Source: Crocinitomicaceae bacterium (GTDB lineage: Bacteria > Bacteroidota > Bacteroidia > Flavobacteriales_D > Crocinitomicaceae). Taken from it: a DNA stretch of 44,859 bases. Shown in pieces: positions 1 to 44,859 of the stretch (the stretch's first letter is position 1; the number at the start of each line of letters is the position of its first letter). Position numbers and translations under genes: made by a program. The stretch spans positions 1-44,859 of the forward strand of contig JALRJE010000025.1 in the NCBI GenBank assembly GCA_023268965.1, read 5' to 3'. The notes under the pieces were generated by a model. That model was not told the origin of the DNA. It did no database searches and saw only the letters and a program-made list of their open reading frames with translations.

Positions 1-2
1 AT

Positions 3-116
3 GGCTTATATCCAGTTGAAGAAACATGGAGAGTAAATTTATCTTTTGTACTTTTGCCCTTTGCCATCATTGGTTTCTTTTCAGAAACTTTGAGTAGACT
101 AATTACCGCGTTCTAG
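3..116 (+). CDS. C-terminal tail of an unidentified membrane protein (partial)
   Basis: An open frame enters from the left edge and stops at TAG 114-116, giving 37 residues that end FFSETLSRLITAF. About fifteen hydrophobic residues (roughly 12-26 of the visible part) look like a last membrane segment followed by a short polar tail. The family cannot be named from so little. It faces the M1 peptidase gene tail-to-tail, and the two coding regions overlap by 18 bp. It could be a chance frame, but the hydrophobic pattern and the tight convergent stop favour a real gene. Confidence 0.4.
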   Translation, partial: GLYPVEETWRVNLSFVLLPFAIIGFFSETLSRLITAF

Positions 117-2396
117 TTGCTCCAAACGCTGTTGGCGTTGCATTGGGTTCTCTTTCTTTTGCTCTTGCTTGTAGAGTTGGTAACGCGTTGGCGTCATGAC
201 GCGCGGCCAAGAATTGTTATCGAGGTCGGTATCGGCTGTTTCTAAAAAAGGATCTAAACGAAAAGCTACTACCGGTTGGTCATAAACAAAAACTTTACTC
301 ACTTTTAATTCTTCGATGCGCCAGATTTCTGCTGGAATACGTTCTACTTTAGAGCTTCCGTCGGCAAACGTTGCTTCGATGATCAGGGGCATTACCAAAC
401 CACCCAGGTTTTCAAAGGTGAGTTCATACAGCTGCTTACCTGCATTCAAATACGCGAGGTCTTCTGCATTGGTCTTGGCTACAAAATTCTCGTAGTCTTT
501 ACGGTCAAGGGCGTCTACGGCGTAAATATTGCGCTTCGCATAGAAGTCGTCAATTTGGTCATCGCGTTCATTTACAGTTTGCTTGATAGCGCTTACATTT
601 CTTGTAACGCCGATAAATTCATCTTTTTGTGCATTTTTTTGTTCTAAAAAAGCTTTTTCAAGCTCGGGATTTTGCGTATTGAGCTCGTACCACTTCACAT
701 CGCTTAGCGCAATATCGACGTGGTCAGTAGAATAAAACCAGCCGCGCCAAAACCAGTCGAGGTCTACCGCAGAGGCGTCTTCCATGGTGCGGAAGAAATC
801 GGCAGGGGTTGGGTGTTTTAAGGCCCAGCGCTCACAATAGGTCTTAAAAGCGTAGTCGAAGAGTTCTCTTCCCATGACTGTTTCTCTTAAGATATTTAGT
901 GCCGTGGCAGGCTTGCCATAGGCGTTATTGCCAAATTGTTTGATAGACTCCGAGTTGGTCATGATTGGCGAAATACCGCTCACGTCGCCACGCATGTAAT
1001 CTGCTATCATGTATGCTGGCCCGCGGCGGCTTGGGTAGTTTCGTTCCCATTCTTGTTCGGTGAGGTATTGAACAAAAGTATTGAGTCCTTCGTCCATCCA
1101 GGTCCATTGGCGCTCGTCTGAATTAATGATCATTGGGAAGAAATTGTGGCCAACCTCATGGATAATAACTCCCCACATCCCGTATTTCTCTCCTTCGGAA
1201 TACGTGCCGTCGGCTTCTGGGCGGCCTCCATTAAAGCATATCATTGGGTACTCCATTCCGATCCATTTAGAATGTACCGAAATGGCTACAGGGTACATAT
1301 AATCAACGGTGTATTTGGAGTACGTTTTAATGGTGTGCGCGACTAATTTCGTGGAGTAGCGCTCCCATAAAGGGTTGCCTTCTTTCGGATAATAACTCAT
1401 GCACAAAACGTCTTTGTTGCCAACGGTTTGCTTTTGTGCATCCCATATGAACTTGCGAGAGCTCGCAAAGGCGAAGTCTCTAACGTTCGTTGCTTTATAC
1501 ACCCAAGTTTTTGTTTTTTGCGCCTTGTCTTTTTCAGCAGCTTCAGCCTCAGCTTGCGTTACGATAACCACTGGGCTATCAGATTTTTTGGCTAATTCAT
1601 AGCGTTTGCGCTGTTCAGCAGTGAGGATACCCGCATAGTTCTGACATTCTCCGGTAGCAGCTACAATGTGATCTGCAGGAACAGTAATGCTCACCTCGTA
1701 ATCGCCAAATGGAAGAGTGAATTCACCACGACCTAAAAACTGTTTGTTTTGCCAGCCTGTAACGTCGTTATAGACGCACATTCTCGGAAAAAATTGGGCA
1801 ATTGTGTATAAGTAGTTTTGGTCGGTCTCAAAATATTCGTAGCCAGAACGCCCACCCACTTGCATGCGGTCATTGACGTTGTACCACCATTTGATTTGAA
1901 AAGAAATATTTTGACCTGGCATTAATGGCTTTGTCAAATCAATGCGCATCATGGTTTTATTGATGAAATATTGCATTGGCTGGCCGCTCATATTGGTGAT
2001 TTTTTCAATTTTGAAACCGCCGTCGTAGTAAAAATCTCGTTTGCGCAAATCTGAAACACTTTTAAAGTTTTCCATTTTTTCCACTTCGATAAGCTTGGTC
2101 TCTGAATGCTGATCGTAGATATTTTGATCGAGTTGCAACCATAAATAAGCCAATGGGTCTGGCGAATTATTGGTGTAGGTGATGGTTTCGGTGCCGTCTA
2201 AACGTTGTTTATTGTCATCGAGGACAAGCGTCATTTTGTAGTCTGCTTTTTGTTGGTAGTAGGCGTGTCCTGGTGCGCCAGAAGCAGCACGGTAGCTATT
2301 GGCTGTCGGTAAAAGTTGGTCTAGTTGTGCAAATTTGGTTTGGGCCAAAAGACCTGCGCTTGAAAGCATTATAAAAGCAAGAATTAGGTTTTTCAT
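99..2396 (-). CDS. secreted M1 family metallopeptidase (aminopeptidase N-like)
   Basis: This 765-residue zinc peptidase has a signal peptide (residues 1-19, ending GLLAQ) and is probably periplasmic or exported. The zinc site is clear: HEVGH at 413-417 and the third ligand E436 in the WMDEG context. The substrate-binding GxMEN motif of classical M1 enzymes is replaced by GMEYP at 380-384, as in many Bacteroidota M1-like proteins, so true aminopeptidase activity is inferred. A charged stretch around 260-295 is a likely insertion. The gene overlaps the upstream DUF6702 gene by 4 bp, so the two are probably translationally coupled. Confidence 0.9.
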   Translation of the reverse strand: MKNLILAFIMLSSAGLLAQTKFAQLDQLLPTANSYRAASGAPGHAYYQQKADYKMTLVLDDNKQRLDGTETITYTNNSPDPLAYLWLQLDQNIYDQHSETKLIEVEKMENFKSVSDLRKRDFYYDGGFKIEKITNMSGQPMQYFINKTMMRIDLTKPLMPGQNISFQIKWWYNVNDRMQVGGRSGYEYFETDQNYLYTIAQFFPRMCVYNDVTGWQNKQFLGRGEFTLPFGDYEVSITVPADHIVAATGECQNYAGILTAEQRKRYELAKKSDSPVVIVTQAEAEAAEKDKAQKTKTWVYKATNVRDFAFASSRKFIWDAQKQTVGNKDVLCMSYYPKEGNPLWERYSTKLVAHTIKTYSKYTVDYMYPVAISVHSKWIGMEYPMICFNGGRPEADGTYSEGEKYGMWGVIIHEVGHNFFPMIINSDERQWTWMDEGLNTFVQYLTEQEWERNYPSRRGPAYMIADYMRGDVSGISPIMTNSESIKQFGNNAYGKPATALNILRETVMGRELFDYAFKTYCERWALKHPTPADFFRTMEDASAVDLDWFWRGWFYSTDHVDIALSDVKWYELNTQNPELEKAFLEQKNAQKDEFIGVTRNVSAIKQTVNERDDQIDDFYAKRNIYAVDALDRKDYENFVAKTNAEDLAYLNAGKQLYELTFENLGGLVMPLIIEATFADGSSKVERIPAEIWRIEELKVSKVFVYDQPVVAFRLDPFLETADTDLDNNSWPRVMTPTRYQLYKQEQKKENPMQRQQRLEQLERGN

Positions 2397-2929
2397 GGCT
2401 TGAGGGTCAAATATTTAGATGAGTCGTTAAGTAAAAAGGAAAGCGTTTCTTTTTGTTGTCTGTAGATAAAAGTCAGTTTGTTTTGTTGCCCTGGAAATTG
2501 TTCCATTAATGCATCAAACTTAATTTGAATGGGGTTGTAAAGGGCGGGAATGGAGGATGAAATATAACATTCAATGGTACCGTTGAGTTGAGTGACAACA
2601 CCTTCTAGCAAAAATTGGCTAATGCAAATAACATCAGGTGCAAGAGAATCTAAAGCGCAACCGTAAATGATTTGAAAATGTTGATTTATATAGTTTTCAA
2701 TGCGTTTTAACTCAGCGGATGTTTTATCCAATTTTTCAAATTTTCCGATGAGGGTGCCCTTTGGTGCGATTGAGCGCTCGAGGTCATGGGTTGTAAAAAT
2801 GAGGGTACCTTCTAATTTTTGCTGCAATTCGTTGTAAGAGATTTCAGCGTAAGCAAAATAATACTCGTGGGCAAAGGAAGTGGAAATGGCACTTAGATGA
2901 ACAAGAATAGCGAACAGCAATTTCGGCAT
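2393..2929 (-). CDS. DUF6702 family exported protein
   Basis: A 178-residue protein with an N-terminal signal peptide (cleavage near AISTSFA-HE), followed by the HEYYFAYAEISYN start typical of DUF6702 proteins. In Bacteroidota these proteins are often encoded immediately before an M1 peptidase, as here. The function is unknown. The stop codon overlaps the peptidase start (ATGA type, 2393-2396), which points to one operon and possibly a joint role outside the cytoplasm. No membrane helix is visible after the signal. Assignment rests on the N-terminal pattern and the gene neighbourhood. Confidence 0.75.
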   Translation of the reverse strand: MPKLLFAILVHLSAISTSFAHEYYFAYAEISYNELQQKLEGTLIFTTHDLERSIAPKGTLIGKFEKLDKTSAELKRIENYINQHFQIIYGCALDSLAPDVICISQFLLEGVVTQLNGTIECYISSSIPALYNPIQIKFDALMEQFPGQQNKLTFIYRQQKETLSFLLNDSSKYLTLKP

Positions 2930-2962
2930 AGCTACGAAGATACAAAAAGCAAATGAAATGTT

Positions 2963-2970
2963 TAACTTTA
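2963..2970 (+). promoter_or_regulatory. candidate -7 box TAACTTTA of the small lipoprotein gene
   Basis: TAACTTTA differs from the Bacteroidota consensus TAnnTTTG only in the last base. It lies 4 nt before the ATG, so transcription would begin at or next to the start codon (leaderless). No convincing -33 TTTG element was seen. Confidence 0.35.
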
Positions 2971-2974
2971 GCCC

Positions 2975-3187
2975 ATGAAACTACTGATCTTCCTTTTCCT
3001 AAGCTTCATTGCTTTTTCGAGTTGTACTGCTGCTGACCCTGACGCATGCACATGCGGAAAAGAACTTTCCAAATCTACTTTAGATCAAGATCAGGACGTC
3101 ATGGATGCTTGCGCTCAAAAAGGCGCGGCTATGGATGACAAAGAAAAAGTGCGTTGGTTCGAAGACATCATGGCCTGCGTAGACTAA
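2975..3187 (+). CDS. small putative lipoprotein
   Basis: A 70-residue protein with a lipoprotein signal peptide: hydrophobic segment, then FSSC with the lipidated cysteine at residue 17. The mature part of about 54 residues is acidic and has three further cysteines (in the CTCGKE region and near MDACAQK) plus one near the C-terminus, so disulfides are possible. No family is recognised. It is divergent from the DUF6702/M1 operon with about 45 bp between the start codons. A TAACTTTA box 4 nt before the ATG suggests a leaderless mRNA. Confidence 0.75.
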   Translation: MKLLIFLFLSFIAFSSCTAADPDACTCGKELSKSTLDQDQDVMDACAQKGAAMDDKEKVRWFEDIMACVD

Positions 3188-3203
3188 ACTTTACCCTTGA
3201 ATA

Positions 3204-3292
3204 AATGAAAAAAGAAAGTCCCGCCGTGGCGAGACTTTCAAACAAACAACAAACAATTCCTGCATGCACCATGTCGCATTTAAAGCAGGAAT
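3204..3292 (-). ncRNA. candidate minus-strand small RNA ending in an intrinsic terminator
   Basis: Read on the minus strand there is an 8-bp stem (ATTCCTGC with GCAGGAAT, 3292-3256), an unpaired U/G-rich linker (3255-3240), then a strong stem of about 11 bp with one mismatch (3239-3214), followed by six Ts (3213-3208). A stem, a single-stranded linker and a Rho-independent terminator is a usual sRNA layout. The 5' end is unknown and could lie anywhere up to about 3490. No perfect minus-strand -7 box was found, so this stays tentative. Confidence 0.3.
3208..3239 (-). terminator. Rho-independent terminator, minus-strand orientation
   Basis: The arms GAAAGTC and GACTTTC extend through CGCC/GGCG with one mismatch. 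The T-run follows only in the minus direction. Plus-strand transcripts from the lipoprotein gene would meet the hairpin without a U-tract. Confidence 0.5.
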
Positions 3293-3394
3293 ACTTTTAA
3301 GTCCGTTGTCCGGATTTATCTTGTATGAAAGTGCTAAACGCAAAGCAGGTAAAAATGGTTACATAATCGTTTTTTTATGTTAGTGAAGTAGCTT

Positions 3395-3453
3395 AAATCG
3401 GAATTTTTGTCAGTTCGTTAACTTGAAAAATAGTCGAAATCGGAATTTTTGTC
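3395..3453. repeat. 17-bp direct repeat upstream of clpB (possible operator)
   Basis: AAATCGGAATTTTTGTC occurs exactly at 3395-3411 and again at 3437-3453, 42 bp apart (about four helical turns). The second copy ends about 20 bp before a -7-like TAGCATTTG (3473-3481), so its TTTTTG could double as the -33 element. This arrangement would suit a regulator controlling the chaperone gene. Confidence 0.5.
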
Positions 3454-3511
3454 TGCATTTTTTTAGTTGGTGTAGCATTTGAGCATACCGTAACAAATAA
3501 TACAGATTGTT

Positions 3512-6145
3512 ATGGATTTTGAAAAATTCACCCACCGTGCACAAGAAATGCTTCAAAAGAGCCAGTCTTTGGCATTAACTTATAGCCAACAAGCCCTAGA
3601 GCCAGGGCATTTATTATTATCACTACTTGAAAATGACCCGGATGTCATTGGATTTTTACTCAAAAAGAATCAATTGCAACTCGCAGAAGTGCAAAAAGGC
3701 GCTCGTGCAATTGTAGCTTCATACCCAAAAGTAACAGGGGCTTCTCAGCCTTATGCAAGTGCTGATTTTCAAGCACTCTTGCAACGTGTGGTACAAATCC
3801 AAGCCGAGCTCAAGGACAGTTTTGTAGCTATAGAGGTGCTGTTTTTAGCACTTCTGGATGGCAAAGATGCGGCAGCTCGCTACTTAAAAGATTTAAAATT
3901 AAAAAGTTCAACACTCAAATCACAAATCATGGAACTTAGAAACGGTGCCAATGTCAATGACGCCAATCAAGACACTACTTATCAGTCATTAGAAAAATAC
4001 GCCAAAAACCTCAATAAACTTGCTCAAGAAGCTAGGCTAGACCCCGTTATAGGGCGTGATGAAGAAATCAGACGCGTACTACAAATACTGACGAGACGCA
4101 CTAAAAACAACCCAATACTAATAGGCGAGCCTGGTGTTGGAAAAACAGCTATTGCAGAAGGTTTAGCCCATCGCATCATTGCAGGTGACGTTCCTGAAAA
4201 CCTCAAGACAAAAACGGTTTATTCCTTAGATATGGGGTCTTTGGTGGCTGGTGCCAAGTACAAAGGCGAATTCGAGGAGCGCCTCAAGGCTGTAGTGAAA
4301 GAAGTCATTAGAGCCGAAGGCGAAATCGTCCTATTTATCGATGAAATTCATACGTTGATAGGTGCAGGTGGAGGCGAAGGAGCAATGGATGCCGCCAATA
4401 TTTTAAAGCCAGCTTTGGCAAGAGGAGAATTACGTGCTGTGGGCGCTACTACTTTAAATGAATATCAAAAGTATTTTGAAAAAGACAAAGCGCTTGTGCG
4501 ACGTTTTCAGACGGTACTTATCGACGAACCCAGCACAGAAGATGCGATTTCCATTCTACGCGGTATCAAGGAAAAATATGAAAATCACCACAAAGTGCTC
4601 ATCAAAGATGCTGCGATTATTTCGGCCGTTGAACTGTCTCAGCGCTATATCACCGATCGCCATTTGCCAGACAAAGCTATAGATTTAATCGATGAAGCTG
4701 CAGCAAAGCTCCGAATGGAAATCAATTCGAAGCCTGAAGAACTCGACGAGGTTGAGCGTAAAATCATGCAACTAGAAATAGAGAAAGCAGCTATTTTGCG
4801 CGAAAATGACCAAAAACGTTTGCAACAAGTTGAAGAAGAGCTTTTCAAGTTGCAAGAACAACGCATGAGTTTGCAAAGCCGTTGGCAAGCTGAGAAAGAC
4901 CTCATTGAAGGCATACAGCGCGCCAAAGAAGAAATTGAAGCGCTCAAATTTGAAGCTGATGCAGCAGAGCGCATGGGCGATTACGCCAAGGTAGCCGAGT
5001 TACGCTACGGTAAAATCAAAGAGGCAGAGACTGCGCTCGACCAAATGAAAGAGAAACAACAAGTGTTAGAAACGCAAGTAAAACTCATCAAGGAAGTGGT
5101 AGATATTGCTGAAATTGCTGAGGTCGTCTCCAAATGGACCGGTATTCCTGTTGGTAAAATGCTCGAAAGTGAACTTGGTAAATTGTTGCGCCTTGAGGAA
5201 GAACTTCACAAGCGTGTGGTGGGGCAAGAAGAAGCCATAACCGCCCTTTCTGACGCCATTCGACGCAGTAGAGCAGGCCTGCAAGATGCCAAACGACCAA
5301 TTGGATCCTTTATATTTTTAGGTACCACAGGTGTTGGTAAAACTGAACTCGCAAAAGCCCTTGCTGCGTATTTATTCAATGATGAGCAAGCTATGACGCG
5401 CATTGATATGAGTGAATATCAGGAGAAGCATACAGTGAGTAGGTTGGTTGGCGCACCTCCAGGTTATGTGGGTTATGAAGAAGGAGGACAACTCACGGAA
5501 GCGGTGCGTAGGAAACCTTATTCGATTGTCTTGCTCGATGAAATAGAAAAAGCGCATCCGGATGTCTTTAATATTTTGCTACAAGTGCTTGACGACGGTA
5601 GGCTGACCGACAACAAGGGTCGTTTGGTGAATTTTAAGAATACACTTATCATCATGACCTCGAATCTAGGTTCCCAGCTTATTCATGAGCGCTTCGAAAA
5701 AGTCAAGGAAGAAGCTTACCCTGAAGTTGCTGAAAAAACAAGAGTTGAGGTGCATGAGTTACTTCGTCAAACCATCAGACCAGAATTCTTGAACCGTATT
5801 GATGAAAGTATCTTATTTTTGCCGCTCACGAAAAAAGAGGTGGCGCAAATTGTGCAAATGCAACTTCACGAGCTCAAGTCGAAATTAAGAGATACGGATA
5901 TTCATTTGGTGGTTACGCCAGATGCGTTTGAGCATATTCTTACGCTTGGCTACGATCCATTCTTTGGTGCAAGGCCAGTGAAGCGAGTCATTCAAAAACA
6001 AGTACTCAATGCGTTGTCCAAAGCGATTTTAGCGCAAAAAGTGGATAAAACACAGAATGTTGTCATGGATATGTTTGACGGACAAATTGTCTTTAGAAAA
6101 CCGATTCATGCACATGAGGAGCAATTGGCAGTGGAAAGTTTATAA
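3512..6145 (+). CDS. clpB: ATP-dependent disaggregase ClpB
   Basis: This 877-residue Hsp100 chaperone has the full ClpB layout: the Clp N-domain (about 1-145), first AAA+ module with Walker A GEPGVGKT at 205-212, the coiled-coil middle domain (about 400-530) that separates ClpB from ClpA and ClpC, and a second AAA+ module with Walker A GTTGVGKT at 604-611. It extracts proteins from aggregates together with DnaK in the cytosol. The length is normal for the family. The upstream region holds a 17-bp direct repeat and a near-consensus -7 box; no CIRCE element is present. Its stop lies 3 bp from the stop of the convergent gene. Confidence 0.97.
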
Positions 6146-6148
6146 TAC

Positions 6149-6685
6149 TTAAATACGAAACTTCTTAAAAAAGGCGTCCCAATTCCAGACGAAATTAGCC
6201 ATGACTTCATCCATTCGCTTTAAAAATAATGGGTTTGGAGCTTGCATGCGCTTGAAGTAATCGTCTTGAAATTCGTACAGACCGTATTTGTGGAATACCG
6301 CTTTTGACATGCCGTAAATCCAGTTTTTGGACGGGTGATTAACGCGCATAATGAAACTTTGGTAGTCTCGGATCATGTTTTGAAAGTCGCCAATACTCAT
6401 TTCATAGATGCGAGAGAGCTTCTCAAAAATAATTTGTTCGACTCTTTCGGCTTGGTCTGGTTCGAAAGTGCTTTCTAAGAAAGATAAGTTACCGACGATC
6501 ACAATTAAGCCAAATTGACCGGAGTCAGAGGTAGAGATGTTCGGCCTGTTGACAAATGCGCTGTCTTCGTTGATCATCTCGGCAACTTCTGCAAAGCCGT
6601 TGTCAACGCTATCAAAAATACCATTGATAAACACATTGGCCACTTGGTTGTCGGATAATTTTTTTTTGGTGAAGGAGCTAAACAT
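6149..6685 (-). CDS. uncharacterised cytoplasmic protein
   Basis: A 178-residue protein with no signal peptide or membrane helix, and no family I can name. It looks alpha-helical, starts with a basic FTKKK stretch and has an aromatic-rich C-terminal half (WIYGMSK, FVWNWDAFFKKF). The gene is convergent with clpB and divergent from the cyclophilin gene. A TAAATTTG box sits 24 nt before the ATG, which supports it as an expressed single gene. Confidence 0.7.
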   Translation of the reverse strand: MFSSFTKKKLSDNQVANVFINGIFDSVDNGFAEVAEMINEDSAFVNRPNISTSDSGQFGLIVIVGNLSFLESTFEPDQAERVEQIIFEKLSRIYEMSIGDFQNMIRDYQSFIMRVNHPSKNWIYGMSKAVFHKYGLYEFQDDYFKRMQAPNPLFLKRMDEVMANFVWNWDAFFKKFRI

Positions 6686-6709
6686 TTTAAGTTGGAATTT
6701 GCTTCAATA

Positions 6710-6717
6710 CAAATTTA
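6710..6717 (-). promoter_or_regulatory. -7 box of the uncharacterised gene at 6149-6685
   Basis: TAAATTTG on the minus strand is a perfect TAnnTTTG match and lies 24 nt before the ATG. The nearest -33-like TTG is 24 bp further upstream, slightly long for the consensus. Confidence 0.45.
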
Positions 6718-6798
6718 ACATTCGGTTCATCTGTTCTAACCCAATAGAAAAGTGCTTTATCAACGGAGTTTTCAACAAATTAGTACCTAAAATAGCTG

Positions 6799-6806
6799 TA
6801 ATTTTG
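6799..6806 (+). promoter_or_regulatory. -7 box of the cyclophilin gene
   Basis: TAATTTTG matches TAnnTTTG and ends 15 nt before the ATG, giving a predicted leader of about 10 nt. No clear -33 TTTG was seen. Confidence 0.45.
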
Positions 6807-6821
6807 TAACAAAATTTAAAT

Positions 6822-7280
6822 ATGAAGGCAATTATTTCTACAAACAAAGGCGACATGCATCTTCAATTTTTTGCAGATGACGCGCCAAACACTGTTGCAA
6901 ATTTTATCAAATTAGCTAAGGAAGGCTATTACAATGGTCTCAAATGGCACCGTGTGATTCCAAATTTTGTAATTCAAGGCGGTTGCCCGAACACGAGAGA
7001 GGGCGCTGTTGGCCATCCAGGAACAGGCGGTCCCGGTTATTCGATTGATTGTGAACTTACCGGTGAAAACCAATACCACGACCGTGGTGTATTGTCAATG
7101 GCTCATGCTGGGCGCAATACAGGAGGTTCGCAGTTTTTTGTTTGCCATTCGCGCACTCAGACGGCTCACCTTGATGGTGTGCATACAGTTTTTGGTAAAG
7201 TATCAGAAGGTTTAGAGGTGATCGACGCTATTCGCGAAGGAGACAGCATTGACCGCATTGAAATTATAGAAGAAGCTTAA
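6822..7280 (+). CDS. peptidyl-prolyl cis-trans isomerase, cyclophilin type
   Basis: A 152-residue single-domain cyclophilin that isomerises proline peptide bonds. Family signatures are present: [13 protein letters not shown] with the catalytic arginine, [10 protein letters not shown], and [12 protein letters not shown]. There is no signal peptide, so it is cytosolic and PpiB-like. The length fits the short bacterial cyclophilins. It is a single gene with its own -7 box 15 nt upstream and a bidirectional hairpin at its 3' end shared with serA. Confidence 0.93.
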
Positions 7281-7295
7281 CATTGATACCAATAA

Positions 7296-7321
7296 GAGCA
7301 GAAAGCTTAGGCTTTCTGCTC
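7296..7321. terminator. bidirectional hairpin between the cyclophilin gene and serA
   Basis: A perfect 11-bp stem (GAGCAGAAAGC with GCTTTCTGCTC) surrounds a 4-nt loop. It overlaps the serA stop codon (7307-7309). Only weak T-runs flank it, so termination efficiency is uncertain. Confidence 0.5.
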
Positions 7322-8266
7322 CTTGGCAAATGCGATGATCAGCTCGGCGAGTTCTTCACCGATGCGGTCCTGGGCTTCCAAGGTTGCCGCACCGATATGG
7401 GGTGTACAGGCAATTCTAGGGTGGGCTAATAAGGCTTTTAGCGGAGTGGGTTCGTTCTCGTAAACATCTAGCGCAGCCGCTGCAACCGTTCCATTGTCCA
7501 AGGCTTCTAATAGCGCTGTTTCTTCAATAACACCTCCGCGCGCTGTGTTAACGAGTCTCACTCCTTTTTTCATGAGCTTGAATTCAGCGGCACCAATTAC
7601 CGAAGCACCGTCTGGCTGTTTAGGAACATGAATAGAGATGTAGTCGAGTTGAGCAATTATGTCTGCTAAATTGGCGACCACTTTAACAGGAACCTCAATA
7701 GATTGACCGGCAATCTTGAGGGTAATGGGCTGAATGCGCGCTTTTCTTTCTATGGCAATTACTTTCATGCCTACGCCCAATGCATAAGCAGCTAAGCTTT
7801 GGCCTATGCGTCCAAAACCAATGATGCCAAGTGTTTTTCCGCGGAGTTCAACACCTTTTGCGAAGTTCTTTTTTAAGGTGGAGAAGTCGCTGGTTTCTAT
7901 GTTTTTGAAAGAATCGTTTAAAAATCTCGAAATGGAAAGCATTTGCCCCATAACGAGTTCTGCAACAGATTGTGACGAGGACGCCGGTGTGTTGATTACG
8001 GTGAGTCCTTTTTCACGGGCATAACTTACATCGATGTTGTCCATGCCGACACCGCCACGTCCAATGAGTTTTAAACCTGGGCAGGCATCTATGACTTCTT
8101 TGCGAACGGTGGTTGCACTGCGCACCAGTACAGCGTCAAATCCTTGTTCGTTTAGAGTCTTGGCGAGTTCTTCTTGGGTCACTTTAGCCGTGCTGATTTC
8201 GTGGCCGGCTGCTTCTATGAGCGATTTACCTAAATCTGAAATGCCGTCGTTCGCTAAAATTTTCAT
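7307..8266 (-). CDS. serA: D-3-phosphoglycerate dehydrogenase, short form
   Basis: This 319-residue enzyme oxidises 3-phosphoglycerate to 3-phosphohydroxypyruvate, the first step of serine synthesis, with NAD. The Rossmann motif GFGRIG lies around 150-155. The catalytic triad of the D-2-hydroxyacid dehydrogenase family is present: R243 (TARGG), E272 (DVYENEP) and H290 (PHIGA). It lacks the C-terminal ACT regulatory domain of the long E. coli-type SerA, so serine feedback through ACT is not expected. It follows serC by 1 bp; the two steps are encoded together, which supports the substrate assignment. Confidence 0.92.
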   Translation of the reverse strand: MKILANDGISDLGKSLIEAAGHEISTAKVTQEELAKTLNEQGFDAVLVRSATTVRKEVIDACPGLKLIGRGGVGMDNIDVSYAREKGLTVINTPASSSQSVAELVMGQMLSISRFLNDSFKNIETSDFSTLKKNFAKGVELRGKTLGIIGFGRIGQSLAAYALGVGMKVIAIERKARIQPITLKIAGQSIEVPVKVVANLADIIAQLDYISIHVPKQPDGASVIGAAEFKLMKKGVRLVNTARGGVIEETALLEALDNGTVAAAALDVYENEPTPLKALLAHPRIACTPHIGAATLEAQDRIGEELAELIIAFAKEQKA

Positions 8267-8267
8267 A

Positions 8268-9332
8268 TTACGCTTTTCTATTGAATTCTTTCATTACGTC
8301 GACCAGTACTTGAACGCTTTCGATGGGCAAGGAGTTGTACATGGAAGCACGGTAACCACCCACTGAGCGGTGACCCGGGAGGCCAACAATCCCTGCATCT
8401 TTCCACATGGTGTCGAATTCGGCACTTCTTTCTTCGTTGGTGAGTAGAAATGTTGCATTCATGTGTGAGCGGTCTTTGGTCGAAACAGCACCTTTGAACG
8501 AAGGATTGTTATCGATTTCGGAATACAGTAGGTTGGCTTTAGCTTCATTGCGCTTTTGCTGTTCAGGCACTCCTCCATTTGCTAATAAATGACGCAGGTT
8601 AAGCATGGCTACATACACACTGAAAACAGGTGGGGTGTTCAGCATCGATTCTTTGTCAATTTGTTGTTTGAGGTCGAGGTAGGTGGGCATAAATTTGGCA
8701 GTACTTTTACCTAATGCATCGTCTTTAACAATGTAGAGGGTTGCCCCTGCAGGGCCAAGATTTTTTTGTGCACCAGCATAAATGAAGTCAAAATCAGCAA
8801 CGTTGATTGTTTTGGAGAAGATATCCGAAGACATATCGCAGACCAAGGGTAAAGTAGTTTTTGGAACATCCTTGAATTGGGTACCAAAAATAGTGTTGTT
8901 GCTCGTGAAGTGTAGGTAGTCAAGACCGGTCGGAACAACATAATCTTTTGGTATATAGCTAAAGTTTTGGTCTTCCGATGAGGCAAGTACTTCGACTCCT
9001 AATCCCATCTTTTGAGCTTCTTTAATAGCGCCACTGGCCCAAGTTCCTGTATTGATATATCCTGCTCTTTGGTGTTCGCGTTGCATGTTGAGTGCAGCAA
9101 TTGTAAAACCTAAAGTGGCACCACCTTGTAAAAAAGCCACAGAATAGCCTTTTGGAACATTCAAAGCTTGTTTGACTAGATCTAATGCTTCGTTCATGAC
9201 GGCCACAAAATCTTTGTGGCGGTGCGAGACCTCTAAAATAGATAAACCATTAAAGTCTAGTACTGCTGCAGAAGCCTCCTTGAATACTTCTTGCGGTAAA
9301 ATACATGGGCCCGCGCCAAAATTATGTTTCAT
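8268..9332 (-). CDS. serC: phosphoserine aminotransferase
   Basis: A 354-residue class V aminotransferase that converts 3-phosphohydroxypyruvate and glutamate into phosphoserine, with PLP. The FGAGPC start and the PLP lysine K190 in AGAQKNLGPAG are characteristic of SerC, as is the HRSVGGYRASMYN C-terminal signature. It is the first gene of the serC-serA operon. No perfect TAnnTTTG box was found in the short gap to the THX gene terminator, so the promoter is unclear. Confidence 0.96.
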   Translation of the reverse strand: MKHNFGAGPCILPQEVFKEASAAVLDFNGLSILEVSHRHKDFVAVMNEALDLVKQALNVPKGYSVAFLQGGATLGFTIAALNMQREHQRAGYINTGTWASGAIKEAQKMGLGVEVLASSEDQNFSYIPKDYVVPTGLDYLHFTSNNTIFGTQFKDVPKTTLPLVCDMSSDIFSKTINVADFDFIYAGAQKNLGPAGATLYIVKDDALGKSTAKFMPTYLDLKQQIDKESMLNTPPVFSVYVAMLNLRHLLANGGVPEQQKRNEAKANLLYSEIDNNPSFKGAVSTKDRSHMNATFLLTNEERSAEFDTMWKDAGIVGLPGHRSVGGYRASMYNSLPIESVQVLVDVMKEFNRKA

Positions 9333-9370
9333 AAAAATTAATTAATTGTTGCTATGCGTTGCAAAGTTGC

Positions 9371-9400
9371 AAAAAAAAAGAGCTGCGAAAGCAGCTCTTT
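9371..9400 (-). terminator. Rho-independent terminator of the THX gene
   Basis: On the minus strand the stem AAAGAGCTGC/GCAGCTCTTT, with a TTTC loop, runs straight into a tract of Ts (9379-9371). It begins 3 bp after the THX stop codon. Confidence 0.8.
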
Positions 9401-9403
9401 GTA

Positions 9404-9625
9404 TCATTCAGATTTTTTTGTGGTCGTTTTTTTTGCGGCCGGTTTCTTTGCGGCCGGTTTCTTTGCGGCAGTAGTTGCCTTGGCTTTTGGCTCAGCCTTG
9501 ACCGGTTTTGCTTTCTTTTCCTTTTTGACGATGATGACAGGTGCATCTTCTTTTCGTTTACGAGTCTTGCCGTAAGAACCCATGGCGCGTTTGCCTTTAG
9601 CCGTTTTTTTATCTCCTCTTCCCAT
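9404..9625 (-). CDS. 30S ribosomal protein THX with a lysine/alanine-rich tail
   Basis: The N-terminus MGRGDKKTAKGKRAMGSYGKTRKRK is the signature of small ribosomal protein THX (bTHX), a basic peptide in the 30S head. I start it at ATG 9625 rather than further upstream because the THX motif begins there and a TAACTTTG box lies 28 nt before it. The 73-residue product carries a C-terminal extension of KKPAAKKPAAKK repeats encoded by a 15-bp tandem repeat, longer than the core domain needs and resembling histone H1-like tails. It has its own promoter box and a strong terminator, so it is monocistronic. Confidence 0.85.
   Translation of the reverse strand: MGRGDKKTAKGKRAMGSYGKTRKRKEDAPVIIVKKEKKAKPVKAEPKAKATTAAKKPAAKKPAAKKTTTKKSE
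9435..9470. repeat. 15-bp tandem repeat inside the THX gene
   Basis: The unit GCGGCCGGTTTCTTT occurs twice in tandem plus a partial third copy. On the coding strand it encodes the repeated KKPAA unit, and repeat number could vary between strains by slippage without breaking the frame. Confidence 0.8.
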
Positions 9626-9653
9626 AAGTGTTTGTTTGTGATACGAATACATT

Positions 9654-9661
9654 CAAAGTTA
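9654..9661 (-). promoter_or_regulatory. -7 box of the THX gene
   Basis: TAACTTTG on the minus strand, 28 nt before ATG 9625. It lies in the gap and last base region after trmH, so THX can be transcribed separately from trmH. Confidence 0.45.
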
Positions 9662-10342
9662 TCAAACTTTTTGATATTCTTCACGAAATTTTTGTGCAAG
9701 TTGCGGGCCACCATTCAAAATGCGCGTACACCATGAAATTTTTAGTTGTGTTTGTTCTGTTGTAGTTAATAACCAATCGATATTACTTGCCGCTAGTCTT
9801 GTCCTTAATGCATTCAAAACCAATGCAGCCGACACGGATAAATTATAGCTCTCTGTAAAACCATGCATGGGTATGTGTAAAAATGAATCGGCATTTGCCT
9901 CCAATTCTGCAGAGATACCGTGTTTCTCTGCCCCAAAAAAGAGGGCAATTGGTTGTTCTAAATCGATATCTTGAGGTGTATGGGCTCTACGGTGAGGGGA
10001 AGTAGCGACAATGCGGTAACCTTTTGCTTTTAATGTGTTGATGGCATCTAATATGGGTTCAGGTTCTTGTTGGTGTTGTACCACCTCTAGCCAGCGCGCT
10101 GCCCCAAGTGCGATATCGCGCTGAAATTGATACTTATTGTTTTTTTCAATGAGATGTAGTTCTTGAAAGCCGAGGCAGTCCATTGTGCGCATGATAGCAG
10201 AGGCGTTGTGGTCTTGTTGAATATTTTCAAGCCCAACAATCAAATGACGACTTCGCTGCGGTGCAATTTTTTCAAAAAGCCCTACCTTATTTGGCGTAAT
10301 GATTTTGTAGAATTCTTGTAATACGTAGGCGTCTTCGGTCAT
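9662..10342 (-). CDS. trmH: tRNA (guanosine-2'-O-)-methyltransferase, TrmH/SpoU family
   Basis: A 226-residue SpoU-family (SPOUT fold) methyltransferase. The three conserved motifs are present in order: HNASAIMRT (motif 1, with Asn and Arg), FGAEKHGIS (motif 2) and SYNLSVSAALV (motif 3, trefoil knot). Spacing and overall sequence resemble E. coli TrmH, which methylates G18 in the tRNA D-loop using S-adenosylmethionine. RNA specificity is inferred; other SpoU enzymes act on rRNA. It starts 3 bp after the GNAT gene and belongs to the minus-strand chain beginning at 12197. Confidence 0.85.
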   Translation of the reverse strand: MTEDAYVLQEFYKIITPNKVGLFEKIAPQRSRHLIVGLENIQQDHNASAIMRTMDCLGFQELHLIEKNNKYQFQRDIALGAARWLEVVQHQQEPEPILDAINTLKAKGYRIVATSPHRRAHTPQDIDLEQPIALFFGAEKHGISAELEANADSFLHIPMHGFTESYNLSVSAALVLNALRTRLAASNIDWLLTTTEQTQLKISWCTRILNGGPQLAQKFREEYQKV

Positions 10343-10345
10343 GCA

Positions 10346-10774
10346 TTAGATCAATTTGTGCATCAAAAAGTGTTGGATTTCACCAAATAGGAGGTGAGAT
10401 GGATTGTCGAGGTGATAACCCAATTTTTGGTAAAAAGGCAGTGCCACCTCACGTGCATGCAAAATGATTTGTTGTATGCCTTTCTGTTTGGCCTCAGTTT
10501 CCATAAAATGAATAAGGCATTTACCAATACCCTTGCTTTGTTGAGGTGCATCAACGGCCATAAAGCGAATTTGTGCGTTGTGTGCATCGATTTGATCGAG
10601 TCTGCCCACGCCAATGATTTGGTTGTCGTCATTGAAAAAAGCAAAATGTTGGTGCAGCGCTTCATCGGGCGTTTGTTCGCTTCCTTTGGCTTGCCCCCAA
10701 GGAGCGCGCAGGACCTCATAGCGGAGCGCGTAGTAAGCTTGCCATTCAGTTTCATTTTGTGGGCTGCGGATCAT
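10346..10774 (-). CDS. GNAT family N-acetyltransferase
   Basis: A 142-residue acetyltransferase-fold protein. The acetyl-CoA binding motif A is visible as QQSKGIGKCLIHFME. The YALRYEVLRAPWGQ start and YQKLGYH end are common in a Bacteroidota/proteobacterial GNAT subgroup with no assigned substrate. There is no signal or membrane segment. Its first codons overlap the stop of the CoA-transferase gene (ATGA, 10771-10774), so it is probably translationally coupled. Confidence 0.85.
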   Translation of the reverse strand: MIRSPQNETEWQAYYALRYEVLRAPWGQAKGSEQTPDEALHQHFAFFNDDNQIIGVGRLDQIDAHNAQIRFMAVDAPQQSKGIGKCLIHFMETEAKQKGIQQIILHAREVALPFYQKLGYHLDNPSHLLFGEIQHFLMHKLI

Positions 10775-11841
10775 GCTTCAAATTTAAAAGCAATTTGCGA
10801 AACGCGCCGGGTATTTTGCCCATTGATATGCTCTTCTTTAACGAGGCTAAGGGCTTTCGTATCTGCAAAAACTTCGTTTAAGGTTTTAATTTTAGCAACC
10901 GGAACGTTCAGTTCGAAGAGCGCAGCAGTGATTTGAGCACAAGTTCTTATTGAAATGGTACTTGCTAGGTACTTAAAAAGCACCTCTCGGTTTTTTACCC
11001 TTTCGATATTCGAGCCAAAACGAGGGTCCTGGGAAAGTTCAGGCTGATCGAGGTACGAAACAAGTTTTTCGAAATGTTGGTCAGAGCCAATGGCGAAGGT
11101 GAGTAATTGCCCATCTAGTGTCTCGAATATTTCGCCGTATGGTGCAATGTTGGGATGTAAACTGCCTATGCGTTGAGGTACTTGTTTTACCATTAAATAG
11201 TTGGCTGCCTGATTGGCTAAACTGCAGATGGCGGCTTCGTAAAGTGAAACGCTCACCACCTGACCTTTGCTTGGTTGCCGTTTCAAAAGTGCCAAAAGCA
11301 AGCCTTCTTTGAGTTGGTGGGCGGCTAGGATATCGATGAGGGCAACCGGCATTTTGACTGGGCCGCTTTCAGGCGTGCCGTTCATCGACATAAAACCAGT
11401 TTCGGCTTGTAAAATGAGGTCGTAGGCAATGCGGTCGTTGTCTGAGCCAAAGCCGGTGATTTTTCCAATGAGTAAGCTCGGATTGATTCTCCAGAGGTCA
11501 GAGGGTGTTACTTTCAACTTTTGATCGTCTCCTTTCTTGAAATTCATGATAAGGATATCTGCATTTAAGAGGTAATCCTCAAAAAGTGTATAGTGCTCAG
11601 GGTTTGTTAAATCTAGCGCTAGGGTTTCTTTTAAGTAATTGACACTAGCATAATAAGCACTTTGTTGGTTTGGTTGTGCTTCAGAAGCCAAACGCCAAGT
11701 ATTGGTTACGTCTCCATGAACAGGGTGTTCAATTTTGATCACACGCGCGCCCAGTTCCGCAAAAAAAGTACCAACAGAAGGGCCAGCAAGTACGGTAGAA
11801 AGATCGATGACGGTCAGGTCTTGAAATGGAAGTTTGCTCAT
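10771..11841 (-). CDS. CaiB/BaiF family (class III) CoA-transferase
   Basis: A 356-residue class III CoA-transferase. These move CoA between carboxylic acids through an aspartyl-CoA thioester, or act as acyl-CoA racemases. The N-terminal DLSTVLAGPSVGTFFAELGA signature and the ETGFMSMNGTPES block with the candidate catalytic Asp in VALIDILAA are present. The substrate cannot be read from sequence or neighbours (GNAT, RlpA, TrmH). It overlaps the RlpA-like gene by 4 bp upstream and the GNAT gene by 4 bp downstream, so the three form one operon. Confidence 0.88.
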   Translation of the reverse strand: MSKLPFQDLTVIDLSTVLAGPSVGTFFAELGARVIKIEHPVHGDVTNTWRLASEAQPNQQSAYYASVNYLKETLALDLTNPEHYTLFEDYLLNADILIMNFKKGDDQKLKVTPSDLWRINPSLLIGKITGFGSDNDRIAYDLILQAETGFMSMNGTPESGPVKMPVALIDILAAHQLKEGLLLALLKRQPSKGQVVSVSLYEAAICSLANQAANYLMVKQVPQRIGSLHPNIAPYGEIFETLDGQLLTFAIGSDQHFEKLVSYLDQPELSQDPRFGSNIERVKNREVLFKYLASTISIRTCAQITAALFELNVPVAKIKTLNEVFADTKALSLVKEEHINGQNTRRVSQIAFKFEA

Positions 11842-12197
11842 TTGTGAGATATGGTGTCTATGATTTTGAGCTCAACTTGTGCCAAGCCGTCGCGCACAAA
11901 ATTAAGTTTTTTAGCTGCAGCCCAACTTACGTCGATAATCCGGCTATTGGATGCCGCCATTCTATCAATGATGCGGAGTACAAGAGTTGAATCATTTTTA
12001 AGATTTCGTACTTCAACCATTGTTCCAAATGGCAAGCGGGCATGTGCCGCGGTGAGAATGTCTGAAAAGTAGCGCTCGCCTGACGCTGTGCGTCTTCCAT
12101 TCATGGAGGCCGCGTAATAAGATGCTTTTCCCCGTTGATAGATATCGATAGAGGGGAAGAATAAGCATAAAAACAGTAGTTGAAAAATCCAATTCAT
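11838..12197 (-). CDS. RlpA-like double-psi beta-barrel protein
   Basis: A 119-residue exported protein with an N-terminal hydrophobic signal and then a single RlpA-like DPBB domain (GKASYYAASMNGRRTASGERY, LTAAHARLPFGTMVEV). RlpA proteins bind or cleave denuded septal peptidoglycan. Here the usual NDRGPF segment reads IDRMAASNS, the signal has no lipobox cysteine, and there is no SPOR domain, so it is a minimal version whose lytic activity is uncertain. It is the first gene of the operon with the CoA-transferase. A weak TAAGGTTG box lies 24 nt upstream. Confidence 0.82.
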   Translation of the reverse strand: MNWIFQLLFLCLFFPSIDIYQRGKASYYAASMNGRRTASGERYFSDILTAAHARLPFGTMVEVRNLKNDSTLVLRIIDRMAASNSRIIDVSWAAAKKLNFVRDGLAQVELKIIDTISHK

Positions 12198-12248
12198 GGC
12201 TTCTTTAAGTTAGGAAAGATACAACCTTAGGGGTAAAAGCGCCAAATT

Positions 12249-12283
12249 TTTGCAGTGTAAATAGTTTTAAATCCGTAAATTTG
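12249..12283 (+). promoter_or_regulatory. promoter of the aconitase operon
   Basis: A TTTG -33 element (12249-12252) is followed after 23 bp by the perfect -7 box TAAATTTG (12276-12283). The predicted start of transcription is about 12288-12290, leaving a leader of about 23 nt before ATG 12313. Confidence 0.6.
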
Positions 12284-12312
12284 GAGCGCATTAAAAATCA
12301 CAATTTCGCACT

Positions 12313-14580
12313 ATGAAAGTTTTTGACCTCGACATGATTCAACGCGTATATGAGCGTTACCCTGCTCGTATTGCTGCTGCTCGTAAAGTAGTGGGCCGTC
12401 CGCTTACTTTATCCGAAAAAATTCTTTACGCCCACCTCTGGGATGGAGAAGCAACCGTTGCTGCTGAACGCGGAAAGTCATACGTCGATTTTGCACCAGA
12501 CCGCGTTGCGATGCAAGACGCAACTGCTCAAATGGCGCTTTTGCAATTTATGCAAGCGGGCAAAAAGCGCGTTGCGGTGCCTTCTACGGTACACGCCGAT
12601 CACCTCATTCAAGCAAAAGTAGGTGCAAGCAAAGACTTACAAGAATCACTCAACCAAAACAACGAAGTATTCAACTTCTTGTCTTCAATTTCAAATAAAT
12701 ATGGCATTGGCTTTTGGAAGCCAGGTGCTGGAATTATACACCAGGTAGTATTAGAAAACTACGCATTTCCCGGCGGCATGATGATCGGAACCGATTCTCA
12801 CACTGTAAACGCAGGTGGCCTCGGAATGGTCGCTATCGGTGTTGGTGGAGCCGACGCTGTAGATGTGATGGCCGGTATGGCTTGGGAGCTCAAGTTTCCA
12901 AAACTCATTGGGGTCAAACTTACTGGTACGCTCAACGGCTGGACCTCCGCTAAAGATGTCATTTTAAAAGTTGCCGATATTTTGACCGTGAAAGGTGGAA
13001 CAGGCGCCATTGTAGAATATTTTGGTGAAGGTGCCATTTCTTTGTCTTGTACGGGTAAAGGTACCATTTGTAACATGGGTGCAGAAATTGGCGCCACAAC
13101 CTCAACCTTCGGTTACGACGATTCCATGCGCCGCTACCTCAATGCAACAGGCCGTGAAGAAGTTGTGAAGGCTGCCGACGCCATTGCAGAGCACCTCACT
13201 GGTGACGCCGAAGTATATGCAGAACCAGAAAAATACTTCGACCAACTTATCGAAATCAATCTAAGCGAACTCGAGCCGCACGTTAATGGTCCGTTTACCC
13301 CAGACCGCGGTACTCCTGTATCTAAAATGCGCGCAGAGGCAACAGCAAATGGCTGGCCTTTGCAAGTTGAATGGGGCTTAATTGGGTCCTGTACCAACTC
13401 ATCTTACGAAGATTTAGCACGTGCAGCTTCTATCGTGAAGCAAGCAGTTGCACATGGTATTAGCCCAAAAGCAGAATTCGGTATCAACCCAGGTTCTGAG
13501 CAAGTACGTTTCACTGCTGAGCGCGATGGCATTTTAGCTGACTTTGAAAAAATGGGCACAAAGGTTTTCACCAACGCTTGCGGGCCATGTATCGGCCAAT
13601 GGGCTCGCGAGGGCGCTGAAAAACAAGAGAAAAATACGATTGTTCACTCTTTCAATCGCAATTTTTCTAAGCGAGCTGACGGCAATCCAAATACCCACGC
13701 TTTTGTAACCAGCCCAGAAATGGTTGCTGCATTGGCCATTGCTGGTGACCTCGGTTTTAATCCAATCACCGACACCCTCACCAATGACAAAGGAGAGCAA
13801 GTGAAACTTACTGCTCCTGTTGGCGACGAATTGCCAACGCGTGGTTTTGCAGTTGAAGACAACGGTTATCAAGCACCTGCAGAAGACGGTAGTCATGTTG
13901 AAATCGCCGTAGCTCCAGATTCTCAGCGCTTACAACTTTTAGAAAACTTCCCAATTTGGGATGGTCAGAACATTCTGGGTGCGCGTTTGCTCATTAAAGC
14001 AAAGGGTAAGTGTACCACAGACCATATTTCTATGGCGGGCCCATGGTTGCGCTACCGCGGTCACCTAGACAACATCTCTAACAACATGCTCATCGGTGCC
14101 GAAAACGCTTTCAATGGCGAAGCCAATAAAGTGAAGAACCAACTAACTGGTGAATACGGAGAGGTGCCCGCAGTTCAGCGCGCTTACAAAGCAGCAGGTA
14201 TTCCGTCAATTGTAGTCGGAGATCACAACTACGGAGAAGGCTCTTCTCGCGAGCATGCCGCTATGGAACCTCGTCATTTGGGTGTGCGTGCGGTGCTTGT
14301 CAAATCTTTTGCCCGTATCCACGAAACCAATCTCAAAAAACAAGGGATGCTTGGTCTTACCTTTGCCAACGAGGCAGACTACGACAAAATCCAAGAAGAC
14401 GACACCTTCGACTTCATCGATTTACAAGATTTCGCTCCTGAAAAACAACTGACTTTACTGATTAAGCATAGCAATGGTTCGTCAGAGCAAATTATGGTCA
14501 ATCATACCTACAACGCCTCTCAAATCGAATGGTTTAAGGCTGGATCTGCTTTAAACCTGATCAAGTTAATGGAGTCTTAA
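12313..14580 (+). CDS. acn: aconitate hydratase, mitochondrial type
   Basis: This 755-residue TCA-cycle enzyme interconverts citrate and isocitrate with a [4Fe-4S] cluster. The three cluster cysteines are visible: C360 in GSCTNSS, and C423 and C426 in ACGPCIGQW. The opening [17 protein letters not shown] and length match the mitochondrial-type aconitases usual in Bacteroidota rather than AcnA or AcnB of enterobacteria. The C-terminal swivel domain includes [16 protein letters not shown] promoter lies just upstream, and an outer-membrane protein gene follows after 9 bp. Confidence 0.97.
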
Positions 14581-14589
14581 TTGAAGAAC

Positions 14590-15210
14590 ATGAAATTTAC
14601 TTTTGCACTTTTCTTGAGCTTGTTCTGTTTGTCAGGGCAAGCTCAAGGTGTTTTTAGGGGAAATGTCCTATTGAATGCCTACGCAGGATACCCCAATTTC
14701 ATGCGCTTTAATATGAATTTTTCAGAAAATATTCCTGAAGGTACTGTTGCCCAATATGTGGGTCTTGCGCCCTCTGGTTTACGCCTTATGTATATGGTTT
14801 CCGATGATGTGAGTGTAGGTGTTGATCTCATGTACGGAATGGCAAGCGTGCGGTATGACCGTATTGATACGCTCTTCTTTGACGGGCAATGGAACTATTT
14901 GACCAATTCTTATTTTATTCAAAAGCAACGCTTTAGGCCGCAGTTTCGCATCGACATGCATTTGGGTGCGCACGACCCTAATTTGGATCAGTACATAGGC
15001 CTCGCCGTTGGCGGGAACATGCGCACAAGAAAAGTTTATCAGAATGAAGTCTTAGTAGACAGCACTCCTAACGATATCGATTTAGTCATTCCTGTATCTT
15101 TTAGAGCGTGCTACGGATTTCGCTATTTTATAGACTACAACTTTTCTGTTGGAGGAGAGCTTGGGCTTGGCGGGCCGCTATTGCAATTTGCGCTTACTTA
15201 TCGAATGTAG
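14590..15210 (+). CDS. putative outer-membrane beta-barrel protein
   Basis: A 206-residue exported protein with a signal peptide (MKFTFALFLSLFCLSGQAQG). The remainder alternates polar and hydrophobic residues with many aromatics and ends in FALTYRM, as in small outer-membrane barrels. A TTG nine bases earlier is possible, but ATG 14590 opens the signal peptide directly. No family or function is recognised. It follows aconitase by 9 bp and ends at a strong bidirectional terminator, so it is co-transcribed with acn without an obvious functional link. Confidence 0.75.
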   Translation: MKFTFALFLSLFCLSGQAQGVFRGNVLLNAYAGYPNFMRFNMNFSENIPEGTVAQYVGLAPSGLRLMYMVSDDVSVGVDLMYGMASVRYDRIDTLFFDGQWNYLTNSYFIQKQRFRPQFRIDMHLGAHDPNLDQYIGLAVGGNMRTRKVYQNEVLVDSTPNDIDLVIPVSFRACYGFRYFIDYNFSVGGELGLGGPLLQFALTYRM

Positions 15211-15231
15211 ATCATAAAAATTACAGACTAT

Positions 15232-15263
15232 AAAAAAGGCGAGCCAATGGGCTCGCCTTTTTT
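15232..15263. terminator. bidirectional terminator between the acn operon and ahcY
   Basis: The stem GGCGAGCC/GGCTCGCC with loop AATG is flanked by six As on the left and six Ts on the right. It therefore works in both directions for the two convergent units. Confidence 0.85.
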
Positions 15264-15278
15264 GTGATTTGGTATTTT

Positions 15279-16589
15279 TTAGTAACGGTAATGTTCTGGT
15301 TTGAACGGCCCTTGAACAGCAACGCCAATGTAGTCGGCTTGGTCTGTAGAAAGGGTTTCGAGTTCTACACCAATTTTGGCCAAATGCAAACGCGCTACTT
15401 TTTCGTCGAGGTGTTTTGGAAGCGTATAGACATCGTTGTCGTAGTTAGCGCTGTTTTTCCAGAGTTCGAGTTGAGCGAGCGTTTGATTAGTAAAGCTATT
15501 CGACATCACAAAAGAGGGGTGACCAGTTGCACAGCCAAGGTTGACCAAACGACCTTCGGCAAGTACAATGATATCATTGCCATTTACGTTGTAAAGATCA
15601 ACTTGTGGTTTGATCTCCATTTTGCTTGATCCGTGGTTGCTATTGAGCCAAGCCATATCGATTTCGTTGTCGAAGTGTCCGATATTACAAACAATAGATT
15701 TGTCTTTCATGGCCTCGAAATGGCGACCTACAACAATGTTTTTGTTACCGGTTGCCGTCACGATGATGTCCGCTAAGCCGATTACTTTGTCTAGGGGTTT
15801 TACTTCGAAACCGTCCATAGCGGCCTGTAGTGCACAAATTGGGTCAATTTCAGTGACAATCACACGTGCGCCTGCTCCTTGTAAAGATGCAGCTGAGCCC
15901 TTCCCGACATCGCCATAACCACAAACAACGGCTACTTTACCCGCCATCATGACGTCTGTAGCACGGCGAATAGCATCTACAAGAGATTCTTTACAGCCGT
16001 ATTTGTTGTCGAATTTTGATTTGGTAACAGAGTCATTGACGTTAATTGCAGGCATAACGAGTGTGCCATTTTTCTTGCGCTCGTAGAGTCTATGAACACC
16101 TGTGGTGGTTTCTTCGGACAAGCCTTTGATATCTTTGGTGAGTTCAGGGAAACGATCGAAGACCATGTTGGTGAGGTCACCGCCGTCGTCGAGAATCATG
16201 TTGAGGGCTTTTCCATCTTCAAAAGCAAAAAGTGTTTGCTCGATACACCAATCGAATTCTTCTTCGTTCATACCTTTCCAAGCGTAAACTGGAATACCAG
16301 CTGCTGCAATTGCTGCTGCGGCGTGGTCTTGGGTAGAGAAAATGTTGCAAGAAGACCAAGTAACCTCTGCGCCGAGCTCCACGAGTGTTTCGATTAAAAC
16401 AGCAGTTTGGATGGTCATGTGTAAGCAACCCGCAATGCGTGCGCCTGCCAAAGGCTTAGTGTCGCCGTATTCTTCGCGAAGGGCCATGAGACCCGGCATT
16501 TCGGCTTCGGCCAATTTGATTTCTTTACGACCCCAATCTGCAAGACTGATGTCTTTCACCTTGTAAGTGAGTTTTTCTGTTTGATTCAT
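15279..16589 (-). CDS. ahcY: adenosylhomocysteinase
   Basis: This NAD-dependent enzyme splits S-adenosylhomocysteine into adenosine and homocysteine, relieving product inhibition of methyltransferases, of which this window encodes several. The NAD-binding GYGDVGKG motif, the catalytic [14 protein letters not shown] block and the conserved C-terminal KPEHYRY are present. I use ATG 16589 (436 residues, [10 protein letters not shown]); a TTG 15 bases earlier is less likely. A TTG-N20-TACATTTG promoter lies just upstream, so it can be expressed apart from hemH. Confidence 0.97.
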
Positions 16590-16612
16590 ATAGGATTTCT
16601 TCAAATAAGTTG

Positions 16613-16643
16613 CAAATGTACGTTGATTCTAATTGAATATCAA
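16613..16643 (-). promoter_or_regulatory. promoter of ahcY
   Basis: On the minus strand TTG (16643-16641), a 20-bp spacer and the perfect -7 box TACATTTG (16620-16613). The leader to ATG 16589 would be about 18 nt. Confidence 0.6.
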
Positions 16644-16646
16644 GAA

Positions 16647-17672
16647 TTAAGAAAGCTCTTTTTGAATGAGTTGCTTGAGGCCCTGAACAAAAAGAGGGTG
16701 GGTGTTGGAGCTTGGTACGAGTTGTACTTTTTCTCCGCCGAATTCTTCGAAGATTTCTTGGTATTCGTCGCCGATTTCAATGAGGGTTTCTAGGCAATCT
16801 GCTACGAAAGCTGGACTAAAAACAAGCAGGTTTTTGGCTCCCTTTTTGCCCCATTCTTCCACTACCTTATCAGAGAACGGCGTGAGCCATTTTTTATCGA
16901 GGCGCGATTGAAAACAAACCGTGTAATCGCTTTCTTTTAAACCCAGTCGTTCGGCAATGAGTCGGGTGGTAGCGTAGCAGGTGGCTTTGTAGCAAAATTT
17001 GTTGCGATCGTTGATTTCGAGCTCGCAAGGTTGGTCTTGGCAGAGGTCTGATCCGTCGTAGACTTTATCGACTTGGCGCTCCGGGAGGCCGTGATAAGAA
17101 AATAGAATGTGGTCGTAGTTGGTAAAGTCAAATTTTTTGGCGTTGTCAACGACAGAATCGATGTAGCCGTCGTTGTCGTAAAATTGGCTAATGACTTTGA
17201 TTTCTGGTATAACCCACCATTTGCGAATGATGTTCATCGCTTTTTCAATGGCTGAACCAGAAGATGCCGATGCAAATTGCGGAAAAAGCGGAAGAATGAC
17301 GATGCGGTCGTAGTTAGCCAAACGCATGCGCTCTAAAACGATATCGAGCGAAGGATTTTTGTAGCGCATGGCTAATTCAAAGGTTACGTTTTCACCCTCA
17401 AATTGTGCTTGTAGCAATTCTTTTAATTGCCGACTATGCGTCAGCAGGGGAGACTCGCCATTGCCTAGCGTCCAGAGTTCTTTGTAAACTTTGGCAGATT
17501 TTGGTGCCCTAAAGGGAACAATAACACCATTGACGAGGATCTTTCTCAAAAGATAGGGAAGATCAATAACTCTAGGGTCATTGAGAAATTCAGAGAGGTA
17601 GCTGCGCACATCAGAAACACTTGGAGAATCTGGGGTGCCGAGCTGAATAAGGAGAACGCCGGTTTTTTTCAT
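16647..17672 (-). CDS. hemH: ferrochelatase
   Basis: A 341-residue enzyme that inserts iron into porphyrin at the end of haem synthesis. The catalytic histidine H194 is in FSYHGLPERQ, and the acidic VADCLETLIEI segment carries the partner glutamate. The start GVLLIQLGTPDSP is the family signature. There is no C-terminal membrane anchor, so it is soluble or peripheral. It has its own promoter (TTG-N18-TAATTTTG) and is divergent from the LuxE-like operon. Confidence 0.97.
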   Translation of the reverse strand: MKKTGVLLIQLGTPDSPSVSDVRSYLSEFLNDPRVIDLPYLLRKILVNGVIVPFRAPKSAKVYKELWTLGNGESPLLTHSRQLKELLQAQFEGENVTFELAMRYKNPSLDIVLERMRLANYDRIVILPLFPQFASASSGSAIEKAMNIIRKWWVIPEIKVISQFYDNDGYIDSVVDNAKKFDFTNYDHILFSYHGLPERQVDKVYDGSDLCQDQPCELEINDRNKFCYKATCYATTRLIAERLGLKESDYTVCFQSRLDKKWLTPFSDKVVEEWGKKGAKNLLVFSPAFVADCLETLIEIGDEYQEIFEEFGGEKVQLVPSSNTHPLFVQGLKQLIQKELS

Positions 17673-17707
17673 GTTAATTGGTCCAACAACTTGGAAATTT
17701 CTTTGTT

Positions 17708-17736
17708 CAAAATTACCGATTTATTCGCCATACCAA
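17708..17736 (-). promoter_or_regulatory. promoter of hemH
   Basis: On the minus strand TTG (17736-17734), 18-bp spacer, perfect -7 box TAATTTTG (17715-17708). It lies back to back with the -7 box of the divergent LuxE-like gene at 17749-17756. Confidence 0.55.
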
Positions 17737-17748
17737 CCCTTGAAAAGC

Positions 17749-17756
17749 TAACTTTG
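17749..17756 (+). promoter_or_regulatory. -7 box of the LuxE-like gene, 4 nt from a GTG start
   Basis: TAACTTTG matches TAnnTTTG. Its first three bases (TAA, 17749-17751) are an in-frame stop for the downstream gene, so translation cannot start further upstream. Transcription is predicted to begin at or beside the GTG start at 17761. Confidence 0.5.
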
Positions 17757-17760
17757 TATC

Positions 17761-18726
17761 GTGGATCCATTTGAATTTCTCGAGCAAATCAATGCAAGTA
17801 ATTTTGAAGCGGAGGCTTTGGCTACCTTTGAACGCCAATATAACAACATTCCGGTTTACCGTCAATATGCAGACTTAATTGGTAAACAACATCCGCAAAG
17901 CCTATCTGAAATTCCATTTTTGCCCATCGATTTTTTCAAAAATCAAAAGGTAACGCTGCACAAAACGCCAGTCATCAAAACCTTTCAATCGAGTGGTACA
18001 ACGCAGCAAAATAGAAGCCAGCATCACCTTACGGACCTGCGCTGGTACGATGCCGCATTGAACTTGGGGTTTACGCGCGTTTTTGGTCAAGTAACAGATT
18101 ATGTATTTATTGCTTTATTGCCCTCTTATTTAGAAAATGGAGATTCCAGTCTTATTTATATGGTAGATCAGCTCATTCAAAAGAGCAATTCACCGCTTTC
18201 TGGCTATTATTTGGGTCAAGTACAAGAAGTAGCGTTCATTTATGAACAAGCACTGGCATTGGGCAAAAAACCATTTGTATTTGGCGTTTCCTATGCTTTA
18301 CTCGACCTAATGGAAGCAGGGTGTAAACTTCCTCAAGCATCCATTTTGGAGACCGGCGGCATGAAAGGACGTCGCCAAGAACTTACCAAGTTAACATTGC
18401 ATCAATTGCTCAATGACGGTTTTGGTGTGGCGCAAATCCTTTCCGAATATGGCATGACTGAATTGCTTTCGCAAGCTTATTGTACTTCCGACCAAAACTT
18501 TCAGTGCCCGCCCTGGATGCAAATCCGAATTCGCGATGCCTATGATCCGTTCACAGAAGTGTCTTTTGGTCAAAAAGGAGGAATCAACGTGATTGATTTG
18601 GCAAATCAAAATAGTTGTGCGTTTATTCAGACCGATGACCTCGGAAGGTTGGTGCCCGATGGTTTTTTGCTAGAAGGACGCATGACGGCGGCCGATATCC
18701 GAGGTTGTAACTTACTACTTGACTAA
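17761..18726 (+). CDS. LuxE-like acyl-protein synthetase / acyltransferase
   Basis: A 321-residue relative of LuxE and the adenylate-forming enzymes. Motifs in order: SSGTT at 77-81 (nucleotide-binding loop), YGMTE at 230-234, and DDLGRL from about 292. The usual C-terminal catalytic-lysine subdomain is absent, as in LuxE. Such enzymes activate a fatty acid as acyl-AMP and move it to a cysteine; no luxC, luxD or luciferase genes are nearby, so the role here is unknown. The GTG start is fixed by an in-frame TAA 10 bases upstream and no nearby ATG. It heads an operon with the TauE/SafE, M20 and lipoprotein genes. Confidence 0.8.
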   Translation: MDPFEFLEQINASNFEAEALATFERQYNNIPVYRQYADLIGKQHPQSLSEIPFLPIDFFKNQKVTLHKTPVIKTFQSSGTTQQNRSQHHLTDLRWYDAALNLGFTRVFGQVTDYVFIALLPSYLENGDSSLIYMVDQLIQKSNSPLSGYYLGQVQEVAFIYEQALALGKKPFVFGVSYALLDLMEAGCKLPQASILETGGMKGRRQELTKLTLHQLLNDGFGVAQILSEYGMTELLSQAYCTSDQNFQCPPWMQIRIRDAYDPFTEVSFGQKGGINVIDLANQNSCAFIQTDDLGRLVPDGFLLEGRMTAADIRGCNLLLD

Positions 18727-18743
18727 AACCCGAGAAAACTTAC

Positions 18744-18751
18744 TAAATTTG
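18744..18751 (+). promoter_or_regulatory. -7 box 6 nt before the TauE/SafE ATG
   Basis: A perfect TAAATTTG in the gap after the LuxE-like gene. It implies a second, internal operon promoter with an almost leaderless mRNA. No good -33 element was seen. Confidence 0.4.
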
Positions 18752-18757
18752 TTAGAG

Positions 18758-19153
18758 ATGTCCATACAAACCATCCTTTTACTCACCGTTATAGGCTTAG
18801 CTGCTGGTATACTCAGTGGTATGGTCGGAATTGGCGGTGGTGTTGTGCTGGTGCCGGCTCTTGTTTTTTTATTAGGCTTGAACCAACATCAAGCGCAAGG
18901 AACTTCTCTATTCATTTTGTCTTTACCTGTTCTTGTGTTAGCCGTATTTAATTACTGGAAAACGGGCAACGTCAATTGGCGTTTTGGATTGGTTATTGCC
19001 AGCACGTTTGTGATTGGTGCTTTGCTTGGCTCCAAACTTACATTACGCCTTCCCGAAGCATGGGTAAAGTTGATTTTTGGATTACTCATGGCCTATGTTT
19101 CTATTCAATTGATACTCGCAGGCTATCACGGAATCAAACAAGATGAACTCTAA
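18758..19153 (+). CDS. half-size TauE/SafE family membrane protein
   Basis: A 131-residue protein with about four membrane helices. GLAAGILSGMVGIGGGVVLVPALVFLLGL is the classical TauE/SafE repeat signature. Full-length family members (about 250 residues) have two such halves; this has one and must dimerise if active. The family exports sulfite, sulfoacetate or other organic anions; the substrate here is unknown. A TTG at 18719 could add 13 residues, but ATG 18758 begins the helix and has a -7 box 6 nt upstream. It overlaps the M20 gene by 11 bp. Confidence 0.82.
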   Translation: MSIQTILLLTVIGLAAGILSGMVGIGGGVVLVPALVFLLGLNQHQAQGTSLFILSLPVLVLAVFNYWKTGNVNWRFGLVIASTFVIGALLGSKLTLRLPEAWVKLIFGLLMAYVSIQLILAGYHGIKQDEL

Positions 19154-20324
19154 CCTAAAGCGCAATGATTTAACTTCCCTGCTCGTACAGGTAAAGTTGT
19201 GGAGACGCCATTTACACATGCATCCTGAGCCTTCATTCAAAGAATACGCCACAATGGAATTCGTTTGTGAGGTGCTCGCCCAAAATGGTATTTCTTTTCA
19301 AAAAGGAGTTGCAAATACCGGGGTTGTGGCACTTATTAGCGCAGCGCATCATGCAGAAAACCAAGCCTGTTTAGCCTTGCGTGCAGACCTCGACGCACTC
19401 CCTATTCAAGAAGCCAATGAGGTTTCTTACAAGAGTCAGGTACCGGGCTGGATGCACGCCTGTGGGCACGATGTCCATACAAGTATTTTATTAGGTACTG
19501 CCGTGTTGTTGCAACAACACCGCGAGCAACTTCCTAGGCCCATTAAACTTATTTTTCAGCCGGGCGAAGAACAAAATCCAGGCGGTGCAAGCCTTATGAT
19601 CAAAGCTGGCGTCCTCGAGAATCCTAAAGTGGAGGAGTTAGTGGCCTTACATGTGTATCCAGAAATGGAAGTAGGAAAGGTGGGCCTGCGTTCGGGTTTG
19701 TATATGGCTTCTAGCGATGAAATTCATGTCGAAATAATTGGTGTAGGAGGCCACGGTGCCTTGCCTGACCGCTTTATCAACCCAATCGATGTCGGTATGG
19801 CCTGGATGCAAAGTTGTAAGCAGCTTTTCGAGGAGCAGTGCCCCTCTGCAGTGCCACAAGTACTTACCTTTGGTCGTTTTGAGGCCTTGGGCAGTACAAA
19901 TGTGGTTAGTTCAATGGCCACCATTAAAGGAACCTTCCGCACCATGGACGAAACCTGGCGCTCCCAAGCCAAGGCAATTCTCCAAGCCCAAGCTATGGAT
20001 CTTTCAAAAAAAATGAATGCGCAAATCAATTTAACGATTGGTGAGGGGTATCCTTATTTAAAGAATGATGTCGAGCTTACTCAAAAGGTGCAGGCTATCC
20101 TTGGAAAAGAATTAGGCAACTCGAATGTGGAAGAATTAGCGCTGCGCATGACCGCCGAAGATTTTGCTTTTTATAGCCATCATAGGCCGGTTTGTTTTTT
20201 CAGATTAGGAACTGGCAACAGCAGTAAAGGACTCACCAATGCGGTGCATCACCCGCAATTTGACATCGATGAAAACGCCCTTGAAGTGGGCATAAGAAGT
20301 ATGTTCGCGATTGCTGTATCATGA
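19143..20324 (+). CDS. M20 family amidohydrolase
   Basis: A 393-residue M20D-type amidohydrolase (N-acyl-amino-acid or hippurate hydrolase group). Metal-site elements are visible: the ACGHDVH block (C107, H109), GEEQNPGGA with the acidic pair, and VALHVYPEM. The dimerisation (lid) domain spans roughly 190-300. Substrates are N-acylated amino acids or peptides in the cytosol; the exact one is unknown. The gene overlaps TauE/SafE by 11 bp and the following lipoprotein gene by 4 bp, so the set is co-translated with the LuxE-like ligase upstream. Confidence 0.88.
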   Translation: MNSNLKRNDLTSLLVQVKLWRRHLHMHPEPSFKEYATMEFVCEVLAQNGISFQKGVANTGVVALISAAHHAENQACLALRADLDALPIQEANEVSYKSQVPGWMHACGHDVHTSILLGTAVLLQQHREQLPRPIKLIFQPGEEQNPGGASLMIKAGVLENPKVEELVALHVYPEMEVGKVGLRSGLYMASSDEIHVEIIGVGGHGALPDRFINPIDVGMAWMQSCKQLFEEQCPSAVPQVLTFGRFEALGSTNVVSSMATIKGTFRTMDETWRSQAKAILQAQAMDLSKKMNAQINLTIGEGYPYLKNDVELTQKVQAILGKELGNSNVEELALRMTAEDFAFYSHHRPVCFFRLGTGNSSKGLTNAVHHPQFDIDENALEVGIRSMFAIAVS

Positions 20325-20737
20325 AAAAAATCTTTCTGATTTTCTTACTGACCTCCATATTTGCTTGTTCCAAATATCGATACAACGAAAAGCGATTACC
20401 TGGTTTATGGACGGTCCAAACAGTGCGTATAGAAGACGGCGAAGGCTTTGTCTTTTTTGATAGTTTAGCTACGGGCAGTTTTTTAATAGATGCCGCAAAA
20501 ATAAGCGGGCAGGCAAATTATACGTATTCGTATTTTGGGCAATATGATGTCTCAGATGCTGTAGTTTTTGATCAAAGTGCCTGTTCTTTGAGCTCAGGGG
20601 GAGATTACTTATTGATCGAAAGAGCGACCGATACTCTACAAGCAAAAATCATTGTGCTTAGCTCAAAGCACCTCACATTTGAGTACTACGATTACTTACA
20701 GTATCGCTTGAAAAGATTTAGTTGCGCTAGAAATTAG
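20321..20737 (+). CDS. putative lipoprotein of unknown function
   Basis: A 138-residue protein with a lipoprotein signal (MKKIFLIFLLTSIFAC, cysteine 16). The mature part begins with RLPGLWTVQTVRI, a pattern common in lipocalin-like Bacteroidota lipoproteins (a strand pair around GxW), and is probably all-beta. Assignment to that fold is a guess. It is the last gene of the LuxE-like operon, with an ATGA overlap at 20321-20324, and ends 18 bp from the convergent sufT stop with no visible terminator. Confidence 0.7.
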   Translation: MKKIFLIFLLTSIFACSKYRYNEKRLPGLWTVQTVRIEDGEGFVFFDSLATGSFLIDAAKISGQANYTYSYFGQYDVSDAVVFDQSACSLSSGGDYLLIERATDTLQAKIIVLSSKHLTFEYYDYLQYRLKRFSCARN

Positions 20738-20755
20738 TGCGAGCTAATTAAGCAC

Positions 20756-21061
20756 CTATAAAAATCCTAGCTCTAGTTTGGCTTCTTCACTCATCATGTC
20801 TTTGTCCCAGGGTGGGTCAAAGACGATATTTACCTTAGCGCTTTGAACACCTTCTACACTCGCCACTTTTTCTTCGACATCCTTGGGTAATGATTCAGCT
20901 ACAGGGCAATTGGGTGAGGTGAGGGTCATGTTGATGAAAACGTGGTTATCTGCTTCTATTTTGACTTCATAAATGAGGCCAAGTTCGAAAATATCGACAG
21001 GAATTTCAGGATCGTAAATGGTTTTGAGCATCTCGACGATGCGGTCTTCTAATTCGTTCAT
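20756..21061 (-). CDS. sufT: SufT-like MIP18 (DUF59) Fe-S assembly protein
   Basis: A 101-residue MIP18/DUF59 domain: YDPEIPVDIFELGLIYEV and TSPNCPVAESLP with the conserved cysteine C52. SufT-type proteins help mature [4Fe-4S] proteins, for example lipoate synthase and aconitase in other bacteria. It is encoded after sufS and sufE with a 4-bp overlap (21058-21061), which supports the assignment over other DUF59 roles such as phenylacetate degradation (PaaD). Confidence 0.85.
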   Translation of the reverse strand: MNELEDRIVEMLKTIYDPEIPVDIFELGLIYEVKIEADNHVFINMTLTSPNCPVAESLPKDVEEKVASVEGVQSAKVNIVFDPPWDKDMMSEEAKLELGFL

Positions 21062-21474
21062 TTGGATAGGCTGTGAAGTGCTTCGGTTTTCATGCGCTTG
21101 ACCATGCTCAAAAGGCCGTTGGCTCGGGTAGGCGAGAGGTGTTCGGCGAGCCCGATTTGAGAGATAAAAAATAAGTCTGATTGAACAACGGTTTCTGGGC
21201 TTTCGTTGTTGTAGACGTGAATAAGCAGGCCAATGATGCCTTTGGTGATAATAGCGTCGGAGTCAGCACTGAAGTGCATTTTACCATCTTTGATTTCGGT
21301 AGCGAGCCAAACATTAGATTGGCAGCCTTCGATAAGGCGTTCTTTGGTTTTGAGCTCAGGAGCCAAGGTGGGTACACTTTTGCCGAGCTCGATGATGTAT
21401 TCGTATTTGTCCATCCAGTCGTCGTAGATGGCAAATTCGTCGATGATTTCTTGTTGTTTTTCTTGAATGCTCAT
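21058..21474 (-). CDS. sufE: SufE cysteine desulfurase activator
   Basis: A 138-residue SufE domain protein that takes persulfide sulfur from SufS. The acceptor cysteine is C51 in LIEGCQSNVW. It overlaps sufS by 4 bp (ATGA, 21471-21474), so the partner proteins are translated together. No extra domains are present. Confidence 0.95.
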   Translation of the reverse strand: MSIQEKQQEIIDEFAIYDDWMDKYEYIIELGKSVPTLAPELKTKERLIEGCQSNVWLATEIKDGKMHFSADSDAIITKGIIGLLIHVYNNESPETVVQSDLFFISQIGLAEHLSPTRANGLLSMVKRMKTEALHSLSK

Positions 21475-22700
21475 GAGCCTAAAATTTGCATGCTACGCTC
21501 CAGGGCAGCAACAAAGGTGTCAATTTCTTCTTTCGTGTTGTAAAACGCAAATGACGCTCGAACAGTGCCCGGTATTTGATAGAAATCCATAAGCGGTTGC
21601 GTACAATGATGACCGGTGCGTACTGCAATGCCTTGTTTGTCTAAAAGAGTACCGATATCGAACGGATGCATTTGGTCAATTGTAAACGAAACTACACTGG
21701 TTTTGTTCTTGGCTTCACCGATGATATGCAGCCCCTCAAAGGTATCTAAAATACCCTGGGCATATTTGGTGAGCTCGAGTTCGTGGGCAGCGGCCGCTTG
21801 CATATCGATGCTTTGCAGAAACGAGATGGCACTACCAAGGCCAATTGCGCCGGCAATATGGGGTGTTCCGGCTTCAAATTTGAGCGGAAGACTATTGTAG
21901 GTACTGCGTTCAAACGTGACTTTAGCGATCATGTCACCGCCGCCTTGATAGGGCGGCATGGTTTCTAGGAGCTCTTCTTTGCCGTACAAGACGCCTATGC
22001 CGGTTGGGCCATAGACTTTATGTCCAGAAAAAGTGTAGAAATCGCAGTTGAGGTCTTTGACATCGATTGCTAAATGCTGAATACTTTGGGCGCCGTCTAA
22101 AAGTACTTTTGCGCCTACTTTGTGTGCTTTGGCAATGAGTTCTTTGACGGGGTTGATGGTGCCTAGCGTATTGGAAATATGAATAATAGACAACAGTTTG
22201 GTGCGTTCTGAAAGCATTTGTTCAAAGGCCTCTAAATCGAGTTCACCTTTTTTAGAAATAGGGATAACACGCAATACACAGCCTTTTCGTTCGCACAAAA
22301 GTTGCCAGGGCACGATGTTGGAATGGTGCTCCATGGCAGAAATGAGAATTTCATCTCCAGGTTTGAGGCGCTCACCAAAAGAGAAGGCGACCAGATTGAT
22401 GCTGTCGGTAGCACCTTTGGTAAAAATAATTTCTTCGGGGCCTTTCGCGCCAATGTATTGTTGAATGGTCCGACGCGCAGCTTCATAGGCTGAAGTTGCT
22501 TGTTGGCTCAGATAGTGCACGCCTCTGTGAATATTCGCGTTTTCGATCGCGTAATATTTTGCGAGGGTATCGAGCACCACTTGAGGCTTTTGGGAGGTGG
22601 CGCCATTGTCAAAATAAATGAGCGGTTTCCCGTAAACTTTTTGTTGGAGCGCGGGGAAGTGCTCACGGATAGCTGAAACGGAAAACGGAGTGTGCTCCAT
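21471..22700 (-). CDS. sufS: SufS cysteine desulfurase
   Basis: A 409-residue PLP enzyme of the class V fold (group II desulfurase) releasing sulfur from cysteine for Fe-S clusters. PLP lysine K228 is in TFSGHKVYGPTG, and the persulfide cysteine C366 is in RTGHHCTQPLM, with the short loop typical of SufS rather than IscS. It is first in the sufS-sufE-sufT operon. sufB, sufC and sufD are not in this window. A TACTTTTG box lies 18 nt before the start. Confidence 0.96.
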   Translation of the reverse strand: MEHTPFSVSAIREHFPALQQKVYGKPLIYFDNGATSQKPQVVLDTLAKYYAIENANIHRGVHYLSQQATSAYEAARRTIQQYIGAKGPEEIIFTKGATDSINLVAFSFGERLKPGDEILISAMEHHSNIVPWQLLCERKGCVLRVIPISKKGELDLEAFEQMLSERTKLLSIIHISNTLGTINPVKELIAKAHKVGAKVLLDGAQSIQHLAIDVKDLNCDFYTFSGHKVYGPTGIGVLYGKEELLETMPPYQGGGDMIAKVTFERSTYNSLPLKFEAGTPHIAGAIGLGSAISFLQSIDMQAAAAHELELTKYAQGILDTFEGLHIIGEAKNKTSVVSFTIDQMHPFDIGTLLDKQGIAVRTGHHCTQPLMDFYQIPGTVRASFAFYNTKEEIDTFVAALERSMQILGS

Positions 22701-22718
22701 ACTTTTATTTTTTTTTTA

Positions 22719-22726
22719 CAAAAGTA
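22719..22726 (-). promoter_or_regulatory. -7 box of the sufS-sufE-sufT operon
   Basis: TACTTTTG on the minus strand, 18 nt before ATG 22700. It matches TAnnTTTG; the -33 position has no TTG. Confidence 0.4.
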
Positions 22727-22798
22727 CGGAATTTTGTTATTTTGAATGGTTCTAAAGAAGCAAAATAAAATAAAAACTTTTTGTGGCTAACCTAGGTT

Positions 22799-24343
22799 TT
22801 ATTTGGCTTTTAGAACGACGTACGGAATGAGGATTTCCTCGAGAGATATGCCGCCGTGCTGAAAGGTTTGACCATAATAATGAACAAAATGATTATAGTT
22901 GTTCGGATACACAAAGAAGTCTTGTTCGCGGGCAAAAACAAATTCGGCAGAAAGCTTCAGTTTCGGAAGTTGGGCATCTTGCGGGTTTTTGACTACGAAT
23001 ACATCTTTAGCCTCATAACTAAGCCCACGACCTGCTTTGTAACGTAAGTTCGTATTGGTATTGCGCTCACCGACGATGCGCACCGGTTTGGTTACTTTGA
23101 TGGTGCCGTGGTCGGTAGTAATGATGAGCCTTTGCCCTGCCTCGGCAATTTTCTTTAAGATGTCGAGCAGCGGCGAGTGTTCGAGCCAGCTTGTGGTAAT
23201 AGAGCGGTAAGCAGCTTCGTTATCTGCGAGTTCTCGTATGACTTCCATTTCTGTTCGGGCATGCGAGAGCATATCGACAAAATTGTAAACGATAAAATTA
23301 ACGTCGTTGTCTTTCCATTGATGGAATTGGTCGGAAAGTTTTTTGCCTGCCTCGACGTTGGTAATTTTGTTATAAGACCACTTTACGTTCTTACCCAGCC
23401 GTTTGAGCTGCGCTTCTAGAAAGTCTTTTTCATGCATATTTTTGCCGCCTTCATCGTCTTCGTTTTTCCAAAGTGTGGGAAAGCGTCTTTCAATTTCTGC
23501 TGGCAGTAAACCGGCAAAAAATGCATTTCTTGCATAGTGCGTAGCGGTCGGTAAAATCGAAAAAACAATATCTTCTTCTTCCTTTTGAAAATAACGACCC
23601 AAAATACCTTCGATGGTTTTCCATTGGTCGTAACGCAGGTTATCAATAACCAACACTGCGAGTTTTTCTTTGCCAATAAAGGGTGCAATGCGGTCTTTGA
23701 TTAGGGTGTGGATCATCGTAGGGGCATCGGGATTGCCGCTCGTCCAGTCCAGGTAGTTGTCTTCAATAAAGTCGCAAAAAAGTTTGTTGGCTTCTTTTTT
23801 CTGCATTTCGAAGATTTCGCGCATGCCTGTATCTTCGATGTTGTCTAATTGGAGTTCCCAAAATACCAATTTGGTGTAGAGTTCTTTCCAGTCATCGGCA
23901 TCCAGACGCCCCATGAGTTGCATGCCGAGTTGGCGAAATTCTTGTTGGTAGCTCGCGTTGGTTTTTTGACTGATGAGTTTGCTATGGTCCAGGTTTTTTT
24001 TAATGCTGAGCAAAATTTGATTGGGGTTGACCGGCTTGATGAGGTAATCGGCAATTTTAGAGCCAATGGCTTCTTCCATGATGTGTTCTTCTTCACTTTT
24101 AGTGATCATAACAATCGGAACCAAAGCTTTTTGTTCTTTGATATGGGCGAGTGTTTCAAGGCCGCTAAGGCCAGGCATGTTTTCATCTAAAAAGATGATG
24201 TCAAAATGCTGGCTCATGGCTTTTTCGATGGCGTCTTGACCGTTTGTAGCTGTTTCTACCTGATAACCTTTTGATTCTAAAAAGAGAACGTGGGGTTTGA
24301 GTAATTCGATTTCGTCGTCGGCCCAAAGAATTTTACCTTGCAT
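22799..24343 (-). CDS. porX: PorX-type response regulator with PglZ (alkaline phosphatase-fold) domain
   Basis: A 514-residue protein: a receiver domain (1-120, acidic pair D9/D10, phospho-acceptor D53 in FLDENMPG, LIKPV lysine), a helical linker, then a PglZ-type phosphatase-fold domain with LVIDNLRYDQW, PTATHYARN (candidate nucleophile Thr), VDMLSH and TTDHG metal-site motifs. In other Bacteroidota PorX acts with PorY in control of the type IX secretion system and hydrolyses oligonucleotides. I start at ATG 24343 (MQGKILWADDE), where the receiver begins; a longer form to 24418 adds residues with no domain. No porY is nearby. Confidence 0.93.
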   Translation of the reverse strand: MQGKILWADDEIELLKPHVLFLESKGYQVETATNGQDAIEKAMSQHFDIIFLDENMPGLSGLETLAHIKEQKALVPIVMITKSEEEHIMEEAIGSKIADYLIKPVNPNQILLSIKKNLDHSKLISQKTNASYQQEFRQLGMQLMGRLDADDWKELYTKLVFWELQLDNIEDTGMREIFEMQKKEANKLFCDFIEDNYLDWTSGNPDAPTMIHTLIKDRIAPFIGKEKLAVLVIDNLRYDQWKTIEGILGRYFQKEEEDIVFSILPTATHYARNAFFAGLLPAEIERRFPTLWKNEDDEGGKNMHEKDFLEAQLKRLGKNVKWSYNKITNVEAGKKLSDQFHQWKDNDVNFIVYNFVDMLSHARTEMEVIRELADNEAAYRSITTSWLEHSPLLDILKKIAEAGQRLIITTDHGTIKVTKPVRIVGERNTNTNLRYKAGRGLSYEAKDVFVVKNPQDAQLPKLKLSAEFVFAREQDFFVYPNNYNHFVHYYGQTFQHGGISLEEILIPYVVLKAK

Positions 24344-24366
24344 ATGTCTTATTTTTAATAGCTTTG
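24338..24366 (+). promoter_or_regulatory. promoter of the HD phosphohydrolase gene
   Basis: TTG (24338-24340), 18-bp spacer and perfect -7 box TAGCTTTG (24359-24366). The -33 element lies inside the first codons of the divergent porX gene, so the two transcription units interlock. The leader to TTG 24390 would be about 18 nt. Confidence 0.55.
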
Positions 24367-24389
24367 ATTGAATTTTTAAAGTTAGCAAC

Positions 24390-25628
24390 TTGCCAGCGAA
24401 CACCGCCCCTAATAACAAGAAGAAAATTATAAACGACCCAGTTTACGGTTTTATTTCTTTGCCACACGAAATTATTTTCGATATTCTCGAGCACCCTTAC
24501 CTTCAGCGCTTGCGTCGCATTCAGCAATTGGGCTTAAGTTACCTCGTTTACCCGGGCGCCAATCATACGCGTTTTCATCATGTTTTGGGTGCTATGCACC
24601 TCATGACCCAATCCGTTACGAGCATACGCCGCAAGGGTCACGACATCAGTTTAGAAGAAGAGCGCGCCGTTTGCCTGGCCATTCTGTTGCACGATATCGG
24701 CCACGGGCCGTTTAGCCATGCACTAGAATACGATATCGTCTGCGGCGTGAGTCACGAACAAATTTCTGCTTATTTCATTGCAGAACTTTCCGTTGAGTAC
24801 GGTCAAGATTTAGCGCTAGCGCTCGAAATCTTTAAAAATGACTACCACAAGCCTTTTTTACACGAATTGGTATCGAGTCAGCTCGATATGGATAGACTTG
24901 ACTACCTCAACCGCGACAGCTTTTATTCTGGTGTATCCGAGGGGGTCATTGGCAGCGAGAGGCTCATCGAGATGCTCAATGTTCACGAGGGGCACTTGGT
25001 ACTCGAAGAGAAAGGTATTTATTCGGTAGAAAAATTTTTGGTGGCTCGACGCCTCATGTATTGGCAGGTTTATCTGCATAAAACAGTGGTCGCTGCTGAA
25101 TTCATGCTGATCCATGCGCTGCGCCGCGCCAAAGAACTCACCTTAGATGGTTTCGATCTTTTTGCCAGTCCAGCGCTTAAATTTTTTCTAGATCAAGATA
25201 TTCGAGCCGAACATTTTGAGTCTGACCCAATGGTGCTGACTCATTTTGCACGCCTCGACGACTACGATATCTGGGGTGCAATCAAAGTTTGGCAATTTGC
25301 ACCCGACTACATTTTAGCGACCTTATGTTCTGGGCTCGTCAACCGTCAGCTTTTTAAAATAGAGATTTCCAAAACACCTTTTAGCGCAGCGCGCTTGAAA
25401 GAGGTTCAACAGCGCATAAAGGGAGAGCATGGCCTCAGCGAGCAAGAGCTACCTTATTTTGTGTATTCAGATATCCTGAGCAACAAAGCGTACAACGAGC
25501 AAAAGCACAACATCAATTTACTGCTCAAAAACGGCAGCATTATGGAGCTTTCCAAAGCCTCTGATAACTTGAATATCTCTGCACTTTCGACGCCGGTCGA
25601 AAAGTACTTTTTGTGCTACCCTCGATGA
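24390..25628 (+). CDS. HD-domain phosphohydrolase (SAMHD1/dNTPase-like)
   Basis: A 412-residue HD-superfamily protein. The metal motif is clear: HTRFHHVLGAMHLM, then LLHDIGHGPFSHALE, then QLDMDRLDYLNRD. This set marks the YdhJ/SAMHD1-like branch, which hydrolyses dNTPs or related nucleotides. The start is taken as TTG 24390, because the -7 box at 24359-24366 leaves no ATG between it and the conserved IINDPVYGFI; a slightly later start is possible. It is divergent from porX and overlaps the convergent MscS-like gene by 13 bp. Confidence 0.9.
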   Translation: MPANTAPNNKKKIINDPVYGFISLPHEIIFDILEHPYLQRLRRIQQLGLSYLVYPGANHTRFHHVLGAMHLMTQSVTSIRRKGHDISLEEERAVCLAILLHDIGHGPFSHALEYDIVCGVSHEQISAYFIAELSVEYGQDLALALEIFKNDYHKPFLHELVSSQLDMDRLDYLNRDSFYSGVSEGVIGSERLIEMLNVHEGHLVLEEKGIYSVEKFLVARRLMYWQVYLHKTVVAAEFMLIHALRRAKELTLDGFDLFASPALKFFLDQDIRAEHFESDPMVLTHFARLDDYDIWGAIKVWQFAPDYILATLCSGLVNRQLFKIEISKTPFSAARLKEVQQRIKGEHGLSEQELPYFVYSDILSNKAYNEQKHNINLLLKNGSIMELSKASDNLNISALSTPVEKYFLCYPR

Positions 25629-26128
25629 GCGTTTTTTTGAGATTTAATGATTACGGTTTTATTTAAAACGGCCGAAGTAGGAATCGTAATCAAAAAGCCT
25701 TCCGAAGATTTGATGTACATGAAAAAGAAGCTCAGGTCAATGAGTTCTCCTTCAATATCAAACTCTTTATCATAGATGCGCAGCGTTTCGCCAATATTGA
25801 GCGGATGATTGAAGTATAAAATCAAGCTTGCGGTGATATTCGATAAAATGGACCAATTTGCAAAAAATGCAATACCAATGACGGTAATTGTAGAGGTAAA
25901 AAAAACAATGAGGTCTTTGGTCTCGATGTTCCAAATTGCGGCAAATATCAGGATAAAGAAAATCGATAAAAAGAGGTTGATGATGCGAATAGATACTCTT
26001 TTTCTTTTGATGTCGCCTTCAAACTTGGATAGAAAGCGCCCTACAGCTTTGCCCGCTAAAAAGCGAATCAGTAATGTGACCATTAATAAAATGAGCGTCT
26101 TGATCGCATATTGATAAAAAGCATCCAT
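25616..26128 (-). CDS. small MscS-family mechanosensitive channel
   Basis: A 170-residue protein with two or three helices (about 5-28, 52-75, 78-100) followed by a short beta domain. The ANWSILSNITASLILYFNHPLNIGETLRI block is the MscS pore helix and beta-domain junction. It lacks the C-terminal alpha/beta cage of E. coli MscS, a minimal form frequent in Bacteroidota. ATG 26128 gives a 10-bp gap to mazG; an earlier ATG at 26164 would overlap mazG by 26 bp. It is co-oriented with mazG and likely in its operon. Confidence 0.87.
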   Translation of the reverse strand: MDAFYQYAIKTLILLMVTLLIRFLAGKAVGRFLSKFEGDIKRKRVSIRIINLFLSIFFILIFAAIWNIETKDLIVFFTSTITVIGIAFFANWSILSNITASLILYFNHPLNIGETLRIYDKEFDIEGELIDLSFFFMYIKSSEGFLITIPTSAVLNKTVIIKSQKNAHRG

Positions 26129-26138
26129 GAGTTTTGAT

Positions 26139-26921
26139 TTAAAGCGTATCGGTTTTAATGTCATTAAGTTTGGCGCGTTCCCAGTAGCTGTCTAAATTTG
26201 CTAGCGATTGGTCTTGGGCGAGTAAGCCGTCGGCTTCCAAAAGCTTTTCCATTTGCTGAAAGCGCCTAATGAATTTTTGATTGGTTTGAGCCAGGGCATT
26301 TTCTGGCGATATATTTAAAAAGCGTGCGTAGTTCACTAGTGAAAACAGCACATCGCCAAATTCAGCTTCTATTTGATCTGAGTGGCTGTCTATTTCCACT
26401 TTAAGTTCGGCAATTTCTTCTTGTACTTTTTGCCAGGCGTCATCTGCTTTTTCAAAGTCAAAACCAACGCCTTTGACTTTCTCTTGAATGCGCGTGGCCT
26501 TGACCAAAGCAGGAAGGGAAGAAGGAACTCCTTCGAGCACAGATTTTTTTCCTTCCTTGAGTTTGAGTTTTTCCCAATTTGCTTTGACCGTTTCTTCGTC
26601 TATGGCTTCGGTATCTCCGTAGATATGCGGATGTCGGTAAATGAGTTTATCGCAGATTTTATGAAGGACGCTTTCGACGTCAAAAAGACCTTGTTCGCTG
26701 CCTATTTTACTGTAGAAAATTAAATGTAGAAATAAATCACCGAGCTCTCCCTCTAAACCAGCGTAGTCTTTTTCGGTAATGGCATCGGCCATTTCATACG
26801 TTTCTTCTATGGTGAGGTTGCGCAGGGTTTCAAAAGTTTGTTTTTGATCCCAGGGGCAGCGCTCCCGAAGTTCGTCCATGATTTGGAGGAGGCGTGCAAA
26901 AGCGATTAAACGAGAGTCCAT
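26139..26921 (-). CDS. mazG: nucleoside triphosphate pyrophosphohydrolase MazG
   Basis: A 260-residue tandem-domain MazG that hydrolyses NTPs and dNTPs to NMPs and pyrophosphate, cleaning the pool and lowering ppGpp effects in E. coli. The CPWDQKQTFETLRNLTIEETYEMADAI start, with the EExxE metal site, and the second EFGDVLFSLVNYARF block (ExxD) are typical. A TAACTTTG box lies only 4 nt before the ATG, so the mRNA may be leaderless. The divergent PagL-like gene has the same arrangement 45 bp away. Confidence 0.95.
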   Translation of the reverse strand: MDSRLIAFARLLQIMDELRERCPWDQKQTFETLRNLTIEETYEMADAITEKDYAGLEGELGDLFLHLIFYSKIGSEQGLFDVESVLHKICDKLIYRHPHIYGDTEAIDEETVKANWEKLKLKEGKKSVLEGVPSSLPALVKATRIQEKVKGVGFDFEKADDAWQKVQEEIAELKVEIDSHSDQIEAEFGDVLFSLVNYARFLNISPENALAQTNQKFIRRFQQMEKLLEADGLLAQDQSLANLDSYWERAKLNDIKTDTL

Positions 26922-26925
26922 ACGA

Positions 26926-26933
26926 CAAAGTTA
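26926..26933 (-). promoter_or_regulatory. -7 box of mazG, 4 nt from the ATG
   Basis: TAACTTTG on the minus strand. The 4-nt gap to ATG 26921 implies a leaderless message. No -33 TTG is seen in the shared 45-bp spacer. Confidence 0.45.
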
Positions 26934-26955
26934 GCAGTTGAAACGAGCTTTTGTT

Positions 26956-26963
26956 TAAATTTG
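26956..26963 (+). promoter_or_regulatory. -7 box of the PagL-like gene, 3 nt from the ATG
   Basis: TAAATTTG with TTG (26938-26940) 15 bp upstream, a shorter spacer than usual. The 3-nt gap to ATG 26967 implies a leaderless mRNA. Confidence 0.45.
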
Positions 26964-26966
26964 GAG

Positions 26967-28019
26967 ATGCGTCTGCTCAACTTTTTATTATTTTCCCTTT
27001 GTTTTGGATCATATTTAAAGGCACAGCCCGGTTTTGAATACCGTCAGAAACTAGGTTTTTTACTTGCGCACCGCGGCCTTATGGTTCATTTGCCTGAGGC
27101 GCCCGCGGTAGCTGCTGAATTCTCCTATATCTACCGTGCTCATGATGCAAAATTATGGCATACCGCTTATCGCCAACCCTTAGTAGGAGGCACGTTTTTT
27201 ATTGGCTCTGTCGGCAACAACCAAATTTTGGGCCGATTTGTCGGCCTTTATGGCTTTGTGGAATTACCAATCGTCAAGCTCAAAAAGTACCGTTTAGATT
27301 TCAAGTTCGCAACCGGGTTGGGTTATACCAACCGTCCTTTTGATGCGGTTTTAAATCCAGCAAACGTGGCAATTGGCTCTAGAATGAATGCAATGATGTG
27401 TTTTGCACTCAAAAATAGCTGGCGTATGCAAGATTATGGCCTCACATTTGGTTTGGATATGACGCACTTTTCAAATGCCAGTTATCAAATGCCAAACTTA
27501 GGCGTTAATGTGCCGTATTTATCGCTCGGCGTTCAAAAGTTTGTTGCACCTGAACAAAAAGAAAATCCAAGACCTGAGCTCAAACGCCCCGACCTACAGT
27601 TTGGCCTAACGGGTATTGTCAGCGGCAAAGAGATGAATCCAAAAGGAGTGGGGCGCTTTCCAGTATATGCGGCCTCGCTATTTGCACGCAAATTTTTAGG
27701 TCCTAAAGCGGGCCTTGAAGCCTCCATTGACATCATTTACAAAACCAGTTTGCTTTCGCACCCAAGTTATCCGCAAGCTGCAGGCCTAGACCCGCTGCAG
27801 ATTGGCTTGTTTATTGGTTATGTGCAACCGTTTGATCGCTTGCATTTCATCTACGGTGCAGGGTTTTATTTGCGCGATGTCTTGCGTCCAGATGAATTCG
27901 TATACCTCCGTTTGGGAAGCCGCTACGCGCTCAGTACAAAGCTAGATGCCATTGCTACGCTCAAAACGCATTATGCCAAAGCCGACTACATGGAACTTGG
28001 CTTGGCTTATCATTTTTAA
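26967..28019 (+). CDS. acyloxyacyl hydrolase (PagL-like lipid A deacylase)
   Basis: A 350-residue outer-membrane protein with a signal peptide (MRLLNFLLFSLCFGSYLKAQ). The stretch MTHFSNASYQMPNLGVNVP carries the PagL-type catalytic pair H167 and S169; family enzymes remove an acyl chain from lipid A. Many alternating aromatic strands support a beta-barrel, although the protein is about twice the size of Pseudomonas PagL, as is common in Bacteroidota. ATG 26967 is used rather than a TTG 6 bases earlier. A DUF2807 lipoprotein gene follows after 2 bp. Confidence 0.82.
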   Translation: MRLLNFLLFSLCFGSYLKAQPGFEYRQKLGFLLAHRGLMVHLPEAPAVAAEFSYIYRAHDAKLWHTAYRQPLVGGTFFIGSVGNNQILGRFVGLYGFVELPIVKLKKYRLDFKFATGLGYTNRPFDAVLNPANVAIGSRMNAMMCFALKNSWRMQDYGLTFGLDMTHFSNASYQMPNLGVNVPYLSLGVQKFVAPEQKENPRPELKRPDLQFGLTGIVSGKEMNPKGVGRFPVYAASLFARKFLGPKAGLEASIDIIYKTSLLSHPSYPQAAGLDPLQIGLFIGYVQPFDRLHFIYGAGFYLRDVLRPDEFVYLRLGSRYALSTKLDAIATLKTHYAKADYMELGLAYHF

Positions 28020-28021
28020 AA

Positions 28022-28756
28022 ATGAAGTACCTGATCGCGTTCATTTTAATTTTGCTTTTAGTTGCTTGTCAAAAAGCACCTGAACGCACCTGTTGGAAAG
28101 CAACTGGCACTATCGAAAACATGATTGCGCCACTTTCTTCTTTTCAATACTTGTATATCCATCCGCACATTGAAGTGGCGCTTTTGCAAGACTCCCTTAA
28201 TTACGTCGAGTGGCAGGCTGGAAGCAACTTATTGTCTTTTTTGTCAGCTGAAATACAAGCCGATACCTTAAAGCTCTATAATCAAAACAGCTGCCGTTTT
28301 CTCAGGTATCAAAAAGGCAAAGTAAAAGCAGTGGTACATTTTACATCATTAAAAGAGTTGCATTTGGCAAATAGTGAGGCAGTCCGAACTGTCCATACGT
28401 GGCTTGCCGAAGACTTACTTGTTTATCTCAAAGAAGGTGTTGGCGCCGTTGATTTGAACATCAGTGCGCATAAAGTAAGCGTTCGCAACAATTACGGCTG
28501 GCAAACACTACAACTAACAGGTACTGTGGGTTCCTTATTTGTTGACCTAGATGGTTCTTCATCGCTGCAAGCGGCTGGTTTACTCGCAACGGACTCCATT
28601 TCGTTCAGAAGTATTTCGCCAAAGGCAAGTTACATTGCTGCAGATCAGTTATTGCTGAAAGCGCAACTCTATGGCGCCGGAAATTTATATTATCATGGCC
28701 AGCCAAGTCAGATTTTAAAAACCGAGTACGGCTCTGGTCGGGTACTAGCGCAATGA
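28022..28756 (+). CDS. DUF2807 head GIN domain lipoprotein
   Basis: A 244-residue lipoprotein (signal MKYLIAFILILLLVAC, lipid cysteine 16). The rest is beta-helical in character, with repeated short strands and the LKELHLANSEAV and LYGAGNLYYHG segments typical of the DUF2807 (putative auto-transporter adhesin, head GIN) family. Function is unknown; surface or periplasmic location is inferred. It is 2 bp after the PagL-like gene, so the two envelope proteins are co-transcribed. Confidence 0.82.
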   Translation: MKYLIAFILILLLVACQKAPERTCWKATGTIENMIAPLSSFQYLYIHPHIEVALLQDSLNYVEWQAGSNLLSFLSAEIQADTLKLYNQNSCRFLRYQKGKVKAVVHFTSLKELHLANSEAVRTVHTWLAEDLLVYLKEGVGAVDLNISAHKVSVRNNYGWQTLQLTGTVGSLFVDLDGSSSLQAAGLLATDSISFRSISPKASYIAADQLLLKAQLYGAGNLYYHGQPSQILKTEYGSGRVLAQ

Positions 28757-28778
28757 ACACCTAGTGCCGAAATTTTAG

Positions 28779-28786
28779 TATTTTTG
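28779..28786 (+). promoter_or_regulatory. -7 box of the exonuclease III gene
   Basis: TATTTTTG matches TAnnTTTG and lies 16 nt before ATG 28803. No -33 TTG is seen. Confidence 0.35.
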
Positions 28787-28802
28787 AGGCTAAACTTTCG
28801 TC

Positions 28803-29567
28803 ATGAAAATCCTTTCATTTAATGTAAATGGCATTAGGGCTGTAGTCGGCAAAACCTTCATTGAAGACATGCAAGCTCAAGCTCCAGATGTCATTTGTTT
28901 GCAAGAAACCAAAGCCACGCCAGACCAAGTTGCCGAGGCAGTGGCTCCGTTGTCTGGCTACCAAGTATTTGCCAATTCAGCTGAAAGGAAAGGGTATTCT
29001 GGAACCGCAATTTTAACTAAAGTGGCGCCAATTTCGGTTTCTTATGGTATTGGCCTGCCCGACCACGACACCGAAGGCCGTGTTATTTGCGCAGAATTTG
29101 ACAGTTTTTTTCTGGTAACCGTATACGTACCCAACTCTGGTAGTGAGCTTTTGCGCTTAGCTTATCGCCAAACTTGGGATGCTGCGTTTTTAGCCTACTT
29201 GAAGAATTTAGAAGCTAGCAAACCGGTAGTGGTTTGTGGCGACTTCAATGTGGCGCATCAATCCATCGATCTGGCACGTCCTAAAGAGAATTACAACAAA
29301 GCGGCTGGCTACATGCAAGAAGAAATCAACGGTATGAATGCCTTTGTTGGTGCAGGCTTATTGGATAGTTTTCGGGTCTTGCATCCTGAATCCATTAAGT
29401 ACTCATGGTGGAGCTACCGCGCCGGGGCTCGCCAGAAGAATGTGGGCTGGCGCATTGATTACTTCTTACTGAGTGAAGCCTTTACGCCAAAGCTTAAAGA
29501 AGCCTTTATCTTGAACGAAGTATTAGGATCCGATCATTGCCCTGTTGGCGTGATATTGGCTATATAA
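28803..29567 (+). CDS. xth: exodeoxyribonuclease III
   Basis: A 254-residue AP endonuclease and 3'-5' exonuclease of the EEP fold, acting in base excision repair. Metal and catalytic motifs: SFNVNGIR, QETKA, the VVCGDFNVAH block, WWSYRAGARQKNVGWRIDYFLLS and GSDHCPVGV. The length is normal. It begins a plus-strand run with the isoaspartyl methyltransferase (5-bp gap) and the NtrC-like regulator. Confidence 0.95.
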   Translation: MKILSFNVNGIRAVVGKTFIEDMQAQAPDVICLQETKATPDQVAEAVAPLSGYQVFANSAERKGYSGTAILTKVAPISVSYGIGLPDHDTEGRVICAEFDSFFLVTVYVPNSGSELLRLAYRQTWDAAFLAYLKNLEASKPVVVCGDFNVAHQSIDLARPKENYNKAAGYMQEEINGMNAFVGAGLLDSFRVLHPESIKYSWWSYRAGARQKNVGWRIDYFLLSEAFTPKLKEAFILNEVLGSDHCPVGVILAI

Positions 29568-29572
29568 AGATA

Positions 29573-30226
29573 ATGGAGCACCTTAAAGATACTTTCAAGC
29601 ACAAGGGCCGTAGGCGTCAGCTCATCCAAGAATTAGCCGAAATGGGCATTCAAGATGAACGCATTTTAAATGCCTTTGAGGCCATTCCACGCCATTATTT
29701 TCTAGACCTCGCTTTTGACGAACAAGCCTATACCAATATGGCTTTTCAAATTGGTTCTGGGCAAACCATTTCCCACCCTTATACCGTTGCTTTTCAGACC
29801 GAGCTCTTGCAGCTCGAAAAGGGCTTACGCGTCTTAGAAATTGGTACAGGTTCTGGTTTTCAGACCTGCATTCTTTGTGCGCTAGGCGCCAAAGTTTTTT
29901 CCATTGAGCGGCATCAACCTTTACACACCAAGGCCAAGCGCATGATCGAGTTTTTTGGCTTTAATGCCAGTCTTTTTTTTGGCGATGGCTACAAAGGAAA
30001 CCGCGTCTATGCACCCTTTGACCGCATCTTGGTTACCTGTGGTGCACCAGATATTCCTACAGTACTCCTTGAGCAATTAAAGGTCGGTGGCCTTATGGTG
30101 ATTCCAGTGGGTGAAGGAGCGGAACAAAAAATGCTACGCATACACAAAAGCTCAGATACCGAATACAGTACCGAAGAATTTGGTACTTTTAAGTTTGTAC
30201 CTATGTTAGAACGTACCGTAAAATAA
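29573..30226 (+). CDS. pcm: protein-L-isoaspartate O-methyltransferase
   Basis: A 217-residue SAM-dependent enzyme that repairs isoaspartyl damage in aged proteins. Motifs: IGSGQTISHPYTVAFQ (substrate loop), VLEIGTGSGFQTCILCALG (SAM motif I) and RILVTCGAPDIP. ATG 29573 is chosen because MEHLKDTFKHKGRRRQLI matches the family start and avoids overlap with xth. The next gene begins 1 bp after its stop. Confidence 0.94.
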   Translation: MEHLKDTFKHKGRRRQLIQELAEMGIQDERILNAFEAIPRHYFLDLAFDEQAYTNMAFQIGSGQTISHPYTVAFQTELLQLEKGLRVLEIGTGSGFQTCILCALGAKVFSIERHQPLHTKAKRMIEFFGFNASLFFGDGYKGNRVYAPFDRILVTCGAPDIPTVLLEQLKVGGLMVIPVGEGAEQKMLRIHKSSDTEYSTEEFGTFKFVPMLERTVK

Positions 30227-30227
30227 A

Positions 30228-31397
30228 ATGATGCAAGTACTCCTCATCGACGATGAACGCGCGATACGCCGAGCGCTGCGCGAAATACTAGAATTTGAAG
30301 GCTGTGTAGTAGAAGAGGCCGAAAATGGTGCGCAAGCCCTAGAAAAGCTCAAGACGCATACCTATGAGCTCATCTTTTCTGATATCAAAATGCCGCAAAT
30401 GGACGGTTTGGAATTACTCGATCAAATTCTAGCACTAGGTATCGAATCACCTGTGATCATGATATCTGGTCATGGCACGGTTGAAACAGCGGTTGGCGCC
30501 ATTAAAAAAGGTGCTTTTGATTTCATTGAAAAGCCGTTAGACCTCAACCGTATTTTAGTATTGTTGCGCCAGGTCAAAGACCGCAATCTGCTTGTACAAG
30601 AAACCAAACAACTCAAGCAAGTCGTTAAGAAAATAAAAGGCTCAGCAATTATAGGCGAAAGTCCTGAAATTGAAGCCATCAAAACCATGATTGAAAAAGT
30701 AGCGCCTTCAGATGCGCGCGTGCTCATCACTGGCGGCAACGGGACAGGTAAAGAACTGGTAGCTCGTTCCTTGCATGAGCTTTCAACGCGGGTTAAAATG
30801 CCATTTATAGAAGTCAATTGCGCAGCCATTCCAGCCGAACTTATCGAAAGCGAGTTGTTTGGACATGAAAAAGGTGCCTTTACCTCCGCCATCAAAGACC
30901 GCAAAGGAAAGTTTGAGTTGGCTTCTGGCGGAACTCTTTTTTTAGATGAAATTGGCGATATGTCTCTTACTGCTCAGGCCAAAGTTTTGCGTGCGTTGCA
31001 AGAGAACGTCATTCAACGGGTAGGAGGGGAGAAAGACCTCAAAGTAGATTGCAGGGTGTTGGCCGCCACCAACAAAGATCTCCGTTCGGAAATCAATGCG
31101 GGTCGTTTTAGAGAAGATCTTTTTCATCGTTTGGCGGTTATTCTCATCCATGTACCTGCCCTCAATGAGCGCCGTTCTGACATTCCTTTACTCGTGAACC
31201 ACTTTTTGAAATTGGTTTGCCAAGACCACGGTATTGCTCAAAAAACCATCGATATTGCCGCGGTTCAAGCCCTACAAGCGCTCAACTGGACCGGTAATAT
31301 CCGCGAACTGCGCAATATCATAGAGCGCTTGGTCATTTTGTCAGATCAGTGTATTACTGCAAATGACGTGCAGCGCTATGCGAATCCAAACCATTAA
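30228..31397 (+). CDS. NtrC-family sigma-54 activator lacking a DNA-binding domain
   Basis: A 389-residue response regulator: receiver (1-120, phospho-acceptor D52 in FSDIKMP, K102), then a sigma-54 interaction AAA+ module with Walker A GGNGTGKE (about 169-176), the loop GAFTSA at 216-221 in place of GAFTGA, and FLDEIGDMSL. It ends about 30 residues after WTGNIRELRNIIERL, so the usual C-terminal Fis-type helix-turn-helix is absent. This short form is frequent in Bacteroidota. Its targets and cognate kinase are not in the window. Confidence 0.93.
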   Translation: MMQVLLIDDERAIRRALREILEFEGCVVEEAENGAQALEKLKTHTYELIFSDIKMPQMDGLELLDQILALGIESPVIMISGHGTVETAVGAIKKGAFDFIEKPLDLNRILVLLRQVKDRNLLVQETKQLKQVVKKIKGSAIIGESPEIEAIKTMIEKVAPSDARVLITGGNGTGKELVARSLHELSTRVKMPFIEVNCAAIPAELIESELFGHEKGAFTSAIKDRKGKFELASGGTLFLDEIGDMSLTAQAKVLRALQENVIQRVGGEKDLKVDCRVLAATNKDLRSEINAGRFREDLFHRLAVILIHVPALNERRSDIPLLVNHFLKLVCQDHGIAQKTIDIAAVQALQALNWTGNIRELRNIIERLVILSDQCITANDVQRYANPNH

Positions 31398-31424
31398 TTC
31401 GTAAATTCAACCCAAATTTTCAGC

Positions 31425-34163
31425 ATGAAACTGTCTTTTAAATCATTTCTACCACACCTTGTAGCGTTGGTGCTTTTTGTGGTTTTGCCTTCCATTTATT
31501 TTTCTCCACTTTTTGACGGTTATGCCCTCAAGCAAAATGATATCCGTCAGTTTCAAGGGATGTCCAAAGAAATGTTCGACTACAAACTCACACACGACCA
31601 ACAGCAACCCAACTGGACCAACGCCATGTTTTCTGGTATGCCAACCTATCAAATATCCGCCGATCAGCATTCCAATTGGCTAACGTATGTCGATCAACTT
31701 CTTAAATTAGGCTTGCCACGTCCAGTGGGCATTTTATTTGTGTCCATGCTTGGTTTTTATATTTTAGGGCTTTGCCTGCGCCTCAATCCTTGGCTTGCCA
31801 TGATAGGTGCTCTTGGCTATGGTTTCTCCACCATCAATATCTTGTATTTGGGAGCTGGCCATATGTCCAAAGTAAATGCCATTGCCTACATGGCGCCTGC
31901 ACTCGGGGGTCTTGTATTGGCATTTAGAGGCCGCTGGCTGCTGGGTTCAGCCATTTTTGCTTTGTTCATGGGGCTTAATATTACAGCGAATCACTTGCAA
32001 ATGACTTATTATTTGGCATTTATTTTAGGAGCAGTTGCTATTGCAGAGGTGATCCGTTTGGCGCTTGCTAAAAAATGGAAGCCCCTTGGTTTAGCAATGG
32101 GTGGTCTTGCGCTAGCGAGCATTTTGGCACTGCTTTCCAATGCCAGCTTACTCCTTACAACTCTTGAGTACAGCAAGTACACCACAAGAGGAACCTCTGA
32201 ATTAACCATTAAGGCCAAAAACGGTTCTCAGCAAGCCAAAGAAGGCTTAACCACAGATTACATCCTCGAGTACAACTATGGTGCGCGTGAACTACTCTCC
32301 CTATATGCACCTAATGCCAAAGGTGGTAAAGGCGACCTGATTGCCAATGACCCCGATGCGCTTACTGATACCGATCCTACTTACATAGAACAAGTTGGTC
32401 AAATGAATCATTATTGGGGTGGGCAGCGCATGAGTGGTGGCGCCTTTTATTTTGGTGTGGTGCTACTCGTCTTTTTTATTCTAGGCCTCCTTTTTGTTAA
32501 GGATACGCTGCGCTGGCCATTCTTGATATTAAGTGTATTAGTGCTCTTTTTGGCCTCCAATCAAATGAACTTCTTCAATGATTTCTTTATCCATCAATTT
32601 CCGATGTATAATAAGTTCAGAGACTCCAAAATGCTTTTGGTGTTATTGCAGATTATGGTGCCCACCATGGGCCTTCTGTTTTTGGATAAACTTATTAAAA
32701 ATGAAGGGCTCTGGGGGCAAAAGAAATATTGGTATGGCGCTATGGGAATTGTGCTGCTTTTTGCCATTGTACTCGTGCTGAGCCCGAGTCTATCCGGGAC
32801 CTTTATGACCAAAGAAGAAGTGCAACAATTCACCGAAGCAACCAAGCAGGCCAAAGATCAGAGCCAAACGGCGTTTTATCAGGGCTTGCGCCAGTCCTTA
32901 ATCGATGCCCGTATCGCTATTTATAAAGCCGACATGCAGCGCTCTTTGTTTTTAGTCATTTTAGCATTGGGTGTAGTGGTCCTTTTGTTGCGTACGCAAT
33001 TCAATAGGCTGTTGGTTATTGCCATTGTTGGTGTGCTGGTCTTGGCCGATCAAATGAGCGTGGCCAAGCGCTATCTCAATAACGATGACAGCACTGGTGT
33101 ACTAGAAGCCTACCAGTCTTTAGACGAAGCAAGTATCCCTTATCCGGTATCACCAGCCGATATCAGCATAATACAGCAAGAAAAACCCAATCCAGCACTC
33201 GCACAGCAATTAGAGGCGGCGTACGCCGACTTTATTTATTACAAAGATCTTTCCGACCAAAGCGTGCTGAGTACCTACGCCGCTTTTGGTGCCTTGAATT
33301 TGTCGAGCAACTACCGCGTACTGAACCTCAACGGCACCATGGCCGAGACAAACACCAGTTTTTTTCATAAAAGTATAGGTGGGTATCACGGTGCTAAGTT
33401 AAAGAGATACCAAGAGTTTGTGGATTTTCATTTTTCGCCGGCAGTTCAGGCGCTCAGCACAGCGGTGAACGAGGCCAAAAATAACAAATTGCGCACGCTT
33501 GCCCTTCCTGTAGGCGTTACTCAGGAGCAACTCCAGCAAATTTACGACACCCTCAGCATTGAAAGTTTGGCTTTAGTTGGCCAGGCAGAATACTTGAACA
33601 TGCTCAATACCAAATACATCATCCTCAAGCCCAATCAGCCTGCCGTGCGCAACACCAATGCTAACGGCCCTGCTTGGTTTGTTTCAGAAGTAAAAGTGGT
33701 ACCCAATGCCAACCAAGAAATGTTGGCTAGTGGATCAAAAGTACTGACCAACAGCAAAACACAAGCCGTAGTTCATCGAGAATTCAAGTCGCAGGTAGTA
33801 GGCCTCGGCCAAGATTCTACCTCCCAAATTCAGCTCTTGAACTATGATCCATCTCAATTGCGCTACCGTTCTAATGCGAAAGCAAAGCAATTGGCTGTCT
33901 TTAGTGAGATCTATTATCCTGCAGGCTGGAATTGCTACATTGATGGCAAAGCAGTTGCCAATCTTCGTGTCAACTATTTGCTAAGAGGTGTTGTGGTACC
34001 CGCTGGCAAGCATGAAATTACTTGGAAATTCGAACCGCTTACTGTGCAAACAGGTTCAACACTGGCAAGTATCGGGTCAGTTTTATTGCTTTTGGGCTTC
34101 TTGTTAGCGCTGTGGTTTACCTATAAGCACGCAACTCGTCTAGCGCAAGCACCCCAAAAGTAG
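31425..34163 (+). CDS. YfhO family polytopic membrane protein
   Basis: A 912-residue membrane protein with a dozen or so helices in the N-terminal two thirds (first helix about 8-28), then a long extracytoplasmic region (about 550-850) and a last helix near the C-terminus. YfhO proteins resemble GT-C glycosyltransferases; in Firmicutes they glycosylate lipoteichoic acid, but the role in Bacteroidota is unknown. It may modify surface glycans, since the convergent cluster encodes glycosyltransferases. Its 3' end overlaps the thioredoxin-fold gene by 47 bp. Confidence 0.85.
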   Translation: MKLSFKSFLPHLVALVLFVVLPSIYFSPLFDGYALKQNDIRQFQGMSKEMFDYKLTHDQQQPNWTNAMFSGMPTYQISADQHSNWLTYVDQLLKLGLPRPVGILFVSMLGFYILGLCLRLNPWLAMIGALGYGFSTINILYLGAGHMSKVNAIAYMAPALGGLVLAFRGRWLLGSAIFALFMGLNITANHLQMTYYLAFILGAVAIAEVIRLALAKKWKPLGLAMGGLALASILALLSNASLLLTTLEYSKYTTRGTSELTIKAKNGSQQAKEGLTTDYILEYNYGARELLSLYAPNAKGGKGDLIANDPDALTDTDPTYIEQVGQMNHYWGGQRMSGGAFYFGVVLLVFFILGLLFVKDTLRWPFLILSVLVLFLASNQMNFFNDFFIHQFPMYNKFRDSKMLLVLLQIMVPTMGLLFLDKLIKNEGLWGQKKYWYGAMGIVLLFAIVLVLSPSLSGTFMTKEEVQQFTEATKQAKDQSQTAFYQGLRQSLIDARIAIYKADMQRSLFLVILALGVVVLLLRTQFNRLLVIAIVGVLVLADQMSVAKRYLNNDDSTGVLEAYQSLDEASIPYPVSPADISIIQQEKPNPALAQQLEAAYADFIYYKDLSDQSVLSTYAAFGALNLSSNYRVLNLNGTMAETNTSFFHKSIGGYHGAKLKRYQEFVDFHFSPAVQALSTAVNEAKNNKLRTLALPVGVTQEQLQQIYDTLSIESLALVGQAEYLNMLNTKYIILKPNQPAVRNTNANGPAWFVSEVKVVPNANQEMLASGSKVLTNSKTQAVVHREFKSQVVGLGQDSTSQIQLLNYDPSQLRYRSNAKAKQLAVFSEIYYPAGWNCYIDGKAVANLRVNYLLRGVVVPAGKHEITWKFEPLTVQTGSTLASIGSVLLLLGFLLALWFTYKHATRLAQAPQK

Positions 34164-34713
34164 TATTGTGCCAAGCACGCTTCAAGCGCTTATTGTCAAA
34201 AAGTAAATAACTCGGAAACACACCTTCTGCAGCTAACATCCAAAGTGCGGCATCATTGGTATAGCGAATCTCGATGCGTCGGTCTAATTTTTTACGAAAG
34301 GTTTGCAGTGCATCGGGGTCTTCGGATACGAGGCAATAGACAATCTTTAGCTTTTTATTTTGTTTGGCCAACCGATTCATGATCTCGGTAGTTTGCATGC
34401 AATAAGGGCAACCTGGCAAAACAACAACGGCCAGTGTTGTTCCTTTTGGCGGATGGTTTATAACGGTCTTTGGTAGGTAGGTTTGGTTCTGAAGATCGGG
34501 TTGGTAAATAGGATAAAAGAAGAAGTAAGTTGCAAAAGGCAGGCAAAAAACAAGTGCTAGCAATGGAAACAAGACCCATTTATTCATCCGGAACTTTTGT
34601 ACGGTCCTAAAAAGTAGCCATCCGGTCAAGAGGGCGAGCAAAAAAGGAACATACTTGGCTAGCGTCCAAGAAAAACCAAGATCTAGTAAAAACGTTTCGA
34701 TGGCGTTGTTCAT
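34117..34713 (-). CDS. membrane-anchored thioredoxin-fold protein
   Basis: A 198-residue protein with two N-terminal helices (about 17-36 and 47-67), then a thioredoxin-like domain with the CxxC motif in VLPGCPYCMQ. The rest (SEDPDALQTF, VFPSYLLFDNKR) follows a TlpA/peroxiredoxin-like layout, with the cis-Pro region at FPS. A role in thiol redox or sulfur chemistry in the envelope is inferred. ATG 34713 (MNNAIETFLLDLG) gives a 4-bp gap after fkbM; an earlier ATG would overlap it. Last gene of the alaS operon. Confidence 0.75.
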   Translation of the reverse strand: MNNAIETFLLDLGFSWTLAKYVPFLLALLTGWLLFRTVQKFRMNKWVLFPLLALVFCLPFATYFFFYPIYQPDLQNQTYLPKTVINHPPKGTTLAVVVLPGCPYCMQTTEIMNRLAKQNKKLKIVYCLVSEDPDALQTFRKKLDRRIEIRYTNDAALWMLAAEGVFPSYLLFDNKRLKRAWHNTTFGVLALDELRAYR

Positions 34714-34717
34714 GAGA

Positions 34718-35464
34718 TTATACCAATGATTGATGAATGAAAGAAACCTCTTCTGAGGAGAGACTGCATCCAAAAGGAACATAACCTTTTAGCTTCAAGT
34801 AAGCTGCACTTTTTTGAGATAAATGTGGATGTGTGTCTTTGAACATGCGGTCGTGGAACTCCACCAAGAGCTGATCAATTTGTACTTCAGAATCCTCGAA
34901 TAGGGTCTCGAGCACCTCATATTCTGCGCCCTCAATATCCATTTTGAAAATGGAAATATGTTTGGATGGAAGTGTTTTGAGAAGTTCTTTAAATGTGCGC
35001 ATCTGGACTTTGATGGCTTCATTTTCATTCATAACTGCAGAAATTTTGCTGCTGGCAGAAACGGCACGTTCATCTTTGGGTAAGTAAAAAGTGACTTCGC
35101 CATCAATAGTAGCATGGAGACCAAAATCAAAATACTGAAATGTAGCTGGTAATTGTTGTGTTTGGAGCCAATTTAATGATTTGGGCGTGGGGTCGTAGGC
35201 ATACACTTGGAGCTTATATTTTTCAATGAGGGCAAGGTCAAAACTGATATCCTTTCCAATGCCTACCGATACCACAAGTTGATCTGGTTGCAGTAGCGGT
35301 GGATGTACATAAAACCCACCATAGATACTTCCAAGCCACTTTTTTTGGATGCCGATGCTCGGCTTTAGAAAGGGTAGGAGCTGCCAATTGTGTGCTATAA
35401 ACATCCGGAATTTATGGCGAATAGCTCGGTAACTTGATAAAAGGGAGAGTAAGAAAATCTTCAT
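34718..35464 (-). CDS. FkbM family methyltransferase
   Basis: A 248-residue SAM-dependent O-methyltransferase of the FkbM type. Recognisable are VVSVGIGKDISFDLALIEKYKLQVYAYDPTP (SAM-binding start) and ISIFKMDIEGAEYEVLETL, the FkbM hallmark. These enzymes methylate sugars or polyketide hydroxyls; placed with two glycosyltransferases it likely methylates a surface glycan. It is 3 bp after the GT2 gene. Confidence 0.9.
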   Translation of the reverse strand: MKIFLLSLLSSYRAIRHKFRMFIAHNWQLLPFLKPSIGIQKKWLGSIYGGFYVHPPLLQPDQLVVSVGIGKDISFDLALIEKYKLQVYAYDPTPKSLNWLQTQQLPATFQYFDFGLHATIDGEVTFYLPKDERAVSASSKISAVMNENEAIKVQMRTFKELLKTLPSKHISIFKMDIEGAEYEVLETLFEDSEVQIDQLLVEFHDRMFKDTHPHLSQKSAAYLKLKGYVPFGCSLSSEEVSFIHQSLV

Positions 35465-35467
35465 GAG

Positions 35468-36373
35468 TTAACCAAAAAAATGAATGTAGCGCCTGACAAG
35501 GCGATGTCCAAAATAAGAGGTAAGAAAGAAAAACCAATTTTTAGGGAATAGACCTGATTTTAATAGCAAATGACGCGATTTGGGTAATTGGTTGATCAAA
35601 TAATAATAGCGCGCTAGGGTGCCGTGAAATTTCTGAATACCAATCCTACTTTCTTTTGGGTAGCGCAGTTGATATTGTTCAAGTAACGAAATACCAGCCT
35701 TATGATCTGAAACTCTATATTTTTCATTAAAGGATAAGTTCTTGCCTTCTACATATCTCGTAAAAAGTAGATTTGGTAATTCGATACTTGTTTGGTTTTC
35801 AAAAAGCCGAACCAGCCAATCGTAGTCTAGAAAGCCAAATTGTTCTTCGAATTCAATGTGTTTGAGTTCGGCGGAAAAAAGCAAGCCAGAAAGGTAAATC
35901 ACTTGCCCCTTGTAACTGCGCTGCAGCAATTGAAGAAAGGTCTCGTTTTTATTAAATAAAAGCGGGCTGCTGATCTTGTTGCCTCTGCGTAGGTTGCGTT
36001 TATTTTGGGTGTCGATAATTTGATACGCGCCGCTGATAATTGGTGCTTGTTTGCAAACCGCTAACTGATTTTTTAACTTGCTTGGCTCCCAGTGGTCATC
36101 GTGATCACAAAGACATATATATGTTCCGGTTGCCATACGCAAGCCTACATTGCGTCCTTTGTTAGGCCCTCCCGAATTGCACTCATTTTGTAAAAATAGG
36201 ACTGGAAATTGTGCGCAAAGCGCTTTGGTTTGATCGGTAGATTGATCGTCAATAACGAGCACCTCTAGTTCAAATTCTCGACCTAAACCCTCTTGCTTGA
36301 AAACGCAACCCAAGGTTTTCTCGATCACCTTTGCCGAATTATAGGTGCATATGATGACGCTAACCTTTGTCAT
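35468..36373 (-). CDS. glycosyltransferase family 2
   Basis: A 301-residue GT-A fold transferase: VSVIICTYNSAKVIEKTLGCVFKQ at the start, VLVIDDQSTDQT, then GRNVGLRMATGTYICLCDHDDHWEP with the DxD-like metal motif. There is no membrane helix except possible amphipathic segments near the C-terminus. It transfers a sugar from a nucleotide donor to a glycan, probably an O-antigen or capsule. It overlaps the GT4 gene by 14 bp. Confidence 0.93.
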   Translation of the reverse strand: MTKVSVIICTYNSAKVIEKTLGCVFKQEGLGREFELEVLVIDDQSTDQTKALCAQFPVLFLQNECNSGGPNKGRNVGLRMATGTYICLCDHDDHWEPSKLKNQLAVCKQAPIISGAYQIIDTQNKRNLRRGNKISSPLLFNKNETFLQLLQRSYKGQVIYLSGLLFSAELKHIEFEEQFGFLDYDWLVRLFENQTSIELPNLLFTRYVEGKNLSFNEKYRVSDHKAGISLLEQYQLRYPKESRIGIQKFHGTLARYYYLINQLPKSRHLLLKSGLFPKNWFFFLTSYFGHRLVRRYIHFFG

Positions 36374-37658
36374 TGGATAGAAGTTCTTTGAGGAGTTGAT
36401 CTATTTTTTCAGCAAGCGCTTTTCGAGAATACGGCAATAAGGCTTCTTTGCGTTGCGGTTTAACGGCACACATTGCTATGATTTGAGGCCAATGAATCTC
36501 GTCCTGAAAACCAACAATGTGGGTGCCTGCTTGCTTGCGTAAAATGGTTGCAGCGTCGCCTTCCAACGGCCCGACGGCTAAAATAGGTTGTTCGCTTGCG
36601 AGGTATTCAAAAATCTTACCCGGGATGATACCCATTTGGTTTTTGACATTATTGATTGGCAATAAAAGTAGGCTGCAAGCAGAAAGTTCTTCAATAACGC
36701 GCGCATGCGGTACAAATTGCTCTAAATGGGCATACGGCATGAGGCCAGCTTCTTCTATGTCAGCGCGTACACGTGCGTCGAGCGCGCCAATGAGTCGGAT
36801 TCGAAGTTTGGCAGCAAATTCAGGGTTGTTTTGGGCAAAATGACCCAAGCTTTTCCATAGGGCACTTGGGTTGCGGTCTTTGTTAATTGAACCCGTATGT
36901 AAAATGGTGAAGTGGGGGTCTGGTTGCTGCTGAAAAGCTGCAAAATCTTCAGGGGCAAAACCGTTTGTAACTAGCGCTACATCTCGCCCGCAAAGGGCTT
37001 GCGTTTGTTGTTGCCAGTTGCTGCTGACAATAGTGAGTAGGTCTGCTTCTAAGAGCACGCTTTTTTCGAGGGCTTGGTGCTTGGCTAGGCCCAACCGATT
37101 GAGTGGAAGCTGCTCAAACCAATCGATTTGAGTCCAGGGATCGCGGAAATCGGCTAGCCATGGTAGTTTGGTAGCGCGCTTGACATTGCGTGCAATAAGA
37201 TGCATGGTATGCGGCGGACCAGTTGAGATAAGAGCTGCTACTTCATTGGAATGGAGGTAGTCGATGAGGTAACGGCTTGCAGGCTTGATCCAAGCCATTT
37301 TGGCATCTGGAATAAAAAGATTAGCCCGGATGTACAGTGCAACGCGTTGTAAAAGGCCTGGCTTCTTTTTGCCTTCTTGCATAAAACCTGTTTGCAGTTG
37401 CTTTCCTTTATTGCCGCTGAGACGCATGTAGAGTTGCGTGGGCTCCCAGATCGGAAGTTTGAGTACCTCAATGCCCTCCGGGATTTGAGCGAGTAGTTTT
37501 GAATCTTGTACAGGCGCCTCGGGGTTGCTTGGTGTAAAAATAATGGGGTCCCAGCCTAATTCTTTCAAATAACGGGTAAAATGCAGCCAGCGTTGAACGC
37601 CAGTGCCGCCGCTAGGTGGCCAGTAGTAGGTCAGGATCAGTATTTTTTTATTGGCCAC
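36360..37658 (-). CDS. glycosyltransferase family 4 (GT-B)
   Basis: A 432-residue GT-B transferase. The N-terminus ILTYYWPPSGGTGVQRWLHF is typical of a large Bacteroidota group; the C-terminal half shows FTILHTGSINKDRNPSALW and PGKIFEYLASEQPILAVGP (donor binding). The start is GTG 37658, which overlaps alaS by 11 bp; no nearby ATG precedes the conserved segment. It is likely involved in surface polysaccharide assembly, and its translation may be coupled to that of alanyl-tRNA synthetase. Confidence 0.9.
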   Translation of the reverse strand: MANKKILILTYYWPPSGGTGVQRWLHFTRYLKELGWDPIIFTPSNPEAPVQDSKLLAQIPEGIEVLKLPIWEPTQLYMRLSGNKGKQLQTGFMQEGKKKPGLLQRVALYIRANLFIPDAKMAWIKPASRYLIDYLHSNEVAALISTGPPHTMHLIARNVKRATKLPWLADFRDPWTQIDWFEQLPLNRLGLAKHQALEKSVLLEADLLTIVSSNWQQQTQALCGRDVALVTNGFAPEDFAAFQQQPDPHFTILHTGSINKDRNPSALWKSLGHFAQNNPEFAAKLRIRLIGALDARVRADIEEAGLMPYAHLEQFVPHARVIEELSACSLLLLPINNVKNQMGIIPGKIFEYLASEQPILAVGPLEGDAATILRKQAGTHIVGFQDEIHWPQIIAMCAVKPQRKEALLPYSRKALAEKIDQLLKELLSNDKG

Positions 37659-40269
37659 TCAGTTTATTTTGTAGTGCTTGGAGCGCTGCTGCGAGGCCCG
37701 TAGGGTTTTTGCCTCCAGCCGTTGCAAAGGCTGCTTGGCCGCCTCCACCACCCTGAATAAGTGCAGCAACCTCACGGATCCATTGTGCGGCGTTCCATTG
37801 TTTTTCTGCGGCAAGTGCTTCATCTATAATGACCGTTAGCCCACATTTATCTGCCTCGCGGTGTGCAAGCACGCCCACAAAAGGGCTGAATTCTTGACGC
37901 AATTGAAAGAGGATATCTTTGGCGCTTGCGGCGTCGGTTTGGATTTCTTTGAACAAGAAGTGCAGGCCATTTTGCATTTGCACTTCATTTTTGAGTTCAT
38001 TCTTGAGGGCTTGCGCTTGAAGTTTGGCAAATTTTTCGATCTCTTTACCCAGGGCAGTGTTTTTGTGCTGCAACTCCTCAATGGCCTTCACGATGTCAGC
38101 TGGTTTTTTGAGCAAGGCCTCTATTTGCTCGAGTTGAACGGCTTTGTCTTTGTAATACTGCATGGCGGCATCGCCGGTGATGGCTTCTATGCGGCGAATA
38201 CCAGCGGCGACTGCGCTTTCGGCAACAAGTTTAAACACCCCGATTTGGTTCGTGTTGGAAACATGAATGCCACCGCACAATTCGATGGACTCACCAAATT
38301 CAATAACGCGAACGGTGTCGCCGTATTTTTCTCCGAATAAGGCCATAGCGCCTTTTTGCTTGGCACTTTCGATATCGAGTGCGCGGTTTTCTTGTAAGGG
38401 TTGTGCGGCTTGTATGGCTGTGTTCACCGCTGCTTCAATTTCAGAAAGTTGTTGGTCAGTGACCTTCGCAAAATGAGAGAAGTCAAAGCGCAGGCCTTTT
38501 TCTGAGACCAAAGAGCCTTTTTGCGCTACGTGCGTGCCCAAAATACTGCGCAAGGCATGATGGAGTAGGTGGGTGGCACTGTGGTTTTTGGCGGTGTGTT
38601 GTTGTTTGGCTAAATCGATGCGGGCCTCAAAAGGTGCATCGAGTTGGCTGGGTAATTCGGTGCTGAGGTGCACAATGAGGTTGTTCTCTTTTTTGGTATC
38701 AAAAATTTTGATGCTTTCTGTACCGTAAAGCAATACACCGCTGTCTCCAATTTGACCACCGCCTTCTGGGTAGAAAGGCGTTTGATCCAAAACGAGTTGA
38801 TAAAACGTCTTGCCTTTTTGACTCACTTTGCGGTACTTGATGATTTGAACGGATGCCGTTTTGTCGTCGTAACCAATAAATTGTGTAGTGGTGTCTGGCT
38901 GTACCTGTTGCCAGTCGTCAGTTTCTATAGTAGTGGCTGCTCTAGAGCGGTCTTTTTGTATTTGGAGTTCTTGTTGGAATCCTACTTCATCTACCTCGAG
39001 TTCGTTTTCTCTGGCAATCAAAGAGGTGAGGTCTAGCGGGAAGCCGTAAGTGTCGTAAAGTTCAAAAACAGCTTTACCATCGAGTTGTTTGGCGCCTTTT
39101 GCTTTGACGTTTACGATGAGATCGTCTATGCGCTTGATGCCGAGTTCGAGTGTTCTAAAGAAACTCAATTCTTCTTCTTTGATGACTTTGTAAATCAGCT
39201 CTTTTTGGTTGATGAGTTCTACGTAGGGATGGCCCATGAGGTCGGTGAGGACTACGGAGAGGTCGCAGAGAAAGGGTTCTTTGAGACCTAGTGTTTGATA
39301 GCCATAGCGAACAGCTCTGCGCAAAATGCGGCGGATGACATAACCCGCACCGTTGTTGGCAGGAAGTTGGCCGTCGGCAATTGAAAAGGCAATGGCTCGG
39401 ATGTGATCAGAGATGACGCGCAGCGCGATATCGGTTTCTTCAGCTCTTCCGTAAGGAATATTGGCTTGCTTTGAGATAAACTGAATAAGTGATTGAAAGA
39501 GGTCGGTGTCGTAGTTGGATTGCTTGCCTTGCAGGGCCATTGCCAAGCGCTCAAGGCCCAATCCGGTGTCGACATGCTTGGAAGGAAGCGGTTCAAGGCT
39601 GCCATCGGCTTTACGGTTGAACTCCATGAATACGTTATTCCAAATTTCGATCACTTGGGGGTGGTCTGCATTGACTAACGATTTGCCATCGCCTTTGGCG
39701 CGTTCATCTTGGCTGCGGAGATCGATGTGAATTTCAGTACAAGGACCGCAGGGGCCAGTGTCGCCCATCTCCCAAAAGTTGTCTTTTTTTGAGGCGAGAA
39801 TGATGCGCTCTTCTGCGATGTATTTTTTCCAGATTTGGATGCTTTCACTGTCTTGAGGCACGCCGTCTTTGGCATCGCCCTCAAAAACGGTAATGTAGAG
39901 TTGATCAACAGGAATTTTATAGACGGTGGTGAGTAGCTCCCATGCCCAGCCAATGGCTTCTTCTTTGAAGTAATCGCCAAAAGACCAATTGCCCAACATT
40001 TCGAACATGGTGTGGTGGTAGGTGTCTACACCCACTTCTTCGAGATCGTTGTGTTTGCCCGAAACGCGCAAGCATTTTTGCGAGTTGGCGACACGTCGGT
40101 TGGCAGGAACTTGGTAACCCAAGAAAAAATCCTTGAATTGGTTCATGCCGGCGTTGGTGAACATCAGGGTAGGGTCGTTCTTGACCACCATTGGAGCTGA
40201 GGATACAATTTGATGTCCTTTACTTTGAAAAAAGTCGAAAAATTGTTGGCGAATTGCGGAAACGGTCAT
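37648..40269 (-). CDS. alaS: alanyl-tRNA synthetase
   Basis: This 873-residue class II synthetase charges tRNA-Ala. It has the catalytic N-terminal domain (VVKNDPTLMFTNAGMNQFKDFFLG), the editing domain with NHSATHLLHHALR (HxxxH) and the CGGIH metal motif, and the C-terminal domain with GGGGGQAAFATAGG. The length is normal. The gene has a TAAATTTG box 18 nt upstream and is followed without a gap by four genes for glycan and envelope functions, an odd partnership. Confidence 0.97.
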   Translation of the reverse strand: MTVSAIRQQFFDFFQSKGHQIVSSAPMVVKNDPTLMFTNAGMNQFKDFFLGYQVPANRRVANSQKCLRVSGKHNDLEEVGVDTYHHTMFEMLGNWSFGDYFKEEAIGWAWELLTTVYKIPVDQLYITVFEGDAKDGVPQDSESIQIWKKYIAEERIILASKKDNFWEMGDTGPCGPCTEIHIDLRSQDERAKGDGKSLVNADHPQVIEIWNNVFMEFNRKADGSLEPLPSKHVDTGLGLERLAMALQGKQSNYDTDLFQSLIQFISKQANIPYGRAEETDIALRVISDHIRAIAFSIADGQLPANNGAGYVIRRILRRAVRYGYQTLGLKEPFLCDLSVVLTDLMGHPYVELINQKELIYKVIKEEELSFFRTLELGIKRIDDLIVNVKAKGAKQLDGKAVFELYDTYGFPLDLTSLIARENELEVDEVGFQQELQIQKDRSRAATTIETDDWQQVQPDTTTQFIGYDDKTASVQIIKYRKVSQKGKTFYQLVLDQTPFYPEGGGQIGDSGVLLYGTESIKIFDTKKENNLIVHLSTELPSQLDAPFEARIDLAKQQHTAKNHSATHLLHHALRSILGTHVAQKGSLVSEKGLRFDFSHFAKVTDQQLSEIEAAVNTAIQAAQPLQENRALDIESAKQKGAMALFGEKYGDTVRVIEFGESIELCGGIHVSNTNQIGVFKLVAESAVAAGIRRIEAITGDAAMQYYKDKAVQLEQIEALLKKPADIVKAIEELQHKNTALGKEIEKFAKLQAQALKNELKNEVQMQNGLHFLFKEIQTDAASAKDILFQLRQEFSPFVGVLAHREADKCGLTVIIDEALAAEKQWNAAQWIREVAALIQGGGGGQAAFATAGGKNPTGLAAALQALQNKLSGQ

Positions 40270-40287
40270 GTGTAATTGCTGAATTTA

Positions 40288-40295
40288 CAAATTTA
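40288..40295 (-). promoter_or_regulatory. -7 box of the alaS operon
   Basis: TAAATTTG on the minus strand, 18 nt before ATG 40269. The divergent O-methyltransferase box lies 22 bp away (40318-40325). Confidence 0.45.
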
Positions 40296-40317
40296 TGAAA
40301 ATGCGCCGAGCTTCGTG

Positions 40318-40325
40318 TATCTTTG
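40318..40325 (+). promoter_or_regulatory. -7 box of the O-methyltransferase/mnmD operon
   Basis: TATCTTTG, perfect TAnnTTTG match, 17 nt before ATG 40343. Confidence 0.45.
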
Positions 40326-40342
40326 TGTAAATACAAACACAA

Positions 40343-40981
40343 ATGGATTTCATTTCTTCTGAATTACAAGCTTATGTGAGCGCACACAGTTCTGAGGCTT
40401 CGGCATTGCTCACAAAAATAGACCGTGAAACACACCTAGAAGTACTGCAGCCCCGCATGCTCAGTGGGCATTTTCAAGGTCGTGTTTTGAGCATGATTGC
40501 CAAGTTGCTGCGCCCTCAAACCATTCTAGAAATTGGGACTTACACGGGCTATTCTGCCTTGTGTTTAGCTGAGGGTTTGGCTTCTGACGGAAAATTGCTA
40601 ACCATTGATGTCAATGAAGAGTTGGAACAACGCGTGCGGTCGTATTTTGCTGCTTCAGCATTTTCCAAACAAATTGAGTACAAAATTGGCAACGCCGCTC
40701 AAATCATTCCTTTACTCGATAGGATGTTTGATTTGATTTTTATCGATGCTGACAAACAACAGTATCCACTTTATTACGAACAAGCCCTTGAAAAACTGAA
40801 TCCGGGTGGATTTATTTTGATCGATAACGTTTTGTGGTCGGGGAAGGTGCTCGACGCTACCCATCAAGACAAAGACACTGCGTTGCTTCGCGCGCTCAAT
40901 CAGAAAATATGCCAAGACACAAGAGTTGAAAAGGTGTTGTTGCCCATTAGAGACGGCTTGTATTTGATCCGCAAAAAATGA
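40343..40981 (+). CDS. class I SAM-dependent O-methyltransferase (COMT-like)
   Basis: A 212-residue methyltransferase of the catechol/caffeoyl-CoA O-methyltransferase family. Motifs: ILEIGTYTGYSALCLAEGL (SAM motif I), FIDADKQQYPLYYEQAL (metal-binding Asp) and LIDNVLWSGKV. Family members methylate small catechol-like hydroxyls with Mg2+; the physiological substrate in Bacteroidota is not known. It overlaps mnmD by 4 bp (ATGA, 40978-40981). Confidence 0.92.
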   Translation: MDFISSELQAYVSAHSSEASALLTKIDRETHLEVLQPRMLSGHFQGRVLSMIAKLLRPQTILEIGTYTGYSALCLAEGLASDGKLLTIDVNEELEQRVRSYFAASAFSKQIEYKIGNAAQIIPLLDRMFDLIFIDADKQQYPLYYEQALEKLNPGGFILIDNVLWSGKVLDATHQDKDTALLRALNQKICQDTRVEKVLLPIRDGLYLIRKK

Positions 40982-41637
40982 AAAGAGAACTGCGCTTGAC
41001 TGCCGATGGTTCGCCCACTTTGTATGTGCCCGAGCTCGACGAAACGTATCATTCCATGCACGGTAGTCTGCAAGAAGCAAATCATGTATTTATTCAAAAT
41101 GGCCTGGCGTTCTCGAGCGCTGATTCGAAGAAAATAAGAATTCTTGAAGTTGGTTTTGGCACAGGCCTCAATGCGTTACTCAGCGCTCAGTTTGCACTGG
41201 AAAATCAAATAAATATTGAGTATGTAGGTCTGGAGGCTTATCCGGTTGAGGAGGAGATTTGGAAAGAAATGAACTATCAAGACGATGCTGAGGTAAAAGT
41301 ATTTTATACCGATATGATGGCGCTCCCTTTTGGAGAAACGCATGCATTTGACACTCACTTTACTTTATACAAAGCCTCATTTCACATTCAAGAATGGTCT
41401 TCTTCTAAAAAGTTTGATCTCATTTATTACGATGCCTTTGGCCCAAGGGTTCAAGCCGAAATGTGGCATAAGTCCATTTTTGAAAAGCTCTATGGGGTTT
41501 TGAATGAAGGTGGGGTGCTCGTAACTTATTGCGCACAAGGTCAATTTAAACGCGATTTAAAAGCACTCGGATTTACCGTCGACTCCCTACCTGGCCCTCC
41601 CGGTAAACGCGAAATGACAAGAGCAATTAAAATTTAA
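40978..41637 (+). CDS. mnmD: tRNA 5-methylaminomethyl-2-thiouridine methyltransferase MnmD
   Basis: A 219-residue stand-alone MnmD enzyme (DUF752), equivalent to the N-terminal half of E. coli MnmC. It adds the last methyl group to the wobble-uridine modification of tRNAs. Motifs: ILEVGFGTGLNALLS (SAM binding), YYDAFGPRVQAEMW and the C-terminal LPGPPGKREMTRA. The oxidase half of MnmC is not fused here. Confidence 0.93.
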   Translation: MKRELRLTADGSPTLYVPELDETYHSMHGSLQEANHVFIQNGLAFSSADSKKIRILEVGFGTGLNALLSAQFALENQINIEYVGLEAYPVEEEIWKEMNYQDDAEVKVFYTDMMALPFGETHAFDTHFTLYKASFHIQEWSSSKKFDLIYYDAFGPRVQAEMWHKSIFEKLYGVLNEGGVLVTYCAQGQFKRDLKALGFTVDSLPGPPGKREMTRAIKI

Positions 41638-41658
41638 CAAATATTTTACATTGGAATC

Positions 41659-41689
41659 TTTGCAGATCCAAAATACTGCCGTAAATTTG
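41659..41689 (+). promoter_or_regulatory. consensus promoter in the mnmD-Nudix gap
   Basis: TTTG (41659-41662), 19-bp spacer and TAAATTTG (41682-41689). This is the closest match to the Bacteroidota promoter consensus in the window, yet no protein-coding frame follows it on the plus strand. Confidence 0.6.
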
Positions 41690-41693
41690 CCCC

Positions 41694-41789
41694 AAGATTA
41701 CAGTTCATAGTTGTAGTTTTAGTTTTATAGTTTTAGCATGGTTTAGCAAAAAGAGGAACAAATAGCGTTTGTTCCTCTTTTTGTTTTTT
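41694..41789 (+). ncRNA. candidate small RNA of about 95 nt
   Basis: It starts from the consensus promoter (predicted start about 41694) and ends at the strong terminator at 41747-41789. The intervening RNA is U-rich with repeated UUUUAG-like units (around 41717-41746) and contains no reading frame beyond a two-codon one. It is flanked by mnmD (ends 41637) and the convergent Nudix gene. An unstructured 5' region followed by an intrinsic terminator is typical of trans-acting sRNAs. Alternatively the hairpin may simply end mnmD transcription. Confidence 0.45.
41747..41789 (+). terminator. strong Rho-independent terminator
   Basis: A perfect 16-bp stem (41747-41762 with 41768-41783, loop TAGCG) followed by six Ts (41784-41789). 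The T-run is on the plus side only, so it serves plus-strand transcripts. Confidence 0.85.
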
Positions 41790-41808
41790 AGGCGTTTTAT
41801 GTTCATTG

Positions 41809-42426
41809 TTAAAATTCCTTCAGTAGCAACTTAAGCTCATTCAAAATGAGTGCTGTTGCCCCCCAAACAATTTTTTCTTGTAGTACAAAACAAGGATGGT
41901 CTTTCAAAATCACGCCTCCCGGAATATGGATATCTTTTTGAATACAACTTTCTTGCTTTAATAGCTCTGAAATTGCGATACTAAAGATTTGCTGAACCTC
42001 TCTGGGGTCGGGTTGGAGGCGGGGTACACCTTCGTGCAGAAATACAAAAGGGCTGACTTCAAAACCCGAAACGGGGATCCATACGTTCGAAAGGGTTTTG
42101 ATATGCTGTCCGAAGTAGAGCGGAATTCCGATTTCTTCAAAGGACTCTCTTCTGGCGGTGAATTCGAGATGTAGATCTGTTGGGTCTGGTTTCCCACCTG
42201 GAAAGGCCATTTGGCCGCTGTGTTGCCCGTTGTAGGTACTGCGTTCGATCAAAATGAAATACCAATTAGTGTCTTTTTGATAGAAATGAATGGCTACTGC
42301 TGCGGGGCGTCTTTGTTGTACGGCATAAATTTGTTCAAATTCTTGTCGGTAACGCATGTAAGGGGCATGGGCTGCTTCACCTGGAAGTTCTTTTTCAAAA
42401 CAACGGAGCAACCGATCTCTATTCAT
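41809..42426 (-). CDS. Nudix hydrolase, coenzyme A pyrophosphatase-like
   Basis: A 205-residue Nudix protein. The box reads GGKPDPTDLHLEFTARRESFEEIGI, matching the pattern of CoA pyrophosphatases (NudL group, with MAFPGGK before it); the usual Glu near the start of the box is Asp here. CoA pyrophosphatases split CoA and acyl-CoA to 3',5'-ADP and acylphosphopantetheine. A near-consensus GAACTTTG lies 4 nt before the ATG (42438-42431), another possibly leaderless start. Confidence 0.85.
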   Translation of the reverse strand: MNRDRLLRCFEKELPGEAAHAPYMRYRQEFEQIYAVQQRRPAAVAIHFYQKDTNWYFILIERSTYNGQHSGQMAFPGGKPDPTDLHLEFTARRESFEEIGIPLYFGQHIKTLSNVWIPVSGFEVSPFVFLHEGVPRLQPDPREVQQIFSIAISELLKQESCIQKDIHIPGGVILKDHPCFVLQEKIVWGATALILNELKLLLKEF

Positions 42427-42481
42427 TTTACAAAGTTCGTAATTCTTTATGTATTCCTTTAAATTTCATTATTTTTTAATT

Positions 42482-42542
42482 TAATGTTAAAAAAGAGGGG
42501 GGTAATGTTGAAAAAAGTTCTAAATATTCAGCCAGACCCCCT
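42482..42542. repeat. direct and inverted repeats upstream of the glnN promoter
   Basis: TAATGTTAAAAAAG (42482-42495) is repeated as TAATGTTGAAAAAAG (42503-42517), 21 bp apart or two helical turns. AGGGGGGT (42496-42503) pairs with ACCCCCT (42536-42542). All of this lies upstream of the -7 box, so it would act as DNA, perhaps as binding sites for a nitrogen regulator. Confidence 0.35.
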
Positions 42543-42552
42543 AAAAAATACA

Positions 42553-42560
42553 TATCTTTG
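42553..42560 (+). promoter_or_regulatory. -7 box of the glutamine synthetase gene
   Basis: TATCTTTG, perfect match, 16 nt before ATG 42577. No -33 TTG is present at normal distance, which would fit an activator-dependent promoter. Confidence 0.45.
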
Positions 42561-42576
42561 TCAAAAATTAATAAAA

Positions 42577-44763
42577 ATGGCAACAAAAAGACTAAGAGCG
42601 TATCAAGATGTATTGCACCGTGAACCCAAGCACATTGATTACAATGGCAAACTTTCGGATCTTTTCGGTCAAAATGTATTTCACCAAGATATCATGCGGG
42701 AGTACCTTCCTTCAGACACCTACAAGTTCATGACAGAAGCCATTCAGAATGGTACCCGCTTAGATCGTAAATACGCAGACCAAGTGGCTAGCGCCATGAA
42801 AGACTGGGCCATTTCTAAAGGTGCAACGCACTACACCCACTGGTTTCAACCACTTACTGGAACAACTGCAGAAAAGCACGACGCTTTTTTAAAGCCAATT
42901 GGCCCAGGTAAAGCCATTGAGCGTTTTGACGGCGATATGCTCGTTCAACAAGAACCAGATGCCTCCTCTTTCCCGAATGGCGGTATCCGCAATACTTTTG
43001 AAGCCCGTGGTTACACGGCTTGGGACCCCTCTTCACCTGCTTTTGTCATTGGCAAAACACTTTGTATCCCGACCATTTTTATTTCTTATACAGGTGAGTC
43101 TTTAGATTATAAAATGCCTTTACTCAAGGCCTTGAATGCCGTAGACCACGCAGCGGTTGAAGTATGTCAGTACTTTGATAAAAACGTCAACAAAGTAAAT
43201 GCCACGCTTGGTTGGGAACAAGAATATTTCTTAATTGACTCTGCGTTGTTCAATGCGCGCCCTGACCTTATGCTCACAGGTCGTGCACTTTTTGGCCACG
43301 CTCCGGCCAAAGGTCAGCAGCTAGAAGACCACTATTTTGGATCTATTCCTGAGCGTGTCAATGCATTTATGCGTGAGTTTGAGGTGGAATCTTTATTATT
43401 AGGAATTCCAGTAACCACCCGCCACAATGAAGTAGCGCCTAATCAGTTTGAGTGCGCGCCAATCTTTGAAGAGTGTAATTTAGCCAATGACCACAACCTC
43501 TTGTTAATGGACCTCATGGAAAAAATTGCACGCAAGCATAACTTCCGTGTGTTGTTGCACGAGAAGCCATTTGCTGGCGTGAACGGTTCAGGTAAACACA
43601 ACAACTGGTCTTTGAGCACCAACACAGGTGTCAATCTTTTAGCTCCGGGTAAAAACCCAAAATCTAATTTGCAGTTTTTGACATTTTTTGTCAACACCAT
43701 TATGGCTATCCATGACAACGCCGATTTACTCCGCGCTGCCATCGCCTCTGCAGGTAATGACCACCGCTTAGGTGCCAACGAAGCGCCTCCAGCGATTATT
43801 TCAGCGTTTATCGGGACGCAGCTTTCTGGCCTCCTTGACGACCTCGAAAAGAACATCAAGGCCGGCAAAATGACACCCCAAGACAAAACCGAGCTCAAAC
43901 TCAACATTGGCAAAATACCGCAAATCTTACTCGACAACACTGACCGTAACCGCACCTCTCCATTTGCATTTACAGGTAATAAATTTGAGTTCCGCGCGGT
44001 TGGATCTTCTGCCAATTGTGCTTCGGCAATGATCGTTTTGAACACCATTATGGCCAAGCAACTGCGCGCCTTCAAAATTTCAGTAGATGCACGCATCGAA
44101 AAAGGAGAGTCCAAAGACGAAGCCATTCTTAAAGAATTGCAAGTGCTCATTAAAGCCTCTAAGAAAATCCGTTTCGAGGGTAATGGCTACGGAGACAAAT
44201 GGGTTAAAGATGCCGAAAAACGCGGCTTGTCTAATTTAAAAGATACTCCTCGTGCACTGCAAGTGTGGCACGATAAAAAAGTCGTTCAATTATTCAATGA
44301 CCTAGAAATACTCACCCCGCGTGAGCTCGAGGCACGCGCAGAAATTGAATTTGAAAATTACATCTTAAAAATTCAAATTGAATCTCGCTTGATGGGCGAC
44401 CTCGTTCAGAATTATTTTATTCCAGCCGCTGTCACTTACCAAAACAAATTGATTGAAAACGTGCAAGGCTTGATGAGTGTGTTCGGTGAAAAAGCAGGAA
44501 AAGCTACTGCCAAAGCACAACTCGAATTGCTCGAGAAAGTGTCTTTACACATCAACAAAATGAAAGAGGCCTCAGACACCATGTTAGCCGCCCGCAAAGT
44601 GGCCAATAAAATCGAAGGTTCAGAGCAAAAAGCCTTGGCATACTGTGATGAAGTCAAAACACATTTTGATGAAATTCGCTACCATGCCGATAAACTTGAG
44701 CTCTTGGTAGAAGACGAACTCTGGCCATTGCCTAAATTCAGAGAATTACTTTTTATCCGCTAA
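42577..44763 (+). CDS. glnN: glutamine synthetase type III
   Basis: A 728-residue GSIII, the large hexameric-ring form of Bacteroidota and cyanobacteria, joining ammonia and glutamate with ATP. Signatures: GWEQEYFLID (metal ligands), NGSGKHNNWS, and GNKFEFRAVGSSANCASAM. ATG 42577 is chosen because MATKRLRAYQDVLHREP matches the family start and follows the -7 box by 16 nt; an upstream in-frame ATG (42484) would lie before that promoter and encode only the repeat region. Ends at a strong terminator. Confidence 0.96.
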   Translation: MATKRLRAYQDVLHREPKHIDYNGKLSDLFGQNVFHQDIMREYLPSDTYKFMTEAIQNGTRLDRKYADQVASAMKDWAISKGATHYTHWFQPLTGTTAEKHDAFLKPIGPGKAIERFDGDMLVQQEPDASSFPNGGIRNTFEARGYTAWDPSSPAFVIGKTLCIPTIFISYTGESLDYKMPLLKALNAVDHAAVEVCQYFDKNVNKVNATLGWEQEYFLIDSALFNARPDLMLTGRALFGHAPAKGQQLEDHYFGSIPERVNAFMREFEVESLLLGIPVTTRHNEVAPNQFECAPIFEECNLANDHNLLLMDLMEKIARKHNFRVLLHEKPFAGVNGSGKHNNWSLSTNTGVNLLAPGKNPKSNLQFLTFFVNTIMAIHDNADLLRAAIASAGNDHRLGANEAPPAIISAFIGTQLSGLLDDLEKNIKAGKMTPQDKTELKLNIGKIPQILLDNTDRNRTSPFAFTGNKFEFRAVGSSANCASAMIVLNTIMAKQLRAFKISVDARIEKGESKDEAILKELQVLIKASKKIRFEGNGYGDKWVKDAEKRGLSNLKDTPRALQVWHDKKVVQLFNDLEILTPRELEARAEIEFENYILKIQIESRLMGDLVQNYFIPAAVTYQNKLIENVQGLMSVFGEKAGKATAKAQLELLEKVSLHINKMKEASDTMLAARKVANKIEGSEQKALAYCDEVKTHFDEIRYHADKLELLVEDELWPLPKFRELLFIR

Positions 44764-44791
44764 AATAGATAGGTTTAGTTTTAGAGTGGAA

Positions 44792-44823
44792 AAAAAGCCC
44801 CGTTGTTCGCAACGGGGTTTTTT
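44792..44823. terminator. bidirectional terminator after glnN
   Basis: The stem CCCCGTTG/CAACGGGG with a stable TTCG loop is flanked by As on the left and six Ts on the right. It can end glnN and the next minus-strand gene alike. Confidence 0.88.
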
Positions 44824-44824
44824 G

Positions 44825-44859
44825 TTATTCAATAACCTTGCCCAGCAATTTCAGAAACT
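44825..44859 (-). CDS. possible C-terminus of a minus-strand gene (partial)
   Basis: On the minus strand an open frame enters from the right edge and stops at TAA (44827-44825), ending FLKLLGKVIE. The stop lies just after the bidirectional terminator, as expected for a convergent neighbour. About ten residues are too few to identify or to prove a gene. Confidence 0.3.
   Translation of the reverse strand, partial: FLKLLGKVIE

Follow-up and report, generated by a model that had tools for sequence, protein, structure and literature searches.

The gap between an mnmD-like methyltransferase gene and a NUDIX hydrolase gene in a Crocinitomicaceae bacterium almost certainly holds a member of a genuine and previously uncatalogued small RNA (sRNA) gene family, as judged from comparison of related genomes. 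The representative lies at positions 41695–41789 on the plus strand of the window, which is the whole 44,859-nucleotide stretch of DNA that was analysed. With distinctly less confidence, we consider it probable that the gene stands on its own and encodes a trans-acting regulatory sRNA that pairs with mRNA starts, and that it represents a new family of the Crocinitomicaceae (Flavobacteriales). Sequence comparison shows the gene boundaries and promoter, both helices, the conservation of an unpaired core, and the independence of the RNA from its neighbouring genes.

Outside Bacteroides and Flavobacterium, almost no sRNAs have been described from Bacteroidota, a phylum in which such RNAs act without Hfq. 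The family described here occurs widely among a common group of aquatic bacteria, exhibits heavy covariation, and is present in the cultured genera Fluviicola, Brumimicrobium, and Lishizhenia. Its sharply bounded invariant core provides a handle for mutagenesis, and the alignment and covariance model are suitable for an Rfam entry.

Promoter and architecture of the RNA gene

The mnmD-like gene (PF05430; 40978–41637, plus strand) is located upstream of the sRNA, and the NUDIX hydrolase gene (PF00293; 41809–42426, minus strand) is convergent with it. The gap between them is followed by no close plus-strand gene, and it contains, just as the initial annotation had described, a promoter-like box that has no downstream gene on its strand. 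This putative promoter is of the Bacteroidota sigma-ABfr type and comprises a −33 element, TTTG (41659–41662, plus strand), followed after 19 nt by a −7 element, TAAATTTG (41682–41689, plus strand). TTG-N19-TAnnTTTG is a known Bacteroidota promoter form. Within the window, sequences of the type TTTG-N18-20-TAnnTTTG occur three times versus 1.2 expected, and 14 of 100 shuffled sequences do as well. The other plus-strand matches are at 8667–8697 and 26169–26200, and the N19 match at 8667 is as good as that of the sRNA. The initial annotation, which had called it the best consensus promoter in the window, needs correction on this point, although TTTG-N19-TAAATTTG is indeed present and is conserved in relatives.

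Because the promoter pattern alone is at chance level in the window, comparison with homologues was needed to settle the question. TAnnTTTG is found directly upstream of 45 of the 49 homologues, versus 0–2 of 49 in control windows located further upstream. Similarly, TTG peaks at a spacer of exactly 19 from the −7 box (24 of 48 homologues), versus 0–6 homologues for most other spacers. It is this conservation across homologues, and not the match in a single genome, that leads us to take the promoter as real.

A covariance model of the family, R1, derived from this locus, matches the window at 41694–41787 with an E value of 1.1e-23. The start of the RNA is placed near 41695, to within about 3 nt, because conservation begins there and because the promoter has the known Bacteroidota form. 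The predicted transcript is therefore about 93–95 nt long, in agreement with the approximately 95 nt proposed initially, although the terminator begins about 52 nt, rather than 60 nt, after the start.

Three parts can be distinguished along the plus strand. The first is a 5′ hairpin with arms at 41694–41703 and 41711–41720 and the loop UUCAUAG at 41704–41710. The second is a core, AGUUUUAUAGUUUUAGCAUGGUUUAG (41721–41746), which is unpaired in the predicted fold, is nearly invariant, and presumably serves as the functional surface. The third is an intrinsic terminator, whose perfect 16-bp stem (41747–41762 and 41768–41783, with the loop UAGCG), already recognized in the initial annotation, is followed by the U tract TTTTTT (41784–41789). 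Compared with shuffled sequences, the RNA folds much more stably (z −4.9), mostly owing to the terminator.

No reading frame is conserved in the sRNA copies, as had been anticipated from the window alone. A mini-ORF in the core, AUG-GUU-UAG, was considered and rejected: a stop comes two codons after the sole start codon, which lies in GCAUGGUUUAG and has been lost from several copies. The terminator hairpin (41747–41783) also yields a stable fold when read on the minus strand, where the NUDIX stop at 41809 is 26 nt away, and it probably ends the NUDIX transcript as well.

Covariation of the hairpins and conservation of the core

The main alignment contains 49 rows, and pairing was judged against 500 shuffles and against versions in which the pairing was slid. 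(One row of alignment A3 is spurious, being L018 read on its opposite strand, and depresses the counts of that alignment a little.) Across the 26 proposed pairs, 95% of cells are paired; none of the 500 shuffles was as good, and the slid versions reached 62% at most. Compensatory changes on both sides are present in 20 of the 26 pairs (173 cells). In the 5′ hairpin, each of the 10 pairs has changed on both sides with pairing preserved, and 91% of cells are paired over the 49 rows, whereas the terminator hairpin has 97% of cells paired with double changes in 10 of its 16 pairs. When the alignment is confined to 22 sequences from within the genus, 97% of cells are paired and 14 are compensatory, which was equaled by none of 500 shuffles. 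Moreover, when copies are folded individually, nearly every one forms the 5′ hairpin despite its differing sequence.

The core is conserved in a very different manner. Over the 49 rows, mean column identity is 93% for GUUUUAUAGUUUUAGCAUGGUUUAG (41721–41746) versus 64% for the 5′ hairpin, whose loop reads UUCAUAG in 28 rows. When correctly oriented, the gaps of relatives present the identical order of elements, namely the −7 box, the hairpin, the core, and the terminator. In a BLAST search with a query of 301 bp, 32 of 60 relatives gave a match, and within the genus it is the gap, not the gene, on which the matches are centred. In one genome of the same genus, the gap DNA is 85% identical, whereas the neighbouring mnmD protein is merely 57% identical. 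The initial annotation had proposed a novel sRNA gene with its own promoter and terminator, and had made this depend on conservation of the box and hairpin between relatives. Both are conserved and the hairpins covary, which supports the proposal.

These data bear directly on an alternative in which the locus is only a bidirectional terminator common to two convergent genes, accompanied by a chance promoter. Although the stem would work on both strands and the promoter match by itself is at chance level, such an element would not explain the conserved promoter, the covarying 5′ hairpin, or the invariant core, and many loci have no convergent gene at all. Covariation and promoter conservation already contradict this reading, to which we give almost no credence.

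Distribution of the family

Model R1 was searched against 399 genomes of the order and matched 168 of them. About 160 of these belong to the family of the window itself, Crocinitomicaceae, and span 18 genera, with the best matches having E values of 1e-24 to 1e-8 and at least 12 genera represented at E<1e-8. The remaining eight genomes, outside the family, gave weak matches. A public scan identified carriers that include Fluviicola chungangensis, Lishizhenia tianjinensis, Brumimicrobium oceani, B. aurantiacum, and many metagenome-assembled genomes (MAGs) labelled as Crocinitomicaceae. Contigs labelled as Polynucleobacter meluiroseus and Chitinophaga pinensis MAGs (L096 and L120) also carry the Crocinitomicaceae sRNA, and these labels look wrong.

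A class-wide search yielded no convincing member outside Crocinitomicaceae. Weak R1 matches (E 1e-6 to 1e-3) from other families and from other orders proved to be A+T-rich terminators that lack the core, with a single exception. This locus (L257:1501–1598, from genome G124 of another family) carries UAUAGUUUAGCUUGGUUUAGG without an obvious promoter, and the sequence CUAUAGUUUAGCUUGGUUUAGGAAAACG preceding its hairpin resembles the core, either as a distant homologue or by chance.

Within the genus of the window, the element has been kept in more than 40 genomes. No copy was detectable in several near-complete genomes of this genus, so the sRNA is not essential. In one genome of the genus, G001, the mnmD site holds a divergent homologue (L028:1091–1161), in which the core is shortened to GGUUUAAUUGGUUUAGG and the terminator stem is G+C-rich and unrelated. 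Of all the copies, this is the one most like Bacteroides FopS.

Diverse genomic contexts

In the genus of the window, the sRNA sits between mnmD and a convergent gene. Its place in other genera varies: it may follow an ABC-3 metal permease or a ZIP transporter, adjoin sucD, or be located elsewhere. Some genomes carry more than one copy. Locus L216 of genome G355 has tandem copies at 1501–1600 and 1786–1885 that have the first part of the core in common and differ in its last 10 nt (GCAAAGUUUAGC, GCAGAAUUAAAC), and other genomes of that genus have two to four copies. The variety of gene neighbourhoods, together with the occasional tandem copies, indicates that the sRNA is an independent gene unit.

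One type of neighbour deserves separate consideration. At about 15 loci, a DUF5723 gene lies on the same strand 13–160 nt past the sRNA, and TAnnTTTG is absent from 14 of the 15 intervening gaps. An outer-membrane-like gene of this type begins 41–67 nt past the terminator at L104, L118, L126, L131, L148, L210, L213, L215, L220, L221, L228, and others. Since these gaps mostly lack a recognizable promoter, expression of DUF5723 by terminator read-through is suggested, and some sRNA copies may additionally allow such read-through. Carried further, this arrangement could mean that the element acts in cis, as a 5′ leader whose terminator gates the downstream gene via read-through, and that the copy in the window is a relic. 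The DUF5723 loci, which are probably dependent on read-through, are what can be said for this explanation. However, the next gene is convergent in the genus of the window, where the element is nevertheless conserved across more than 40 genomes, and the downstream gene differs in Brumimicrobium and others. Furthermore, there is no conserved antiterminator pairing, because the sequence of the 5′ hairpin is free to vary. We regard a leader function as improbable.

Another recurrent association concerns divalent metals. The gene directly upstream is an ABC-3 metal permease at seven loci and a ZIP transporter at seven loci, and these associations are spread over many genera. Perhaps the sRNA originated as a unit next to a transporter of divalent metals and tunes metal homeostasis, by analogy with RsaC of Staphylococcus, which derives from the 3′ region of mntABC and has been reported to be part of the manganese-sparing response (PMC12421985). 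Like RsaC, the Crocinitomicaceae sRNA in several genera adjoins a metal ABC transporter operon on its downstream side. Nevertheless, RsaC comes from a distant phylum, and the Crocinitomicaceae sRNA carries a promoter of its own and is independent of the transporter, so the resemblance is an analogy only. The genus of the window, Brumimicrobium, and others have no such neighbour, and neighbourhood alone is no proof of function. This proposal concerns the role of the RNA and is compatible with a pairing mechanism; we think it unlikely, if somewhat less so than a leader function.

Probable pairing with mRNA starts, or possible binding of a protein

The scheme that we favour, in which transcription, base-pairing, targets, and protein partner are all things that we infer, is one of pairing. 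Transcription would start at the sigma-ABfr type promoter and end at the intrinsic terminator. The 5′ hairpin, whose sequence is unconstrained, would protect the RNA, and in many species it bears the loop UUCAUAG, which is complementary to start codons. The single-stranded core GUUUUAUAGUUUUAGCAUGGUUUAGC would be the working surface. Through short and imperfect contacts it would pair with several mRNAs around their A-rich translation starts and thereby alter how they are translated, much as FopS and GibS act in Bacteroides. In our estimation, such short-contact pairing is the likeliest mode of action, with a somewhat better than even chance of being correct.

Several observations bear on this mode of action, which the initial annotation had already suggested in the form of pairing with A-rich mRNA starts. 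Both the loop UUCAUAG and the CAUGG of the core are complementary to start codons (CUAUGAA and CCAUG). How often the core pairs with start regions was assessed on a sample of approximately 290 genes from two genomes, with 40 shuffled cores as the control and a cut-off of −10 kcal/mol. The genome of the window was represented by sampled stretches amounting to 400 kb. The real core gave 79 pairings versus 66.6 (sd 6.2) for shuffled cores in one set, and 95 versus 83.0 (sd 6.5) in the other. Shuffled cores paired as often as the real one in 1 of 40 and 2 of 40 cases; the excess is marginal and too weak to build on.

Searches for more extensive complementarity pointed to no long target. Antisense 19-mers with up to three mismatches recovered, from the genome of the window, the sRNA itself and a coding match on the sense strand. 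For 17-mers with up to two mismatches in 30 genomes, counts resembled those of backward controls once the sRNA itself was set aside. One candidate, an OmpA-like gene with UAAAACUGUAAAA upstream of its AUG in two genera, was rejected. The site lies within the upstream gene, in the stretch that encodes its C terminus, and its synonymous bases shift across 29 orthologues.

The main rival to pairing is that the three GUUUUA-like units of the core bind a protein, for example an RRM-1 protein, which the sRNA would then titrate. CsrB and 6S-type RNAs titrate proteins, and known sponges of this kind carry many sites. At 26 nt, the core exceeds a typical seed in both length and invariance, its GUUU(U)A units are repeated, no extended antisense partner of it exceeds the control, and RRM-1 proteins were present in all 12 genomes tested. 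Set against this, the tandem paralogues differ from copy to copy in the 3′ half of their cores (GCAGAAUUAAAC versus GCAAAGUUUAGC), which fits changing seeds better than a fixed protein site, each RNA offers a single short site where known sponges have many, and RRM-1 proteins also occur in genomes without a detectable sRNA copy. We consider protein titration rather unlikely, and clearly less probable than pairing.

Pairing at mRNA starts may nonetheless involve a protein. Hfq (PF17209) is absent from the genome of the window, which is 95% complete, and the likeliest protein partner of the sRNA would be an RRM-1 protein rather than Hfq. A more ambitious synthesis would make the RNA a family-wide regulator of new design. 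It would combine a free 5′ hairpin that has an anti-start loop in most lineages with a frozen 26-nt surface containing its own anti-start element, and it would exert RRM-1-mediated control over the translation of many surface- or metal-linked genes without Hfq. In some genera, a leaky terminator would in addition drive the adjacent DUF5723 gene. As a whole, this picture is speculative and unlikely to be correct.

Relationship to known RNAs

The expectation that the RNA is novel was borne out by Rfam, where no family reached threshold for the window sRNA; at E values up to 5, only terminator-like or chance matches were obtained. No mention of sRNAs in Crocinitomicaceae was found in the literature searched. 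In layout and likely action, the nearest known RNAs are two from Bacteroides, FopS and GibS. Both bind RbpB, an RRM-1 protein, and base-pair close to start codons, and FopS uses a sigma-ABfr promoter (PMC11697453). The likeness to FopS (RF04319, BTncRNA_FopS) and GibS (RF04182) lies in a layout with UUUCAUAGU in the seed region, an intrinsic terminator, and the setting of an Hfq-free phylum. In contrast, FopS has a single-stranded 5′ end and lacks the UAUAGUUUUAGCAUGG core.

Homology with FopS, a candidate prompted by UUCAUAGU and by the divergent copy at L028, was examined and found not to be significant. The best score of the FopS model was 17.3 bits (E 0.88), for that divergent copy, against a cut-off of 56 bits, and the window was also below threshold. 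The GibS model reached 18.2 bits (E 1.5) against a cut-off of 115 bits. A FopS profile built from 11 distinct viral-contig copies (nhmmer) recovered no member of the Crocinitomicaceae family among its matches. The R1′ sequence of FopS, GUGUUUUUCAUAGUAUUAGAUUUAAGGUUAACAAA, is absent from the Crocinitomicaceae sRNA, which has only UUCAUAG in common with it (28 of 49 rows).

Rfp18 of Flavobacterium is likewise a conserved intergenic sRNA of the Flavobacteriales, in which the third stem-loop has been described as the pairing site (PMC9723704). By this description it is set apart from the Crocinitomicaceae sRNA, which has two hairpins and would pair via its single-stranded core. GcvB of the enterobacteria is an Hfq-dependent RNA that pairs with many mRNAs through a long conserved single-stranded G/U-rich region. 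Although it is unrelated in sequence and structure, it resembles the Crocinitomicaceae sRNA in having a long single-stranded region for pairing.
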